Of a stretch of 64,000 bases of DNA, positions 1 through 64,000 are shown piece after piece. Both the position numbers and the translations under genes were made by a program. Numbering within the stretch: the first letter of the stretch is position 1; the number at the start of each line of letters is the position of its first letter. This DNA comes from Methanocella arvoryzae MRE50 (GTDB lineage: Archaea > Halobacteriota > Methanocellia > Methanocellales > Methanocellaceae), in assembly GCF_000063445.1 (NCBI RefSeq), contig NC_009464.1, positions 2,604,001-2,668,000 on the forward strand. The letters are read 5' to 3'. Below the pieces are notes generated by a model. It did no database searches and had not been told where the DNA came from. It saw only the letters and a list, made by a program, of their open reading frames with translations.

Positions 1-1
1 C

Positions 2-520
2 TACCTATTCAGGCGGAACATCTCCGGCCAGGAAAAAGTGTTCGTCGAGCCGGCCAAATCCACGACCATGCCCGGGCTCCACTCCCTGAAAGTTCCCGCC
101 GGCGATCTAAAAATATTCGACGAGAGCTACAGCACCGGCGGTGTCGAGCTGGTCAAGCCGGACATCGAGATGACGGCTTACCTGTCAAGCCTGGAGGGCA
201 CTCCGCTCGAGCAGGCGCTGGTCTTCTTCCCGATCTGGGCTATCCAGTACGAGTACAGGGGTACTAAGTACCCTGCCGTCATCGACGGCTCGTCCGGGGA
301 AGTCTATACCGGCCAGTTCCCGACCAGGAAAGCGGCGCCCTACCTGCTCATCGCTGCCGCGGCTTTCGGCATCTTCTTCCTGGAAGGGCTCGCCGGTTTC
401 ATCTTATCCATGGGCGCGGGAGATTCGGCTATATTCGTATGGATCATCATCCTGCTGGTCGCGCTCTTCACCATCCCGTTCGTCACAGCAGCCGCATACG
501 TCGTAGTCAGGAGGTTCTAA
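2..520 (+). CDS. C-terminal part of a zinc-ribbon-family membrane protein (5' truncated by window edge)
   Basis: The frame is open from the first bases, so the true start lies upstream; the GTG at 38 is probably internal. The visible 172 residues hold a soluble stretch with the sequence FFPIWAIQYEYRG and then two hydrophobic segments near the C-terminus. The next gene has a matching block (FYPIWMVRYKYAD followed by a VDG-TGRV stretch and membrane segments), so the two are paralogues. The next gene starts one base after this stop, with an SD (GGAGG) inside this gene's end, so they are co-transcribed. The substrate and role are unknown. An N-terminal zinc ribbon is expected by analogy but is not visible here. 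Confidence 0.8.
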   Translation, partial: YLFRRNISGQEKVFVEPAKSTTMPGLHSLKVPAGDLKIFDESYSTGGVELVKPDIEMTAYLSSLEGTPLEQALVFFPIWAIQYEYRGTKYPAVIDGSSGEVYTGQFPTRKAAPYLLIAAAAFGIFFLEGLAGFILSMGAGDSAIFVWIIILLVALFTIPFVTAAAYVVVRRF

Positions 521-521
521 C

Positions 522-1535
522 ATGAGCATATCTCTCTCCATGAACTGCCCCAACTGCGGCGGCGACGTGAGCGTCGACGAGGGGACGAAGTATACCTCAT
601 GTAAGTACTGCTCTGCGATCCTGTCCATAGAAGGCGACGACGGTGTCCGCCGCATCACCTTCAGGAATAAAGTGAGCCGAGACCAGGCGATCGCCGAGGT
701 ACGCCGGTGGTGGAAAGGTGGGTTCAAGGCCCGGGACCTGCGCCGGCGGGGCGAAGTGACCGAGTGCTATCCAATCTACGTGCCCTTCTGGCGCCTGCGG
801 GCGAGGGCGGCGGGCTGGGTTTGCGGCTACAAGACGGTCCAGCGGAACAAGCGCACCGAGAGAGTGCCGCTGGAAAAGATGGTGGCCCGGGACATGGACT
901 GGACTCAGGTAGCCAGCGACGCCGGGGACATCGGTGTCGAGCGCCTGCGCAACCTGGACGGAGAAGCGGTCATCCTCGACGAGGGGAGCATCCCCACTTT
1001 CGAGGCGACGACCTCCAGCACCGACGCGCTGAGTACCGGCCTGTCCCAGATTCGCTCTGAAGCAGTGTCCTATGCAGGCGTGCCGAGCATCACCTTCCAG
1101 CAGGTGAACGTGATTCCCCGGGGGCTGTCGCTGGTCTTCTACCCGATATGGATGGTCCGGTACAAGTACGCCGATCGCATGTATTTCGCTACCGTGGACG
1201 GTATCACCGGCCGGGTCCTTTCCGGCAGGGCGCCAGGCGACTACCTGTGGCGGAGCCTCAGCATGGCCGTCGGCATGGCCGTCGGCGGAGTCGGCATCGG
1301 CTTCAGCGCGTGGATCGGGCTTGTCATCGAGTCCGAGGGAGGCTGCGGATTGGCGCTGTTCCTGATGGCCGCAAGCCTCATTATCGCCGCCGGATCCTTC
1401 GGGTTCTTCAGGCACGGTGTAGAAATGACAGCCGGCGACGTCAAAGGCGGGTACAACCTGTTCAAGAATAACAGGCCGGATGCGGAAGACGCCGCGTTCG
1501 ACAAGATCGCGCCGTCGCTGTTCGGAGGGCGATAA
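522..1535 (+). CDS. Zinc-ribbon protein with C-terminal membrane segments
   Basis: This 337-residue protein opens with a CPNC ... CKYC zinc ribbon (about residues 9-31), continues with a long soluble domain, and ends with two predicted membrane helices around residues 245-295. It resembles the gene before it in the block that precedes the helices. The start is fixed by GGAGGT a few bases upstream and by 1-bp spacing to the previous stop. The third gene of the run also begins with a zinc ribbon, so the three look like one complex or pathway. The family resembles archaeal zinc-ribbon proteins of unknown function. A role in membrane protein handling would be a guess. Confidence 0.8.
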   Translation: MSISLSMNCPNCGGDVSVDEGTKYTSCKYCSAILSIEGDDGVRRITFRNKVSRDQAIAEVRRWWKGGFKARDLRRRGEVTECYPIYVPFWRLRARAAGWVCGYKTVQRNKRTERVPLEKMVARDMDWTQVASDAGDIGVERLRNLDGEAVILDEGSIPTFEATTSSTDALSTGLSQIRSEAVSYAGVPSITFQQVNVIPRGLSLVFYPIWMVRYKYADRMYFATVDGITGRVLSGRAPGDYLWRSLSMAVGMAVGGVGIGFSAWIGLVIESEGGCGLALFLMAASLIIAAGSFGFFRHGVEMTAGDVKGGYNLFKNNRPDAEDAAFDKIAPSLFGGR

Positions 1536-1536
1536 G

Positions 1537-2148
1537 ATGACGACAAAAATTGTACAGGTATACTGCCCGAACTGTAAGACGCCCATGTTCTCAAAACCGC
1601 AGGACGTCGACAACGTTTTTCTCTGCGACAACTGCGGGACCATGCACGTCCGCAGCAACGGCAACGTAGAAACGATCGGCTACGAGTTCGGGGCTTTCGA
1701 CGTAGATAAAAAAAGCGAAGGCGAACGCGTTTACCTGCCCTTCTGGGTGCTGAACGCGCAGTTCGACATCCACAACCTGAGCGCCCAGGGAGGCGGGCTG
1801 GGGAACCTGTTCGGCCTCCTCGGCGGCGGCCAGGACCGGCAGGGTACGATCGTGATTTACATGCCCGCCTATGACATGGATCCCGGGCATTTCAAGGACG
1901 TCTCCATGTACCATACGGGCAACCCGCCCCAGTACCGGGCATCAAAGCCCGAGCCCGGCGTCCGGAGGCTGAAGTGCGCGCTGACCGTCGAGCTCCTGCC
2001 CCAGATGGCGGACTTCATCTTCGTCACCAGCGTGGCAGAAAAGCCCGGCACCCTCCAGCGGCTCGACTACACGCTGAACATCACCGGAAAACGGTTTATC
2101 TACCTGCCACACTACCTGCAGGGAGAAAGGTATAAGCCCGGCTATTAA
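1537..2148 (+). CDS. Zinc-ribbon protein, third gene of the run
   Basis: A start at 1537 is preferred because GGAGGG lies 5 bases upstream and the ATG follows the previous stop by one base; an upstream in-frame start at 1480 would overlap that gene by 56 bases. The 203-residue product begins with a CPNC ... CDNC zinc ribbon (about residues 8-29). It then has a soluble domain with the phrase YLPFWVLNAQFDIH, which recalls the YPIWM/YPIYVPFW phrases of the preceding genes. A glycine-rich segment (GGGLGNLFGLLGGG) lies mid-protein, and no membrane helix is obvious. Function unknown. Confidence 0.75.
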   Translation: MTTKIVQVYCPNCKTPMFSKPQDVDNVFLCDNCGTMHVRSNGNVETIGYEFGAFDVDKKSEGERVYLPFWVLNAQFDIHNLSAQGGGLGNLFGLLGGGQDRQGTIVIYMPAYDMDPGHFKDVSMYHTGNPPQYRASKPEPGVRRLKCALTVELLPQMADFIFVTSVAEKPGTLQRLDYTLNITGKRFIYLPHYLQGERYKPGY

Positions 2149-2156
2149 TGCCGGGC
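2136..2156 (+). terminator. Hairpin at the end of the zinc-ribbon run
   Basis: A perfect 7-bp stem, GCCCGGC / GCCGGGC with the loop TATTAAT, spans the stop codon. Only a weak T-rich stretch follows, so a termination role is plausible but not certain. Confidence 0.45.
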
Positions 2157-2210
2157 CATTTCTCATTCCCCCGGATGGCAATCCGTATTCTACGACAACA
2201 AGTCTCCTTT

Positions 2211-2389
2211 TACCACAGAGGCACAGAGTTACGTAGAGGCTCACAGAGAGATAGCTACCACAGAGAACACAGAGACGCACAGAGATTCTTCAATGTGTTA
2301 AGCTGAAGAAATTATTCAATACAGGTCTCTGTGCGTCTCTGTGCCTCTGTGGTAAACCCTTCTCTGTGTATCTCTGTGCCTCTGTGGTG
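2211..2389. repeat. CACAGAG word-array palindrome, copy 1
   Basis: The left arm is a run of short words built on ACCACAGAGGCACAGAG. The right arm is the reverse complement (CTCTGTGCCTCTGTGGT) repeated twice, with a unique AT-rich centre around 2285-2325. The element lies between the converging ends of the zinc-ribbon genes and the PEBP gene. A second copy with the same words and a different centre is at 19727-19964. No open frame through it looks like a protein. Confidence 0.85.
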
Positions 2390-2429
2390 TATTATTACCA
2401 GTATACCCTGGGGATGGCTGTATAGCCAC

Positions 2430-3011
2430 TTATCGCCCATAAATTCCGGTCAGGCTCCCTTCTGCGATCACGTGCCCTTTCATCGCGGTCAGCAGCTGGT
2501 CTTTTGTGATCCCGGCCGGCAGGTTGAGCCTGGCGTCGAGGGCGTAGAGCTTGAAGATGTACCTGTGTGGCTTTCCCGGGGGTGGCGAAGGCCCGTTGTA
2601 GCCGGGGTTGCCCATGCTGTTCTTAGACTGGATGGCTCCGTAGTCCAGCTCTTCCTCCTGCCGTACGCCAGCGGGCAGGCTGGTGAAGCCGCTGGGTATG
2701 TTGTACATGATCCAGTGGGTGAAGGTGCCGCCAGGCGCGTCCGGGTCGTCGCAGATCAGCACATACTCACTGGCGTTTTCTACTCGAGACCAGTTCAGGG
2801 GAGGGGACATGTCGTCGCCGTCTGCCGTGTACTTCACCGGTATCCGCTCCCCGTCCTTGAATGCCGGGCTCGTGATGTCGAGCGCCATAACTTGTGTAGC
2901 CATATTATCGTCCGCCTTCAGGTCACCAGGGACTGCCTGCTGAGCACATGCTGACAAAGCAGTAGCCGTCAGCACCATCAGCAGTGCCAGTATCGCCATT
3001 ATTCTCTTCAC
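2430..3011 (-). CDS. YbhB/YbcL-type PEBP lipoprotein
   Basis: This 193-residue protein starts with a lysine-arginine N-terminus, a hydrophobic core and the lipobox LSAC (Cys22), so it is predicted to be lipid-anchored outside the membrane. The mature part carries the phosphatidylethanolamine-binding family signatures: DPDAPGGTFTHWIMYNIP in the middle, then the loop NGPSPPPGKPHRYIFKLYALD. Family members bind small anionic ligands; the archaeal and bacterial YbhB-like forms have no settled role. It is a single-gene unit that converges on the zinc-ribbon run across the CACAGAG palindrome. Confidence 0.92.
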   Translation of the reverse strand: MKRIMAILALLMVLTATALSACAQQAVPGDLKADDNMATQVMALDITSPAFKDGERIPVKYTADGDDMSPPLNWSRVENASEYVLICDDPDAPGGTFTHWIMYNIPSGFTSLPAGVRQEEELDYGAIQSKNSMGNPGYNGPSPPPGKPHRYIFKLYALDARLNLPAGITKDQLLTAMKGHVIAEGSLTGIYGR

Positions 3012-3130
3012 TTAGTCTCCCCCACGTGCCTGATACTGATCTGTCTGAGGGTCATGTTCATTATATTATTCCACGCCATCGCCGGCTTACTTTTTTATCG
3101 TTTGCGTGCATACGTAGTGTAAGTGATCTT

Positions 3131-3478
3131 ATGCCCGAAAAGAAATCTACTACCGAGAACCTGCTGGCCCGCCCGATCGATCTCGCGGGGCTCGTCGAAT
3201 ACCAGGACGGCGCAGTCGTCAGCCGGGAGATCATCCGCAAGAAAACAGGCACCGTGACCGTCTTCTCCTTCGACCAGGGAGAAGGGCTGAGCGAGCACAC
3301 CGCACCCTTCGACGCGATGGTCTACATTCTGGACGGCGAAGCCGACATCATGGTCAACCACGTGACCCACAGAGTCACGGCAGGGCAGATGATCATCTTC
3401 CCGAAGGATGCAATCCACTCGCTGACTGCAGTTAAAAGATTTAAGATGCTTCTGATTATGATCAGGTCAGAAGCATAA
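3131..3478 (+). CDS. Small cupin-domain protein
   Basis: The 115-residue protein is a single cupin barrel. It shows the family's first motif region (SEHTAPFDAMVYILDGEADI) and second motif (AGQMIIFPKDAIHSL). The first His of motif 1 (SEHTAP) and the His of motif 2 are present, so metal binding is possible. The ATG at 3131 is chosen because the upstream in-frame extension would run through the promoter region. Such stand-alone cupins may sense or bind small molecules; the ligand cannot be told from sequence. It converges with the DUF2178-like gene, with 8 bases between. Confidence 0.85.
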   Translation: MPEKKSTTENLLARPIDLAGLVEYQDGAVVSREIIRKKTGTVTVFSFDQGEGLSEHTAPFDAMVYILDGEADIMVNHVTHRVTAGQMIIFPKDAIHSLTAVKRFKMLLIMIRSEA

Positions 3479-3486
3479 CTTCTTTT

Positions 3487-3864
3487 TTACGCAAGCCCTA
3501 ACCTCTTGTACGCAATGTACGACAGGAAGTAGGTCGCCGTACTAAGGCCCCACGTCATCTGGACCAGACTGTCCATACTTATCGGAGCGCCAAGCTTCAC
3601 AGTAACCCCGAGCAGCGTCACAAGTGCGATCGCGACGATGAACCCGTTACGGGAGGCCAGAAGCGAGCACTTCGCCGACCGCTCGTCCTGGGGCTCGCCG
3701 GATCTCTTCTTTACCAGTACGCTGTAGATCGTTAGTACGACGAGCAGTGCGACTACCGCTATCGTCATCCAGAGCACGTACTGCGGATAGACTCCGGTAA
3801 CCAGCAGTATGGCGAACGTTAGTAGAATTGCGACTGATACTTTCGACTCTTCAGTTTTGAACAT
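3487..3864 (-). CDS. Small four-helix membrane protein (DUF2178-like) paired with an XRE regulator
   Basis: The ATG at 3864 has a strong SD (GAGGAGGAT) and gives a 125-residue protein with two pairs of membrane helices separated by a charged loop (KKRSGEPQDERSAKC). The gene overlaps the end of the XRE regulator by 14 bases, so the two are translated together. The arrangement of a small helix-turn-helix regulator followed by a multi-helix membrane protein is typical of DUF2178-family pairs in archaea. The membrane protein may sense a signal and hold or modulate the regulator, but that is inference. Confidence 0.75.
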   Translation of the reverse strand: MFKTEESKVSVAILLTFAILLVTGVYPQYVLWMTIAVVALLVVLTIYSVLVKKRSGEPQDERSAKCSLLASRNGFIVAIALVTLLGVTVKLGAPISMDSLVQMTWGLSTATYFLSYIAYKRLGLA

Positions 3865-4057
3865 CGGTATCCTCCTCGAATATGTCCTCAATTTTGACTC
3901 CGAAACACCTGGCCAGCCTGAACGCGAGCGACAGCGACGGGTCGTACTTCTGCTTCTCGATGGCGACGATCGTCTGCCTCGAGACACCGACCTTCTGCGC
4001 CAGGTCTTCCTGCGTCATATTGTGCCGGGCCCTCAGTTCCTTCAGGTGGTTTATCAT
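3851..4057 (-). CDS. XRE-family helix-turn-helix regulator
   Basis: From the ATG at 4057 the product is 68 residues, almost wholly an XRE/Cro helix-turn-helix (NMTQEDLAQKVGVSRQTIVA) with the conserved continuation IEKQKYDPSLSLAFRLA. This resembles the YozG-like group of minimal regulators that probably bind DNA as dimers. A longer frame up to 4135 reads through the AT-rich promoter and is unlikely. TATA-like sequence lies just upstream (4060-4110). Autoregulation of the two-gene unit is likely by family analogy. Confidence 0.88.
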   Translation of the reverse strand: MINHLKELRARHNMTQEDLAQKVGVSRQTIVAIEKQKYDPSLSLAFRLARCFGVKIEDIFEEDTDVQN

Positions 4058-4181
4058 ATATGTAAAGTATACTTTACTTTTTGTATATATAACTTTACAT
4101 TTTGTATAGCCTCTACTTGAAAACACCTTTTCCATCCACGAGTCATTATTGGAACGTTTCGTACGAGTGCCCGTACCATCT

Positions 4182-4287
4182 ACACGAAGTACCCGAAGTA
4201 CACGAAGTACTCAAAGTTCGATAATAACGGCATGCTGTAATATGATCTTATCGTAAAACTTCGCGTACTTCGTGTACCTTGTGTATG
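4182..4287. repeat. ACGAAGTAC word-array palindrome
   Basis: Three near-tandem 9-base words (ACGAAGTAC / CCGAAGTAC / ACGAAGTAC) at 4184-4210 are mirrored by GTACTTCGTGTACC at 4265-4278, with an AT-rich centre. It abuts the 373-bp repeat that follows. No copy of this word was seen elsewhere in the window. Confidence 0.7.
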
Positions 4288-4660
4288 GTCTTTCCTGTAA
4301 CTTTTTGGACAGTTCTTCTGCCAGGATATTCGCCTTGAGAACGCCTGCCATGGCAGGCGTTCAAAAGGCGAACACCGGCGACTGAGTTTTCCCTCTCCAA
4401 TCCTCTGGCCCCTCACTTTACTCCTCTCTGACCTCCTGACCTCTCTGACCTCCCAGTTTGAAAAGTCTCCCTGATCTCCGGGCACTCCCCGACCTCTAAT
4501 TTTGCCGGTACGTGTGCGCAAGCCGGGCAACAGGGAGGTTTAGGAGGAGCCGGAGATCAGAGAGAACGATCTCAGGGTGAGGTCAGAGAGGTCAGGAGAT
4601 CTGAGGAGAGGACAGTGAGGTGCCGGAGGCCAGGGAGGATCTGAATGCCGAAAATCCAAA
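4288..4660. repeat. 373-bp palindromic direct repeat, copy A
   Basis: It aligns over its full length with copy B (7252-7624), in the same orientation and with many point differences. Two parts are visible. The first is a near-perfect hairpin at about 4330-4369, with inner arms GAACGCCTGCCA and its complement and outer arms TTCGCCTT / AAGGCGAA. The second is a larger palindrome whose left arm is rich in CTGACCTCC words (4420-4500) and whose right arm is rich in GGTCAGAGAG words (4530-4620). Short open frames cross it, but none is conserved as protein between the copies. Confidence 0.9.
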
Positions 4661-4695
4661 GCGTGGTAAAAAGAATGGATACTGTTCTCCGCGCA

Positions 4696-5568
4696 TCAGC
4701 GCCCGCGCTGGTTTTCTGGCGGCGCTATGGGTATGTATTCGACGCCGGGCCGTCTGGAGCTCATCTCCATCTTGTAGAAGTCCATTAGGTCGTAGACTGC
4801 CGGGGGGATGCCAATTCTGATACACCCGCCGAACAGCTCAAGCGCCTTCTCCGGGAAGATCGGGTAGTCGTGCGTATATTTGCCGCTGACCAGCTCAGCG
4901 AGGATCGTCTCGATGTTAGGCTCGCCGCACTTGCCTTTAATAATAATGCGCACCAGTTCCTTCATCTGTTCCTGCGCCTTGCGGGCGTCGTCTGCGAGGA
5001 TGAAGGTCGTGTCGGCGATCTTTTCGGCAGGCTTTTGCCGGAGCACGCTCAGGATGGACGAGGCGGCGAAAGCGCCGTCTTTGCCTGCGAGCTGGGGATC
5101 GACCGGTCCGAGGACTGCGTGCGGGTCCATCAGGATCTCGTCTGCGGCAAGGGCGATCAGCGTGCCGCCGCTCATGGCATAGTGAGGCACTATGACGGTC
5201 TTTCTGGCAGGGTGAGACTTCAGCGCAAGGGCGATCTGGGTGGCTGCCAGTGCGATACCTCCGGGGGTATGCATGATCAGGTCGATCGGTACGTCGGGGG
5301 GAGTGGTCCTTATTGCGCGCAGCACTTCTTCGCTGTCGTCTATGTCGATGTACCTTGACAGGGGAATTCCCAGAAACGCGATCGTTTCCTGGCGATGGAT
5401 CAGCGTAATCACCTGAGACTTGCGTTCTCTGGAAATCCGCCTGAGTATCCTCTTTCTGGCCGAGTTCACCATGTAGCGCTGCAAGATCGGGATGACGAAC
5501 AGGACTACGAACAGCAATATCCACGCGTAGTTTAGCAGCCCCGAGAGTGCGGAGATGATCTCGTCCAA
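4696..5568 (-). CDS. ClpP-fold membrane protease of the serine dehydrogenase proteinase (SDH) family
   Basis: The 290-residue protein has one N-terminal membrane helix (about 14-32), a basic linker, and then a ClpP/crotonase-fold domain. The key motifs are HTPGG (100-104), the nucleophile turn AMSGGT (Ser133) and DPHAVLGPVDPQ with His150. The layout matches the archaeal SDH_protease family, which is related to SppA and ClpP. The predicted start is a TTG with weak SD; starting later would lose the membrane helix. Such proteases probably clear membrane or surface proteins. The gene sits inside the block bracketed by the two 373-bp repeats. Confidence 0.85.
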   Translation of the reverse strand: MDEIISALSGLLNYAWILLFVVLFVIPILQRYMVNSARKRILRRISRERKSQVITLIHRQETIAFLGIPLSRYIDIDDSEEVLRAIRTTPPDVPIDLIMHTPGGIALAATQIALALKSHPARKTVIVPHYAMSGGTLIALAADEILMDPHAVLGPVDPQLAGKDGAFAASSILSVLRQKPAEKIADTTFILADDARKAQEQMKELVRIIIKGKCGEPNIETILAELVSGKYTHDYPIFPEKALELFGGCIRIGIPPAVYDLMDFYKMEMSSRRPGVEYIPIAPPENQRGR

Positions 5569-5698
5569 TACCGTGTTACCAGCTCCATAATGTTATCTGT
5601 TCCCGGCTTGATAAACCAGTGGTTAAGGTTTATGCAGGTAATTAATACACTAGTACATTTTTTATCTCCGCTGCGAGACTGTTACCTACGGTGATAAT

Positions 5699-5860
5699 AT
5701 GTGTATTAGTTGCGGATGCGGAATGCCTCACGACAAGCACAATAACCCTGACCTGATCACGATGGAAGACCTGCAGAGGGCGGCGAAAGCGGCCAACATG
5801 GACGTGGACGATGCGGTCAAGAACATCGCTGATGCAGTCGGGATGAAGTGCAACAAGTGA
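5699..5860 (+). CDS. 53-residue Cys-rich small protein
   Basis: ATG at 5699 to TGA at 5860 encodes a short protein beginning MCISCGCGMPHDKHNNPDLI and ending MKCNK. The N-terminal CxxCxC plus the late Cys could bind metal. The rest (EDLQRAAKAANMDVDDAVKNI) is an amphipathic helix. A GGTGA sits just before the start. I recall similar conserved short proteins (C-G-C-G-x-P-x-D-x-H-x-N-P-D-L-I-T) in other archaea and bacteria, with unknown role. Its clean reading frame and signature make it a real gene despite the length. Confidence 0.75.
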   Translation: MCISCGCGMPHDKHNNPDLITMEDLQRAAKAANMDVDDAVKNIADAVGMKCNK

Positions 5861-5999
5861 TCGCCGGGATACCTAACAAATAACAATTTTATATTATACT
5901 TTTATTTTACGCTTTTCTTTTACATTGGGCCCTGATATAAACATTAATATCTATGAAAATCCTAATTGCCTAATCAGCGGGGAATGTAACATTAGTCAT

Positions 6000-7193
6000 A
6001 TGAAAAAACCGCTAAGTTCGACAGGTCTGAATATTCCTGTAGAAAGCTGTTCAGGCATGGCTGAGATGAGGCTGGGAAAATCGGTGTACTCAAAACGCGA
6101 GATAGGTATGGCAAGAGCGCTACGGAACGCCCGCATAGGCTTGTGGGAGTTCGATCTGGCGACGTGTACACTCACCTGTTCCGACGAAGTGTGCCGCATT
6201 ATCGGGACCGATGAACTCACCTCTACTTCAAGCGTTGAAGCTATTCTAAAAAAGTACATTCACCCGGACGACCTTGACCGTGTATCCAGGGAATTTACTG
6301 AGCTGGCCAGCTGCGCGAGCGGCACGCTGGATACGATGCTGCGCATCGTCGGCCCTGATGATTCTGTCTCTATCGTCAGAGTCGAAGGTGAGCAGATTGC
6401 CGGCCCGGACGGTAAGCCTGCCTGGCTTTTCGGGACCATCCAGGACATCACCGAGCGAATACACGCTGAAGACGAGCTGAAGGCGGCCAAGGCTCAGGCT
6501 GAGCTATACGTGGATCTGATGGGCCACGACATCAATAATATGAACCAGATTGCCATGGGTTACCTTGAGCTGGCCGATGACATCATAGAGGCCCATGGAT
6601 CGCTTGGCACCGAAGACCGGTTTTTAATCACCCGGCCTATAGAAACCCTGCGGGCAAACTCCCGGCTTATCGATAACGTCCGGAAGATACAGAAAAGTAA
6701 AGCTGGCGTCTACAAAGCCGAGGAGATCGATATCGAAAGCCTGCTCCGCGAGGTCATCTCCCGGTTTCCTGCCGTCGCAGGCCGGGACATAAAGATCACT
6801 CTTGTCTCCACCTGCTCATGCATAGTAATAGCAAATGAGCTTCTCAAGGAAGTGTTTCTGAACCTGATTGGCAATGCAATCAAGCACTCTACCGGACGGC
6901 TTTCTGTCAACGTCAGGGCCGAGAAGTACGAAGAGTGCGGGCATATGAAATGCAGGGTCGAGATTGAGGACGACGGGCCAGGCATTCCGGACGACCTGAA
7001 GATGAAGCTCTTCGACCGGCTGTCGCTGGAGAAGACCCGGGCGAGCGGCAAAGGCTTCGGCCTGTGTCTCACCAAAATCCTCGTGGACGACTTTAACGGC
7101 CGGTTCTGGGTCGAAGACCGGGTGAGCGGCGACTACACCATGGGTAGCCGGTTTGTCGTGCTGCTGCCGGCGGTCGAGAAGTGCGGGAAATAA
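6000..7193 (+). CDS. PAS-domain sensor histidine kinase
   Basis: Starting at ATG 6000 the protein is 397 residues and appears soluble. A PAS domain (about 42-155) includes LWEFDLATCTL, the PAC-like end PAWLFGTIQDITER and a short coiled linker. The phosphoacceptor helix has MGHDINNMNQ (His176). The ATPase domain shows an N box (NLIGNAIKH, about 288-296), DDGPGIP (324-330) and GKGFGL (350-355). No receiver domain or response regulator is encoded nearby, so its partner must be elsewhere. A TTG start at 5925 would add 25 residues and is less likely. The gene lies inside the repeat-bracketed block. Confidence 0.88.
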   Translation: MKKPLSSTGLNIPVESCSGMAEMRLGKSVYSKREIGMARALRNARIGLWEFDLATCTLTCSDEVCRIIGTDELTSTSSVEAILKKYIHPDDLDRVSREFTELASCASGTLDTMLRIVGPDDSVSIVRVEGEQIAGPDGKPAWLFGTIQDITERIHAEDELKAAKAQAELYVDLMGHDINNMNQIAMGYLELADDIIEAHGSLGTEDRFLITRPIETLRANSRLIDNVRKIQKSKAGVYKAEEIDIESLLREVISRFPAVAGRDIKITLVSTCSCIVIANELLKEVFLNLIGNAIKHSTGRLSVNVRAEKYEECGHMKCRVEIEDDGPGIPDDLKMKLFDRLSLEKTRASGKGFGLCLTKILVDDFNGRFWVEDRVSGDYTMGSRFVVLLPAVEKCGK

Positions 7194-7251
7194 GCTGGTC
7201 AGGATAGACAGCCCTATTGCGCTAATGAATTCACTAACATCTTCAAGTATC

Positions 7252-7624
7252 GTCTTTCCTAAAACTTTTTGGACAATTCTTCTGCCAGGATATTCGCCTT
7301 GAGAACGCCTGCCATGGCAGGCGTTCAAAAGGCGATTCCCGACAGCCGGTTTATCCTCTCCAAGCCTCCGGCTCCTCACCTTCCTCCTCTCAGACCTCCT
7401 GACCTCCCTGACCTCCCAGTTTGAAAAAAAGTCTCCCGGATCTCCGGGCACTCCCCAACCTCACATTTTCCATGGTACGGATACGCAAGCCGGACAACAG
7501 TGAGGTTTCCGAGGCACCGGAGATCAGAGAGAACGATCTCGGGGAGAGATCAGAGAGGTCAGGAGATCAGAGAGGAGGATAGTGAGGAACCGGAGGCCAG
7601 GGAGGACTTGATGATGAATCCAAA
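7252..7624. repeat. 373-bp palindromic direct repeat, copy B
   Basis: This is the full-length partner of copy A (4288-4660), same orientation. The hairpin with arms GAACGCCTGCCA is identical, while the CTGACCTCC / GGTCAGAGAG palindrome has drifted with both substitutions and short indels. It lies between the histidine kinase and the converging tRNA gene. Confidence 0.9.
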
Positions 7625-7673
7625 AAGTTACTGTAAAAAACATACAATACAAAAAATTTCAGGAAAAATGAAG

Positions 7674-7747
7674 TGGGCCCGAAGGGATTCGAACCCCTGA
7701 TCCCCGCCGTGTAAAGGCGATGTCATAACCAACTAGACCACAGGCCC
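7674..7747 (-). tRNA. tRNA-Val (anticodon UAC)
   Basis: Read on the minus strand, the acceptor arm GGGCCTG pairs with CGGGCCC (one G-U), followed by discriminator A. The anticodon stem TCGCC/GGCGG closes the loop TTTACAC, giving anticodon UAC. The T arm has the usual GTTCGAATC. The CCA end is not encoded, since the genomic bases after the discriminator are CTT. There is no intron. Confidence 0.95.
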
Positions 7748-8249
7748 GCTTACTTTTTCAATAAACACCATCATGACTCTTATACTTTTTGCATGAAAAG
7801 TGCCCGGAAGGGGGAAGCTGCGGCTGGCTGGCGGGTATCCGGGATGTTTTTCCTGCTTCTGGAGGACGATCTTATGAAAGGTAGATGCGAGGGCTTGGGA
7901 GGTATAAAAATGGATACTTTCCCTCGCATCGGGGTTTGGTTTGTTCCGGTTATCATAGGCGAGATCAAGCCCGCGTATGATCTGGACAGGGCATGTGCCA
8001 GGGAGGAAGCCCCTGCCCTGCTTGTGCAGTGATATCTTTGCTAATATAGCACAACTTCTGTGAGGTTACAGCCCCTCACACATAAATGATTGACTATTTT
8101 GTATAAATACTTTTAGTGCATGGGTGGAAATTATTGATTATAAATACGGAAAAAGTTTAAAAAATAATGTGTCGGCGTTTTACCCTTATCCGGGGTCTGG
8201 CGCACGCGAGATTAAGCTAAAAAGAAAGGGGGAAAACCCGTCTCATGGT
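7748..8249. other. Spacer with GC-rich dyads and a possible small ORF
   Basis: About 500 bases with no confident gene. The part up to about 8030 is GC-rich with short dyads (for example GATGCGAGGG near 7884 and CCCTCGCATC near 7921). The rest is AT-rich and probably holds the end of the zinc-ribbon transcript. A possible 40-codon ORF inside it is listed separately. Confidence 0.5.
7910..8032 (+). CDS. Possible 40-residue small protein
   Basis: An ATG at 7910 is preceded by GGGAGGT with six bases between, which is a very good SD. It opens a 40-codon frame starting MDTFPRIGVWFVPVIIGEIK. I recognise no family. The frame extends upstream to 7793, but the SD favours the inner start. It may instead be chance inside a structured spacer. 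Confidence 0.3.
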   Translation: MDTFPRIGVWFVPVIIGEIKPAYDLDRACAREEAPALLVQ

Positions 8250-8471
8250 CTATCGAGGCGGGGCCTCCCGGTAGGATTTCCACTTCTCGTAGCAGTCCTG
8301 CAGGCTGGAGCCCACACTCCTGATGTCCCCGCAGTCCTCGCATACGGCGAACTTTTTGCCTTCTTTTTCGAAGTAGATCACTTTTATCCGGCTACTGCTG
8401 CATTTCCTGCAGATCGACCCGGTGGCGACGGGTATGCAGCCTTCAGCCACATCCGATACTTGCTTATGCAT
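8250..8471 (-). CDS. Small zinc-ribbon protein, third gene of the roadblock/KaiC operon
   Basis: The 73-residue protein carries two CxxC pairs (CRKC about residues 21-24 and CEDC about 44-47) in the form of a compact zinc ribbon. After the second pair comes a basic, aromatic tail (DCYEKWKSYREAPPR). It starts 12 bases after the KaiC-like gene stops and is on the same strand, so it is the last gene of a three-gene operon. It may be an adaptor or a nucleic-acid-binding partner of the ATPase. No specific family is recognised. Confidence 0.75.
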   Translation of the reverse strand: MHKQVSDVAEGCIPVATGSICRKCSSSRIKVIYFEKEGKKFAVCEDCGDIRSVGSSLQDCYEKWKSYREAPPR

Positions 8472-8483
8472 CCGTCACGACCG

Positions 8484-9353
8484 TCACTGTGCTACTTTGT
8501 AGTCTTCGATGAGCATGTCCAGGATCTGTTCGGGCTCCATATCTCCCAGATCCGCGCGCTCCAGGTATCTCATAATATTCTTCACCTGCTCCACGTTATC
8601 CTTGTTGACCCTCATGATGGTCTCGTAGGTGCGCTGCTTGAGCTCCGGTGTGATCTTCTTCATACGCTTGCCACTCATTCCTGTGGTATCGATGACGATG
8701 CCAATGCCGAGCACGAAACGGTACGGGAAGTTGTTCTCGCTGTGCCACGATTGCCTCGACTTCTTGATCGATATCATCCGGTTGCCCATGCTCACGCTCG
8801 AAATGTGAAGTATGGTATCAGCCAGGTACATCGGGATGATCGTCTCACTGCCAGTCATTTCACCGGTCACCCCGTGTTCTTCGATAGTGCTGAGCACCGT
8901 TCCCATGCGCTTGGTTTCTTTGAACAGCTGAGAGATGAGCATGCGCTGGTCGTACTTGTTCTCGTTAGCCCAGATCACAGGCGTCAACGGATCTACGACG
9001 ATGCGGGCTTGCGAGCCTTCCCATTCGCTGACAAACCGGGGTAGCTCTTCCTTGATGAAATCTGCGAGGTCTTTGCCCGCGGCCTCCAGGAACACCAGCG
9101 AACCTTTCTCGACGTACTGCTCGATGTCTTCCCAGCCCATGTTCCGGGCCTCTTCGATGATCTGGGATCGAGGCTCTTCGAGGGTGATGTAGATCGCGTC
9201 TGATCCGTTCTCCAGCCCCTTTCGGAGGAATTGCAGAGCCATGGTCGTCTTACCTGTACCAGCCGAGCCAACGAGAATCGTGGCGGAATGCTCGTTGAAG
9301 CCTCCGTCAAGGAGGCTGTCTAAGCCTAGAATGCCAGTCTTGAGCTTTTTCAT
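8484..9353 (-). CDS. KaiC/RadA-fold signalling ATPase
   Basis: The 289-residue protein has one KaiC domain. It begins KTGILGLDSLLDGGF and has a full Walker A (GSAGTGKTTMALQF), a conserved Glu pair after strand 2 (ITLEEPRSQI), and a Walker B-like strand with VDPLTPVIWA. The region SIKKSRQSWHSENNFPYRFVLG is the typical closing part of archaeal KaiC-like proteins. A further helical tail of about 70 residues (EQVKNIMRYLERADLGDMEPEQIL) is unusual and may be the contact for the roadblock partner. The SD AAGGTGA lies before the ATG, and only 4 bases separate it from the roadblock gene. Confidence 0.88.
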   Translation of the reverse strand: MKKLKTGILGLDSLLDGGFNEHSATILVGSAGTGKTTMALQFLRKGLENGSDAIYITLEEPRSQIIEEARNMGWEDIEQYVEKGSLVFLEAAGKDLADFIKEELPRFVSEWEGSQARIVVDPLTPVIWANENKYDQRMLISQLFKETKRMGTVLSTIEEHGVTGEMTGSETIIPMYLADTILHISSVSMGNRMISIKKSRQSWHSENNFPYRFVLGIGIVIDTTGMSGKRMKKITPELKQRTYETIMRVNKDNVEQVKNIMRYLERADLGDMEPEQILDMLIEDYKVAQ

Positions 9354-9357
9354 CTGT

Positions 9358-9924
9358 TCACCTTACCATCCTGTCGATTATCTGTTCAGTGGTCACCGTA
9401 CCAAAGTGCTTTTCTATCTCTCTTAGCAGATCGTGGCTGAAGGCCCGGAACTCCTCGCGGTTTTCCCGCAAGCGACTCTCCAGTGCCTCCCGGCCCACGT
9501 CGACGTTATTCAGGTGGCTGTTGATCATGTCGGCGACAGTCTGAATTTCGAGCATTATCGAGACAACATCGAACTCTTTGTCGAGGATGCAGCCGACTAT
9601 GCCATTTTCCATACTGTATAATATGACCGACCCTTCTGTGGTCTCGAAGATGGTCCTCCGGAGCGGCACGTTTCTCATGCTCTGCATGAGCGGTGTCAGC
9701 TTCCGGACGATCTGCATGAGCGAGCTTTCTTTCTGCCTGGGGACCGCCGTGGTGGTCACCGTAGTGTCCTGGAAGACCTGAGTAACGGTCTCTCCTGTCC
9801 TGGAAATCAGAAACGCGCCGAGGACGCCTTTCCGGTCGAGCAGCCTGGTTAAGTCCTGTTCGACGTTATTTTTCCAGCTCTGTTGTGCTCTCCTCCTCAA
9901 TCTCTGGGGCTCTTCCACAGCCAA
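9358..9924 (-). CDS. Roadblock/LC7-like protein with helical tail
   Basis: The 188-residue protein contains a roadblock/LC7-like domain: LLDRKGVLGAFLISRTGETV, then a middle strand EGSVILYSMENGIVGCILD and the closing helix MLEIQTVADMIN. A charged C-terminal helical region of about 50 residues follows. Roadblock proteins in bacteria and archaea regulate small GTPases or other NTPases. Here the partner is most likely the KaiC-fold ATPase encoded 4 bases downstream. The start is a TTG at 9924 with GGAGGGAGAGG just before it; the GTG two codons later is an alternative. Confidence 0.8.
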   Translation of the reverse strand: MAVEEPQRLRRRAQQSWKNNVEQDLTRLLDRKGVLGAFLISRTGETVTQVFQDTTVTTTAVPRQKESSLMQIVRKLTPLMQSMRNVPLRRTIFETTEGSVILYSMENGIVGCILDKEFDVVSIMLEIQTVADMINSHLNNVDVGREALESRLRENREEFRAFSHDLLREIEKHFGTVTTEQIIDRMVR

Positions 9925-10057
9925 CCTCTCCCTCCTATTCGGTTGTTAATTTAATAATTATCGCATCATAAAATAAACCTTTCTGCTGCCGCAAAGATTT
10001 TTCATGATTGTCCGGAAGTTATTATAATTAGTTGAAGATATAAAAAACTATTGTCTG

Positions 10058-10250
10058 GCAGGCCACAAATCCGCTGTAAGCGCGTAAAGCCTGCCGGCCT
10101 GCAGTAGCATCATAGTTTACGGTAAAAGTGGCCTGCAGTGGCTGAAAAAAGAAGAAAGGTTCATTTTTTGCCGTGCCGCAGAGGTGGCACGGCGCTATCG
10201 CCAGCAGACAATCTGCCCATGGGAGGCTACCTGCATAGGCAGGTTACCTC
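10058..10250. ncRNA. Candidate structured RNA between two KaiC operons
   Basis: The region is rich in perfect stems: GCAGGCCAC (10058-10066) with GTGGCCTGC (10128-10136); inside it CGTAAA/TTTACG, CTGC/GCAG and CGCT/AGCG. After it come GCCGTGCC/GGCACGGC (10170-10193), GCAGA/TCTGC (10204-10216) and a 12-bp stem with mismatches (10223-10250). A TATA-like ATATAAAAA lies at 10038-10046 on the plus strand, although the spacing would put transcription start inside the first stem. It could equally be the 3' end of the KaiC message or a leader of the roadblock operon. No known family is recognised. Confidence 0.35.
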
Positions 10251-10280
10251 TCGGAAAAATATCTTCGGCCCGCTTCAGGC

Positions 10281-10976
10281 TCAGAATACCTCTGACTCCG
10301 AGTGCACGGCTATGCCTTCGTCCGTAATCTCGTAGGGTTTGATGCTCCGGGAATGCTTGTGGCGGCGCATCTTCACTACTTCTACCGCCAGCTTGACGTC
10401 CCTTAGCTGATCTGGCCTCACGTAGCGCAGGATGATCACGCCGTCTGCCACGTACTCTACGAGCCCGTACCGGCTGGAATACGCGTCGGCCCTCGAAGCT
10501 TCAGAAGTGATAAGTGCAGTGACGCCTGTTTCCTTCAGGATCGCGAAGATCTCGAACAAGTTTAGCCGTCTTTCTGCCTCGTCCGAAAACATCATCTCGA
10601 AGAGGGTGATCGAGTCGATGACCAGCCGGGTAGCCCCGAATGTCTTGATGAGCCGGGGCATTTCATTCTTGATCCGGGTCAGTGTGGTCTTGATGTCGTT
10701 GGGATCAAGTCTGATCAGGATCAGGCTGTTATTATCAATATAGGTCTGCAGGTCCCACCCATAGCCTTCAGCTGACTCGACGATCTCGGACTCCCTCTCT
10801 TCCAGGCTCATGTACACTGACTTTTCGCCGTTCTTCAGGCCGTTGACCAGGAACTGCAAGGCTAGCGTGGATTTGCCGGTGCCCATGCCTCCGACCACGA
10901 CGATCATGTGCTTTTCCGGGAAACCCCCCTGAAGCAGTTCGTCCAGCCCTTGTACTCCTGTGCTTAGTAACTTCAT
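10281..10976 (-). CDS. Single-domain KaiC-like ATPase (FlaH-sized)
   Basis: The 231-residue protein is one KaiC domain: STGVQGLDELLQGGFPEKH, Walker A GGMGTGKSTLALQF, the Glu-Glu pair MSLEERESEI, Walker B LVIDSITLFEMMF, and the closing signature MRRHKHSRSIKPYEIT. Its length matches archaellum FlaH, a KaiC-like protein that works with FlaI and FlaJ. It lies next to, but divergent from, a FlaI/FlaJ-like pair, so a similar role is possible but not proven. It follows the degenerate KaiC gene by 16 bases on the same strand, with GGGGTAGAAG before the ATG. Confidence 0.87.
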   Translation of the reverse strand: MKLLSTGVQGLDELLQGGFPEKHMIVVVGGMGTGKSTLALQFLVNGLKNGEKSVYMSLEERESEIVESAEGYGWDLQTYIDNNSLILIRLDPNDIKTTLTRIKNEMPRLIKTFGATRLVIDSITLFEMMFSDEAERRLNLFEIFAILKETGVTALITSEASRADAYSSRYGLVEYVADGVIILRYVRPDQLRDVKLAVEVVKMRRHKHSRSIKPYEITDEGIAVHSESEVF

Positions 10977-10992
10977 TCTTCTACCCCAGTTA

Positions 10993-11832
10993 TTATCTGC
11001 CTAATATCTCTTTGATGTTGGATATCTCAAACCCTCTGCTTGCCGAAACCTTCGTCTCAAAGCGTACGACGTTGTCCTCTTCCAGATATGGCATGAGCCC
11101 CCTGAATTTTTTAATATACATCATGCGCTGTCGCTGGTTGGCGCCTGTCGATTCCCAGTTGAAGACCAGGACTCCATCTGCGCAGTCCGAGACTTCCTCT
11201 TCGTTACTGCGATCGAATATGTTGGAGGTTAGCAGAGCATATATAGTAGAGTCCCACTGCTTGGACATGCGCCCTATGCCTTTCAGGAGAGACACAAAGT
11301 CTGTCCACGATACCTTATCTGCTACTGCGCTGCGCAGCACGTCTGTCAGTGAATCAATGATCACGAGGTTGTTGGGCGCATACGTATCCAGCGTCTCGAC
11401 AAGCAGTTCGTATAAAGACTTATTTTTCTGCTCTGATTTTAGCTCGCTCAGGGATCCCATGCTGCCGGTCGTCCAGGTTATGGGTACCTGTGTTCTCGCA
11501 AAGTACTTGGTTGACAGGTCGACGAAGGTCAGGGCACTATTCAGTTCTGAAGCGCTTGCTAATTTTAGAGTAGCAAAACTCTGTAAGACGTTCTCCTTGC
11601 TCTTTGTGAACGATATGTACACGATCTTCTCCGGGAGCTTCGCATCCGGCTTCGCCCTCAGGTGATCGTACTTCATCTTCGATAGCATGAGGGCGGACGA
11701 ATAGACGAACTCCTGACTGCCTGCTCCCACTTCTCCCAGGAGTAATACGAACGATCCCGCAGGGAAGCCTCCTTTAATCACCGGATCAAAGGACGTTATG
11801 CCTGTCGGAACCTTTCTATAAATCGTCTCCAT
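10993..11832 (-). CDS. Degenerate KaiC-fold protein (pseudo-ATPase)
   Basis: The 279-residue protein has the KaiC architecture: VPTGITSFDPVIKGGFPAGS, a P-loop position, the strand IVYISFTKSKEN, Walker B-like NLVIIDSLTDVL and the closing region MMYIKKFRGLMPYLEEDNVV. Its P-loop reads GEVGAGSQE, so the Walker A lysine is missing and nucleotide hydrolysis is unlikely. It is the first gene of a two-gene unit with an intact KaiC protein 16 bases downstream. An inactive/active heteromer, as seen in other P-loop pairs, is a reasonable inference. Confidence 0.85.
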   Translation of the reverse strand: METIYRKVPTGITSFDPVIKGGFPAGSFVLLLGEVGAGSQEFVYSSALMLSKMKYDHLRAKPDAKLPEKIVYISFTKSKENVLQSFATLKLASASELNSALTFVDLSTKYFARTQVPITWTTGSMGSLSELKSEQKNKSLYELLVETLDTYAPNNLVIIDSLTDVLRSAVADKVSWTDFVSLLKGIGRMSKQWDSTIYALLTSNIFDRSNEEEVSDCADGVLVFNWESTGANQRQRMMYIKKFRGLMPYLEEDNVVRFETKVSASRGFEISNIKEILGR

Positions 11833-12152
11833 ACATACCCATACCTATAGTGTTCTATAATATCTGATACTCTCTATAATACTTTCAGAGCTTATCTATT
11901 AATTCGAACCTATTTTTCCCGCTTTGATTTATATCTATGGCGTGATTGATTTAATCTTATCGTTACCTGCGGGTAATTACATAAACATAACGTAAATTGC
12001 CATTTATTTCCATTTTGGAGGATTATTTGCTTTCTAATTTACAATTACGGCAATATTTAACGATAAAGATTATATCGGATGATAATAGACTAACTTTAAT
12101 TATTTGTCAATGGGTAGGTTTCCTGAAGGTAGAGGTATTGTATGGTGTGTGT
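11833..12152. promoter_or_regulatory. AT-rich divergent promoter region between the KaiC pair and the pilus locus
   Basis: About 320 bases, clearly AT-richer than the flanking genes, separate the divergent starts. TATA-like runs appear on both strands (for example around 11850-11900 and 12050-12080). Control of both units from this shared region is likely. No clear operator palindrome was seen. Confidence 0.5.
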
Positions 12153-13847
12153 ATGAAACGGATTACGCCAGTATCTTTTTCCCTCTTCTCGTCAGCAGGA
12201 GGTGCAATTCCTGTAACGGCTGAAGAGCATAAGATCGATGATGCCGGGTCCCGGCTGAAAAAGATGCCCCTTCCGGGCAGCCCCGAGATGCCGGCATGCG
12301 CTGATGGCGCGCAAGAAAAGCCTCCGGCAAGCGTGGCGCTTAAGGACGGCATTGTCGAAGCAGAGCGCTACTGGCTGAAAGAGCCTTTCTCTTTCGCCGT
12401 TATACTCTTCGATTCCCGGACCAGGGAGTACACTTACAACGTCAACGAGCCGACACTCACTGAATTCGAGGCCGAGCTGCTGGAACGCATATATAGTGAT
12501 CTGCGCGACATCCTCATTCGCAGCGACATGGAAAAAGCAGGGTCTGATCGCTCCGGGGTTTTGCGGTCAAGGTGCGATACGCTGCTGGGCATCTACGGCA
12601 TCAAGCTGGATAATGCCTCCAGGGAGCGAATACAGTATTATCTGGAGCGCAACTACCTGGGCTATGGTAAAATCGACGCTCTGATGCAGGACAACCGTAT
12701 AGAGGACATATCCTGTAACGGTGTCGACATTCCCATCTTTCTGTTTCACCAGAAATACCAGAACATTAAAACCAATATCTCCTTCAGCGAGGCGGAGCTT
12801 AACTCCATGGTGGTTAAGCTTGCACAACGCGGGGGCCGGCATATCTCAGTTGCCATGCCCATCGTAAGCGCTGCGTTGCCGAACGGTTCCCGTATCGAAG
12901 CTACGCTCGGCCGGGAAATTACCACTCACGGCAGCTCTTTCACTATCAGGCGGTTCAGGACAGATCCGTTCACGCCGATCGACCTCCTGAACTATAACAC
13001 CATGTCCCTGGAAATCCTTGCGTACCTCTGGCTGGCCATCGAGAACAACCGGAACCTGATCTTCGCGGGCGGAACGGCCTCGGGAAAAACCTCTTCGCTC
13101 AACGCCGTATCGCAGTTCATACCTCAGAACTCCAAGGTCATCACCATAGAAGATACCCGGGAGCTGACGCTTTATCACAGCAACTGGATCGCCGGACTGA
13201 CCCGGGAGTCTCAGGTGCAGGGCAATTCCGTGGAGATCGAAATGTATGATCTGTTGCGTGCAGCTTTGCGCCAGCGCCCCGAGTACATCATCGTGGGCGA
13301 GGTGCGGGGCAAGGAAGCGCTCACACTGTTCCAGGCGATGAACACCGGCCACACGACTTACTCGACCATGCATGCGAGCTCCATTCAGGCCGTGGTCAAC
13401 CGCCTGCTGAACGATCCTATCAATGTCCCGAACATGATGCTCACCGCTCTCAACATCGTGTGTATCCAGGAGCTGGTGTTCCAGGAGGGCAAGAAGATCC
13501 GCCGGAACAAGGCTATCGTGGAGATCACCGGCGTCGATCCACGGACCAACAACCTCCGGATCAACGAGCTGTACCGGTGGAATTCGGTCGACGACACCTT
13601 CGAGGCCATGGGGGACTCCGTCGTGATGGCGGACATCATGGCCCGGCGGGGATGGGACCGCAACAGGCTTACAGAAGAGATCGCTAACCGGTGTAAAGTT
13701 CTGGACTACCTGCGTAACAAAGGCATACGTGACTATCGACACATTACTACAGCCATCAATGCCTACTATGTGATGCCCGCCGAAGTTATGGAAATGATCA
13801 GAAACGATACGTTTGCCGGCACCCTTGATGAGGGTATCAGAAGGTAA
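12153..13847 (+). CDS. Type IV pilus/archaellum-type secretion ATPase (GspE/FlaI superfamily)
   Basis: From the ATG at 12153 the product is 564 residues. The N-terminal half is variable. The ATPase half has the box RRFRTDPFTPIDLL, Walker A GGTASGKTSSLNAV (about 306), an Asp box around VITIEDTRELTLYH, Walker B-region YIIVGEVRGKEAL, and the His box NTGHTTYSTMHA. These are all hallmarks of archaeal pilus/archaellum assembly ATPases. A longer frame from a TTG at 11997 is possible but runs through AT-rich promoter-like DNA. The membrane platform gene starts 5 bases after the stop, so the two are co-translated. Confidence 0.92.
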   Translation: MKRITPVSFSLFSSAGGAIPVTAEEHKIDDAGSRLKKMPLPGSPEMPACADGAQEKPPASVALKDGIVEAERYWLKEPFSFAVILFDSRTREYTYNVNEPTLTEFEAELLERIYSDLRDILIRSDMEKAGSDRSGVLRSRCDTLLGIYGIKLDNASRERIQYYLERNYLGYGKIDALMQDNRIEDISCNGVDIPIFLFHQKYQNIKTNISFSEAELNSMVVKLAQRGGRHISVAMPIVSAALPNGSRIEATLGREITTHGSSFTIRRFRTDPFTPIDLLNYNTMSLEILAYLWLAIENNRNLIFAGGTASGKTSSLNAVSQFIPQNSKVITIEDTRELTLYHSNWIAGLTRESQVQGNSVEIEMYDLLRAALRQRPEYIIVGEVRGKEALTLFQAMNTGHTTYSTMHASSIQAVVNRLLNDPINVPNMMLTALNIVCIQELVFQEGKKIRRNKAIVEITGVDPRTNNLRINELYRWNSVDDTFEAMGDSVVMADIMARRGWDRNRLTEEIANRCKVLDYLRNKGIRDYRHITTAINAYYVMPAEVMEMIRNDTFAGTLDEGIRR

Positions 13848-13852
13848 CCCGG

Positions 13853-15811
13853 ATGGTCAGCGCTCTGAGCCCCATCGATGGTATCACATACCGGTTGTTC
13901 GGCCAATATGCAAGCAAGAACCGTCCGGCATATTACGACCTGCAGCTACACATGCAGAAGGCCAACATCCCGGTGCCGCTCGATATCTACGTGTCACGCA
14001 TGCTGTTCTTCAGCGTCCTGGGCGGGATATCGGTATCGCTGATCTGCCTGCTCACGGCGCTAATGGTAAAATTTACCTCGCCCGACGGGACTTTTGTGCC
14101 CTGGCGAGTGTCTCCTGCCGACAGCTTCCTGCTGCAAGTAATCAGCAGTGAGCTTTTCCTCATCCTCCTCATCCTTGGCGTGTCTTTTCCGGCCACCTTT
14201 TTCCTGGTTTATGTGACGTTCCGTAACTATCCTCTGTATAAGTCCAGTATAAGGCAGAGCGCTATAGATCAGATGCTGCCCCATGCGGTGACCTTTATGC
14301 ACGCGATGCGCAGCGGCGGCATGAGCCTGCTGGATATCTTCAGGGCGATCAACGAGCATCGGGAGATCTACGGCGAGGTGACCCTCGAGTTTCAGGCTGT
14401 GGTACAGGGAGTCGAACTGCTGGGCATGGACCTGATCACCTCCCTGCGGCATGCTGCAACAATAACCCCTTCCGATCACCTGAAAAACTTCTTCGAGAGC
14501 ACCGCAACTCACATGGAGAGCGGCGGAGACCTCGAGAAATTCCTGAGGACGAGGGCAGACCAGTTCCAGGCAATCGCTGTCCAGGAGCACAAGACGCTTC
14601 TGGAGCTGCTAAGCATGCTGGCGGAAGTATACGTCACTGCCTTTGTCGCCGGGCCGCTGTTCCTGATCACCATCCTGGTGTCCATGGGTATGGTGTCATC
14701 TGGCAACACCGGCCAGATCGACCTGCTGGTCTACATCGCAATTCCTCTGGGCTCAGTCATGTTCATCTGGCTGCTCATCGCTATGGGGCTGGAAAGCGAC
14801 GATACCAAAGTGATCGTTCTCAAGCGTCAGATGGACGAGTTTGCCGGAGTCACGAAGCTCCCCGGCAATCCGCAGTCCGCGCGTATCCTGAAGCTCGCGG
14901 CGCTCCGATACCGGATACGCCGATTCCTTGATGACCCGTTAAACGCTTTTGTAAACAAGCCCTACCAGATACTGTACCTGACTGTACCTATCGCTGCGTT
15001 GCTCTTTATCGGCTTAGCCTATCCCTACTTCAGCCTTCCTTACTTCAGCATGATCTCCCACGTCGACGATATCCTGCTGCTCGCTGCTGCGGTGGCAATC
15101 ATACCTTTCATCATCTGCTGGGAACTGCGCTCGAAAAAGGTCAGAAAAATGGACGCGGCCGTGCCGGAGTTCCTGAAGCGCCTCGCGTCTTTCAATGAGT
15201 CCGGGCTGACGCTGACCATGGCGATCAAAGCGCTGCTGAACTCGAACATGGGCGTGCTCAACTCCGAGATCCGGAAAATCTGGACAGATATCGAGTGGGG
15301 TGCCGATGCTAAAGAAGCGCTCATCCGCTTCGAGTACCGGGTGAACACGGCATCCATCAGAAGAGTGGTGACGCTGATCACCAAGGCCAGCGAATCCACT
15401 GGCGACATAAAGGAAACCTTGTTCATCGCGGCGGCAGATGCAGCGGCAATCCAGAGCGAGAGGGAAGAGCGGTTCCTGAACATGCTGCTATACCTGTCGA
15501 TCATCTACATCTCGTTCTTCGTGTTCCTCTACATCCTGTACACCCTGAGCACTGTATTCCTGCCAGTAGTGCCGGCTACGCCCATTAATGATCAGCTGAG
15601 CATGGCTTCGGCGGCGAGTACTGCAGCGTCATTCTCCGGAGGTATAGATGTAGAGATGTACAAGCTAATCTTTATGCATGCAGTCCTCATACAGGGCCTG
15701 TTCTCCGGGCTGGTCGCAGGCATGATGGGCGAAGGCAATGTCTACTCGGGGCTGAAACACTCGGCGGTCATGATTTTGATCGGCTATGTCGTATTCATGT
15801 TGTTCTTATAG
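13853..15811 (+). CDS. Pilus membrane platform protein with tandem T2SSF domains (FlaJ/TadC-like)
   Basis: The 652-residue protein has two copies of the T2SSF unit. Each combines a cytoplasmic helical bundle (for example MLPHAVTFMHAMRSGGMSLL and VPEFLKRLASFNESGLTLTM) with membrane helices. About eight or nine membrane segments are visible in total, including a pair at about 40-125 and a final one near the C-terminus. Tandem T2SSF architecture is typical of archaeal platform proteins such as FlaJ. It forms the inner core on which the ATPase acts. It follows the ATPase directly and precedes two pilin-like genes, so this is a complete core except for the prepilin peptidase. Confidence 0.9.
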   Translation: MVSALSPIDGITYRLFGQYASKNRPAYYDLQLHMQKANIPVPLDIYVSRMLFFSVLGGISVSLICLLTALMVKFTSPDGTFVPWRVSPADSFLLQVISSELFLILLILGVSFPATFFLVYVTFRNYPLYKSSIRQSAIDQMLPHAVTFMHAMRSGGMSLLDIFRAINEHREIYGEVTLEFQAVVQGVELLGMDLITSLRHAATITPSDHLKNFFESTATHMESGGDLEKFLRTRADQFQAIAVQEHKTLLELLSMLAEVYVTAFVAGPLFLITILVSMGMVSSGNTGQIDLLVYIAIPLGSVMFIWLLIAMGLESDDTKVIVLKRQMDEFAGVTKLPGNPQSARILKLAALRYRIRRFLDDPLNAFVNKPYQILYLTVPIAALLFIGLAYPYFSLPYFSMISHVDDILLLAAAVAIIPFIICWELRSKKVRKMDAAVPEFLKRLASFNESGLTLTMAIKALLNSNMGVLNSEIRKIWTDIEWGADAKEALIRFEYRVNTASIRRVVTLITKASESTGDIKETLFIAAADAAAIQSEREERFLNMLLYLSIIYISFFVFLYILYTLSTVFLPVVPATPINDQLSMASAASTAASFSGGIDVEMYKLIFMHAVLIQGLFSGLVAGMMGEGNVYSGLKHSAVMILIGYVVFMLFL

Positions 15812-15822
15812 GTTGGTGGGCT

Positions 15823-16254
15823 ATGCTACGGAACGGAAAAACTGAGGGAAAATCGGACGGGGCGGCATCCGAAGTTATCGGCGAAATGATGATGCTCGTA
15901 ATCACAGTCGTAATCTTCATCATCCTGATCGCGGCAGTGAGCACTATCATCACCAAGCCGAAGAACGAGATCATCCATATGGACGCGCATGCGGTGAACG
16001 ATACGATCCTGGCCATCCGTCATACCGGGGGCGATACGATCACCTACGGCCAGATCGCCGTAGTCATCAACAGTCAAGTAATACTCGCGACGGCATCAGA
16101 TACGAATGGGAACGGCAGGTGGGATCTTGGGGAGAACCTGTATCTCAGGAATGTGGATACCCGGCAGAGGATGAGCATCATGGTCTACAATAGCATGACT
16201 AACCATGTCCTGGGCGATTTCACCATCGATACCATGCCCGAGATGGTGAGGTGA
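15823..16254 (+). CDS. Archaeal type IV pilin-like protein
   Basis: The 143-residue protein begins with a charged leader (MLRNGKTEGKSDGAA). It then has SEVIGEMMMLVITVVIFIILI, the archaeal pilin N-terminal motif with a Val-Ile-Gly followed by a hydrophobic helix. A small globular domain follows, with a Ca-like loop DTNGNGRWDLGE (Asp/Asn rich). The leader and helix suggest cleavage by a class III prepilin peptidase, not encoded here. It starts 11 bases after the platform gene. It is probably a pilus subunit or minor pilin. Confidence 0.85.
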   Translation: MLRNGKTEGKSDGAASEVIGEMMMLVITVVIFIILIAAVSTIITKPKNEIIHMDAHAVNDTILAIRHTGGDTITYGQIAVVINSQVILATASDTNGNGRWDLGENLYLRNVDTRQRMSIMVYNSMTNHVLGDFTIDTMPEMVR

Positions 16255-16334
16255 ATCTTAATGGACGACAATCTGACGAATAAAATTACACTGTATAAAC
16301 CGTCCGATATCAGCCCTGACTTAAAGGTGATATC

Positions 16335-18419
16335 ATGCCCATGATACGGTCAGACCGTGCGGTCTCTAACGTCATCGGTGCGGTCCTTGTTCTGGCACTG
16401 CTGATCACGGTCGTAGCAACCGTAAAGATGGTTTACGTGCCGGACATGAAAAAGGAAGCCGAGTCAGTGCACATGCAGAACGTCATCGACGACATGCAGA
16501 ATCTGAAGACGCAGATATGTACCATCCAGGCCTCCTCCACGAGCGGCAACGGCTTCACGACCAGCTCTCCGATCGAGATGGGCGGCGGCTCTCTGCCTGT
16601 TATCGACCCATCCTCCTCCAGCGGCACCATTAAAGTCGACCCTGATTACGGTAACTTTTCCATTATCGCCTACTCGAACAACAAGCTGATCACCGATAAC
16701 AACTCCATGATCACTACCCGCGGCCCTGCGCCGATGGGACGCCTGGCCTATGCTTCCAGCAATCACTTCTACGTCGATCAACAGGTCGACTACGAGTGCG
16801 GCATGCTCGTGCTCTCTCAGACGGGCGGCCTCGCCATGATCGCTTCGCCGCCTGTATCGGTCTCCCGGGTCTACAACGACCCGAATACGACTGCTATTGT
16901 AACGGCAAACCCTACTAGGATCGCCGGAACCCGGCAGTCCGTGAGCTCGACCGGCACCAGTACTATTAAAACGACCGTGCTCCCGATTTACAACGTGATC
17001 AATACCAACAAGGTTATGAACGTCACCATAACCGTAAAAAGCAACCATTCGCTGTTGTGGTATTCTTACTTCGAGCAGGTGATGGCTACTTCAGGCCTTA
17101 CTGAGGGTATCAACTATGTGATTACCATGATAGACCCGGTGACTGTCAGCCTGTTCATCCAGGGAAGCGGCATTAAAGATGACGTAATCCTGTCTTCGAT
17201 CGATTCTCTGGTGATCACCGAGATCGACGATGGCGGGCAGACCATATACCCGACCGCAACACCTGGTAGCGTGCCGAGCGCTACACCTGCCGCTTCGCCG
17301 ACCGCGACGCCCACTTCAACGCCGATTCCCGTTCCTGCGGCTTCCATCCAGGCCACCCCTGCGAGCGGAACCGCTCCGCTTACGGTGAACTTCCTGGGTA
17401 GCGGCACGAATAATGCGACTTCGTTCGAATGGGACTTCGGCGACGGCAGCCCCCACATGTATGGTTCGAGCGTATCTCACACGTACACAACTGCGGATAC
17501 CTATGCCGTCTCGTTGGTAGCCAGCAACGCTGGCGGTAGCAGCGCTCCAGCCACAGCCCAGATTGTCGTGAACAGGCCTGTGGTTACAGAGTCGCTTTAC
17601 CTGACAAAATCGGGCTCCATGAGCACGGCCATGCCTGCGGACGGAAGTACAACGATTCCCTTCCCGATACTCGGGTTATACCAGACCAGTGAGAAGTGGA
17701 CTTCTCCTGCTTTCGCTACAGACTACGTTATCCAGCAGCCGTCCAACACAGACCTGTACATTAAGAAGGACGGATTATTAACGTTGATCAACAGCGTATC
17801 GGCTAAGCTGGAGATCGTGGAGGCCTCCGGGGCACGTACGACGGTGATGTCTGCAGGCAAGGGCGAGCTACTTTCGCTTGAACTTATCGGCAACGACGAC
17901 GTCTCCATACTGAGGATGTCCATGGCTCAGCAGGGCCCTATTACCGCGCCTAAAGGCAGCCACCTCGAGTTGACGGTAACCTGCTATTCCCTGGTGGGCC
18001 TGTCGGGACTCACCATCTACGAGGGCTCAGGATATCCCTCCGGAGTGTCCATGAGTACGCCAACATATGTGGCCGTCAGCGACCTCAAACTGAGCGACAC
18101 GAACGGCAACCCTGTCAGCACGATCCCCCAGTCGGGCACACTGCGCGTCTGGGCGAAGGTGACCGATCCCTTCGGCATTACGAAGGACCTCAAGAGCACT
18201 ACCCTGACCATCTATTCGCCCTCAGGCAGCACAATCTACGGCCCGACTGCCATGACCGGCATCAGAGACGATTCCGGCAGTCCGCCGGCCTGGAGGGAGT
18301 ACCAGAACGATGTGGCCATCGGTACCGGTCTCAGCAAGGGCGCGTACACCGTAGTCGTGAGGGCGACCGATATGAATGGCGTTACCGTGAGCAAGACTCT
18401 GCAACTCAGGGTCACTTAG
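16335..18419 (+). CDS. Pilin-like N-terminus fused to a PKD domain and large extracellular region
   Basis: The 694-residue protein begins MPMIRSDRAVSNVIGAVLVL, with the archaeal pilin motif (VSNVIG) and a hydrophobic helix, like the preceding pilin. A Ser/Thr-rich region and a proline/threonine linker (about 305-330) lead to one PKD domain (about 335-413, SFEWDFGDGSPHMYG). A further large beta-rich region then runs to the C-terminus. SD AGGTGA sits just before the ATG. It is far larger than a usual pilin and may be a tip adhesin or a surface protein anchored through the pilus machinery. A 27-codon frame at 16261-16344 lies before it and overlaps its start; its coding status is unclear. Confidence 0.87.
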   Translation: MPMIRSDRAVSNVIGAVLVLALLITVVATVKMVYVPDMKKEAESVHMQNVIDDMQNLKTQICTIQASSTSGNGFTTSSPIEMGGGSLPVIDPSSSSGTIKVDPDYGNFSIIAYSNNKLITDNNSMITTRGPAPMGRLAYASSNHFYVDQQVDYECGMLVLSQTGGLAMIASPPVSVSRVYNDPNTTAIVTANPTRIAGTRQSVSSTGTSTIKTTVLPIYNVINTNKVMNVTITVKSNHSLLWYSYFEQVMATSGLTEGINYVITMIDPVTVSLFIQGSGIKDDVILSSIDSLVITEIDDGGQTIYPTATPGSVPSATPAASPTATPTSTPIPVPAASIQATPASGTAPLTVNFLGSGTNNATSFEWDFGDGSPHMYGSSVSHTYTTADTYAVSLVASNAGGSSAPATAQIVVNRPVVTESLYLTKSGSMSTAMPADGSTTIPFPILGLYQTSEKWTSPAFATDYVIQQPSNTDLYIKKDGLLTLINSVSAKLEIVEASGARTTVMSAGKGELLSLELIGNDDVSILRMSMAQQGPITAPKGSHLELTVTCYSLVGLSGLTIYEGSGYPSGVSMSTPTYVAVSDLKLSDTNGNPVSTIPQSGTLRVWAKVTDPFGITKDLKSTTLTIYSPSGSTIYGPTAMTGIRDDSGSPPAWREYQNDVAIGTGLSKGAYTVVVRATDMNGVTVSKTLQLRVT

Positions 18420-18445
18420 TGCTGGTACCCGGGAAAAGAGGATGA

Positions 18446-18492
18446 CAGTACGGGGAGCTGTATAGCCGGTCCCCGTACTGCATACATTTTTT
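18446..18492 (+). terminator. Terminator of the pilus operon
   Basis: Perfect 11-bp arms (CAGTACGGGGA and its complement) at 18446-18456 and 18470-18480 are followed by a T-rich run (ATTTTTTACT). It lies 26 bases after the PKD-pilin stop and before the aminopeptidase gene. Confidence 0.75.
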
Positions 18493-18582
18493 ACTGTCCC
18501 GGTAGCCCTGTGCTGTCAAGGGCGATGAAAGACTATTATAGAGATGAGTGCATAAGAGTACTCAGGTTACGGAGTTGTTATT

Positions 18583-19644
18583 TTGGCGACGCTGAACGAA
18601 GCAGCAAAAGTGGCCATGAGAGACGTCATGGGCCTCAGGGAAGGAGAAGAAGTCCTGATCATCACCAACTTCGAGGGAGAAGTATTCCCGATCGCGAAGG
18701 CGATCTTCGAGGAGACGAAAGCACTGGGCGGCAAGCCCGTCATCATGGTCCAGGAGATGAAGACGACCTACACGTACGCCGAGCGGCTGGTCCGGAAAGC
18801 CATCGAGGCAGAGCCCGACATCTACGTCTCGCTCTCCGCCCACAAGCTGGGTAAGGATCCTTATGGCCTGAACATCGGCTACGTCGGCCGGGACGGCAAG
18901 AAGTACCAGCACATCATCGACAAAGTCATGGACGGCGACAGGAGGGTCAGAGGTTTCTGGTCCCCGACCACTAACGTGGCCATGTTCGAGCGCTGCGTAG
19001 CAGTCGACTACCAGGCCATGCAGGAACTCGCAGCCCGCCTCAAGAAGGTGCTGGATGCGGGCAAAGAAGTCCACGTCACATCCCCGGCAGGCACCGACGT
19101 CACCTTCTCCATCGACGGGCGCAAGGCTATGCTGGACGACGGCAACTACACAGCCCCAGGCTCCGGCGGCAACCTGCCCGCAGGCGAAACTTTCATATCG
19201 CCAGTCGTGGGCAGCACGAAAGGTACCATCGTCTTCGACGGCACCATCGACCTGGTTCCCAAAGCGATGATCCCGAAGCAGCCGGTCAGGCTGACATTTA
19301 AAGACGGCTACGTCGACAAGATCACCGGTGGAGAAGAGGCCACCGAGCTTCTGAACGTCATCATGAAAGGCGAACAGATGGCCCGGGAAAAAGGTATGGC
19401 GGAACAGGAGAAGAACTGCCGCCACCTCGGCGAATTGGGAATAGGCATCAACTATGCAGCGAAGATGACCGGCAACCTGCTGGAGGACGAGAAGCTCGGC
19501 AAGACCGTCCACTTCGCCATCGGCAGCAACTACGACTACGACGCAGAGGCGACCATTCATCAGGACTGCCTCGTCATGAACCCGGATATGTGGGTCGACG
19601 GGAAGCAGATCATGAAGAACGGCGAGCTCCTCAGCAACTTCTAG
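18583..19644 (+). CDS. M29-family metallo-aminopeptidase
   Basis: The 353-residue protein matches the M29 aminopeptidase (AmpS/thermophilic leucyl aminopeptidase) family. It has DGNYTAPGSGGNLPAGE with the first metal-ligand Glu, the helix NCRHLGELGIGIN with a second Glu, and GSNYDYDAEATIHQDCLV with His and Asp ligands near the end. Usual length is 370-410, so this is a slightly short member. It removes N-terminal residues from peptides in the cytoplasm. The start is a TTG with GGAG nine bases upstream. It has its own unit after the pilus operon terminator. Confidence 0.9.
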   Translation: MATLNEAAKVAMRDVMGLREGEEVLIITNFEGEVFPIAKAIFEETKALGGKPVIMVQEMKTTYTYAERLVRKAIEAEPDIYVSLSAHKLGKDPYGLNIGYVGRDGKKYQHIIDKVMDGDRRVRGFWSPTTNVAMFERCVAVDYQAMQELAARLKKVLDAGKEVHVTSPAGTDVTFSIDGRKAMLDDGNYTAPGSGGNLPAGETFISPVVGSTKGTIVFDGTIDLVPKAMIPKQPVRLTFKDGYVDKITGGEEATELLNVIMKGEQMAREKGMAEQEKNCRHLGELGIGINYAAKMTGNLLEDEKLGKTVHFAIGSNYDYDAEATIHQDCLVMNPDMWVDGKQIMKNGELLSNF

Positions 19645-19686
19645 GCCGGCTGCGCCGGCCAGCGTGCCGGCCGCATCTCTTTTTTA
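19644..19686 (+). terminator. Terminator of the aminopeptidase gene
   Basis: GGCCGGC (19644-19650) pairs with GCCGGCC (19666-19672). The hairpin is followed by CTCTTTTTTAAC. Confidence 0.65.
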
Positions 19687-19726
19687 ACACAAATTTCTAC
19701 CATAATATCCCGGAGATACAAGTCTA

Positions 19727-19964
19727 ACCACAGATACTCACGGAGTGGCTGTTTTACCACAGAGGCACAGAGATGCACAGAGGCTCACAGAGTTTTGGTT
19801 TACCACAGAGGCACAGAGATGCACAGAGATTTTCTGATAATTGGGCAAGTGCATAATCAATAATATAGTAAGTCTCTGTGTTTCTCTGTGCCTCTGTGGT
19901 GAGCTGTTCTCTGTGTTTCTCTGTGCCTCTGTGGTAAACAGGCTCTCTGTGGGTCTCTGTGGTG
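19727..19964. repeat. CACAGAG word-array palindrome, copy 2
   Basis: Left-arm words (TACCACAGAGGCACAGAG, twice) are mirrored by CTCTGTGCCTCTGTGGT (twice) on the right, with an unrelated AT-rich centre. It lies between the converging aminopeptidase and two-domain KaiC genes, as copy 1 lies between converging genes at 2.2 kb. Confidence 0.85.
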
Positions 19965-19986
19965 AATGGTTCTACATGTATCTATA

Positions 19987-21426
19987 TTATAGCTTCATGA
20001 GACTTATTTTCCCCTCGTCGACTCTGACCGCATGGGGCTCGTAGCTGACCGCTCCGGGCGCTTTTCTCACGCGCAGCAGCCAGTAGAGGTCCATTTTCCA
20101 GGTGTCGACGACTACGTCAGTGTGCTGCTCGATCGTGGGCGAGAGGCCGGCGCCGTAGCCGATGTCTGCGGAGGTGATCACTGTCATGCCTGCGGCTGCG
20201 AGGGCGTCGACCAGGCCGGCGAAGACGTTTCTGGCATGAGTGGTATCCCACTCCTCGCCCAGCCCTTCAAGGTCGAAGAAGGCTATCCACCCGTGCCTTT
20301 TTCCGGCTGTCAGCGAGGTGATCTCCGGGGCGAGCTTTCCGAGGCCGCCTGCCTGTTCTGTAGCGAAGGACACGATGCTGCCCAGGGCTTTTCCCGCGAC
20401 AGGGCCTTTGAGTACAATGATCAGGCGGCCGGCTTTCTGGGCTTCCTTTGCTTCGGGGCCGAGCTGTTCCTCCAGCGTAACCTCGTCGGTGATGCCCAGG
20501 GATGGGGCGAAGAGCACGACGCCTTCTCCAGCTTTCAGGGCAGCGTCGATCATCTGCCGGAGCATGCTGCCGAAGGGTTCTCTGCCGTCGGTGTTAAAGT
20601 GCCACCGCTCACCTGTAGAGAAGCCGCCGGTCAGGGCATCGAGGTCAGGAATGCCGGTAGTGGCGCCTTTGCGGCTTATCGTTATCCTTCCGGGCGGGAG
20701 GATCCTGATGCCGTCGCGGGTGATATTGTACAGGTACCTGCCGCTCAGGTGGCTTTTGCCCCGGAGCTTCGTGACCCCGATGGTCCGGCCCCGGGTGTTC
20801 TGCAGGGTGTCGGTGCTCCACAGGGGGCTGATCTCAGTGCTGCCGAGATCGATGATCGCGTCGGTGAGGAACCGCTCGGTCCCGTCGCCTTCGGACTGCT
20901 CTGCGGTGAGCAGAGTAGTGCAGCCCATGCGGGAAACCCAGGCACTGAAGAGCAGCGTCTTCTTCCGCCGGTCGATCTCGTTTCCGATCAGCATGTTGAT
21001 CGAGGTGATCGAGTCTACGATAAGGTGATCGATGCTCCTCCGGGTGACCTTCTTCTGGATGCCGTCGAAAAAGTCGCCTACGTACTGCTCGTCCACCATC
21101 TGCCCGAGGGAATAGTCCTGCAGTTCCACGTATCCTCTTTTAATTTTGGGGTCGTAGAACTCCATGTTGATGCCCCCGCTGATCAGGTCGAGGTTGTAGA
21201 ACGACAGGCTGGAAGCGTACCGGTTTACCTTGTACAGCGGCTCGCATGTGCTGACAAACAGGACCCTCTCTCCCCGGCTGGCGTGGTAAAATGCATACTG
21301 GAGCGCCAGCACTGTCTTCCCGGCTCCCGGAGGCCCGGACAGCAGCACAGTCGAGCCTTTTGGCAGGCCGCCGCAGAGCAGCTCGTCGAGTCCTTCGATA
21401 CCTGTGGTGACAGTGTCTTTACCCAT
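19987..21426 (-). CDS. Two-domain KaiC-like protein with an inactive second domain
   Basis: From the ATG at 21426 the protein is 479 residues. Domain 1 (about 1-240) is intact: TTGIEGLDELLCGGLPKGST, Walker A GPPGAGKTVLALQY, Walker B HLIVDSITSINML. Domain 2 starts KGATTGIPDLDALTGGFSTG, but its P-loop position reads NTDGREPFGSML with no GKT, so it should not hydrolyse ATP. Canonical KaiC has two active domains; this one is asymmetric. A TTG 36 bases upstream is an alternative start. It converges with the aminopeptidase and is the fourth KaiC-fold protein within 13 kb. Confidence 0.87.
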   Translation of the reverse strand: MGKDTVTTGIEGLDELLCGGLPKGSTVLLSGPPGAGKTVLALQYAFYHASRGERVLFVSTCEPLYKVNRYASSLSFYNLDLISGGINMEFYDPKIKRGYVELQDYSLGQMVDEQYVGDFFDGIQKKVTRRSIDHLIVDSITSINMLIGNEIDRRKKTLLFSAWVSRMGCTTLLTAEQSEGDGTERFLTDAIIDLGSTEISPLWSTDTLQNTRGRTIGVTKLRGKSHLSGRYLYNITRDGIRILPPGRITISRKGATTGIPDLDALTGGFSTGERWHFNTDGREPFGSMLRQMIDAALKAGEGVVLFAPSLGITDEVTLEEQLGPEAKEAQKAGRLIIVLKGPVAGKALGSIVSFATEQAGGLGKLAPEITSLTAGKRHGWIAFFDLEGLGEEWDTTHARNVFAGLVDALAAAGMTVITSADIGYGAGLSPTIEQHTDVVVDTWKMDLYWLLRVRKAPGAVSYEPHAVRVDEGKISLMKL

Positions 21427-21613
21427 GGTCGCAACACCTGCTAGTTGACTTATAATCAGCAAGCAGGTTTATCTCGGGGATATTATAAAGCTATGCCCGT
21501 AATAGTTATCTCTAAAGGCGTATAATAATTAATGGGTTCTAGACAGGATAATTATATATATCGCAATGATGTTTTAATTATATAATTACAAAAATCTTGC
21601 CGGGAATGGTGCT

Positions 21614-22063
21614 ATGAAGATCGACAAAATGAACAAAAAAATCTTGAACATCCTGCAGCGCAACGGACGAATGACGTATAAGGAAGTCGCCAAGAAGATC
21701 GACAGGGCGCAATCGACTGTCCGTGACCGCATCGGCATCATGGAAGAGGATGGTGTCATCAAGGGCTATACTGTCGTCATCAACAAGAAGAAAGCAGGGC
21801 TTGACTGCTATGCCATCATCCAGTGCAAGGTGGACCCGGCCGGCCTCGACGAAGTGACCCGGAGACTTCAGCGAGTAGAGAACGTCCTGCAGGTGTACCA
21901 CACCAGCGGCGACCGCAACCTGACGTTCATGATGGCCACCTGCGACTACGATGAGATGAAGCGGATCCTGAGCGACAAAGTGGCCCCGCTCGGCATCAAG
22001 GACATCGAGACCAAGATCGTGATGGATTCCGTGCGCGAGATGGCGTTCACAGATATAATGTAA
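21614..22063 (+). CDS. Lrp/AsnC-family regulator
   Basis: The 149-residue protein is a standard Lrp/AsnC protein: N-terminal winged helix (KILNILQRNGRMTYKEVAKK ... STVRDRIGIMEEDGVIKGYT) and C-terminal RAM ligand domain (about 65-140). It has its own promoter with ATTATATATATC about 60 bases before the start. It differs clearly from the two paralogues downstream. It may respond to an amino acid; the ligand cannot be told. Confidence 0.9.
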   Translation: MKIDKMNKKILNILQRNGRMTYKEVAKKIDRAQSTVRDRIGIMEEDGVIKGYTVVINKKKAGLDCYAIIQCKVDPAGLDEVTRRLQRVENVLQVYHTSGDRNLTFMMATCDYDEMKRILSDKVAPLGIKDIETKIVMDSVREMAFTDIM

Positions 22064-22076
22064 CTTACGTAACCCA

Positions 22077-22109
22077 ATGCTGCGCTGCCCGGCGCAGCAT
22101 CCATTTTTC
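22077..22109. terminator. Bidirectional hairpin between converging Lrp genes
   Basis: ATGCTGCGC (22077-22085) pairs perfectly with GCGCAGCAT (22092-22100), followed by CCATTTTTC. It lies between converging Lrp genes. Confidence 0.65.
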
Positions 22110-22141
22110 GCGTTGCCTTTAATAAAACCAGTAATCCCGGA

Positions 22142-22645
22142 TCAGACTTCTTTCAGATTGTCGTACTTGAGTGGCGTCTCCAGGATCTTGCGGGTGGTCA
22201 GGATCGTGTTGGTCGCCATGACTCCGTCGATGGCCGATATGTTGCCGATGACTTCCCGCAGCAGGTCTACGTCTCTGGTGCGGAGCTTCAGCATGAGGTC
22301 GAATGGCTCCAGAGTTTCATGGATCTCCAGCACTTCTCTAAGCGCGAGCAGTCTGTTGATGACCTCCTCTTTCTTTTTGCCCACCATCGCGCTGCGTTCC
22401 AGCTCGATGCCGACAAAGGCGATCGTGTTGAGCTCGAGAATCGAAGGGTCGAACAGGATGGTAAAGCGTTCGATAATCCCCCCGTCCTTCAGCCGACAAA
22501 TGCGCTTGTGGATGGTGGAAGGCGATACATTCAGCTCTTCACCGATGGCGGCGAGCGAAGTGTTGCTGTCTTCGCAGAGTCTCCTGATGATAAAGAGGTC
22601 TGTGTCGTCGAGGTTGCCTTTGAACTTGGAGCTCATTTCATTCAC
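22142..22645 (-). CDS. Lrp/AsnC-family regulator, paralogue 1
   Basis: The 167-residue protein has the winged helix DTDLFIIRRLCEDSNTSLAA ... STIHKRICRLKDGGIIERFT and a RAM domain. It shares long identical stretches with the next gene (ERFTILFDPSIL, IDGVMATNTILTT), so they are recent duplicates. An extension beyond the usual end (RKILETPLKYDNLKEV) differs between the two. It is transcribed from its own promoter; 184 bases separate the pair. Confidence 0.9.
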   Translation of the reverse strand: MNEMSSKFKGNLDDTDLFIIRRLCEDSNTSLAAIGEELNVSPSTIHKRICRLKDGGIIERFTILFDPSILELNTIAFVGIELERSAMVGKKKEEVINRLLALREVLEIHETLEPFDLMLKLRTRDVDLLREVIGNISAIDGVMATNTILTTRKILETPLKYDNLKEV

Positions 22646-22829
22646 TGTCGCAAAGGAGGAGATAACATAGTTAATAGCTTGCTATACGTATATAAACCTT
22701 ACCCGGGCGAGTAAAAGAATTATCAGAAAATGGGCATAATCAATAAAATTTGCGATAAAGTTGCCAGAGTTCCCCCTGGTGAAAAAGGTGTCTGGCACCT
22801 CAGCCATCATGTACTATCCATGCATGGCC

Positions 22830-23327
22830 TTAAACGCCGGAATTCGAGTTAGGGACTTCTACGTAGCGCTCGAGAATCCTGTTGGTAGTCAGTATAGTAT
22901 TGGTTGCCATTACGCCGTCTATGGCAGCAATGCTCGTGATGATCCCTCTTAGCTTTTCCACGTTTCTGGTACGGAGCTTCAGGATGAGGTCGAACGGAGC
23001 GAGGGTTTCATGGATCTCCATGATATACGGTATCTCAGCTAGCGATCCAAGTACCTCTTCCTTTTTCTTGCCCATGAGGGCGTCCCGCTCCAGCTCGATA
23101 CCTACGAACGCGACTGTACGTAAGTTCAGTATCGAGGGATCGAAAAGGATAGTGAATCGCTCGATAATGTGGTTCTCCCTCATCTGGTTGATGCGTTTGT
23201 GCACCGTCGATGCGGAGACTCCCAACTCCTGCGCTATGTCGGATAGCGAGGCACTCGAGTCTTTGCACAGCTTCTCAATAATCTTGATGTCGACAGCATC
23301 CAGGTCCTTAACCGATTTGTAAGCCAT
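22830..23327 (-). CDS. Lrp/AsnC-family regulator, paralogue 2
   Basis: The 165-residue protein is a close paralogue of the gene downstream on the same strand, with the same helix-turn-helix (STVHKRINQM in place of STIHKRICRL) and RAM domain (FVGIELERDALMGKKKEEVL). The tandem duplication, plus the divergent Lrp 0.2 kb away, makes a three-regulator cluster. Lrp proteins form mixed oligomers, so the two may work together. Confidence 0.9.
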   Translation of the reverse strand: MAYKSVKDLDAVDIKIIEKLCKDSSASLSDIAQELGVSASTVHKRINQMRENHIIERFTILFDPSILNLRTVAFVGIELERDALMGKKKEEVLGSLAEIPYIMEIHETLAPFDLILKLRTRNVEKLRGIITSIAAIDGVMATNTILTTNRILERYVEVPNSNSGV

Positions 23328-23840
23328 AGTCCTCTACCGATTTCATTATAACGTTATTACTTGCGGGGATTAATATTATTAAAATATATAGCGGTACTTA
23401 TACGAAAAAATAAAATAAAAACCGGCAATTATTGATAAATTATATTAATTCCCATGTGGTTTTTAATGTTTTTTTCTATACCAGTTTCTAATAAGCGCCT
23501 GCTATCATCGGTTTCAGTCGAGGCACATCTAATTCCGCACCCGACCCTGACTACGGTATATCGGCCCTTCTCTGGCGTGATGTCGCAGTAAAATAATAAA
23601 ATACTTGTCTAAATATAAACATATTTTATCATTTTCACGGCCTCTTTTGCGGCATTCTAAATTGACTTGCTGTAATGCTATATCCAATTAATAGGGAATT
23701 TGTATATGATAATCCGTTTTTTATATTGATATAATTTTAAAAATACGCTTATTCTGTTGACAACGCTTGATACCAGAGTTGTCCATGGTAAGTCCAAGGG
23801 AAGTATTCCCCTGTTAAGCAATCGATTTAGGAGGACAAAC
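23328..23840. other. 513-base AT-rich spacer upstream of the PKD surface protein
   Basis: No convincing gene. It is strongly AT-rich up to about 23740, with several TATA-like runs. Close to the gene there is a short imperfect dyad TTGACAAC / GTTGTCCA at 23757-23790, and a good SD (AGGAGGAC) just before the ATG at 23841. Confidence 0.55.
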
Positions 23841-25598
23841 ATGAAAAGAGCGATATTATCTCTTTTGCTGATAGCGATGATGTTGCTATCTACGACTACT
23901 GCCGTGGCTGATGATTTCACGGGCGGTAAGATGACCGATCAGGGCTGGGTTCTGACAGGGAACTGGATCAGCAACGACATCACTAAGGGTGCGATGGTTG
24001 AAGACTCGGGAACGGCCACCTACCCCATCCACACTGGAGCCAGCGGTGCATTCGAGTGCAGTATCCAGTTCAAGTATGGTAACCTAAGCTCCTACACTGC
24101 AGTCGGTGTCCAGACTGCCGATGGCCGGACTGTAACCATCGATTACAACCCGGCTGATGTAAGCTACTATGCTAATGTCAACGGCAACCGTGTACTACTG
24201 GGCCACGACTGGAGGACACCCTATGAGGCTCACTATGCCATCATATCTTCCACTGATGGTAATATCTACAAGTTCAAGATAGGGTCCTTCGTCCAGGAAA
24301 TCAACGTCGGAAGCGTGCCGACTAAGATCTATATCAGGTTTGACAACAACGGCGCTCCAACCGAACATAACCTTGCCGACCAGGAGGCTGGCAGGGGAAG
24401 CGGATATAACCTGCCTGTGCTGTACCGTGTCACCTGGACATCCCCCGAGACTCCCGCACCCGTAGCCACGATCACCAGCGCAGGGCCTCTGAGCGGGCCT
24501 GCCGAGCTGGTCGTCAACTTCGAAGGCACGGCCACAAACTCGCCGACTTCCTGCGTGTGGGACTTCGGAGACGGGTCTGAGCCTGTCACCGGTCTCACAG
24601 CCACCCACAAGTACGACGTCCCGGGCACCTACACTGTTAAGTTTACTGCGAGCAACATCGGCGGCTCCAGCGAGGATACCGTCCAGGTAGTCGTAGAGCC
24701 GAAGATTATCGCTCCCTCTGAAGCTCCCGTAGTCAGCGTCACAGCTGATCCGGTTAGCGGAGATGTGCCGCTGACAGTAAGCTTCGTGGGTACTGCAACT
24801 AACGAGCCAACATCTTACCAGTGGTCCATCAACGGGAATGAGATCGGTACTGACTCGACCCTGACTTATACGTTTAACGACGCAGGCACTTACTTTGTAA
24901 AATTCGTGGCGGCTAACGCTGCGGGCGAAAGCGAGCCCGTTTACACTAAGATCACTGTGACCGATCCGGCTGCCATCCCGGACCCGATACCGGCTCCTGC
25001 AGACCGCATAATTGACCCGGAGGATGCCCTCGCCTTCAGCCAGTACCCGTTCTACTCGCCTGACTCGATCGTCACCTACGATGGCAAAGGCGGCTACACT
25101 GTCAGCGATCCGAGGAAGAGCAGCACTACTCAGATAGCTAACCCGGCCTCTGGCCCGGCCACGTACTCGGTAACCGGCCAGGTTATCAGCGCTGCAGACA
25201 ACCAGCCCATAAGTGATGCCAGCGTCGTGTTAGACGACGTCATGCAGAAGACGAACGCCTACGGCGAGTTCAGGTTCGACAGCCTCAAGGCTGGCAACTA
25301 TGACCTCGCAGTCAGCGCGGACGGCTACGTGGCTAAGACCATCGCTGTAAACCTCGACGATAACAAGCTGGTCAGCATCCCGCTCGACGAGGCATCTGCA
25401 GGATCTGCCATCACCGCAGGCGCGGCCAATGAAACTGCCAACATGACCACAGACGCTACCACTGACGGCTCTGCTGTCGCAGGCAACGCCACAGCCACTC
25501 CGACTACGGCCAGATCGCCGGGCTTTGATTTCGTCACTGTCCTTGCAGCGATCCTCGTCGTAGCAGGCGTACTGTTCTTCGTGGGCAGGAAAAACTAA
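23841..25598 (+). CDS. Secreted PKD-domain surface protein with PGF-CTERM tail
   Basis: From ATG 23841 (SD AGGAGGAC) the protein is 585 residues. It has a signal peptide (MKRAILSLLLIAMMLLSTTT), an N-terminal beta domain, two PKD domains (about 209-288 with CVWDFGDGSEP, and 297-373), and a CarboxypepD-reg/CnaB-like domain (about 440-515, VTGQVISAADNQPISDASVV). A threonine-rich linker follows, then SPGFDFVTVLAAILVV and an RKN end. That end matches the PGF-CTERM sorting signal, so the protein is probably processed by an archaeosortase, which is not in this window. It is likely an S-layer-associated or adhesive protein. Confidence 0.9.
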   Translation: MKRAILSLLLIAMMLLSTTTAVADDFTGGKMTDQGWVLTGNWISNDITKGAMVEDSGTATYPIHTGASGAFECSIQFKYGNLSSYTAVGVQTADGRTVTIDYNPADVSYYANVNGNRVLLGHDWRTPYEAHYAIISSTDGNIYKFKIGSFVQEINVGSVPTKIYIRFDNNGAPTEHNLADQEAGRGSGYNLPVLYRVTWTSPETPAPVATITSAGPLSGPAELVVNFEGTATNSPTSCVWDFGDGSEPVTGLTATHKYDVPGTYTVKFTASNIGGSSEDTVQVVVEPKIIAPSEAPVVSVTADPVSGDVPLTVSFVGTATNEPTSYQWSINGNEIGTDSTLTYTFNDAGTYFVKFVAANAAGESEPVYTKITVTDPAAIPDPIPAPADRIIDPEDALAFSQYPFYSPDSIVTYDGKGGYTVSDPRKSSTTQIANPASGPATYSVTGQVISAADNQPISDASVVLDDVMQKTNAYGEFRFDSLKAGNYDLAVSADGYVAKTIAVNLDDNKLVSIPLDEASAGSAITAGAANETANMTTDATTDGSAVAGNATATPTTARSPGFDFVTVLAAILVVAGVLFFVGRKN

Positions 25599-25650
25599 AA
25601 CAAAAAATAAACAATAAAGATTAACCATAAACACAGGGGTAATGAACGCC

Positions 25651-25671
25651 CGGGAGGCTGGCAGCCTCCCG
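25651..25671. terminator. Perfect hairpin between converging genes
   Basis: Ten-base arms (CGGGAGGCTG and its complement) with a one-base centre make a perfect hairpin between the PKD protein and the MBL hydrolase. A T-rich run (CTCTTTTTCTTTT) follows on the plus strand about 12 bases later. Confidence 0.6.
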
Positions 25672-25696
25672 CGGTTACCTGTGCCCTCTTTTTCTT

Positions 25697-26323
25697 TTAT
25701 ATCATCAACATGAACCTGGCGCTTTTCAGGGACGTCCGCAAAGCCTCTGGCGCATTTTCTGCGACGATGTTGCCGTGTCCGGGGTAAAGCGTCACCACTT
25801 CGAATCTGGTCAGGGTCGCCAGAGAGCTTAACATGTGCTCAGGATTGCCTCCTATGTCTGTCCGGCCAAAGCCCCCCTCCTCGAATACTGTATCGCCGGT
25901 GAACATGGCCTTCGATACCGGCTCGTACAGGCAAATACTGCCCGGAGTATGGCCCGGGGTGTGGATGACCCTGAGCTTTACGTCTCCGAGGTCGATCTCG
26001 TCGCCGTCCTTGAGTACCATGTCCACTTTGAGCTCAGGAGAATCGCTGCCGAACATCCTGGCGCAGTTGATCTTACTGCTCTTGATAAAGGGCACGTCCG
26101 CCTCATGCATGGCTACTTTCGCTCCCGTAGCCTTCACAATCTCGGGGACCGCCGCTATGTGATCATAATGGCAGTGCGTGAGGATGATCAGCTCTAGGTC
26201 TTCAGGCAGGCTTTTTAGCACCCTCGACCCGTCGATGCCTGCATCCACAAGGGTTTTACGTTTTGCGTCAAGTAAATATGCGTTGGAGTCGTAAAAGACC
26301 CCGTTGACGTTAATCACCTTCAT
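25697..26323 (-). CDS. MBL-fold hydrolase (glyoxalase II-like)
   Basis: The 208-residue protein has the metallo-beta-lactamase signature THCHYDH (His50, His52, Asp54, His55), then a strand with HTPGHTPGSICLYEP and the Asp in FTGDTVFEEGG, and a terminal LYPGHG. This fits the glyoxalase II-like part of the MBL superfamily, usually binding two zinc ions, but the substrate is not clear. ATG 26323 is preferred over a GTG 15 bases upstream. It is divergent from thiC, with 62 bases between starts. Confidence 0.88.
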   Translation of the reverse strand: MKVINVNGVFYDSNAYLLDAKRKTLVDAGIDGSRVLKSLPEDLELIILTHCHYDHIAAVPEIVKATGAKVAMHEADVPFIKSSKINCARMFGSDSPELKVDMVLKDGDEIDLGDVKLRVIHTPGHTPGSICLYEPVSKAMFTGDTVFEEGGFGRTDIGGNPEHMLSSLATLTRFEVVTLYPGHGNIVAENAPEALRTSLKSARFMLMI

Positions 26324-26385
26324 CCGGCAGCGCCTCACAAGGTGTTTAGTGTTTTAAAGTATTTAACCAGGATGGGCCATTCATC

Positions 26386-27660
26386 ATGTTGATCCGTGAC
26401 GCAAAAAAGGGCATAAGCCACGATATATGGGAAGTTTCCAGGCGGGAGGGCGTTAGTGCTGACCAGCTGCGGGGCCTTCTGGCTTCGGGGCAGGTCGTCA
26501 TCCCCAAAAATGTGGCGAGAAACTTTCCGGCGAGGGCGATCGGCAAGTACATGTCGACCAAGATTAACGCTAACGTAGGGACCTCAAAGGATTACGATAA
26601 CCCCGCTGACGAAGTCGAAAAAGCCCGGGTGGCGGTAAAGTACGGCGCAGACGCAGTCATGGATCTCTCAACGGGCAGCGACATCGACGCAGTGCGCCGC
26701 CGCCTCGTGAAAGAGATCGACGTGCCCGTCGGCACAGTGCCCATCTACCATGCGGCCAGGAAGCGCAAGAACGTCGTGGACATGTCCTCCGACGACATCT
26801 TCAACTCGATCAGGGAGCACGCAAAAGACGGCGTGGACTTCATCACGGTTCACTGTGGAGTAACCATGTCGACGCTGGACCGCCTCAGGCGTGACCCGAG
26901 GGTGATGAACGTGGTCAGCCGGGGCGGCGCCTTTACTATTGCCTGGATGCTCCACAACGAGGCGGAAAATCCGCTGTACGAGGAATTCGACTATCTGCTG
27001 GAAATAGCGGCTGAGCACGATCTGACGCTGAGCCTCGGCGACGGCATGAGGCCCGGGTGCATGGCAGACGCCAGCGACAGGGCCCAATTCATGGAAGTGA
27101 TCACGCTGGGAGAGCTTGTGGGCCGGTGCCGGGAAAAGGACGTGCAGTCGATGGTGGAAGGGCCCGGGCACGTTCCCCTTGACGAAGTCGGCACGAGCGT
27201 GAGCACTATGAAAAAGCTGACCAGAGATGCGCCGCTTTACCTGCTCGGCCCGCTGGTGACCGACATCGCCCCCGGCTACGACCACATCGTAGGGGCGATC
27301 GGAGGATCTATCGCCGGTATGTACGGCGCTGATTTTCTCTGCATGGTGACTCCTTCAGAACACCTGGCATTACCTACTGCAGACGACATCCGGGAGGGAA
27401 CTGTCGTGACGAAGATCGCCGCCCACGTAGCGGACACGGTAAAGGAAGGCCAGCGGGAACTGGCCAGAGCCAGGGACCTGGACATGTCCCGGGCCAGAGG
27501 CGGCCTGGACTGGGCAAAGCAGTACGAGCTGGCCATCGACCCCGAAAAGGCTCGCAATATCCGGGAAACCCGGATGACCGCCAGCGACGCCTGCTCCATG
27601 TGCGGCGACCTCTGCGCCATCAAGATCGTCAAGGATGCCCTGAAGGAAAGCAAGAGATGA
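26386..27660 (+). CDS. thiC: Phosphomethylpyrimidine synthase ThiC
   Basis: The 424-residue protein matches ThiC, the radical SAM enzyme that converts aminoimidazole ribotide to the thiamine pyrimidine. It has the internal segments [47 protein letters not shown] and the C-terminal cluster-binding [11 protein letters not shown]. Length fits the short archaeal form, which lacks the N-terminal extension of bacterial proteins. Only 62 bases separate it from the divergent MBL gene, so there is no room for a TPP riboswitch. The cbiX-like gene overlaps its stop by 4 bases. Confidence 0.95.
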
Positions 27661-28016
27661 AGGTCGCTCTCTTAATTGTCGGACACGGCAGCAGAGACCC
27701 CCGGGCAGACGATGTGCTGCCTTTCTATGTCGAGCAGCTCTCAAAATCAGGCCGCTTTTCCACTGTACAGGCCTGCTACCTCGAGAAGCCGCCCAGGATC
27801 TCAGAGGCAGTACAGGCCATTGATGCAGACCGGATCATCGTCATGCCCCTGCTCCTTGCCCACGGCTACCACACCCGGGCGACCATCCCCGAAGAGCTGG
27901 ACATCACGCCCCCGGGAGGCGTCGTTAACGGTAAAGAAATCATACTTCTTGAGCCTTTAGGGCGGTCAGAGCATATCGTCCGGCTCATCGAGGAGCGAGT
28001 GATGTACACTCTATAA
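27657..28016 (+). CDS. cbiX: Short CbiX-type sirohydrochlorin cobaltochelatase
   Basis: The ATG at 27657 overlaps the thiC stop in an ATGA junction and gives 119 residues, the size of archaeal CbiXS. Signatures are [17 protein letters not shown] (metal-ligand His in GHGS) and [15 protein letters not shown] with the second His. The family works as a homodimer that inserts cobalt in cobamide synthesis, or nickel in F430 synthesis (CfbA). Coupling to thiC by overlap is notable. A longer frame from 27600 is not needed. Confidence 0.88.
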
Positions 28017-28474
28017 GAAAGACCTGATTTCACAGACTACCCCGAAGCAGCAAGTCCAACGCTGCGCTGTGCTGGCCACTATTACAGGGATAATCGTGAA
28101 CAGTTGTCTCTGTGTGGGTGAACGTTGTCGAACGCTGCGCTGTGCCAATCCACACAGATGCCACAGATTACGATTGATTCCACAGATTCCTCTGCTGAAT
28201 CCACAGATTACTACACGATATCACAGAAGGAATACTCTAATATTATTCGAACACCGATAGCAATCATACGACAGTCGATCAGAATATTTTTTTATTTATC
28301 TGTGAAATCGAGCATCATCTGTGCTATCCGTAGAAATCTGTGGATTCTGGCAGAATCATCAGATTCTGCATCATCCGTGAAATCTGTGAGGTTTTGCACA
28401 GCGCAGCGTTCGTATTGCTTTCTCACCACACCCAGGCAACCGGTAGAACGCACGGCGCGACGTTCGGCTTGCCC
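28017..28474. repeat. AATCTGTG word-array palindrome, copy 1
   Basis: The spacer between the converging cbiX and membrane-protein genes holds CCACAGATT-type words on the left (28145-28230) and AATCTGTG-type words on the right (28300-28395), with an AT-rich centre. It is framed by AACGCTGCGCTGTGC at 28058 and 28131 and its complement GCACAGCGCAGCGTT at 28396. The same framing word occurs around the insertion sequence at 39-41 kb. Open frames across it are low-complexity and not taken as genes. Confidence 0.8.
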
Positions 28475-29317
28475 TCAGAGCCCTTTATACTTTGGCTTCT
28501 GAGGCGGCTGCTGTCCGCCTTTCGGCTGGGCCGGGGGCTGGGCGGGGCGCCTGGCGTTTTCCTGCCTTGTCTTTGGGGCTATGCCGCTGCCCGCATTTTT
28601 GTCGACTACGTACCCGATGGCGAAGATGAGGGCGCCGACCAGCGCTACGAGGATGTCGTCGAGGAGCAGCGAGGAAACTATCCTGGACTCGATTATGCGG
28701 ATGATGTCTCTGGCTACGTCAGAGCTTGGGATAGCACCCCATATCATCGATTTTATGAGCGCGGGGGCAATCAGGAAGACGAAGAACGCGAGGGCGCAAA
28801 AGGCGATGATGACCAGGCCTTCGTCCTTGAGTTTTTTGCCCAGGCTGCCCTCCCAGTACGGGAGCACTGAGGCGATGGCCAGGCAGATGAACGCGGCAAA
28901 AGCGATCAGCGCCAGCAGGCTGCAGGCAAAGTTGGCGTCGGCGTTGAACAGGCTGCTTACTTTTCCCATCAGGCCAGTGCTGAACTTGACATGGTAAATG
29001 TTGGCAGTGTACATGTCCAGCAACAGATTCAAAGTCCCTGCTTCGTCCAGGGTTCCTACTTCGCTTCTATCGACCGAGACGGGCAGGCCGCCGAACCGGT
29101 ATGTGAACGTATCTCCGTGGTTGCCTGAGAAGTGGCCGATCATCGCCACGTACTGATTGTGGAGCGATGCAGCCTGGTCTGTCTCCGCCGCGATACTGCC
29201 GACTATTCCCCTGATAGACCCGTAGGTCGTAAGCCCGTAGGCTGTGAAGAAGATGATAAACAGCACGGCCGCCAGGCCGGTCAGAATTAAGAGCCCGTGT
29301 CTGATGCCCGGTTTCAT
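28475..29317 (-). CDS. Four-helix membrane protein with proline/glutamine-rich tail
   Basis: The 280-residue protein has an N-terminal helix (about 8-30), an extracellular-type soluble region of about 110 residues, three more helices (about 135-160, 170-195, 215-240), and a low-complexity tail rich in Pro, Gln and Lys (from about 250). No family is recognised. The tail could bind other proteins or the cell envelope. It is transcribed alone and converges on cbiX across the palindrome. Confidence 0.7.
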   Translation of the reverse strand: MKPGIRHGLLILTGLAAVLFIIFFTAYGLTTYGSIRGIVGSIAAETDQAASLHNQYVAMIGHFSGNHGDTFTYRFGGLPVSVDRSEVGTLDEAGTLNLLLDMYTANIYHVKFSTGLMGKVSSLFNADANFACSLLALIAFAAFICLAIASVLPYWEGSLGKKLKDEGLVIIAFCALAFFVFLIAPALIKSMIWGAIPSSDVARDIIRIIESRIVSSLLLDDILVALVGALIFAIGYVVDKNAGSGIAPKTRQENARRPAQPPAQPKGGQQPPQKPKYKGL

Positions 29318-29425
29318 GGTAAGCTCATTTGGCCGGAGCTCATATTAATGCTTTATCCTAGTGCCCTCGCTTAAAAGGTCTTATCTGGCCTGGCGGCCGG
29401 CGATTTGAAATTATGCCTGACTTAT

Positions 29426-29611
29426 TCAGTCTCTGGACAGCAGAAAAATGCCCAGCGACAGAACAATGCCCAGAACAATGATTATGGCAATGTTGGGCAG
29501 CGGTATGTCCGCGCCGAAATTCCTAACGTTAACGAAGACGCCAGCGACGATCACCAGCAGGCCGACCATTGCGCCCAGGACCTGTGTGACGTTGATACGA
29601 ACAGCGTCCAT
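29426..29611 (-). CDS. Small two-helix membrane protein
   Basis: The 61-residue product has two hydrophobic helices (about 11-30 and 38-57) with a short polar turn (RNFGADIPLP). A GGAAG-type SD lies 12 bases before the ATG. It follows the general form of small archaeal membrane proteins. Its position 109 bases upstream of the four-helix gene on the same strand suggests a shared transcript. Confidence 0.6.
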   Translation of the reverse strand: MDAVRINVTQVLGAMVGLLVIVAGVFVNVRNFGADIPLPNIAIIIVLGIVLSLGIFLLSRD

Positions 29612-29921
29612 AAATTTTCACTTCCTTCTGCCCGGCGGGCCCAAAGAGATCTGGTAACCCCTTGCCGGAGGCAGCTATATACTTCCTTTTACAATCTAAC
29701 AAGGCTTCGAACCCATATATAGTTTTGCATACGCCTTTTTTGTCCAATATCGGCATACCAGACGGCCGTTAATTTTTAAAATTTTTTGATTTAGGGGGCT
29801 TAAATGCATCAGGCCGTCAATAGCTTGTAATATCTCGTGCAGTATTCCCGTATCTCTGCAAGATATGGCTATTTTGCATTAAAGACTGATAGAAAATGCG
29901 TATAAGCTAAAATAATTGAAT
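29612..29921. other. AT-rich spacer with promoter elements
   Basis: No gene seen. The left part is the likely promoter of the small membrane protein; TATA-like runs occur near 29675 and 29718. The rest is AT-rich up to the MC1 hairpin. Confidence 0.5.
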
Positions 29922-29944
29922 CCGGAGCGCTGCAGGCACTCCGG
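29922..29944 (-). terminator. Hairpin after the MC1 gene
   Basis: CCGGAG (29922-29927) pairs with CTCCGG (29939-29944), with extra G-C pairs inside. It lies 15 bases past the MC1 stop and is followed on the minus strand by an AT-rich run. Confidence 0.55.
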
Positions 29945-29959
29945 CGTAAAAATTAAGAC

Positions 29960-30334
29960 TTATTTCTTGCCCTTCTTCTCGCCGGCCTTCTTGGGGATCT
30001 TGAAGAACGACTTGTCATTCCTCTCGAGCTTCACGAACTGGAGCTGAGCGGTGCCGATCTTCTCGACGTTTGCCTTGAAGATCTTACCCTTGTTCTTCTT
30101 GGCTGCGTCCTGGATCCAGGCGGGTGCGTTCTTGGGCACTGCGACGAGTTCCCTCTTGCCGACGAAGTAGTGGAGCTTCTTGGTTCCCTTCTCCCTCAGC
30201 ACGATGCTGGTAATGCCCCGGTTTGCGACCTTCAGGGCTGCGTCCCTCGGCTGTGCGCCGCTGAACGTACCAATTTCCTCGCCCTTTTCGTTGATCAATC
30301 CAAAGTTCCTCTTTTCCCTGCCTTCAGTTGCCAT
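29960..30334 (-). CDS. Non-histone chromosomal protein MC1
   Basis: The 124-residue basic protein matches MC1: NFGLINEKGEEIGTFSGAQPRDAALKVANRG at the start, then TKKLHYFVGKRELVAVPKNAP and a Lys-rich end. MC1 bends DNA as a monomer and is abundant in Methanosarcina-type archaea. This one carries a longer C-terminal basic tail (KIPKKAGEKKGKK). A clear TATA box (CTTATATACTAG on the minus strand, near 30390) stands about 60 bases upstream. Confidence 0.95.
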   Translation of the reverse strand: MATEGREKRNFGLINEKGEEIGTFSGAQPRDAALKVANRGITSIVLREKGTKKLHYFVGKRELVAVPKNAPAWIQDAAKKNKGKIFKANVEKIGTAQLQFVKLERNDKSFFKIPKKAGEKKGKK

Positions 30335-30665
30335 TTCTTAATCACTCTCTGCAGTGTAATAATTTGATCAAGAGAATGATATGCTAGTATATAAGTATTG
30401 TGGTGATACGCGTGAAATCTCTCAAACTTTTATATGTATAATGAATGAATTATTTTCGGGCCTGCTTTAGCAACGGGGCTGACGTACTCTAAACCTTGGA
30501 GAATAATAATAGTACTGAAACTTTTCGATATTCAGGAAATCCTCAAGCCTTGAGATGATGAGGCGAGTAGCGCCATTAAATACCATTTTTCGGGAAGTTG
30601 GAACGACACGTTTATATACACGTGATTTACCGACGTATAAAAAGATTTCTATGCCTGTTGCCCGG
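30335..30665. promoter_or_regulatory. MC1 promoter region with further TATA-like boxes
   Basis: About 330 bases. The minus-strand TATA near 30390 fits MC1. Two plus-strand TATA-like boxes (ACTTTTATATGTA near 30427 and GTTTATATACAC near 30608) have no gene after them, so a small RNA on the plus strand is possible but unproven. Confidence 0.5.
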
Positions 30666-31610
30666 TTATCTCACAGCAACAAAGGCCCAGCTATCGTAAA
30701 TGCTATCTTTTTGGCGGTTATCGACCACCTCGCCCTCGATACCCATCGACGCAAACGTCTTTGAGATGAAATCCATCTCGTCTTCCTTGCTGACAGTAAG
30801 CAGGAGGAAACCGTCGTCGTTTAGCATCTTAACCGACTCCTCCATGATCTTTCTCCACATGGGCTTGTTGAATTCGTATATCGCACCTAACATGAAACCC
30901 ACGACGGCGTCGAATTTTCCCAGCCCGAACCTGGAAAGCTCCATGGCGTCTACTACAGCGGTATCCTCAGGCACCAGGATGCCGTGGTAGAGGCCGTTGC
31001 AGACGGCGCAGCGATCGTTATCTACCGACAGGACTGTTTTAAAGGTCCTGCGTAAGGGCATCGTCGACATGCCGTTGCCGCAGCAGATCTCCAGCGCGTT
31101 CAGGTTTTCAGGATCCTTACCGTGCTCACCGGCTGTCTTTTGTATCAGTTTTCTTATCCGCGTGCCTCGCCTGTCGTTACGGGCAAACGACAGCGGCTCC
31201 TTCTCCTTCGTACAGTCACAGAAGGCCCCCTCCGCCAGGCTGGTAGACATGTACTGGCGAACAGCTCTGGAAAACGTCTCTCCATCTACCTTTCTGGACT
31301 TAGCGGAAGCGATCGCTCCTGACGCGGAAATGCTTGTAACCATTGCTTCAGTCTGCCGGCGCATCGGCGGCGCACAGGGATACGGTATCACGAACCAGAA
31401 ATCTCCATCCGGGTGCCGGTTCTTGTAGGCGATGCCCAGGTTGCTTCCCTTTTTATCCTTGATCGTCACCGTTGCCTCAATCGAGCCTTCCGGCAGACTA
31501 CGAAGCTTGTCGAGATATCCCATGGATTTCAGGTTCATCTCGATTCCTTCGTAGCTGCTTTCGATCAAAAATACGTCCTCGGTGGTCTTCAGCAGATCGT
31601 TCAGGAGCAT
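30666..31610 (-). CDS. Class I SAM-dependent methyltransferase-like protein
   Basis: From ATG 31610 the product is 314 residues. The N-terminal half is unfamiliar (a small alpha-beta part about 1-150). The C-terminal half has a Rossmann methyltransferase: motif I ALEICCGNGMSTMPLRR, an acidic residue after strand 2 (VLSVDND), and FDAVVGFMLGAIYEF followed by DDGFLLLTVS. The target is unknown. It is divergent from the RHH-like gene by 111 bases. The two-domain layout is uncommon. Confidence 0.8.
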   Translation of the reverse strand: MLLNDLLKTTEDVFLIESSYEGIEMNLKSMGYLDKLRSLPEGSIEATVTIKDKKGSNLGIAYKNRHPDGDFWFVIPYPCAPPMRRQTEAMVTSISASGAIASAKSRKVDGETFSRAVRQYMSTSLAEGAFCDCTKEKEPLSFARNDRRGTRIRKLIQKTAGEHGKDPENLNALEICCGNGMSTMPLRRTFKTVLSVDNDRCAVCNGLYHGILVPEDTAVVDAMELSRFGLGKFDAVVGFMLGAIYEFNKPMWRKIMEESVKMLNDDGFLLLTVSKEDEMDFISKTFASMGIEGEVVDNRQKDSIYDSWAFVAVR

Positions 31611-31721
31611 AAGCACTAATCAGCGCGTTCTTAGCATATAGGTTACTGTGCTGGCATACGTGGCATTCGGGCGCTTCGGCTGGTGGATACAAATATGGTT
31701 ACGTGGGGTGAATGATCCTTT

Positions 31722-32306
31722 ATGGCATCCCCTGACCGGAGCCCGCATCACCGGAGGCACGTGAGGAAGATCAGCATTTCGCTTTCCGACGATGTCCTCG
31801 AGTGGGTCTACCGCAACAAGGACGAGCTGAAGGTGTCTACCTTCATCAACAAGGTGCTGCGGGACCGGATGCGATCTGAGAAGCCACCGGAAAGCCACGA
31901 TGCCGAACTTCTCCGGCTGGAGCGCAGGATCCAGGCGCTTGAAGATACTATTGAGCAGTGCATGGCGGCGAAGCCGGGCGAGCACCGCTTTACCACTGGC
32001 AAGATCGAGAAAGCTGCCGCCCCGCCGCATGACGTTTTCGGGGAGCTGGTGACCATCAAAAACGTTTCTGCCGACAACGCCCGGGCAGTCAGGGACGAGC
32101 TGATCCCGTTTCTCATCGAAAAAGGCGTCGTAGACCGCAACGTAGTCATCAGCGAACTGTTTCCGCGTACCAGGTCCACCATCACAAACGAGATCAACTA
32201 CTGGTACAACGCCTGCAGAGGGGTGCTTGATCACCTGGCCGCGCAGGGATACGTAATCAAAGAGCACAGGAACAGGTATCGCTGGACTGGTAAGAGTGTA
32301 ACCTGA
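31722..32306 (+). CDS. RHH-like DNA-binding protein with C-terminal helical domain
   Basis: The 194-residue protein starts with a basic leader, then RKISISLSDDVLEWVYRNKD, a pattern like a ribbon-helix-helix strand and helix. A short coiled coil (LLRLERRIQALEDTIEQ) and a C-terminal helical domain (RAVRDELIPFLIEKGVVDRN) follow. It may be a DNA-binding regulator or a replicon-type accessory protein. The family is not recognised. Confidence 0.65.
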   Translation: MASPDRSPHHRRHVRKISISLSDDVLEWVYRNKDELKVSTFINKVLRDRMRSEKPPESHDAELLRLERRIQALEDTIEQCMAAKPGEHRFTTGKIEKAAAPPHDVFGELVTIKNVSADNARAVRDELIPFLIEKGVVDRNVVISELFPRTRSTITNEINYWYNACRGVLDHLAAQGYVIKEHRNRYRWTGKSVT

Positions 32307-32412
32307 TCGACATATGGGACTCGCTACAGCCTTTCGAAATTTCCGCGGGCCAAAATGCCATAGCGTCTCAATGGTGTACTGCATATCGTCGCATTACAGA
32401 ATATTTCAGCCC

Positions 32413-32420
32413 AAATTTAT
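32413..32420 (+). promoter_or_regulatory. TATA-like box before the candidate RNA
   Basis: AAATTTATTTATCCC contains a TTTATTTA-type box at about 32414-32422. Its usual spacing puts transcription start near 32440, where the structured region begins. Confidence 0.5.
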
Positions 32421-32439
32421 TTATCCCGTTTTGCCTACA

Positions 32440-32610
32440 TGATGATCGGGAGTAAGCCTCTCACGGAATCTCCTCTGGAGAACGATCCTCTTCGCCTTGC
32501 GAAGAAGGTGGCCGTGATTCCGTGTCAATCCCGGGTAGAAAGGCAGGGATACTCCGCCTTGCGCGGAGATGGCGTTACTCCCACCATTGTATGTTTTCTT
32601 TATCTTTTCT
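32440..32610 (+). ncRNA. Candidate structured RNA upstream of the aldehyde dehydrogenase
   Basis: A 9-bp closing stem CACGGAATC (32462-32470) / GATTCCGTG (32516-32524) encloses a strong hairpin (CCTCTTCGC / GCGAAGAAGG with one bulge, loop CTT) at 32487-32508 and a weak TCC/GGA hairpin. After it comes CTCCGC / GCGGAG at 32552-32568. The phrase CGCCTTGCG occurs in both loops. A TATA-like box stands at the right distance upstream and an oligo-T-rich stretch (32590-32612) follows, as expected for an independent small RNA. An 81-codon frame (32439-32684) overlaps it and is the main alternative. Confidence 0.4.
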
Positions 32611-32612
32611 TT

Positions 32613-32649
32613 GTACAGAGTTTGTACATAGTTTGTACAAACTCTGTAC
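32613..32649 (+). promoter_or_regulatory. Perfect 15-bp-arm palindrome upstream of the aldehyde dehydrogenase
   Basis: The arms GTACAGAGTTTGTAC (32613-32627) and GTACAAACTCTGTAC (32635-32649) are exact complements with a 7-base spacer. It ends 67 bases before the ATG. A TATA-like TTTACAAATA near 32674 places it just upstream of the promoter, as for an activator or repressor site. It could also act as a terminator for the RNA before it. Confidence 0.6.
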
Positions 32650-32716
32650 AGACTCCAGCCGTTACACTCGACGTTTACAAATAAGTAGTAGCAGCGTCAT
32701 ACTACGCTTGATTGCT

Positions 32717-34147
32717 ATGGAGATGTTCATCAACGGCAAAGCAGTTCCAGCCAGATCTGGAAAGCGCTTCGGCGTGAATAACCCCGCGACCGGCGATCTC
32801 ATCGACACTGTGCCGGCCGGCGATATCGACGACGTCCGGGGGGCGGTGGACGCCTCCGAGGAAGCCTTCGAGAAATGGTCGGCCACTACGGCCCGGGAGC
32901 GGGGCAAAATTCTCTTCCGCTCGGCCCAGATCGTCCGCGATAGGACGAAAGACCTCGCCGTCCTGCTCACCTCTGAACAGGGCAAGCCTTTCAGGGAAGC
33001 CAGGGACGAAGTTCAAGGCTTTGCCAACACACTGGAGTATTTCGCGGGCATCTCCGCCAGCCTTCGCACAGGCCTCGTACCTCTGGCTCACGAGCGGTAT
33101 GGGGCAGTGCTGCGTAAGCCTATCGGCGTTTGCGGCGCAATCATCCCGTGGAACGTCCCGGTCCTGCTCATGAGCTGGAAAGTGGGGCCTGCACTGGTGG
33201 CAGGCAACACACTGGTGCTCAAGCCCGCCAGCACCGCCCCGCTGACATGCCTGCGACTTGCCGACATTATGAAAGAGGCCGGGCTGCCTGCCGGGGTCCT
33301 GAACGTCGTGACCGGCAGAGGCGACATCATCGGCGACGAGATCGCCAGAAACCCGCGGATTCGCAAAGTTTCATTCACCGGCAAGACCAGCACGGGCAAA
33401 CACCTCATGGAAGCCGCTTCGGCGAGCCTGAAACGGGTGACGCTGGAACTCGGCGGGAGCGACCCCATGATCGTGTGCGACGACGCCGACCTGAAAGCGG
33501 CAGTCGATGGCGCTGTCAGAGGCCGGTTCTACAACTGCGGCCAGACATGCACCGCGGTAAAGCGGCTGTTTGTCTTTGAGTCGATTGCAGACGAGTACAT
33601 TCGCCATCTCCATGCAAAGATCGCCTCCCTCAAAGTCGGCAACGGCATGGCCGACGGCGTAGACATGGGGCCCATGAATAACCGTAAGCAGCGAGATCGC
33701 ATTGCAGAAGTGGCCGAAACCGTCCGGGCGAACGGCGAGGGCAAGATCCTGTGTGGCGGAGAAGCGCCTAAAGGCCCCGACTTCGATAAGGGCTACTTCT
33801 ACCTGCCCACGCTCATAACCGACGTCGCACCCGACTCAATCCTGATGAGAGAAGAGATCTTCGGCCCCATCCTGCCGGTCGTGGTAGTCAAAGACCTCGA
33901 CGAAGCCATCGAGCGCGCCAATGACACCGTATACGGCCTCGGCTCCTCCATCTGGACAAAGAGCATCGAGCACGCCACCATCGGCTGCGAACGCCTCAAG
34001 TCCGGCATCACCTGGGTCAACCAGCACACCAAAGTCCCGCCCGATCTGCCCTTCGGCGGCATCAAGGACAGCGGCCTCGGGCGTGAGAATGGCCTTGAGG
34101 TCATCGACCAGTATACTGAGCTGAAAAGCGTGCTAATCAATCCATAG
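32717..34147 (+). CDS. NAD(P)-dependent aldehyde dehydrogenase
   Basis: From the ATG at 32717 the protein is 476 residues, the normal ALDH size. It shows GVCGAIIPWNVPVLLMSWK, the glycine turn SFTGKTSTGKHLM, the catalytic Glu in LELGGSDPM, the catalytic Cys in FYNCGQTCTAVKRL, and the end EIFGPILPVVVV and PFGGIKDSGLGREN. It resembles succinate-semialdehyde/lactaldehyde dehydrogenases; the substrate is not clear. The longer frame to 32522 reads through structured non-coding DNA and is rejected. It converges with the TrmB-V4R gene, 33 bases apart. Confidence 0.93.
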   Translation: MEMFINGKAVPARSGKRFGVNNPATGDLIDTVPAGDIDDVRGAVDASEEAFEKWSATTARERGKILFRSAQIVRDRTKDLAVLLTSEQGKPFREARDEVQGFANTLEYFAGISASLRTGLVPLAHERYGAVLRKPIGVCGAIIPWNVPVLLMSWKVGPALVAGNTLVLKPASTAPLTCLRLADIMKEAGLPAGVLNVVTGRGDIIGDEIARNPRIRKVSFTGKTSTGKHLMEAASASLKRVTLELGGSDPMIVCDDADLKAAVDGAVRGRFYNCGQTCTAVKRLFVFESIADEYIRHLHAKIASLKVGNGMADGVDMGPMNNRKQRDRIAEVAETVRANGEGKILCGGEAPKGPDFDKGYFYLPTLITDVAPDSILMREEIFGPILPVVVVKDLDEAIERANDTVYGLGSSIWTKSIEHATIGCERLKSGITWVNQHTKVPPDLPFGGIKDSGLGRENGLEVIDQYTELKSVLINP

Positions 34148-34180
34148 CACGCTTTTTCCTCAGATTTTTGTCCAAAAAGG

Positions 34181-35926
34181 CTATACTTTAGGCTTGTTAC
34201 GCTCCGATTTGATGGACTCGAAGAACTTGACGAGCTCGTTGCTGACTGCCTTGCGGTCTTTCTCAGCGGGGTAGAGGTGGAACTCGCAGAAGGGGTCGCC
34301 GCGGGAGATGCATTTTGTCTCGGAGCAGGCCATGTGGGTATTTTCGTAGACGTACTCTCCAAAAGACCTGAACGCGCTGCGGGCGGACTCGCAGATGTCG
34401 CTGTGGGCTGCCTTCTTCACTTCCAGCCTGGCCTCGGCTGAGTCTGTGCATATGATGGTGATCGTCTTATTTTCAGGGTCGGAGGTCTTGATGGCGAAGT
34501 GGCCGAGGTTGAGGCCGCTGAGGCGCTCGAAGTACTTTTTGATGCCTTCCTCGCCGTCTTTCACGACTTCTTTGGATATATACCGGTTGATCTCCGAAAT
34601 CCTCTCGGATACGTCGATCGATTTATCCCATAGCCTGTCGAAGTGCTCGGTGATGCGGGCGATCGTATCGTAGTGGTTCGTATATACGCCGATGTTTCCG
34701 CCGGAAGAGGAAGTGGCGCTTTCCCCGAGGAGGTTGAACAAAACTTCCTCGTCGTTCATGTACATGGATAAAATACTCTCTTCGAGCGGGTGCCTGATGT
34801 CTACTCCCAGCGCCTTCATGGTGTCGACAATGGCCGCGATGTCGCCGAATTTGCCTGCGAGCGTATGGCCCCGGCCGAAGTCGTTCCTGATGGAGACCAG
34901 TATCTGTGCTTTCAGGCCTTTGCCTGCTTTGCTCCTGATCTCAGCGATTATGGTGTTGAAATTGTAGACCAGCTGGTCCTGGGATATGACGCAGCGCAGG
35001 CGCGTCTGGGCATTGGACAGTATCATGCGCAGCACGCCGTCCAGCTCGACGTCTCCGTAGATGGGCGTGAGATGCTCTGGCTTGCGGCCAGTCTCTATCT
35101 CTGCCTTTTTAGAAGTCAGGTCCGGGGCGTTTCTCCACATGTGCCTGAACATGAGGCTTATCATTTTTGCCAGCTCTTTCTGGGACGTCCAGATGGCCGA
35201 CTCGTCCCCGCCTCCAGGCGTCGCCCTCACGAACAGCACCTCGGAATCGTCCACCACTACCACTCTGAGGAAGGCGTTTTCCTGCTCGGCGGGGTCCAGC
35301 ATATCCAGCCTGTCCGTGCTGTCCAGGTGCCTTATACTGGCCTTTTTCGACAGCCTCTCCACCATCGTGATGGTGTCTTTCTCGACCGGGAGCAGGAACT
35401 GGGCGGTAATTTTCCTTTTTTCCAGCGCTGCAATGTCCTGCTCGTAAGCAGCGGCAGTTAATAAGAAGCCCCGGTCGCTGGTGATGAATTTGAACGAAGA
35501 AGTAGCCCTGCCCATCATCTTGTGGATAAGATCCATGATGGCCCACCGGCCGTTATACAGCCGGACCTTTTCGCCGCTTTCCTCCTCTGACTTATTCCTG
35601 TTCTCGCTGATCATGCTGGTCAGGTCTTTGCCGATCGCTTCCAGAGACCTGATCGACTCCATGCGGTCCTGCAGCAGCTTGTTCAGGACTGTCTCGATGG
35701 GCACCGCCTGGTACTTGGCCACCTTTTCGGGGATTATGATGATGAGGCCTTTTTCGTGGAGCAGCTTGATGACAGAATAGACGTGGGGCCGGGGGATATC
35801 GCTGATGTCGGCCAGCGCGCTCGCTTTCTGGACTCCTCTGGTTGCCAGCGCGAGGTAAACCTTCGCCTCGTATTCGGTAAGGCCGAAAGAAGTCAGAGAA
35901 TCGACGGCCTTTTTGTCAATTTCCAA
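34181..35926 (-). CDS. TrmB-type regulator fused to a V4R-like sensor domain
   Basis: The 581-residue protein begins with a TrmB winged helix (SLTSFGLTEYEAKVYLALAT ... RPHVYSVIKLLHEKGLIIII). A PLD-like middle and further alpha-beta regions follow. A C-terminal domain (about 470-570) has FGEYVYENTHMACSETKCIS and RGDPFCEFHLYP, the Cys pattern of V4R (4-vinyl reductase) domains, which bind small molecules or metals. TTG 35926 is chosen with GGTGGAT before it. A 26-bp palindrome lies 14 bases upstream, so it probably controls its own gene. It is divergent from an ABC exporter. Confidence 0.85.
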   Translation of the reverse strand: MEIDKKAVDSLTSFGLTEYEAKVYLALATRGVQKASALADISDIPRPHVYSVIKLLHEKGLIIIIPEKVAKYQAVPIETVLNKLLQDRMESIRSLEAIGKDLTSMISENRNKSEEESGEKVRLYNGRWAIMDLIHKMMGRATSSFKFITSDRGFLLTAAAYEQDIAALEKRKITAQFLLPVEKDTITMVERLSKKASIRHLDSTDRLDMLDPAEQENAFLRVVVVDDSEVLFVRATPGGGDESAIWTSQKELAKMISLMFRHMWRNAPDLTSKKAEIETGRKPEHLTPIYGDVELDGVLRMILSNAQTRLRCVISQDQLVYNFNTIIAEIRSKAGKGLKAQILVSIRNDFGRGHTLAGKFGDIAAIVDTMKALGVDIRHPLEESILSMYMNDEEVLFNLLGESATSSSGGNIGVYTNHYDTIARITEHFDRLWDKSIDVSERISEINRYISKEVVKDGEEGIKKYFERLSGLNLGHFAIKTSDPENKTITIICTDSAEARLEVKKAAHSDICESARSAFRSFGEYVYENTHMACSETKCISRGDPFCEFHLYPAEKDRKAVSNELVKFFESIKSERNKPKV

Positions 35927-35940
35927 GCATCCACCCCATG

Positions 35941-35966
35941 GTAGTACAACATGGATGTTGTACTAC
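35941..35966 (-). promoter_or_regulatory. Palindromic operator before the TrmB-V4R gene
   Basis: The arms GTAGTACAACAT and ATGTTGTACTAC are exact complements separated by GG. A TATA-like sequence (TTATACTAAAAG on the minus strand) lies just upstream, so the palindrome should cover the start of transcription of the regulator gene. It shares the TTGTAC/GTACAA core with the palindrome before the aldehyde dehydrogenase. Confidence 0.65.
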
Positions 35967-36088
35967 TCAAACCTTCTTTCAAACTTTTAGTATAACAATA
36001 TGTCGGTTTTGTTTCAGTATTGCGATATAGAGTATTTATAGAAAAAAGGTTTCATACATAACAATCCTAATTACCGGAAGATGATGCT

Positions 36089-37018
36089 ATGAACGCGATC
36101 GAAACGCATGGACTGAAGAAGCAGTTCGGTAAGATCGTCGCCGTCAACGATTTGAACCTGTCCGTCGAGGAGGGCAAGATCTACGGCTTCCTGGGCCCTA
36201 ACGGAGCGGGAAAATCGACGACGATCAGCATGCTCATGGGGTTTACGAAGCCCAATGGCGGCTCTGCGAAAGTCCTTGGCTATGACATTATCACTCAGCA
36301 CTACGAGATTCGCAAGCTGACGGGCTACCTGCCCGAGAGGCCGGCGTTTTACGAAAACATGACGGGCGCCGACAACATGCAGTACTTTGGCAAACTGATC
36401 GGCGCGGAAGACCTGGAGCAGCGGATCCCGGAACTCCTTGCACAGGTGGGCCTCGAAGGCCGCGGCGACGACCGGGTGAAGGGGTACTCTCACGGCATGC
36501 GGCAGAGGCTGGGCATCGCAATAGCTCTGCTGGGCAATCCTAAGCTGCTGATCCTGGACGAGCCGACCACCGGCCTGGACCCACAGGGCTCCCATGACAT
36601 CCGGGAGATCATCAGGAAGCTCAAAAAGGACAATGTCACGATCTTCCTCTCCTCCCACATCCTGCACGAGGTGCAGGAGATCAGCGACGTGGTCGGGATC
36701 ATCAAAGCCGGGCACATGCTTGTCCAGACACCCATCGAGAATTTCCTGAGGAGTAGCAAGGGCACCCTGGCCGCCTTCGAGATTTCCTCGCCTATGATCG
36801 ACGACAGGTTTGTGGAGACCGCCAGGAAAGTCAAGGGTGTGGAGAGCGCCAGCATCCTGGACGGCAGGCTGCACCTGACCATGGACGAGCCAGCGGTCGC
36901 AGAAGACGTCAACGCAGCCCTGGTCGGAGCAGGCTTCCGGGTCCGGGAGATCAAGGAAATCGTGCCGACGCTGGAGGACGCGTTCCTCAAGGTGATCGGA
37001 GAGAAAAAGGAGGGGTAA
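36089..37018 (+). CDS. ABC-2 type exporter ATP-binding protein
   Basis: The 309-residue protein has Walker A GPNGAGKST, the Q-loop region YLPERPAFYENMT, signature SHGMRQRLGIAIA, Walker B LLILDEPTTGLDP and the switch His in LSSHILHEVQ. A C-terminal accessory region of about 80 residues follows, as in drug and antibiotic exporters. The permease starts one base after this stop. A TATA-like GAGTATTTATAG stands about 60 bases before the start. It is divergent from the TrmB-V4R regulator, which may control it. Confidence 0.93.
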   Translation: MNAIETHGLKKQFGKIVAVNDLNLSVEEGKIYGFLGPNGAGKSTTISMLMGFTKPNGGSAKVLGYDIITQHYEIRKLTGYLPERPAFYENMTGADNMQYFGKLIGAEDLEQRIPELLAQVGLEGRGDDRVKGYSHGMRQRLGIAIALLGNPKLLILDEPTTGLDPQGSHDIREIIRKLKKDNVTIFLSSHILHEVQEISDVVGIIKAGHMLVQTPIENFLRSSKGTLAAFEISSPMIDDRFVETARKVKGVESASILDGRLHLTMDEPAVAEDVNAALVGAGFRVREIKEIVPTLEDAFLKVIGEKKEG

Positions 37019-37019
37019 C

Positions 37020-37871
37020 ATGGCGATCAGCGGCAAAGAAATCCAGAACATTCAGACGATCGCGGTCAAGGAGTTCAAAGACAACCTGAAGTCTAAGCGA
37101 TTCATCATCCTGGGCATATTCTACTTCGGGTTTGCCCTGCTGCTCACCTTCGCAGTGGTCATGATGACCCGTACGGAAAGTTTCAAGCCCCACATGGTGC
37201 TGGCCATCATGAGCAACCTGAACATCGTGCTGGCACTCCTCGCGGTCATCGTCTCGTCCGACACCATCTCCATGGAGCGGAAGGACCGCACCATTCTGCA
37301 GCTGCTGTCCAAACCGGTAGACCGAAGCTCCGTCATCTTCGGCAAATTCCTGGGGTGCCTGAGCGTGGTCGCTGCTCTGTTCCTTGCCAGCGCTATCTTC
37401 GCATACCTTGCGACTGCTGTCCTGACAGGCAAGTACCCTGCGGCAGGCGATCTGCTTCCAGTAGCCGGAGGCCTGATCTCGATGGTTCTGATGCTATCTG
37501 TATACGTCGCCATAGGCGTGCTGATATCCACGGTCACTAAGAACCCGTTCATCTCCATCATCGGCTCTATCATGGCGTGGATCGGCCTGTGGTTCTCCAG
37601 TATCATCGGCAACATCGTCGGCTACAACGTAGCTTCGGGCGGAGCCATATTCTTCCTGGGCGGCTTCGAAGACTACCCGATCTACGCTAAGATCATGGTA
37701 TGGATTGACCCGCTGGCCCACGATATCATGCCTCAGCTGCTCGACCCGGCAATGGAGCAGACGGCGGTGGGCATGCCTCTCTGGGCAAACGTCGTATTCC
37801 TCGTAGTCTACACGGCGGTACTGCTGATCATATCTATACTGCTGTTCGAGAACCAGGACATGTCGGCCTGA
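37020..37871 (+). CDS. ABC-2 type exporter permease
   Basis: The 283-residue membrane protein has six predicted helices (first at about 30-48 and the last near the C-terminus), with the phrase MERKDRTILQLLSKPVDR in the loop after helix 2. This is typical of ABC-2 membrane subunits (NosY-like). It pairs with the ATPase encoded immediately before. Substrates cannot be told. Confidence 0.9.
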   Translation: MAISGKEIQNIQTIAVKEFKDNLKSKRFIILGIFYFGFALLLTFAVVMMTRTESFKPHMVLAIMSNLNIVLALLAVIVSSDTISMERKDRTILQLLSKPVDRSSVIFGKFLGCLSVVAALFLASAIFAYLATAVLTGKYPAAGDLLPVAGGLISMVLMLSVYVAIGVLISTVTKNPFISIIGSIMAWIGLWFSSIIGNIVGYNVASGGAIFFLGGFEDYPIYAKIMVWIDPLAHDIMPQLLDPAMEQTAVGMPLWANVVFLVVYTAVLLIISILLFENQDMSA

Positions 37872-37905
37872 ACCGGCCGGCACCCTTCTTTTTCGGGCGC
37901 ACAAG

Positions 37906-39192
37906 GTGGAAAACGTGTACAGCATAGGGTCATACATATCGAGAGTCAGGCAGTTCACGCCAAATGCCCGGAAATTTTTAGCCTACGAGTTCTTTTTGGC
38001 GCTCAACGCGGGCATCTACGGGGTCATCTTCAACCTCTACGTGCTCAAGCTGGGCTACCACGAGGACTTCCTCGGCCTGATCCTGTCTGTCATGTCGGTC
38101 TCGACAGGGCTGTTTGCACTGCCTGCAGCGATAGTCTGCGATCGGATCGGACGGAAAAATACGCTGGTACTTTCCAGCATACTGCTGGCAGTCGCCCTGG
38201 CCCTGCTTTACACGATCGCTACCGGGTGGATGCTGCTGTTCATGGGAGTTTGCTATGGCATAGCCATGGCGTTCTCTATCGTCGCCGGCAACCCGTTCAT
38301 GGCAGAGAACTCATCCGGGGAAGAGCGGATGTACCTCTTTTCAATGAACTCCGTAGTCTATACCGTGGCGGCCATATTCGGCAACCTGTGCGGCGGTATG
38401 CTGCCGACGGTCATCGCGGGAGCGGCCGGTGTCAGCCCTGAGGCGGTGCTGCCCTACCGGTACACGCTCTACCTGTCCCTTATCGCAGTCCTGATCACTC
38501 TGGTACCACTGGCGATGATAAAGGAAAACCGGCCTCCGGTGGCGGACCGATCCGAACGGCTCAGGATGGTGGCTCAGGTCATCAGGACACCTACTGTGCA
38601 GCGGCTCGTCGCCGTCAACATCCTCATCGGCATCGGGGCAGGCATGATCGTGCCCTTCTTCAACGTGTACTTCCACAAAGTGCTGGCCGCACCGACTGAG
38701 CAGATCGGCGTCATATTCTCAATCGGCCAGGTGACGATGATTATCGGACTGCTGCTGATCCCTCTGCTGACCGAGCGTGTCGGCAAAGTCCGGACCATCG
38801 CCATCACCCAGCTCCTGTCGATACCCTTCCTCATCCTGATCGCCGTGACCACGAACATCTACCTCGCAGGGTTCGCCTACGTCATGCGGATGACCTTCAT
38901 GAACATGGCCAACCCGGCCATCTCTAACTTCAACATGGAACTCCTCGGCGACCGGGAACGGGCTACCGTCAGCAGCTTAACATCGATGGGCTGGTATCTC
39001 TTCCTGGCCTTGAGCACCTACGTAAGCGGCATCATGATGGCCAATGACAACTACCTCCTGCCATACATGATCACGTGTGTGGTATACCTGCTCGCAGCAG
39101 TCGCTTACTACGTGTTCTTCATGAAGATAGAGCGGGAAAAAGAGTCTTCCGCGAGTGCAGTAGTCCTTACCATCCAGACGAGAAAAATCTAA
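37906..39192 (+). CDS. Major facilitator superfamily transporter
   Basis: The 428-residue protein has 12 predicted helices, with MFS motif A-like loop AAIVCDRIGRKNTLVLSSI after helix 2 and a central cytoplasmic loop (IKENRPPVADRSERLRMV). A GTG start is used, 34 bases after the permease stop, so the exporter and carrier may be one operon. Multidrug or small-molecule efflux is likely. Confidence 0.88.
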   Translation: MENVYSIGSYISRVRQFTPNARKFLAYEFFLALNAGIYGVIFNLYVLKLGYHEDFLGLILSVMSVSTGLFALPAAIVCDRIGRKNTLVLSSILLAVALALLYTIATGWMLLFMGVCYGIAMAFSIVAGNPFMAENSSGEERMYLFSMNSVVYTVAAIFGNLCGGMLPTVIAGAAGVSPEAVLPYRYTLYLSLIAVLITLVPLAMIKENRPPVADRSERLRMVAQVIRTPTVQRLVAVNILIGIGAGMIVPFFNVYFHKVLAAPTEQIGVIFSIGQVTMIIGLLLIPLLTERVGKVRTIAITQLLSIPFLILIAVTTNIYLAGFAYVMRMTFMNMANPAISNFNMELLGDRERATVSSLTSMGWYLFLALSTYVSGIMMANDNYLLPYMITCVVYLLAAVAYYVFFMKIEREKESSASAVVLTIQTRKI

Positions 39193-39266
39193 CTTGAACT
39201 ACTTCGGCGCAAAGGCGAAAAGAACTTAGGGAAAAGCGTCGCAGAGATGCTCTCTGTTTGTCCAGA

Positions 39267-39354
39267 TTCGGTGAGACAGCAACACTATCGCTGCGCTGTG
39301 CGTTCTCTGGTTGCCCGGGTTCGGTGAGACAGCAACACTATCGCTGCGCTGTGC
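39267..39354 (+). repeat. Two 35-bp direct repeats
   Basis: Identical 35-base units start at 39267 and 39320, 18 bases apart. Each starts TTCGGTGAGACAGC and ends with ATCGCTGCGCTGTGC, the framing word also seen at 28.1 kb. Only two units exist and the spacing does not grow, so this is not a CRISPR. Confidence 0.8.
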
Positions 39355-39360
39355 CTGGAC

Positions 39361-39478
39361 ACAGATTGTACAGATGATACAGATTAGACAGATGATCGTC
39401 GAATCAGGCTGGTAAAGGCGACCATTACCTGTTTTATCTACGATATTCCTCTGTGCAATCTGTACAATCTGTTAAATC
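39361..39478. repeat. Left half of AATCTGTG word-array palindrome, copy 2 (split by the insertion sequence)
   Basis: Words ACAGATT/ACAGATGATACAGATT on the left and CTGTGCAATCTGTACAATC on the right are followed at once by the insertion sequence. The remainder (AATCTGTGTCCCGGCACAGC, then GCAGCGTT) continues after it at 40872-40900. The same framing word GCTGCGCTGTGC occurs on both sides. Confidence 0.75.
39473..39478 (+). repeat. Target-site duplication (left)
   Basis: TAAATC directly before the left terminal repeat equals the six bases directly after the right one (40871-40876). Confidence 0.8.
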
Positions 39479-40870
39479 CAGTATCCACGTGGTGTGTGGT
39501 GGTGGTTGGGTGGGTGTGGTTTGTGTGGGGTGGGATTGGTGTGCTTATCCGGGGGCGGGCTTATTTACGAGTCGGTGTTAAAAATTGGGGGTTTAATAGG
39601 TTTTTGTTGATAGCCTGAGCTATCCGGTTGGCTGTTACCAGGCAACTTTTAGGTGTTTTGAGATCATGTTGTCTGGTCTCTTAGGTAGTTGTAAAATTCT
39701 TTCCAAAAATTGTTTCAGCATGTTTTTCATCTGGTTAACAGTGATCTTTGCTTTTTGATGTGTCTTTTTCATGATGCCGTGCAGGTTCAGGATTAGGTGG
39801 CTTAAACCGAATACTAAGGTGCGGTAACCGTGATTCCGACTGTTTGTTTTTATCGTGTACTCCTTAGTCTCTTTATACCCGTTCTCGATATTCCAACGGT
39901 TAGTGTACGCTTCAGCAAGAATTGTGAAACTCATCCTGGTTACCGGGAGGTTGGTAGCGAAGCCACAGTACGCTTCAATTCCAAGATCCTCGAGGTACAC
40001 GTCATACGTGTACTCCAAAGACTCCCCACCACGCATCGTGTACTTCCAATGAGACACTCCGGTAAGCTCTAACAACCGGTACAGGAGGGACATGCTACCA
40101 TACTGTTTCACCGGTATAATGTACTTGTAACCCTGCTTGTCCACTGTTTTCATAACACTGCTCAGGTAGAATCCTTTATCCATGAGCACTGCGAAAACAC
40201 TGAGTTCCTCCGGGACCAACTTTAAAAGTCGTTCCACCACCCGGTCCAGGGGTTCATCCCTCTTTTTAGGCGTAACCCCCAAAGTGAATTTAAAGTTCTT
40301 CGCCACGATACTGATCGAGGCATACCGGAGAACACTAACCCGTTTCTTCTTCCGCCCCTCCATCTTCAAAGTACGATGCACATATTCATTATCGACTCCA
40401 TAATACCGTTTATCCGTAGTATCAATAGCCAAGAGGACCGGTGAATCCACGATATCCGGACAATACTGAACCGCTCTTTTCCATAACAACTTGAAAGAAT
40501 GATACAGAAGCAGGTTCACCCCGCAAGTGATCTCTTCAATACTCATCCGCCCCAAGAATACAAAGAGTTGATCGCTGCTGAAAAACAATTTTTCAGACAA
40601 ATCCTCCATACTAGTCTTTTCCAACGCACACCAGATCAATAGGAGGAAATACCAACCAGCCCTACTGAACTGGAAGTATGCATTAAACACCCGAGATAAA
40701 GACTTTAAACCAACACACTTATGATTCACATCTGAGGGCGGAAGAGGCTGTCTCATACGTTATTACCACAAACCATGAGATAACCCCGCCCCCACACAAA
40801 TACCTCACTTTACTCCACCCCCCAAACCACCAGCAACCCAACCACCAACACCACAAACACGGGGATACTG
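39479..40870 (-). mobile_element. Complete insertion sequence, about 1.39 kb
   Basis: Ends are CAGTATCC (39479-39486) and GGATACTG (40863-40870), with imperfect matching for about 45 bases more (both ends are rich in TGGTGGTTGGGT-type sequence). It carries one transposase gene on the minus strand. A 6-bp duplication TAAATC flanks it. The low base-pair divergence of the ends and the intact gene suggest a fairly recent insertion. Confidence 0.85.
39635..40756 (-). CDS. DDE transposase, IS4-superfamily type
   Basis: The 373-residue protein shows the DDE pattern: first Asp in LLAIDTTDKRYYG, second Asp in VFAVLMDKGFYLSS, and the Glu in NRWNIENGYKETKEY (Y-RE-like). It is intact and has no frameshift. 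It is flanked by 156 bases on the left and about 114 on the right to the terminal repeats. Exact IS family (ISH3-like or another IS4 relative) is not decided here. Confidence 0.88.
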   Translation of the reverse strand: MRQPLPPSDVNHKCVGLKSLSRVFNAYFQFSRAGWYFLLLIWCALEKTSMEDLSEKLFFSSDQLFVFLGRMSIEEITCGVNLLLYHSFKLLWKRAVQYCPDIVDSPVLLAIDTTDKRYYGVDNEYVHRTLKMEGRKKKRVSVLRYASISIVAKNFKFTLGVTPKKRDEPLDRVVERLLKLVPEELSVFAVLMDKGFYLSSVMKTVDKQGYKYIIPVKQYGSMSLLYRLLELTGVSHWKYTMRGGESLEYTYDVYLEDLGIEAYCGFATNLPVTRMSFTILAEAYTNRWNIENGYKETKEYTIKTNSRNHGYRTLVFGLSHLILNLHGIMKKTHQKAKITVNQMKNMLKQFLERILQLPKRPDNMISKHLKVAW

Positions 40871-40876
40871 TAAATC
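40871..40876 (+). repeat. Target-site duplication (right)
   Basis: TAAATC, identical to 39473-39478. Removing the element and one copy restores an uninterrupted AATCTGTG-type repeat. Confidence 0.8.
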
Positions 40877-41068
40877 TGTGTCCCGGCACAGCGCAGCGTT
40901 CGTCATTGTATCGCCCGCAATGGACGCCTGCTTGCAGGCGGCCTGGCGGGCGAACTAGTGGTATAAGATCATACCGATTCTCTAGTAAGGATACTATCTC
41001 CTTACCGTATAACGAACACGAAATATGAGACAGCTTGCTTAGAGTCTTTGCGATTCATATGCCACTTG
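40877..41068. other. Spacer after the insertion sequence
   Basis: It contains the right half of the split repeat (GCACAGCGCAGCGTT at 40886-40900) and then a GC-rich hairpin with CGCCTGC / GCAGGCG near 40925-40940 framed by GCCCGC/GCGGGC. No gene is seen. Confidence 0.6.
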
Positions 41069-41494
41069 TTATTGAATGACGCTGTCGATGTTATCGAAGC
41101 TTTCCCAGTCGTCATCTTCGCCGGAGCCGTAAGCGGTGACAGTGAAGGGCACGACGGGGTTGACGTCGGCGACCTCGATGAGGGTGAGGTACCGTTTCTT
41201 CGAGAGCTTTTCTTTTTCGGTTTCGGTCAGCTGTAGTTTTTCGTCGTGGTCATCGAGAATCGACTCATTTTCTTCAGGGGTCAGCTTCGGGGAGTCGTAG
41301 ACTTTGCTGACGACCGCCGTGGCCTTGACTCTGCTGGTCCCGTTGCCGGTGGTGAAAAAGAGCATGTCACCCGCCTTCACTTTGCCGTAGGGGGCCCGCT
41401 TGCCCAGCGAACCTCTGACAATCGCCCGGCGCTCGCCCGATAGTAGTTCCTTCAGCTCTGCGGATGATCTGGTGACATATACAATGTGATCCAT
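41069..41494 (-). CDS. PUA/ASCH-like domain protein
   Basis: The 141-residue protein starts MDHIVYVTRSSAELKELLSG and continues with GKVKAGDMLFFTTG and RVKATAVVSKVYD, a beta-barrel pattern like ASCH/EVE/PUA-fold proteins, which bind RNA or modified bases. A charged helix (LTETEKEKLSKKRYL) and a beta strand follow. An acidic C-terminus (GSGEDDDWESFDN) is unusual. Confidence in the fold is moderate; function is not known. Confidence 0.6.
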   Translation of the reverse strand: MDHIVYVTRSSAELKELLSGERRAIVRGSLGKRAPYGKVKAGDMLFFTTGNGTSRVKATAVVSKVYDSPKLTPEENESILDDHDEKLQLTETEKEKLSKKRYLTLIEVADVNPVVPFTVTAYGSGEDDDWESFDNIDSVIQ

Positions 41495-41719
41495 ACGTTT
41501 TCTCCTGCTGGCGACATCACAATTGTCTCAAGGTATAATAGCCTGATGGTATGAGCGGGCCGAAAGTAAGGCGTAACCGCCTGCTGCACAATAGCATAAT
41601 CAGCAAGTGACGATAGCGACTACGAGGGGTAATTATCCTGAACATTTTTTGATTTTTCTCGCAGCAATGCTGGCTTCACATTCAGATACTTATATACTTT
41701 TACAATCAAATTTCTCACT

Positions 41720-42178
41720 ATGGCGCAATTCCTCATCGTATGCCACAGTACTACGGGCAACACAAGAGCGCTGGCAGAGGCGATCAAGGATAGGGCGCAG
41801 TCGCTGCATGTCGACGCAGAGCTAGCCGACGCTTTCGACGTGAAGCCCGAAGATATCCTCACAGCGGCCGCCGTCGGCTTTGGCGTCCCGACCTTCAACT
41901 ATCATCCGGCCAGGCCGATCACCCACCTGATCGACAGCCTCTGCATTCAGGATTGCAGTGGAAAAATCGCTGTCGTGTTCGGCTCCTACGGCTGGAGCGG
42001 CCAGGGCCCGATCATGGTGGCGGAAAAGCTGCGGGCGCTGGGCTTTAAGGTACTGGATCCGGTGATCAGGGTGAAGTACCAGCCCTCGGAAAACGAGATC
42101 GATGGGTGCAAGCTCCTTGGCCGGGACGTTGCCGCGATGCTCAAGCGCATCCGGCGGACCGTCGACCTCAATGCCTGA
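41720..42178 (+). CDS. Flavodoxin-domain protein
   Basis: The 152-residue protein has the FMN phosphate loop STTGNTRAL at the start and FGSYGWSGQG as the second loop, as in the flavodoxin part of FprA-type proteins. It has no attached MBL or rubredoxin domain, so it is a free electron carrier. TATA-like CTTATATACTTTTA stands about 30 bases before the ATG, so the message may be nearly leaderless. It converges with the Fe-S gene after 26 bases. Confidence 0.88.
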   Translation: MAQFLIVCHSTTGNTRALAEAIKDRAQSLHVDAELADAFDVKPEDILTAAAVGFGVPTFNYHPARPITHLIDSLCIQDCSGKIAVVFGSYGWSGQGPIMVAEKLRALGFKVLDPVIRVKYQPSENEIDGCKLLGRDVAAMLKRIRRTVDLNA

Positions 42179-42204
42179 TTTTACCCCTGTGCGGGCGCTG
42201 TCCG

Positions 42205-42918
42205 TCAGGTCTTTAACCCGTGCGGGCAGGCATACAGGCACATGCCGCAGACTGCCGGCCCGCTTTCCTTTTCCATGGCTTTGAAGTATGCCTCGCACTT
42301 CCGGGCATCGTACCGGGCTTCCCTGGGCTCGTCCTCCCGGAAATTCCTGCCAGTAAAGGCCTGGACCGGGCAGGCGTCGACACACTCCGTGCAGTTCCCG
42401 CACTGCACCTCCATCGGCTCTCCCGCGGGCAGCAGGGCATCTGTGAGCACGGTGACGAAGCGTACCCTCGGGCCGGCTTCAGGTGTCACCAGCAGACAGC
42501 TCTTGCCAATCCAGCCCAGGCCTGCCAGGTGGGCGGCCAGCTTGTGGGAAAAGACAGCGCAGATGCGCTCATCATCCGTTCTGGCAGACGCAGGGACCGG
42601 GTACGCCCTGTGTCCGGCCCGCTGGACCTCTCCCGCGATCTTCGAGGCAACTTCATCAAGCCGGAGGTTGATCACGTCGTAGCAGTGAGTGCGATAGCTG
42701 ACGGCCACCGCCCTACTCTTACGGTCGGGCAGCTGGTCCACGATCTCGTCAAACAGCCGGATGCCCAGCGAAATAGCCCTGGGGTACTTCGCCATCCCGG
42801 GCCCACCCTGCCTCGCAAGCTCTTCCTTAGCCACGGCCAGATCGGCTATTCCAAAAAAGTCCACGCCTTCCTGCCTGGCAATCTCCCTGATCCGGTCTTC
42901 GAGAGCTACTGGTTGCAT
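42205..42918 (-). CDS. 4Fe-4S double-cluster protein (COG1600-like)
   Basis: The 237-residue protein has an N-terminal alpha-beta domain with an [20 protein letters not shown] start and a middle [20 protein letters not shown]. It ends with two cluster motifs, [16 protein letters not shown] and a late [11 protein letters not shown]. The pattern is like the Fe-S domain of epoxyqueuosine reductase (QueG) and related proteins, but the protein is shorter than QueG (about 350) and lacks the usual C-terminal part. Probably a redox protein of unknown substrate. It converges with the flavodoxin. Confidence 0.8.
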
Positions 42919-42990
42919 AGATCAGAGTAGCTCTCTAACACAATGAATATTTTCGTGTGCAAGGCATGGCGGCTGTGAAACTACCTCGCG

Positions 42991-44175
42991 TCACTCGCCG
43001 GTTGTAGCTCCTCCCGGTGCCGCCAGTGCGCTCTGCGCCCGGGCGATCACGTCTTCGGACGGCACGCCTCCGGCGTTGACCCTCTCCCTGTAAGTGTAGG
43101 ACAGCCAGCCTCCCGGCAGCTTGTTCGCGTCCATGAACTCCATGTTGTAGGGCTGGAGGTTCACCTGGGTCTCCAGAACGTCGTTAACGTAGTCCTTGTT
43201 GGGCTCGAAGACGATCAGCGGCTCTATCGAGTCCTGCTTCAGCACGTCCATGACGTCCCTGCCCTCGACCTTTTCCAGCAGTTGAGCGCACATGTTGAAG
43301 TGGGTGATCTCGTCTGCGCAGAATCTCTCCCAGATTTTCTTTATGCGAGGATCGGTTTCTGTCTGGGCGCATGAGTAGTAGTTGTACGCTTCGTTCAGCT
43401 GCAGGAGTGTCAGCTTCTCCAGGAAGGTCACGTTCGGGTCGCCTACCAGCTCGTACTGGGAGACGTGCTGTTCCTCGATCTCGGCGATCTCCGCATACAG
43501 CTTTCTCGCCAGGTCGTCGCCGTACTGGTAGCCGTGTGACCTGTAGAAGAGCATGGTCTGCTGCTCTGCTGAGACGATGGTCTCGTTGTTCATCTTCGAT
43601 TTGAGGCTGGCCGTCTCTTTGTCGAAGTGCTTCCTCATCTCGTCCACCGGATGCCGGTGCTCGACGACGGTGGGTCTGCCGGGCTTGATGTCGGTCTTGT
43701 TCTGGGTGATCATCGTAGCATCCTTGCCTTCCAGCAGCATCATCATGTTACTGTACCTGTACAGGTGATCGAAGTCCTCCAGCAGCGCGAAGTCCAGCAC
43801 CTGCTTGAAGTACGGGTCAGGCTCGTTCTTGGCGAGGTTAGCTGTCAGATCGACGGCAACCTGCTCGTAGCTGACGGTGGTTTCCAGGACCGAAGCGCTG
43901 GCCGGGTTCAGCCAGTTGATGGTCTCCTGGTGCTGAGAGTCCGCCCGCCTGATGATCGCCATCTGCTTCTTAACTTCATCATCCCTGATGAGGCGAGCCA
44001 TCGCGTGCGATGTGATCACAGAGTTGTTTTCAATGCCGTTCATCAGGATAACCCGGGTCTTGGTGTAAGCGTCCGTAGTTTCCTTGTCGTAAGGCTCCTT
44101 GATCATCTCGTTCCAGCTCATGAACTGGTCGTCGATCGGCGTGCCTTTCATATCCAGAGGTTTGAATTTGGCCAT
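42991..44175 (-). CDS. Ferritin-like diiron-type protein
   Basis: From ATG 44175 (GGGGGGAACAAC before it) the protein is 394 residues, nearly all helical. It carries LLEDFDHLYRYSNM, EIAEIEEQHVSQYE and CADEITHFNMCAQ, a set of E/D-x-x-H motifs as in ferritin-like and rubrerythrin-like carboxylate proteins. There is no rubredoxin-type Cys motif. Role may be oxidative stress or oxidation of a substrate; the family is not certain. It is divergent from the disulfide reductase by 168 bases, so shared control is possible. Confidence 0.7.
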   Translation of the reverse strand: MAKFKPLDMKGTPIDDQFMSWNEMIKEPYDKETTDAYTKTRVILMNGIENNSVITSHAMARLIRDDEVKKQMAIIRRADSQHQETINWLNPASASVLETTVSYEQVAVDLTANLAKNEPDPYFKQVLDFALLEDFDHLYRYSNMMMLLEGKDATMITQNKTDIKPGRPTVVEHRHPVDEMRKHFDKETASLKSKMNNETIVSAEQQTMLFYRSHGYQYGDDLARKLYAEIAEIEEQHVSQYELVGDPNVTFLEKLTLLQLNEAYNYYSCAQTETDPRIKKIWERFCADEITHFNMCAQLLEKVEGRDVMDVLKQDSIEPLIVFEPNKDYVNDVLETQVNLQPYNMEFMDANKLPGGWLSYTYRERVNAGGVPSEDVIARAQSALAAPGGATTGE

Positions 44176-44343
44176 GTTGTTCCCCCCATTATCACGTGAC
44201 TGTAGCATCGTCACTGCAGGGTAAAACAGCTATCATCAGATTTACCGGAGTATAACTCCGGCGGCCGAGGCACCCTTGCCCGTGTTTGTCCCGCATAAGA
44301 TATGTCGTCTCACCGGGCGTACTAGTCTGGCGGAAGGCTGTGC
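44176..44343. promoter_or_regulatory. Divergent promoter between ferritin-like and disulfide-reductase genes
   Basis: A small hairpin CCGGAG-type arm pair (44245-44262, TTACCGGAGTATAACTCCGG) lies mid-region, on AT-richer DNA. It could be an operator for both genes. Confidence 0.4.
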
Positions 44344-45714
44344 ATGGAGACCTTTGATCTAATAGTCATAGGCTCGGGAGCAGGCGATCAGATCGTAAGT
44401 TACGCATTGAGCGACGGCAGCAAAGTGGCACTGGCCGACAGAGGGCCGACAGGCGGCACCTGCCTGAATACGGGCTGCATCCCTTCAAAGATGCTGATCT
44501 ACCCTGCGGACGTGATCCGGGCGGCCCAGGAAGCATCGGCTATCGGTGTCGCAACCACGATAAAGCCCGATTTCGGCCAGATCATGGAGCGTATGCGGAA
44601 CTTTGTCGACGGGGAGCGCCAGGGAATGGAAGAGGGCCTTCGCAAGGCGAAAAATCTGGCATTTTACCAGGGCGTGGCAGAGTTCACCGGCCCTCACACC
44701 CTGAAGGTCGGAAGCCATGAGATCACCGCGCCGAAAATCGTCATTGCCACTGGTGCACGGGTGGCGATACCGCCTATACCCGGCCTTAAGGAAACCGGAT
44801 ATCTCGATAACGTATCGCTCCTGCAACTCAGGGAGATGCCGAAAAGCCTGATCATCATTGGAGGGGGCTACATCGGCTGCGAGTACGCTCACTTCTTTTC
44901 GGCAATGGGCGCTGATGTAACCATAGTCAGCCGCCCGCCTGTGCTGCTGAACGATGAAGACCCCGAAGTGAGCGATACTGTTACTAAAGTCATGTCCAGA
45001 TATGTCCACGTACAAACCGGTTTCGAGGCGGATAAGGTCGGGAGAGAGGGCGACAGGAAGGTCGTTTACGCAAAAAGCAAAAAGGATGGCACTACCGCCT
45101 CATTCGAGGCCGACGAGATCCTGGTAGCTCTGGGCCGGCGGTCGAACGCAGACCTGCTCAAGCCAGAGAAGGCCGGAGTGGAAACCGATGCTAAAGGCTG
45201 GATCAAAGTCAACAAGTACCTGGAGACCAGCGTTCCCGGCATCTGGGCCATCGGCGACGCGATCGGCAGGTACATGTTCCGGCATACGGCCAACTATCAC
45301 GCGGAAGTCGTATACACCAACATGTTCAGCGAGCACAAGATGGAGGTGGACGAGCACGCAGTGCCTCACGCAGTCTTCACCCATCCTCAGGTAGGCCACG
45401 TAGGGATGACCGAGGCAGATGCAAAAGCAGCAGGCATCAAAGTCCTGGTCGGCCGGGCGAAGTATATCCAGACAGCCAAAGGTATAGCGATGCATAATCA
45501 TGACGGCTTCGTCAAAGTAGTGGTCACGGCGGACAATAAAAAAATATTAGGCTGCTCGGTAGTCGGCCCGGACGCCGCAGTACTGGTACAGCAGGTCGCC
45601 TACATGATGAACTGCGGGAGACAGGATCTGGGCCCGCTGTACACAACCCAGGTCATTCATCCCGCCCTGAGCGAAGTTGTCATGAGGGCCTTCGGGAACC
45701 TCCAGCCTGCCTGA
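44344..45714 (+). CDS. FAD-dependent pyridine nucleotide-disulfide reductase (Lpd/MerA-like)
   Basis: The 456-residue protein has an N-terminal FAD fold (DLIVIGSGAGDQIV), the redox pair GGTCLNTGCIPSK (Cys40, Cys45), the NAD fold LIIIGGGYIGCEYAHFF, the FAD-binding GIWAIGDAIGR and the C-terminal His-Glu pair HPALSEVV. This matches dihydrolipoamide dehydrogenase-like enzymes. No 2-oxoacid dehydrogenase genes lie near, so its disulfide substrate may be another thiol. It starts with ATG after a divergent promoter. Confidence 0.92.
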   Translation: METFDLIVIGSGAGDQIVSYALSDGSKVALADRGPTGGTCLNTGCIPSKMLIYPADVIRAAQEASAIGVATTIKPDFGQIMERMRNFVDGERQGMEEGLRKAKNLAFYQGVAEFTGPHTLKVGSHEITAPKIVIATGARVAIPPIPGLKETGYLDNVSLLQLREMPKSLIIIGGGYIGCEYAHFFSAMGADVTIVSRPPVLLNDEDPEVSDTVTKVMSRYVHVQTGFEADKVGREGDRKVVYAKSKKDGTTASFEADEILVALGRRSNADLLKPEKAGVETDAKGWIKVNKYLETSVPGIWAIGDAIGRYMFRHTANYHAEVVYTNMFSEHKMEVDEHAVPHAVFTHPQVGHVGMTEADAKAAGIKVLVGRAKYIQTAKGIAMHNHDGFVKVVVTADNKKILGCSVVGPDAAVLVQQVAYMMNCGRQDLGPLYTTQVIHPALSEVVMRAFGNLQPA

Positions 45715-45716
45715 GC

Positions 45717-46424
45717 CTAATCCTTCCCGTAGATGATGATCTTCAAGGTCTTCCAGAGCTTGCCGACGATGTCGATCAGCGATCCCACGATCGCCAGGAC
45801 CAGCAGCAGGGCCAGGCCCAGTTTACCCATTTCGGGCAGGTCCGGGTTGAACGGGAACACCTGCAGGATCCAGTAGAACAGGACGAGGCTCACGATACTC
45901 ATTGCCACTTCGCATAGAGAGGGTATCCACTTGCCCAACGGGAGCAGGTACAGCAGATTAGCAATGATCATGCCTGCCCCGAGCGCCATGAATATGGGTA
46001 CGAACACGGCGAAGTTCTCTGTGAACAGCGGCTGCAAGGTGCCGGAATGCATCTCCACCATTATCGGGATGTCCCTCCAGAAGAAGTACAGCACTGCCAT
46101 CCAGGCGAGGGTGACGATCGTCAGAAGGGCGATCCTCCAGAACGAAGATGAATTTTCCATCTCTCGCTTCACGCCTTTCAGGCGGTCCTCGTAAGGCTTC
46201 TTGAGCCTCGAGTCGTAGATGTAAAGGATTGACAGTATGATCGAGATGACGACGATCGCCAGGGCCATCGCTCCGACGACCGTGATGATCGTCGATACGA
46301 TCGAATCCTTTGGCAGCCCTGCGGCATCCGGCACTACATACTGGAAAACAACTGCGGTGAGCGCGAAAGCCAGAGCAAGGCCGCCCAGCGATACGATCAC
46401 CTTAACTATTGCTGATTTTTCCAC
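45717..46424 (-). CDS. Multi-helix membrane protein
   Basis: The 235-residue protein has six predicted helices (first at 8-30, then about 37-62, 95-115, 128-150, 160-185, 205-225), with a basic loop (RLKKPYEDRLKGVKREMENSS). The C-terminus is basic. It converges with the disulfide-reductase gene with 2 bases between. No family is recognised. Confidence 0.75.
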   Translation of the reverse strand: MEKSAIVKVIVSLGGLALAFALTAVVFQYVVPDAAGLPKDSIVSTIITVVGAMALAIVVISIILSILYIYDSRLKKPYEDRLKGVKREMENSSSFWRIALLTIVTLAWMAVLYFFWRDIPIMVEMHSGTLQPLFTENFAVFVPIFMALGAGMIIANLLYLLPLGKWIPSLCEVAMSIVSLVLFYWILQVFPFNPDLPEMGKLGLALLLVLAIVGSLIDIVGKLWKTLKIIIYGKD

Positions 46425-46739
46425 AATATCCCCCCGGGGTCAACTATTCGTATTTAGTCTCACTATCTACCTTATCAGTATTAGGTGTTGAAGAGCTATA
46501 AAAACCCCTTTGTCGGTAACCGGACAGGACCTCGCCTTTCCTGCTTTACCGCTATGAAATCCTCGATAGCCCGGCAGGCAGTCCCGCTGTCTCGATGTTC
46601 TCTCCACGGCTGCGGCGTAAACGCGGAGTTGGGCCGCACGACATGGATAATACTTCAAATAAGGCTATCATGGCTACGACTGACCTGATCTCACAAACTT
46701 ACTGCTGGGCTGCCGGCAGGCATTGACAGAGGTCTTGTT
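46425..46739. other. Spacer between divergent genes
   Basis: About 315 bases with the promoters of the membrane protein (minus) and the FAD-Rieske gene (plus). TATA-like CTATAAAAAC stands near 46496 on the plus strand; the stretch after it is GC-rich with short frames that do not look like proteins. Confidence 0.5.
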
Positions 46740-48305
46740 ATGGTTGCAGAATCGGATGGCAAGCACGGAGTAGAGGGCAGGTCCGAGTCGTTCTGGACTG
46801 CCAGCACGCATGATCCGGACTATCCTCCATTGTCTGGCGATCTAAAGGTGGACGTCGCCGTCATCGGCGGGGGCATCACGGGCATTACGAGCGCGCTAAA
46901 GCTGAAGAATGCCGGCCTCAAGGTCGCGCTGATCGAGGGCAGGAGGATCTTGCACGGGGCTACGGGCTATACGACCGCTCACGTCTCGTCTGCGCAGGCT
47001 TTGCAATATGGCGAGCTGATCGAGACCTTCGGAGAAAAGAAGGCCCGCATGATCGCAGACTCGCAGCAGGCTTCAATCGAGGAGATCGCCCGGACTGCCC
47101 GGGAGTACGGCATTGAATGTGACATGGCCCGCCCTGCAGAGTATGTGTACGCATCGGAAGAGGGGGATCTCAAAGACCTGAAAGACGAGTTCGAGGCGAA
47201 CAAGCGCCTGGGCCTCCCTGTCTCCTACGTAGATAAGGCTCCCCTGCCGTTCGAGAACTACGGGGCGATTCGATATGAAAACCAGCTGAGGTTTCACCCG
47301 AGAAAGTACTTGCTGCCGCTTGCACAGGCGATCAACAGTGACGGCAGCTACGTGTTCGAAAACACCATGGCCACCGACATCGACGACGGAGAAACCTGCA
47401 AAGTCAAGACCTACAATGGCAACGTCTTGGCAAACCACGTCATTGTTGCCACCCAGGTCCCGTTTACGATGAAGGACCTGCTGGTGACGCGGATGAAAGC
47501 CTGCCGTTCTTACGTCCTCGGCGTCCGGGTCGAAGGCGACGTATCGCAGGACATGTTCTACAGTACCGAGAAGCCCTGTCACTATATCCGGACTACTCCC
47601 GCAGATGGTGGTAATCTGGTCATCATCGGGGGCGAAGATCACCAGACTGGCAAAGTGACTGACACGATCCAGAAATACCGGGCGCTGGAGCAGTATGCCA
47701 GGGAGCGGTACAAAATCGCATCCATCGATTACAGCTGGTCGACTGAGGACTATTATACCTTCGATGGCGTGCCCTTCATCGGCCGGATGCCCAACATGAA
47801 GCACTGCTACATCGGCACCGGGTACAAAGGCACAGGCATGACATACGGCACGGTTGCTGCCATGATCAATACCGACCTGATCCTGAAAGGCTCCAGCCCC
47901 TGGGAAGAAGCCTACGATCCTCACCGGGTCAAGCTCACGAAAGAGGCGGGCGAGTTGCTGGCCACTCAGGGCTTCATCATGAAGCATTTCGTCGGCGAAA
48001 GGCTGAAAGGCCCGGAGCCCCTGGAGAAAATCCCTGCCGGCGGTGCAGGTTTCTCCACATATGGGGGGCACAAGGCCAACGTCTACAAAGAAGCCTCAGG
48101 CCAGGTCCACGCAGTAACGCCACAGTGCACCCACATGGGCTGCTATACCGAGTGGAACAACGGGGAAAGAACATGGGAATGCCCGTGCCACGGCTCATGG
48201 TTCGGCTACGATGGCAGCGTCCTCCACGGCCCGACGGTGAAACCTCTGAAGCGGCTGGACGATAAGGGAAAAAGGGCCGGCGGCGAGATGGAAGCCAGAC
48301 ACTAA
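46740..48305 (+). CDS. FAD-dependent oxidoreductase with C-terminal Rieske [2Fe-2S] domain
   Basis: The 521-residue protein is a DAO-fold oxidase: VDVAVIGGGITGITSALKLK for FAD, ATGYTTAHVS, and a substrate domain ending around MPNMKHCYIGTGYKGTGMTY. A Rieske domain is fused at the C-terminus with CTHMGCY (Cys462) and CPCHGSWF (about 480), both with the Cys-His pair. This fusion is known in bacteria and some archaea and is thought to pass electrons from an amine- or acid-type substrate to the cluster. It has an unusual Asn-rich patch near 470. It begins with its own promoter. Confidence 0.9.
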   Translation: MVAESDGKHGVEGRSESFWTASTHDPDYPPLSGDLKVDVAVIGGGITGITSALKLKNAGLKVALIEGRRILHGATGYTTAHVSSAQALQYGELIETFGEKKARMIADSQQASIEEIARTAREYGIECDMARPAEYVYASEEGDLKDLKDEFEANKRLGLPVSYVDKAPLPFENYGAIRYENQLRFHPRKYLLPLAQAINSDGSYVFENTMATDIDDGETCKVKTYNGNVLANHVIVATQVPFTMKDLLVTRMKACRSYVLGVRVEGDVSQDMFYSTEKPCHYIRTTPADGGNLVIIGGEDHQTGKVTDTIQKYRALEQYARERYKIASIDYSWSTEDYYTFDGVPFIGRMPNMKHCYIGTGYKGTGMTYGTVAAMINTDLILKGSSPWEEAYDPHRVKLTKEAGELLATQGFIMKHFVGERLKGPEPLEKIPAGGAGFSTYGGHKANVYKEASGQVHAVTPQCTHMGCYTEWNNGERTWECPCHGSWFGYDGSVLHGPTVKPLKRLDDKGKRAGGEMEARH

Positions 48306-48317
48306 ATCCTTTTCAGG

Positions 48318-48797
48318 TCAGGCGTGAAGCTGCGCCAGCTTCTGCCCTTCAAGCTCCGCTTTCGCCTCTATTAAATCCCCTATCAGGATGGCTGCAGGAT
48401 ACAGGATCTGGTCTTCCCTCTGCATGAACCTGATAAATGCTCGTGCCAGCCCGTGGTATTCCCTCTTGTCCTCTCGCAGGGCCACCTCTGCCAGCTTTTC
48501 CAGCGCTCCGATGATGTTCTCGGTTTCCCGCTTCATGTGGGGAAGCTCTCTCTTCAGGCGGGCGGTCATGTTGCTGATCTTCTCGATCTCGCCGGTGATG
48601 TTCTCGTTTGCCATGGTGGGCAGGTACTTCAGAGGGGGCAGGGCGTATTCGAAATCCTTGTTATAGTGAGACTGCGCCAGGCGAAAGGCATCTCTGGCTG
48701 CCAGGCCGATGTTGCCCGGCACGTTGACGGCGTCCTTAAGGCTCTGGTACAGGCTCTCGTACTCTTCGCTCACGCTTGCGGGAACTCTAGGCTTCAT
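48318..48797 (-). CDS. Hemerythrin-like helical protein
   Basis: From the ATG at 48797 the product is 159 residues and all helical. The pattern SVSEEYESLYQSLKDAV, an HYNKDFEYALPPLKYL segment, KRETENIIGALEKL and EYHGLARAFIRFMQREDQILYP recalls HHE-type hemerythrin domains, where His and Glu residues hold two iron atoms. The His/Glu set is less regular than in typical hemerythrins, so metal binding is probable rather than sure. It converges with the FAD-Rieske gene, 12 bases apart, and may also be redox related. A longer upstream frame is not supported. Confidence 0.6.
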   Translation of the reverse strand: MKPRVPASVSEEYESLYQSLKDAVNVPGNIGLAARDAFRLAQSHYNKDFEYALPPLKYLPTMANENITGEIEKISNMTARLKRELPHMKRETENIIGALEKLAEVALREDKREYHGLARAFIRFMQREDQILYPAAILIGDLIEAKAELEGQKLAQLHA

Positions 48798-48910
48798 ATT
48801 AGCCTGTTGTACAATTATTCTGATGAACTTCACCGCAGGGAAAAACGGCTCTGAAGAAAAGTTGTGCCGCCGGGGATGCCACAGATGATTGCCTGTCACC
48901 TGAAAAGGGA

Positions 48911-49567
48911 CTACGGCTCTGCCAGTTTGCGGGCCAGACTGAAGCAGGCTTCTGCGGCTGGCCTGTCACCCGCCTCTTTTAAAGCAAGGCCTTTGTTATA
49001 CCACGCCCCGGCATGGACCGGGTCGGATTCGATCACGTGATCGAAACAGCGGACGGCTTCCTGCGGCTGCCCGAGCATCAGCAGCGACACTCCTCTGCCA
49101 AACCAGGCTTCCGTCATCCCGGGGCTCATCTTCAGCGCGCATTCGAAGCACTCGGCAGACTCCCTGAACAACTCATAGTCCTCGCTCTCCATGGCTTTCT
49201 CCTGCAGTGCGAGGCCTTTGGAAAACCAGCCCGGGGCGTACAGCGGATCAATGCCTACAGCACAGGAAAAACATAGTATTGCGCCATCGATGTTTCCGGC
49301 ACTCTGGTATACGAGGCCTTTTTCCTGCCACGCCTCTGTCAACTCCGGATCTAAGGACAGCGCCCGGTCGAAACATTCGAGCGCAGCGTTCAGGTCTCCG
49401 CTCGCCTTCATGGCCAGGCCACGGCCATACCAGCCGCTAATGCTGTCAGGGTTCAGCTTTAAGATCCGGTCAAAACATTTGACGGCTTCCCTGCTATCCC
49501 CTCTGCCGAGCAGATCCAGGCCTCTGTTGTACAGGCGGCTTATTTCACTATCTGCGCTATCCTGCAT
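48911..49567 (-). CDS. TPR-repeat protein
   Basis: From the ATG at 49567 (GGGAG before it) the protein has 218 residues made of six TPR units of the form AWYGRG-ALKASGD-EAALECFDRALSLDP. Such repeats are protein-binding scaffolds. It has no signal peptide or other domain, so it is probably cytoplasmic. Its partner is unknown; the neighbours are redox and DUF362 proteins. Confidence 0.88.
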   Translation of the reverse strand: MQDSADSEISRLYNRGLDLLGRGDSREAVKCFDRILKLNPDSISGWYGRGLAMKASGDLNAALECFDRALSLDPELTEAWQEKGLVYQSAGNIDGAILCFSCAVGIDPLYAPGWFSKGLALQEKAMESEDYELFRESAECFECALKMSPGMTEAWFGRGVSLLMLGQPQEAVRCFDHVIESDPVHAGAWYNKGLALKEAGDRPAAEACFSLARKLAEP

Positions 49568-49819
49568 GCTGTACTCCCGGGCAATACTATAGCGTTTAAT
49601 TGTAATTCTCCTTATAAATACCTCTGCGGGGCGGTCTTGAAAGATCGCAGATGCCTGCAAAGACCTGCCCAAGCTGCCTAAGTAAATCCTGCTTTTCCCC
49701 TTTCTCCTGCAGGCCAGTATATCCGCAATCAGTTTTATCGACGGCCCGGCGAGCTATTCTGGCGATCACTTCGATAATATTTTTAATTATACTGATCGTA
49801 CCATTCATAGAACACGGTA

Positions 49820-50659
49820 GTGAGCCGCTTGACGAGTAAACCTGTATCTGTCTTACGTACCACCGATCCTGTCAACGGGCCGAAACAGGCGCTGGAGATA
49901 ATCCACGCGGACAAAATTCTGGAGCGGTACCAGCGCATCCTGATCAAGCCTAACTATGTCAACAACAGCGACCCATCGACCGGCGTGACCACCGATCCCC
50001 GGGTCGTCAGGGGCATCGTGGAGTACCTGCTGGAGCATGGCTGGAGCAACTCGGAGTTCGCCGTGGGCGAGGGCGGCATGGCCAGCTTCAACACGATAGA
50101 AACCTTCCAGAAAGTCGGGCTGACCGACGAGCTGAAAGGCTACGGCGTGAAGCTGATCGACCTGAACGCCGAGCCCCACGTGGAAGTGAAGATAGAGGGA
50201 GGCCGGTCGCTCAAGTCCGTCAAGGTCGCCCGCTCCTTCACAGAATATGACTGTATCCTGTCGGTGCCGAAACTGAAGGTGCACTGCTGGTCACTCTCGA
50301 CCCTGTCCATGAAAAACATGATGGGCGGCATTCTGCCCAAGGGCATCATGCACGACGACCTGGCGCAGAAGATCGTAGACCTCAACCGGGCCTTCGGACC
50401 TGAGCTTACTGTGATCGATGGTATCCTCGGCTGCCAGCGGCATGAGCTGGCCTGCGATCCGATCGCCTCCAACGTCATCATCGCGGGGGAGGATTTCGTG
50501 GCCACCGATGCCATCGGCTCGTTCCTCATGGGCCTCTGCCCGGACGACGTGCCCTACCTTGCCCTGGCAAAAAAGGCAGGTCTGGGGGAGAATGACCTGG
50601 ATAAGATTGACTATATCGGCGAGACGATCAGCCTGCTACGGAAACATTATAAGATGTGA
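49820..50659 (+). CDS. DUF362 protein
   Basis: The 279-residue protein matches DUF362: ILIKPNYVNNSDPSTGVTTD at the start, GEGGMASFNTIETF, CILSVPKLKVHCW with the Lys-His pair, then SMKNMMGGILPKG and the end GEDFVATDAIGSFLMGLCPDDVPYL. Unlike many members it has no ferredoxin domain. A GTG start is used with little upstream space from the AT-rich promoter. Function unknown; some family members are in redox or Fe-S contexts. Confidence 0.87.
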   Translation: MSRLTSKPVSVLRTTDPVNGPKQALEIIHADKILERYQRILIKPNYVNNSDPSTGVTTDPRVVRGIVEYLLEHGWSNSEFAVGEGGMASFNTIETFQKVGLTDELKGYGVKLIDLNAEPHVEVKIEGGRSLKSVKVARSFTEYDCILSVPKLKVHCWSLSTLSMKNMMGGILPKGIMHDDLAQKIVDLNRAFGPELTVIDGILGCQRHELACDPIASNVIIAGEDFVATDAIGSFLMGLCPDDVPYLALAKKAGLGENDLDKIDYIGETISLLRKHYKM

Positions 50660-50805
50660 TACGAGCGCCTTCGGCCAGGCTTAAAAGGTCGCAGGAAGAT
50701 CGGCAAGTAGTCAGGCCTGACCGAAGAACCCATACTATACGTGGCATAGTTATATTAACGGCCAGTTACAGTAGGCATAAGACATCAAGAGTTTAAGGTG
50801 TAAGA

Positions 50806-51114
50806 ATGGAAGCAGCATACTATTACGAGAGCAAGAGCAAGCCGGAAGTCGAAAAGCTACTTGAGGACGATTTCTTCAAGAGGCTCGGCCCCACCGACCG
50901 GGAAGCAAAGCTGCTGGGCAACAAGAGGGAGAGCGGTTTCTATCTATATGTCAAGGCGGCATCAGAAGACAAGTTCACAGAGGCCGTGAAGAAGATCGCC
51001 GATTCCAGGATCGAGCTGGTGAAGCTCACTGGTGAAGAGGAACAGATGGTCTTCGACGCCATCCACAAGGAAGAGGATGAGGCAGCCGAAGGCATGGGTG
51101 CAATCTTCGGGTAA
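50806..51114 (+). CDS. Small acidic conserved-type protein
   Basis: The 102-residue protein is rich in Glu and Lys: YYYESKSKPEVEKLLEDDFF, then a strand ESGFYLYVKAASEDKF, a helix, and an acidic end (EEDEAAEGMGAIFG). A TATA-like GTTATATTAACGG lies about 60 bases upstream. It looks like a real small gene, perhaps a stress or methanogen-specific protein. No family recognised. Confidence 0.65.
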   Translation: MEAAYYYESKSKPEVEKLLEDDFFKRLGPTDREAKLLGNKRESGFYLYVKAASEDKFTEAVKKIADSRIELVKLTGEEEQMVFDAIHKEEDEAAEGMGAIFG

Positions 51115-51427
51115 ACCCATAGAGATTGCCTTACGTACATTATGTCGATGCCGAAGTGATGGATTACTCCAGCCTTGAAATGATCACTCCGGCCGTCGTC
51201 ATCTCCTTTTATAACCTTTAATGCGCCATCTCTCATACCTGTGGTATGGCCGATGGATAGCTGGCGAAAAGTGCCGAAGATGCCGAGGCTAGTAACGCCA
51301 TAATACCTGCATTTAATCCCAGCTTCAGCGGCACTCTGGCCAGGGACGCGTTCGCCATCATGTCGAGCATGAAGAGCGGTCACGATGATGGTCGCAACGA
51401 GATCCTGTCCCGGGATTTCCAGCTTAT
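51115..51427. other. Spacer with possible short ORFs on both strands
   Basis: About 313 bases. A minus-strand frame (51233-51370, ATG to TGA) would encode 45 residues with a hydrophobic stretch (LGLNAGIMALLASASSALFA), and a plus-strand open stretch ends SRDFQLM before the next gene. Neither is supported by an SD or a known family, and both strands being open argues for chance. The true function is not clear. Confidence 0.35.
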
Positions 51428-51466
51428 GTGAGCCCAGCCAGCAGAATACTGGCAGCACAGGTAACT

Positions 51467-52327
51467 ATGACAGACACAATACTGACAATCATACAAGCCG
51501 GGGCGGCAGCCAGCATCTTCGCCTACTCGTTCTCCAGGGGGTTGAGCGTCCGTCCCGGCGATCTGTGGTATCTGGGCAGGCGTCCGGGGTTATTGTTGAA
51601 GTCTCTGCTCGCAGTCGACGTGCTGGTGCCCCTGTTAACTATAATTGTCATTGCACTTGTCAGGCCGGCTAGGGCTACGGCGGTCGGGCTGCTGATCCTG
51701 GCCGCTTCGCCGGCGGCTCCCCTGGTGCTTAAAAAAATACCTAAGGCGGGTGGCGCCATGGAGTATGCCGTAAGCCTTCACGTGGCGCTGGCATCTCTCG
51801 CAATTGTAACGACACCGGTCACGTTAGCCCTTTTATCTACGGCTACAGGCCTCCCGCTTGAGATCAGTCTGCTGGCTGTCGCAGGGCAGATTGGAGCCTC
51901 CATCCTCCTGCCGATCCTTGCAGGCATGATTGCGGGCTGGCTGTTTCCGGCGCTGGCTAAACGGCTTTGCAGCCCGCTGGAAGCCCTGTCGGGCATCGTC
52001 ATGGCCCTGGTGGTCTTGCTTTTACTGCTGTCTACCTATCACCTGCTGCTGACGCTGGACCTTCAGTCATATGTCGCTATTGTGCTGGTGATCGCAGGGG
52101 CCCTCGTAGCGGGCCGCCTGGTAGTAGCCGGACAGCCGGAGAAGCAGGCCACGCTGGCCCTGGAATGTGCGTCCCGGAACGTGGGGCTTGCCTTGTTGAT
52201 AGCCTCGACTTTTACTCCTCTCGAGAATGCCTTGCCTGTACTGATACCCTACCTGGTCATCTCCGCCGTGGCAGGCCTGATCTATGCCAGGTATCAAAAG
52301 ATAGTGCATGGAGTAGAACCGTCCTGA
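51467..52327 (+). CDS. SBF/BASS-type sodium symporter-like membrane protein
   Basis: From ATG 51467 the protein is 286 residues with about nine helices, shorter than but in the style of bile acid:sodium symporters. The conserved phrase LECASRNVGLALLIAS near the C-terminal third is typical of the family's second crossover region, and LILAASPAAPLVLKK recalls the first. The charge pattern and the substrate are not decided. A GTG 39 bases upstream is an alternative start. It stands alone, and converges with the DUF202 gene. Confidence 0.75.
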   Translation: MTDTILTIIQAGAAASIFAYSFSRGLSVRPGDLWYLGRRPGLLLKSLLAVDVLVPLLTIIVIALVRPARATAVGLLILAASPAAPLVLKKIPKAGGAMEYAVSLHVALASLAIVTTPVTLALLSTATGLPLEISLLAVAGQIGASILLPILAGMIAGWLFPALAKRLCSPLEALSGIVMALVVLLLLLSTYHLLLTLDLQSYVAIVLVIAGALVAGRLVVAGQPEKQATLALECASRNVGLALLIASTFTPLENALPVLIPYLVISAVAGLIYARYQKIVHGVEPS

Positions 52328-52355
52328 ACCTTACTACTGCCAGGGCTGAGGCCGA

Positions 52356-52754
52356 TCATATCGGCCCGATGTTGTACAGCAGGTTGATCAACGCGAGGAC
52401 ACCGATCAGCGAAATGAGCACCGCTGCGAGCAGCGCAGTAGACAGGGGAAACTTCACCTGCATCTCCCGGCTCAGCCATCTCTGGTACAGGAGGTATTCT
52501 ACGATGGCCATCGCGAGGAGGAAAGTGCCCAGCCCGACCAGCGCCAGACCCAGGTTGCGAGGCCCGTGCAGGGCTATATTGCCGGAGATGAGATCTGACT
52601 CGCGCAGGTACATGAAAAACTTGTAGATGGTGAAGCCAAAGCTGATCATCGATACAGAAGTCCGGATCCAGGCCATCAGGGTGCGGTCAGCCGCGAGGCG
52701 GGTGCGCTGGTAGCCGAGATCGGGTGGCTTATCCCGGGACGGGCTTGCCGGCAT
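52356..52754 (-). CDS. DUF202 membrane protein
   Basis: The 132-residue protein has the DUF202 (YidH) motif TRLAADRTLMAWIRTSVSMISFGFTIYKF and three helices. It overlaps the DUF1622 gene by 26 bases, so it is the last gene of a run with the HAD and sulfatase genes. Its function is not known. Confidence 0.85.
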   Translation of the reverse strand: MPASPSRDKPPDLGYQRTRLAADRTLMAWIRTSVSMISFGFTIYKFFMYLRESDLISGNIALHGPRNLGLALVGLGTFLLAMAIVEYLLYQRWLSREMQVKFPLSTALLAAVLISLIGVLALINLLYNIGPI

Positions 52755-53097
52755 GCTCCACCTCCCGCTCTTCCTCCTTCATCTCGCGCTGCAGGAAGAA
52801 GTTCAGGAATGTCCGGATGAGGGCCACGACCGCCAGAATGCCGAGGTCTGTCCAGTTCGGATCCGCGGCGGTCTTGACAATATCGGCAGCCAGCTGAAAC
52901 TCCAGGGCGATCACCAGGTACCGGGAAAAGGCCAGACGGGCCTTGTTATAGTGTAACAGGTCCGGCTTGCGGACCGTTTGCAGTACCTTGACGGATGCAA
53001 CGACGATGCCCGCCGCTATGATCAGGACGCTGATCAAATTGGCCAGTAGCTCGATCCAGTCTACAAGGATCAGCAGGTAATTAGATAGTTCCATCAT
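52729..53097 (-). CDS. DUF1622 membrane protein
   Basis: The 122-residue protein has three helices (about 8-30, 60-75, 85-103) with the family's RLAFSRYLVIALEFQLAADIVKT segment. It overlaps the HAD gene by 17 bases and the DUF202 gene by 26. The tight overlaps make this a compact operon: HAD, DUF1622, DUF202. Confidence 0.85.
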   Translation of the reverse strand: MMELSNYLLILVDWIELLANLISVLIIAAGIVVASVKVLQTVRKPDLLHYNKARLAFSRYLVIALEFQLAADIVKTAADPNWTDLGILAVVALIRTFLNFFLQREMKEEEREVEHAGKPVPG

Positions 53098-54154
53098 CGA
53101 ATATCCGCTTCCAGTCCTGGCTCATGCTGATGACGGGCCAGCCAAGTGCTCTAGCCTCGTCCAGGGCTTCCCGAAGCCGGCCGACGTGCGACTCGCGGTC
53201 GTAGGCATACTCCCTCCGTGCGTCCTCGTGGTGCACGAGCAGGTTCAGGTATGGACGACTACCTGTTGCCGCATAGCGCATCATTGCGAGATCGCCGTCC
53301 GAGTTGCCGGCTACAAAGATCGGCCGCCTGCCAATGTGTAGCGCGATGCTCTCCGGCTTGCCCCCGGCATCGTCGTACTTACTCAGCTTTGCCAGCCTCG
53401 TCAGCCGCCCGTCAGCCCCGTACTCATACTCCAGGCTGCTGCCGACGACGTTCTCCCGGGGCACTCCATAGGTCTCCTCGGAGAAGGCCCGGACGAAATC
53501 GACCCCGCCGCCCGAGACGATGAACACCCGGAAGCCGTTGGAACGTAAGTAGTCCATGAGCTCCAGCATCGGCCGGTAAACCAGCCTGGTGTAAGAAGTG
53601 TTATAGCGCGGATGGCGGGCCTCTGCCAGCCATTCCCGTGCGGCCCCGATGAATTCTTCCTGTTCGGTCCCAGCGTGCACGGTCAGCACCATGTCGGCGA
53701 TTTGCTCTTCGCTCAGGCTGGCCAAGGCGGCTGTATCGTTTTCGAGCACGGCCTTATACGGCTGCCGCTCCTGCCATTCGGGATGCTCCGGAGCCAGCGC
53801 CCGGACCTGGTCGAACACGAAAATCCCCTGCACATACAGGGGTTGTTCCACCCAGAGGGTGCCGTCGTTGTCGAAGGTGGCGATGCGCTCCTCCACAGGC
53901 ACAAAGTCGGGACTATCCTCGGCAGTCACTCTGGCGACAAAGTCCATGATCGCCTGTTTTGTGGGCCCATCGTTCCACGAAGGCAACGGATCGCATCCGA
54001 CTCCGGCCGTTATAACCCGTTCCCCGGTTTCGGCTCCGCTGAAACGATCGTCCGGCGCGCCGGTGCCCGGCCAGCAGGTGCCGAGCGTGAGCAAGATCGC
54101 CAGGGCCAGGATGAACGCCTGCCCGGCCCGACCGGTCGCGCCGTAACAGGCCAT
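53081..54154 (-). CDS. HAD-superfamily phosphatase with N-terminal signal or anchor
   Basis: From the ATG at 54154 the protein has 357 residues. The N-terminus (AGQAFILALAILLTLGTCWPG) is a signal peptide or lipobox-like anchor, so the enzyme is probably exported. The catalytic domain has FDNDGTLW (motif 1, nucleophile Asp), VSGGG (motif 2), and AGNSDGDLAMM (motif 4). The exact substrate is unclear. It follows the sulfatase by 38 bases on the same strand, so both enzymes may act on the same outer-surface compounds. Confidence 0.85.
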   Translation of the reverse strand: MACYGATGRAGQAFILALAILLTLGTCWPGTGAPDDRFSGAETGERVITAGVGCDPLPSWNDGPTKQAIMDFVARVTAEDSPDFVPVEERIATFDNDGTLWVEQPLYVQGIFVFDQVRALAPEHPEWQERQPYKAVLENDTAALASLSEEQIADMVLTVHAGTEQEEFIGAAREWLAEARHPRYNTSYTRLVYRPMLELMDYLRSNGFRVFIVSGGGVDFVRAFSEETYGVPRENVVGSSLEYEYGADGRLTRLAKLSKYDDAGGKPESIALHIGRRPIFVAGNSDGDLAMMRYAATGSRPYLNLLVHHEDARREYAYDRESHVGRLREALDEARALGWPVISMSQDWKRIFDDGTI

Positions 54155-54192
54155 GTTCGGACCTCGAATCGACGGCGGCACAGGCCAGCGCC

Positions 54193-55698
54193 TCAGTCAC
54201 CGCCCGGCTTCTTGAGTTGCTCGCTGGCCTGTTCGACCGTGAAGCTCGCCGCCTTCTGCCGTGGCGGAAAAGCCTTGAACGTTTCCATGAACTTTTGCGC
54301 TTCCTGCTGCGCGGGCACCAGCGCGAACGCATGGTCGAAGATCCAGTCCCAGTAGGTGTTCGAGGTAATGTCGGCAAATTCGAAGGGATCGGTGCGCAGG
54401 TTGAAAATTTTCGGCAGCCTCAGCTTAGTGAACGGCTCTGCCCACACCTGCAAGGTGCCGTGGCACCGCTGCTCCAGGAACACGAACTTCCAGTTATCGT
54501 AGCGCATGGCCAGCAGGTCCCCATCATCAGAGAAGTAGAAGTACTCGTTACGCGGGCTCTTCTTCTCCTTGCCGGACAGATATGGCAGCAGGTTGTAGCC
54601 GTCGAGGTGAACCTTGAACGTCTTCTTGCCTGCCTTATGCCCCTTCAACAGCTTTTTCTTGATATCCGGCTCGCCGGCGGCAGCCAGGAAGGTGGGCAGC
54701 CAGTCCAGGTGGCTGACAATCTCGTTCGAGACCGAACCGGGCTTGATAACCCCGGGCCATCGCACCAGCAGCGGCACCCGGAAAGCGCCCTCCCAGTTGG
54801 TGTTCTTCTCGCTCCTGAAAGGAGTCGTGCCGGCGTCGGGCCAGGAGTTCCGGTGGGGCCCGTTGTCGGTGCTATACATGACGATAGTATTGTCGGCGAT
54901 GCCGAGGTCGTCGAGCAGCTTCAGCATCTCGCCCACGCACCAGTCATGGTAGATCATGACGTCGTGGTACTCCGACTGCCACCGCCCTGCCTTGCCCTTG
55001 TACGAGGGCTTCTCGTGAGTCCGGAAGTGCATGTGCGTGGTGTTGAACCACACGAAGAACGGCACGCCAGCCTTATGTTGTTTCTTAATAAAGGCCTGGG
55101 CCGCCTCCAGGAACTCCTCGTCCACCGTCTCCATCCTCTTACGGGTGAGCGGACCGGTGTCCTCGATCTTCTGGCCTCCGTCCGGCTTCGCCCAGCAGTG
55201 CAGTACACCCCGTGGGCCGAAGTTCTTCCGGAAGTTCGGAAAATCCTTCTCCGTGGGATAATCCCGCAGCTCCGGCTCCTCCTCGGCGTTCAGGTGATAC
55301 AAATTGCCGTAGAACTCGTCGAACCCGTGCATCGTTGGCAAGAACTCGTCCCGGTCGCCGAAGTGGTTCTTGCCGAACTGGCCGGTGGCGTAGCCCAGCG
55401 GTTTCAGTAACTCGGCGATGGTCGGATCCTCAGCCTGCAAGCCAATCTTTGCGCCCGGCAATCCCACTTTGCTCAGCCCGGAGCGGTACACGCTCTGGCC
55501 GGTGATGAACGCGGCCCGGCCTGCAGTACAGCTCTGTTCTCCGTAGCTGTCTGTGAAAAGCATGCCTTCATGGCCTATGCGATCAATATTCGGTGTCCTG
55601 TAGCCCATGAGTCCATGCGAGTAGATGCTGAGGTTGGTGATGCCGATGTCGTCGCCCCAGATAACCATGATGTTTGGCTTATCTGCCTTCTTTGCCAT
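54193..55698 (-). CDS. Type I sulfatase (arylsulfatase-like)
   Basis: From ATG 55698 (GGGAGATTGAGA before it) the product is 501 residues. It starts with the metal-binding KPNIMVIWGDDIG and has the sulfatase signature CTAGRAAFITGQ: Cys57 is the residue converted to formylglycine in the C-x-A-x-R motif. Metal-ligand regions appear at HTHMHFRTHEKPS and STDNGPHRNSWPD. No signal peptide is evident. It is followed downstream by the HAD/DUF1622/DUF202 genes and preceded by its radical SAM maturase 12 bases away, so the whole run is an operon. Confidence 0.93.
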   Translation of the reverse strand: MAKKADKPNIMVIWGDDIGITNLSIYSHGLMGYRTPNIDRIGHEGMLFTDSYGEQSCTAGRAAFITGQSVYRSGLSKVGLPGAKIGLQAEDPTIAELLKPLGYATGQFGKNHFGDRDEFLPTMHGFDEFYGNLYHLNAEEEPELRDYPTEKDFPNFRKNFGPRGVLHCWAKPDGGQKIEDTGPLTRKRMETVDEEFLEAAQAFIKKQHKAGVPFFVWFNTTHMHFRTHEKPSYKGKAGRWQSEYHDVMIYHDWCVGEMLKLLDDLGIADNTIVMYSTDNGPHRNSWPDAGTTPFRSEKNTNWEGAFRVPLLVRWPGVIKPGSVSNEIVSHLDWLPTFLAAAGEPDIKKKLLKGHKAGKKTFKVHLDGYNLLPYLSGKEKKSPRNEYFYFSDDGDLLAMRYDNWKFVFLEQRCHGTLQVWAEPFTKLRLPKIFNLRTDPFEFADITSNTYWDWIFDHAFALVPAQQEAQKFMETFKAFPPRQKAASFTVEQASEQLKKPGGD

Positions 55699-55710
55699 TC
55701 TCAATCTCCC

Positions 55711-56919
55711 CTACTGCAGGGATTTATGAGTGCCGTCTTCTTGATTCCGGGGCAAGATTTTCATGATATCACAGGCCGGACGCCCTCGATGTAGCAACTC
55801 TGCCATGATCTGCATCGGCCGCTCGGTGTGCCGGAAAAAGGCTTTCAGGCCCGGGCAGAGCCAGTTGAGGCCGGGTTCTCCGCCGGGAGTTGCCGATATC
55901 CGGTTCTTGGGGCATTCCCCGTAGCAGGTGAAAAGATAATTGCACTGACGGCAGTACTGTGGCAGCGTATCTGACTTGGCACGCCCGAAGCACTGTTGCT
56001 TTTCCGATCTCACCAAATCACCGATCGGCGTCTCCGTGATATTCCCCAGCAGGTGCGCCGGCTCCACGAAGTGATCGCAGGAGTACACGTCGCCGTTGTG
56101 CTCGAGGGCGACGCCGTCGCCGCATGTCGGGCGCAGGACACACAGAGACGAGCGTCCCCTGAGGTAGGACATCAGTACCCCGTCAAAGAAGAGAACGAAC
56201 ATCTTCCCCACGTCCCTGCCGACCCATTCGTCGAAGATATCGATGAGGAATTTGCCATATTGCTCAGGGCTGACCGATCGATCCGTTACCGTGCCGGTGG
56301 CAGGATCGATCTCTACTATTGGGATGAACTGCAGGAAAGGCGTCTTCAACTCATCCCTGAAAAAACGGTATACCTCCAGCGGGTGCCGGCTGTTCGCCGA
56401 GTTCACCGTGCACAGAATGTTGAACTCAACCCGGTGCTTCTGCATGAGCTTTGCCGCCCTTACCACTCGGTCGAACACAGAGTTTCCTCCCTTATCGTGA
56501 CGATAGGCGTCGTGCAGGTGCCGGGGTCCGTCCAGACTTAACCCCACCAGAAACTTGTTCTCCCTCAGAAACCGGCACCACCTTGCGTCGAGCAGGACAC
56601 CGTTGGTCTGCAGGGTGTTCTCGATGTGCATGCCTGCCCTTGCGTACTTCTTTTCCAGCTCCACGGCCCGCCTGAAGAAGTCCCGCCCCATGAGCGTCGG
56701 CTCGCCGCCCTGCCAGGCGATGGTAACCTGTGGTATTTTGTGGGCCTCGATAGTCTGGCTGATATAGGATTCCAGCACCTCGTCCGGCATCCGGAAGCTA
56801 CTGCCAGGGTACAGCCGGTCCTTCTTCAGAAAAAAGCAGTAGTCGCAGCTCAGGTTACACCGGGCACCGGTCGGCTTGGCCATGACATGAAAGGCTGGCA
56901 GAGGAGTCATCTGTCTCAT
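55711..56919 (-). CDS. Anaerobic sulfatase-maturating radical SAM enzyme
   Basis: The 402-residue protein has the radical SAM CxxxCxxC cluster CNLSCDYC (Cys21, Cys25, Cys28), then WQGGEPTLMG and ALSLDGP-type GLSLDGPRHLHD. A SPASM end carries two further clusters: CVLRPTCGDGVALEHNGDVYS region and CRQCNYLFTCYGECPK. This is the anSME pattern, oxidising the sulfatase Cys to formylglycine without oxygen, as suits an anaerobe. It is the first gene of the sulfatase operon. Confidence 0.93.
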   Translation of the reverse strand: MRQMTPLPAFHVMAKPTGARCNLSCDYCFFLKKDRLYPGSSFRMPDEVLESYISQTIEAHKIPQVTIAWQGGEPTLMGRDFFRRAVELEKKYARAGMHIENTLQTNGVLLDARWCRFLRENKFLVGLSLDGPRHLHDAYRHDKGGNSVFDRVVRAAKLMQKHRVEFNILCTVNSANSRHPLEVYRFFRDELKTPFLQFIPIVEIDPATGTVTDRSVSPEQYGKFLIDIFDEWVGRDVGKMFVLFFDGVLMSYLRGRSSLCVLRPTCGDGVALEHNGDVYSCDHFVEPAHLLGNITETPIGDLVRSEKQQCFGRAKSDTLPQYCRQCNYLFTCYGECPKNRISATPGGEPGLNWLCPGLKAFFRHTERPMQIMAELLHRGRPACDIMKILPRNQEDGTHKSLQ

Positions 56920-57042
56920 ACCTCTGACCTTATGATATGGGTCTGCGATCAGATGTGTGCTTAATCAGCCGCTATAGCTGAAATCCTGCTGCCGGGTAAA
57001 AACGAAAAATTCTATCTTTTGGGACTTCCCCCGCGGAGCCCC

Positions 57043-57693
57043 TTATCTTTTTGGCCGTGCGATGACATAAGCCTCGCGCTTTTCGGGCCTGATCACCTTG
57101 ACTATCTCAAGCCCCTTTTTCTCAAGCAGGATCAAAAACGGCTCGACATCGCTGATCTTATCGAGCTTCAGCACCTGCAGCACCCGTCCTCCTCCCCTGA
57201 GCAGAGGCAGGAACCGGGCCATAATTTCAATCGACATTGCCGGCTCTACTGTCATGTCGTTCAGGATTACGTCGAACTCTCCGAGCGGCGTGAGGTCCAT
57301 GTTAAAGGCGTCCCCGAAGAGCACTTTTACATTCGGGTACTCTTCCATAACAGCCTCCAGCGGCTCCCGAAACTCTTCGCTGTACTCGATGCCCACGATC
57401 TCGTCGGCGATGCCCGAGGCATACATTAAAAACCCGCCTGCGCTGGAGCCGATATCCAGCACTCTGTCGCCCGGCCTGAGTATGCCAGATTGATTCTGGA
57501 TGCCCTTGAGCTTGAAGTACCCTTCCGGCCGGTCTTCTTCGGCTATCTCAATAATGGCGCCGGGCTTCACCTGTTTCGAGGGCTTGGTGACGACCTCGCC
57601 GTTCAGCTTCACCAGGCCCCGGTGAATGTACCGCTTCGCCCGGCTGCGGGAGGCGATCAGCCCTTCTGAGACGAGGTATTCATCGAGCCTCAT
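57043..57693 (-). CDS. S4-domain/FtsJ-type RNA methyltransferase (TlyA-like)
   Basis: The 216-residue protein has an N-terminal S4 RNA-binding domain (MRLDEYLVSEGLIASRSRAK ... GLVKLNGEV) and a Rossmann methyltransferase (about 80-216) with motif I VLDIGSSAGGFLM and the FtsJ-type VILNDMTVEP. The layout is that of TlyA-type rRNA 2'-O-methylases, but the S4/methylase pair is shorter than bacterial TlyA (about 270). Some archaeal homologues are uncharacterised. Confidence 0.85.
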   Translation of the reverse strand: MRLDEYLVSEGLIASRSRAKRYIHRGLVKLNGEVVTKPSKQVKPGAIIEIAEEDRPEGYFKLKGIQNQSGILRPGDRVLDIGSSAGGFLMYASGIADEIVGIEYSEEFREPLEAVMEEYPNVKVLFGDAFNMDLTPLGEFDVILNDMTVEPAMSIEIMARFLPLLRGGGRVLQVLKLDKISDVEPFLILLEKKGLEIVKVIRPEKREAYVIARPKR

Positions 57694-60096
<2,403 letters not shown>

Positions 60097-60102
60097 TCTG
60101 AA

Positions 60103-62583
<2,481 letters not shown>

Positions 62584-62587
62584 GCCG

Positions 62588-62618
62588 ATCGCCACTGTTG
62601 TGGCGATTTCTCTTTTTT
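62588..62618 (+). terminator. Terminator of the gyrBA operon
   Basis: Perfect 8-bp arms ATCGCCAC / GTGGCGAT with a TGTT loop are followed by TTCTCTTTTTTTC. Confidence 0.85.
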
Positions 62619-62689
62619 TCAGTTGCTGTCCATCAGCCCGCTCTACATATTTTCCAGCACCTGCCTTTTGAAATCCCGCATCTTATAGT

Positions 62690-62760
62690 CAAGTAAAGTT
62701 TATATACTAAAAGTAGACATAGCATTTCCCACCATAGACACATTATATATACATGAAGTC
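62690..62760 (+). promoter_or_regulatory. Promoter region of the glutamate synthase operon
   Basis: Two TATA-like boxes are visible (GTTTATATACT near 62699 and ATTATATATAC near 62744), then GGAGGG before the ATG at 62831. Which box is used is not clear. Confidence 0.55.
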
Positions 62761-62830
62761 GGAAGCGAGTTGAATACCATATGGGACGGAACCACCAACA
62801 CCCGGATAATTACAGGCAGGAGGGCTACTT

Positions 62831-63925
62831 ATGCTAAAGCAGGAAAGTGATCTCGGACACATACCTTCGGGATGCGCCATCTCCGGCATCTTTAACCGGA
62901 AAGGCAAGCGCATCGACGGTACTAAGATCATCAAGTCGATCGCCCTCATGCATGACCGGTCCAACGGCCTGGGCGGAGGCTTCGCAGCATACGGTATCTA
63001 TCCCAGGTATAAGGATTACTACGCGTTCCATGTGATGCTCGACGACGAGGAAGCCAAAGAACAGCTGGAGGACTACCTGACACAGTACTTTGTCGTGGAG
63101 AAAGACGAGAAGATCCCTACCCGCAAGACCGCAAATATCGGTAAAGCCCCGCTGCTCTGGCGCTACTTCGTCCGGGTGGGCGAAAGGAATTTTGCTGACG
63201 ACAGCGCGGACGAGGAGGATCATGTAGTCCGGCATGTCATGCACGTCAACTCGAACGTCGCCGGCGCATACATTTCATCCAGCGGCAAGAACATGGGCGG
63301 CTTCAAGGGAGTGGGCTATCCGGAAGATATCGCCCACTACTTCAAGCTCGAAGACTACAACGCCTACCTCTGGACTGCCCACGGCAGGTTCCCGACGAAC
63401 ACCCCGGGCTGGTGGGGCGGCGCACACCCGATGGCGCTCCTCGACTGGTCGGTCGTGCACAACGGCGAAATCTCCTCGTACGGCATCAACAAGCGCTACC
63501 TCGAGATGTTCGGCTACAAGATGGAGCTCATGACCGACACCGAGGTCATCGCATACTTATTCGACTTATTAGTAAGGAGGCACAAGCTGCCCATCCGTGT
63601 CGCTACGGCTGCCCTGGCACCGCCGTTCTGGAAGGACATCGACGCCATGCCCGAGGCCGAGAGGCAGGCATACACGGCATTACGGATGGTCTACAGCGGA
63701 GCGCTCATGAACGGCCCGTTCTCCATCCTCGTCGGGTTCAAGGGCGGCGTGATCGGCCTCAACGACCGCATCAAGCTGCGGCCCATGATTGCCGCGGAGA
63801 AGGACGACTTCCTGTACATGTCCTCGGAAGAGGCCGGCATCAGGATCATCGAGCCCGAGCCGGACAAGGTCTGGGCGCCGAAGGCCGGTACGCCGGTCAT
63901 CGGCCTGCTTGAGGAGGAGGTATAA
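62831..63925 (+). CDS. Glutamate synthase-type class II glutamine amidotransferase domain protein
   Basis: The 364-residue protein is a stand-alone class II amidotransferase. Cys15 (SGCAISGIF) would be the N-terminal nucleophile after removal of the leader. It carries HGRFPTNTPGWWGGAHPM and the phrase VVHNGEISSYG, typical of the GltB N-terminal domain. In archaea the bacterial GltB is split into separate genes. The next gene begins at TAATG, sharing one base with this stop. It provides ammonia from glutamine for glutamate synthesis. Confidence 0.9.
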   Translation: MLKQESDLGHIPSGCAISGIFNRKGKRIDGTKIIKSIALMHDRSNGLGGGFAAYGIYPRYKDYYAFHVMLDDEEAKEQLEDYLTQYFVVEKDEKIPTRKTANIGKAPLLWRYFVRVGERNFADDSADEEDHVVRHVMHVNSNVAGAYISSSGKNMGGFKGVGYPEDIAHYFKLEDYNAYLWTAHGRFPTNTPGWWGGAHPMALLDWSVVHNGEISSYGINKRYLEMFGYKMELMTDTEVIAYLFDLLVRRHKLPIRVATAALAPPFWKDIDAMPEAERQAYTALRMVYSGALMNGPFSILVGFKGGVIGLNDRIKLRPMIAAEKDDFLYMSSEEAGIRIIEPEPDKVWAPKAGTPVIGLLEEEV

Positions 63926-64000
63926 TGGCAACACAGGTTCCTCCCGAGTTCACGGTCAACATCAACGACCGGAAGTGCGCCCGGTGCAAGCGGTGCGTGG
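63925..64000 (+). CDS. Start of a ferredoxin-containing glutamate synthase subunit (3' truncated by window edge)
   Basis: Only 25 codons are visible. It begins MATQVPPEFTVNINDRKCAR and then CKRCV, which looks like a 4Fe-4S cluster (CARCKRC). This fits the archaeal GltB core protein, which begins with a ferredoxin domain before the FMN-binding part. The stop/start overlap with the amidotransferase gene supports an operon. The rest lies outside the window. Confidence 0.75.
   Translation, partial: MATQVPPEFTVNINDRKCARCKRCV

Follow-up and report, generated by a model that had tools for sequence, protein, structure and literature searches.

The window analysed here, 64,000 nucleotides of the Methanocella arvoryzae MRE50 genome (NC_009464.1, positions 2,604,001 to 2,668,000), carries a type IV pilus (T4P) locus with four KaiC-fold genes close by. 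The preliminary description of the region had named these four genes together with a pilus ATPase, its platform and two pilin-like genes, an assignment that Pfam matches and ORF coordinates confirm. The features are as follows, with positions counted from the first letter of the window.

8250..9924, minus strand: operon of a roadblock-like gene, KaiC289 and a Zn-ribbon gene; a neighbour only, retained in M. paludicola, which lacks the pilus block
8250-8471, minus strand: Zn-ribbon ORF, 73 aa
8484-9353, minus strand: KaiC289, 289 aa (PF06745, 121 bits)
9358-9924, minus strand: "roadblock" protein RB188, 188 aa
10281..10976, minus strand: KaiC231, single-domain KaiC ATPase, 231 aa (PF06745, 214 bits; TIGR03880, 357.7 bits)
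10993..11832, minus strand: psK, pseudo-KaiC, 279 aa (PF06745, 53 bits)
11833..12152, no strand: psK-PilB intergenic region; the orientation is divergent in 41/55 non-haloarchaeal psK loci
11872..11889, minus strand: BRE/TATA-like element TCTGAAAGTATTATAGAG, 57 nt upstream of psK
12153..13847, plus strand: PilB-type T4P assembly ATPase, 564 aa from the ATG at 12153 (T2SSE, 126 bits; PilB3_C PF23989, 42.5 bits)
11997..13847, plus strand: PilB from the alternative start, the TTG at 11997, giving 616 aa
13853..15811, plus strand: PilC/TadC-type platform protein, 652 aa (T2SSF, 101 bits in two stretches)
15823..16254, plus strand: archaeal type IV pilin, 143 aa (Pilin_N PF07790, 36.8 bits)
16335..18419, plus strand: large pilin-like protein, 694 aa (DUF7289, 51 bits; PKD_4, 54 bits)
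18583-19644: M29 peptidase, separating the two-domain KaiC from the pilins
19987..21462, minus strand: two-domain KaiC, 491 aa, a neighbour only; the N-terminal domain alone scores

Together, the T2SSE ATPase with its PilB3_C domain, the T2SSF platform and the Pilin_N pilins identify the system as a euryarchaeal T4P of the PilB3 type (clade 2), and haloarchaeal PilB3 proteins fall inside the same set as the PilB of the locus in an ATPase tree (in which L084 repeats L171, and L182 is a locus where no psK2, the second pseudo-KaiC described below, was seen). Orthologues of the 143-aa pilin are present at two further loci (L037 and L041), both of which also keep the N-terminal half of the 694-aa protein, a probable minor pilin or adhesin. 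KaiC231 lies directly downstream of psK, with 16 bp between the psK stop and the KaiC231 start, and the intergenic region presumably holds divergent promoters for psK and PilB. On its psK side, TCTGAAAGTAT followed by an A/T-rich stretch, 55-79 nt from psK, is common to all three Methanocellaceae loci compared.

Only the KaiC231/psK pair (10281-11832) belongs to the pilus. M. paludicola is without the whole six-gene block of KaiC231, psK, PilB, PilC and the pilins, and its empty site holds an intact roadblock/KaiC/Zn-ribbon operon in which 245 bp separate the end of RB188 from the M29 gene; the two-domain KaiC is retained elsewhere in that genome, beside the Lrp genes. The two-domain KaiC adjoins Lrp genes in genomes G001 and G003, the former without any pilus block. 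Because the roadblock operon and the two-domain KaiC both persist without pilus genes in M. paludicola, an outcome that the preliminary description had itself named as refuting, we place them outside the pilus module, as backbone neighbours. The idea of a single KaiC-based module, made up of all four KaiC genes and controlling the pilus, might be recommended by their position within 13 kb and the synteny kept in G003; it is rejected by the empty site, and Methanomicrobiales loci in which the pair is found without the other two KaiC genes leave it highly improbable. Of the module envisaged in the preliminary description, what survives is the KaiC231/psK pair, with its conserved gene order, its loss as a block in M. 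paludicola and its tracking of PilB. The description of a roadblock/KaiC/zinc-ribbon operon was correct as to the KaiC and Zn-ribbon genes and doubtful as to the first member: RB188 of the window gave no Pfam match, and Robl_LC7 was found in one of three orthologues at E=0.0088. The M. arvoryzae genome as a whole has 13 PF06745 matches.

Comparison of gene order in relatives, which had been proposed as a check on the arrangement, showed that the divergent placement of the pair and PilB/PilC is conserved far beyond Methanocella. Of 55 non-haloarchaeal psK loci from 12 family codes, 41 have the PilC-PilB / psK-KaiC order; the loci are a non-random sample, having been picked from the strongest psK matches, and several of the 14 loci without a divergent PilB are cut off by contig ends. 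A KaiC gene directly follows psK at 54 of these 55 loci, most often through an overlapping ATGA junction. Conservation rules out chance as the reason why the pair and the pilus genes are neighbours; for the remaining two KaiC genes it does not. Closely related genomes can retain a gene order, and on that ground one could picture divergent neighbours without any functional link, placed by chance or held by operon inertia; against conservation over 12 family codes, loss as a block and a lock-step pattern in haloarchaea where linkage is absent, we give this reading almost no credence.

That lock-step pattern was seen in two archaeal classes. Among haloarchaea, psK is present in 67 of 67 genomes with a true (high-scoring) PilB3 and in none of the 11 without, whose PilB relatives are 44-51% paralogues only, and here psK is not linked to the PilB3 genes. 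Among Methanomicrobiales, psK accompanies PilB in 65/65 genomes and is present in 0/18 of those without it, and all 18 psK-negative genomes were checked with an orthologous PilB query. The contrast recurs inside seven families and inside genera g6, g31 and g37, although Fisher-type counts on such presence data ignore shared ancestry. Methanosarcinaceae have PilB orthologues of the same type and no psK, and psK is therefore not universally needed. In most sampled relatives carrying this motor, psK and KaiC231 go with the pilus motor genes and are gained and lost together with them, and we consider it very probable that the pair is functionally coupled to this pilus.

The two members of the pair differ in their active sites. 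KaiC231 retains the P-loop GGMGTGKS and the catalytic Glu pair SLEER and is a member of TIGR03880 (KaiC_arch_3), whose cut-off of 249.45 it exceeds with 357.7 bits, differing from that family in nothing we compared; the model carries no function. In psK, the Walker A Lys and the catalytic Glu pair are absent from 40 of 40 sequences, and its Walker A reads GEVGAGSx where ArlH, the KaiC-like protein of the archaellum (also FlaH), has GENDTGKS. Judged by these motifs, psK is unable to hydrolyse ATP. KaiC-like proteins with inactivated ATPase domains have reportedly been proposed as archaeal signalling parts (Makarova et al. 2017, mBio). The AF2 model of psK (pLDDT 90.6, pTM 0.90) is predicted to adopt a KaiC fold according to Foldseek.

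In order to place psK among its relatives, we turned to curated models and trees. The best NCBIfam model for psK is that of ArlH, NF052589, although the match (42.0 bits, E 8e-11) lies below the cut-off of 215; the same model is best for haloarchaeal psK and for psK2, a second pseudo-KaiC encoded directly after PilC in a paralogous PilB-PilC-psK2 operon. In the KaiC tree, from which L218, a wrong-strand row, was left out, psK and psK2 are sisters (100/96), and psK, psK2 and ArlH stand together on one side of a branch supported at 98/90; leaving out one or the other pseudo-KaiC family lowers this to 85-89/78. Profile scores are near-equal and do not separate the candidates (psK-ArlH 74.7 vs psK-KaiC231 73.7), and Foldseek placed KaiC first for the psK model, with FlaH absent among the 50 best matches; for the psK2 model, FlaH 4YDS appeared at rank 8. 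A grouping of psK and psK2 with ArlH has moderate support. Tandem duplication of KaiC231 as the origin of psK was rejected (AU p=0.003).

M. arvoryzae has a separate archaellum locus (ArlH/ArlI/ArlJ) at about 2.80 Mb, whose ArlH scores 371 bits with PRK06067 and 256 bits with NF052589. No ArlF/G/C/D/E genes were noted among the ORFs of the pilus locus, and its PilB gives 400.8 bits with the ArlI model, below the cut-off of 550. The preliminary description had likened the 231-residue protein to FlaH. As the FlaH counterpart, KaiC231 is rejected, being a TIGR03880 member to which the ArlH model gives only 51 bits, and the true arl set lies elsewhere; the comparison holds for the 279-residue neighbour, best matched by the ArlH model. 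ArlH is KaiC-like, does not hydrolyse ATP, binds and stimulates ArlI and departs on autophosphorylation (PMC8978795, PMC12024892). psK resembles ArlH (NF052589/PRK06067) in its KaiC fold, in being non-hydrolysing by its lost motifs, in being encoded with an ATPase and platform of the T4P superfamily, and in its grouping in the tree; it differs in its length of 279 aa, its position outside any arl operon and its active KaiC companion. ArlH keeps the P-loop and needs ATP and psK has no P-loop; therefore, the two mechanisms cannot be identical.

We favour, with somewhat better than even confidence, an explanation in which KaiC231 and psK are dedicated cytoplasmic partners of one PilB/PilC motor. 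Most likely, psK would form a ring of KaiC fold, or one subunit of such a ring, that docks on the PilB hexamer at its cytoplasmic face and would, by analogy with ArlH on ArlI in the archaellum, license or tune PilB; this docking step, taken by itself, we hold at slightly under even. KaiC231, a complete KaiC ATPase presumably made from the same mRNA as psK, would be the switch, and its ATP cycle or autophosphorylation may join, remodel or release the psK-PilB complex and so turn pilus assembly on or off. Alternatively, psK and KaiC231 could form a mixed ring that acts on nothing but itself, as a clock-like timer having the pilus among its several outputs. KaiC itself sets a precedent for combining active with inactive layers, and the two genes are nearly always adjacent, often with a one-base overlap. 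However, the sampled haloarchaea, which never have psK without PilB3, keep it without a neighbouring KaiC231, which shows that the pair is separable, and KaiC231 is single-domain, unlike the two-domain KaiC that works with KaiB in the circadian clock; such a timer appears improbable. A further alternative, which we regard as unlikely, is that the pair is a signalling hub controlling pilus gene expression and never touches the motor. A hub role has been proposed for many archaeal KaiC-like proteins (PMC5847659, citing Makarova 2017), CirA alters motility gene expression in Haloferax (PMC13286277), and KaiC231 is a generic TIGR03880 KaiC; yet no gene for a DNA-binding protein was noted as a member of the pair, psK groups with ArlH and with the psK2 of a motor operon, and it tracks PilB3 itself even where unlinked.

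According to the preliminary description, a KaiC-regulated surface appendage unlike the known archaellum operon would be new, which is right only in part. In general terms, KaiC ATPases in the neighbourhood or the operons of clade 2 (PilB3/PilB4-type) T4P, as well as in Methanomicrobia, have been known since 2016 from the main text of Makarova et al. (PMC4858521), which lists arCOG01171/1174/1175 and 1172/1173 and in which the FlaH-like partner proposed for clade 2 T4P is FleN/MinD; that main text describes no pseudo-KaiC/KaiC pair, divergent unit, PilB3 lock-step or second pseudo-KaiC family. Against the accessible literature, three things appear to be new: psK, the lock-step between it and PilB3, and the paired pseudo-KaiC families. 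The presence of a KaiC-fold pseudoenzyme exactly when PilB3-type motors are present, in two archaeal classes, suggests that ordinary archaeal pili have counterparts of a component of the swimming motor that was believed to be peculiar to the archaellum. More tentatively, and with rather less than even confidence, ArlH may be one branch of an old KaiC-fold family of motor companions of euryarchaeal type IV filament ATPases, in which psK and psK2 would be sister branches without nucleotide binding that serve two paralogous T4P motors; the archaellum would then owe its timer to a pilus already equipped with one. ArlH could have its source in a pseudoenzyme of the psK kind, and the question of why only the archaellum needs a KaiC would become answerable.

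The PilB3-C3 adhesion pilus of Haloferax volcanii has an ATPase of the same group (PilB3_C domain), and haloarchaeal psK tracks PilB3; it differs from the present system in that psK is unlinked and the PilB3-C3 locus is without pilins. Haloferax, where both PilB3 pili and assays of adhesion are established, lends itself to a simple test. HVO_2876, for which an adhesion and motility mutant is on record, was considered as a candidate psK gene of H. volcanii.

Pfam assignments place four KaiC-fold proteins, a T2SSE ATPase with PilB3_C (PilB), a T2SSF platform protein (PilC) and two pilins in the window; the "roadblock" assignment of the 188-residue protein RB188 is weak. The preliminary description proposed that all four KaiC-fold proteins might form one control module for the pilus, and comparison within the Methanocellales bears this out for two of them, the pseudo-KaiC psK (279 aa, 10993-11832, minus strand) and KaiC231 (231 aa, 10281-10976, minus strand). 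The entire region is syntenic in G003, and in G002, which we take to be Methanocella sp. PtaU1.Bin125, this pair and the pilus genes lie together on one 6.9-kb contig (presumably contig 189, 6,861 bp, MVRA01000189.1). In G001, presumably M. paludicola SANAE (2,957,635 bp), RB188 (L039:7306-6806) is followed after 245 bp by the M29 peptidase gene (L039:7551), the genes for KaiC231, psK, PilB, PilC and the two pilins being missing. The roadblock/KaiC289 operon there is intact despite the absence of the pilus block, and the two-domain KaiC is located elsewhere, adjoining its Lrp genes. Because G001 lacks pilus block and pair and keeps both others, psK and KaiC231 belong with the pilus, unlike the other two KaiC genes; the roadblock-like/KaiC289 operon is a separate KaiC system, independent of the pilus. 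This operon (8250-9924) is kept in 4/4 Methanocellales genomes. Lrp/AsnC genes adjoin the two-domain KaiC, and this neighbourhood (19987-23327) is common to G001 and G003.

A psK profile built from three sequences (threshold E<=1e-12) matched 189 of the 394 Halobacteriota genomes searched (82/136 genera), nearly always in single copy, and about 100 neighbourhoods were fetched for gene-order reading. Outside the haloarchaea, a KaiC lies directly downstream of psK on the same strand in 54 of 55 loci, with the psK stop and KaiC start overlapping by one base in 22 of the 54. A divergent PilB lies upstream in 41/55, mostly <=300 bp away, and several of the 14 loci without one have a short contig upstream of psK. 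Three Methanocellaceae loci share the element TCTGAAAGTAT, then an A/T-rich stretch, 55-79 nt upstream of psK. Two genomes (G081 and G026; L094, L149) hold two psK copies, one in a KaiC231-psK locus facing PilB-PilC across a 1.7-kb gap and the other without nearby PilB; L111 (G234) is rearranged, with psK, two KaiCs, PilC and PilB all on the same strand.

Haloarchaeal psK stands alone, unlinked to PilB. Among the haloarchaea sampled, 67 psK-positive genomes have a high-scoring PilB (G347, whose psK is split and diverged and whose PilB3 is likewise diverged, at 61%, was excluded), and 11 psK-negative genomes have only 44-51% paralogues with true PilB3 as query. Two of the latter belong to genus g31; in G156, their psK-positive sister, a PilB3 fragment (63%) is present. 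Likewise, high-scoring PilB occurs in 65 psK-positive Methanomicrobiales (11 verified individually, with identities of 63-100%, or through linkage), and the 18 that lack psK contain 42-48% paralogues only; nine of the 65, from the diverged genus g65, give lower PilB scores and keep the linkage in both loci read (L134, L135). A search with a deeper psK profile upheld the psK absences. Fisher values for the association are tiny and were computed ignoring ancestry; the recurrence of the contrast inside seven families (f1, f4, f11, f18, f21, f23, f33) is the stronger point. The exception is the Methanosarcinaceae, which carry this PilB group without psK; G383, which we take to be M. acetivorans, carries another kind of KaiC (232 aa), ~0.5 kb upstream of its PilB (L160:7543 onward) and possibly a replacement of the companion. 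The haloarchaeal psK cluster is itself conserved (L115-L133, L138-L143), comprising a coiled-coil Zn protein and what we presume, from the sequences, to be a beta-RFAP synthase and a TFS-like Zn ribbon; their relation to pili is not obvious.

KaiC231 retains GxxGTGK[ST] and the [DE]E pair. The psK equivalents are GEVGAGSx and SFTKx, the Walker-A lysine and Glu pair being absent from the 40 psK sequences compared, and psK is confidently predicted to adopt the KaiC fold (AlphaFold pLDDT 90.6, pTM 0.90). The genome (single contig, 3,179,916 bp) also encodes an archaellum at ~2.80 Mb, whose ArlH (FlaH) exceeds the curated cut-off, and a second PilB-PilC pair at 908 kb, followed by a second pseudo-KaiC:

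L052:7952-8704 (genome ~911952-912704), co-directional with and directly downstream of the paralogous PilB-PilC: psK2, 250 aa

The P-loop is absent altogether from psK2, whose model folds as KaiC with FlaH 4YDS among the best structural matches. PilB-PilC-psK2 order recurs in seven loci (L052, L163, L164, L170, L178, L179, L180), and at E<=1e-10 the family extends to 48 of the 84 genera sampled; among its weakest matches, some are partial. psK2 is the sister family of psK (tree support 100/96; profile score 125, E 4e-18). Together with ArlH the two are set apart from active KaiCs with moderate support (98/90, dropping to 85-89/78 with one family removed); on profile scores alone psK is no nearer to ArlH (74.7) than to KaiC231 (73.7). 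A psK+KaiC231 clade was rejected (p=0.003).

ArlH is KaiC-like, does not hydrolyse ATP and stimulates the motor ATPase ArlI; its unphosphorylated hexamer binds ArlI and autophosphorylation leads to release (PMC8978795, PMC12024892). By analogy, psK would be a PilB companion corresponding to ArlH, frozen nucleotide-free, and KaiC231 may supply the ATP-driven switch that ArlH carries within itself. As against a purely regulatory role in signalling, the co-directional PilB-PilC-psK2 operon and the haloarchaeal psK-PilB3 pattern both favour direct motor partnership. KaiC-family ATPases have been reported as strongly associated with archaeal T4P, clade 2 and Methanomicrobia included, with FleN/MinD suggested as the clade 2 FlaH-like partner (Makarova et al. 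2016, PMC4858521). The KaiC-pilus finding is thus only partly new, that association being known; psK, its pairing, the PilB3 lock-step and psK2 appear new relative to the accessible literature, where we found no description of them. Up to 30 kb into the window there is a single tRNA, tRNA-Val (tac), at 7673-7747 on the minus strand.
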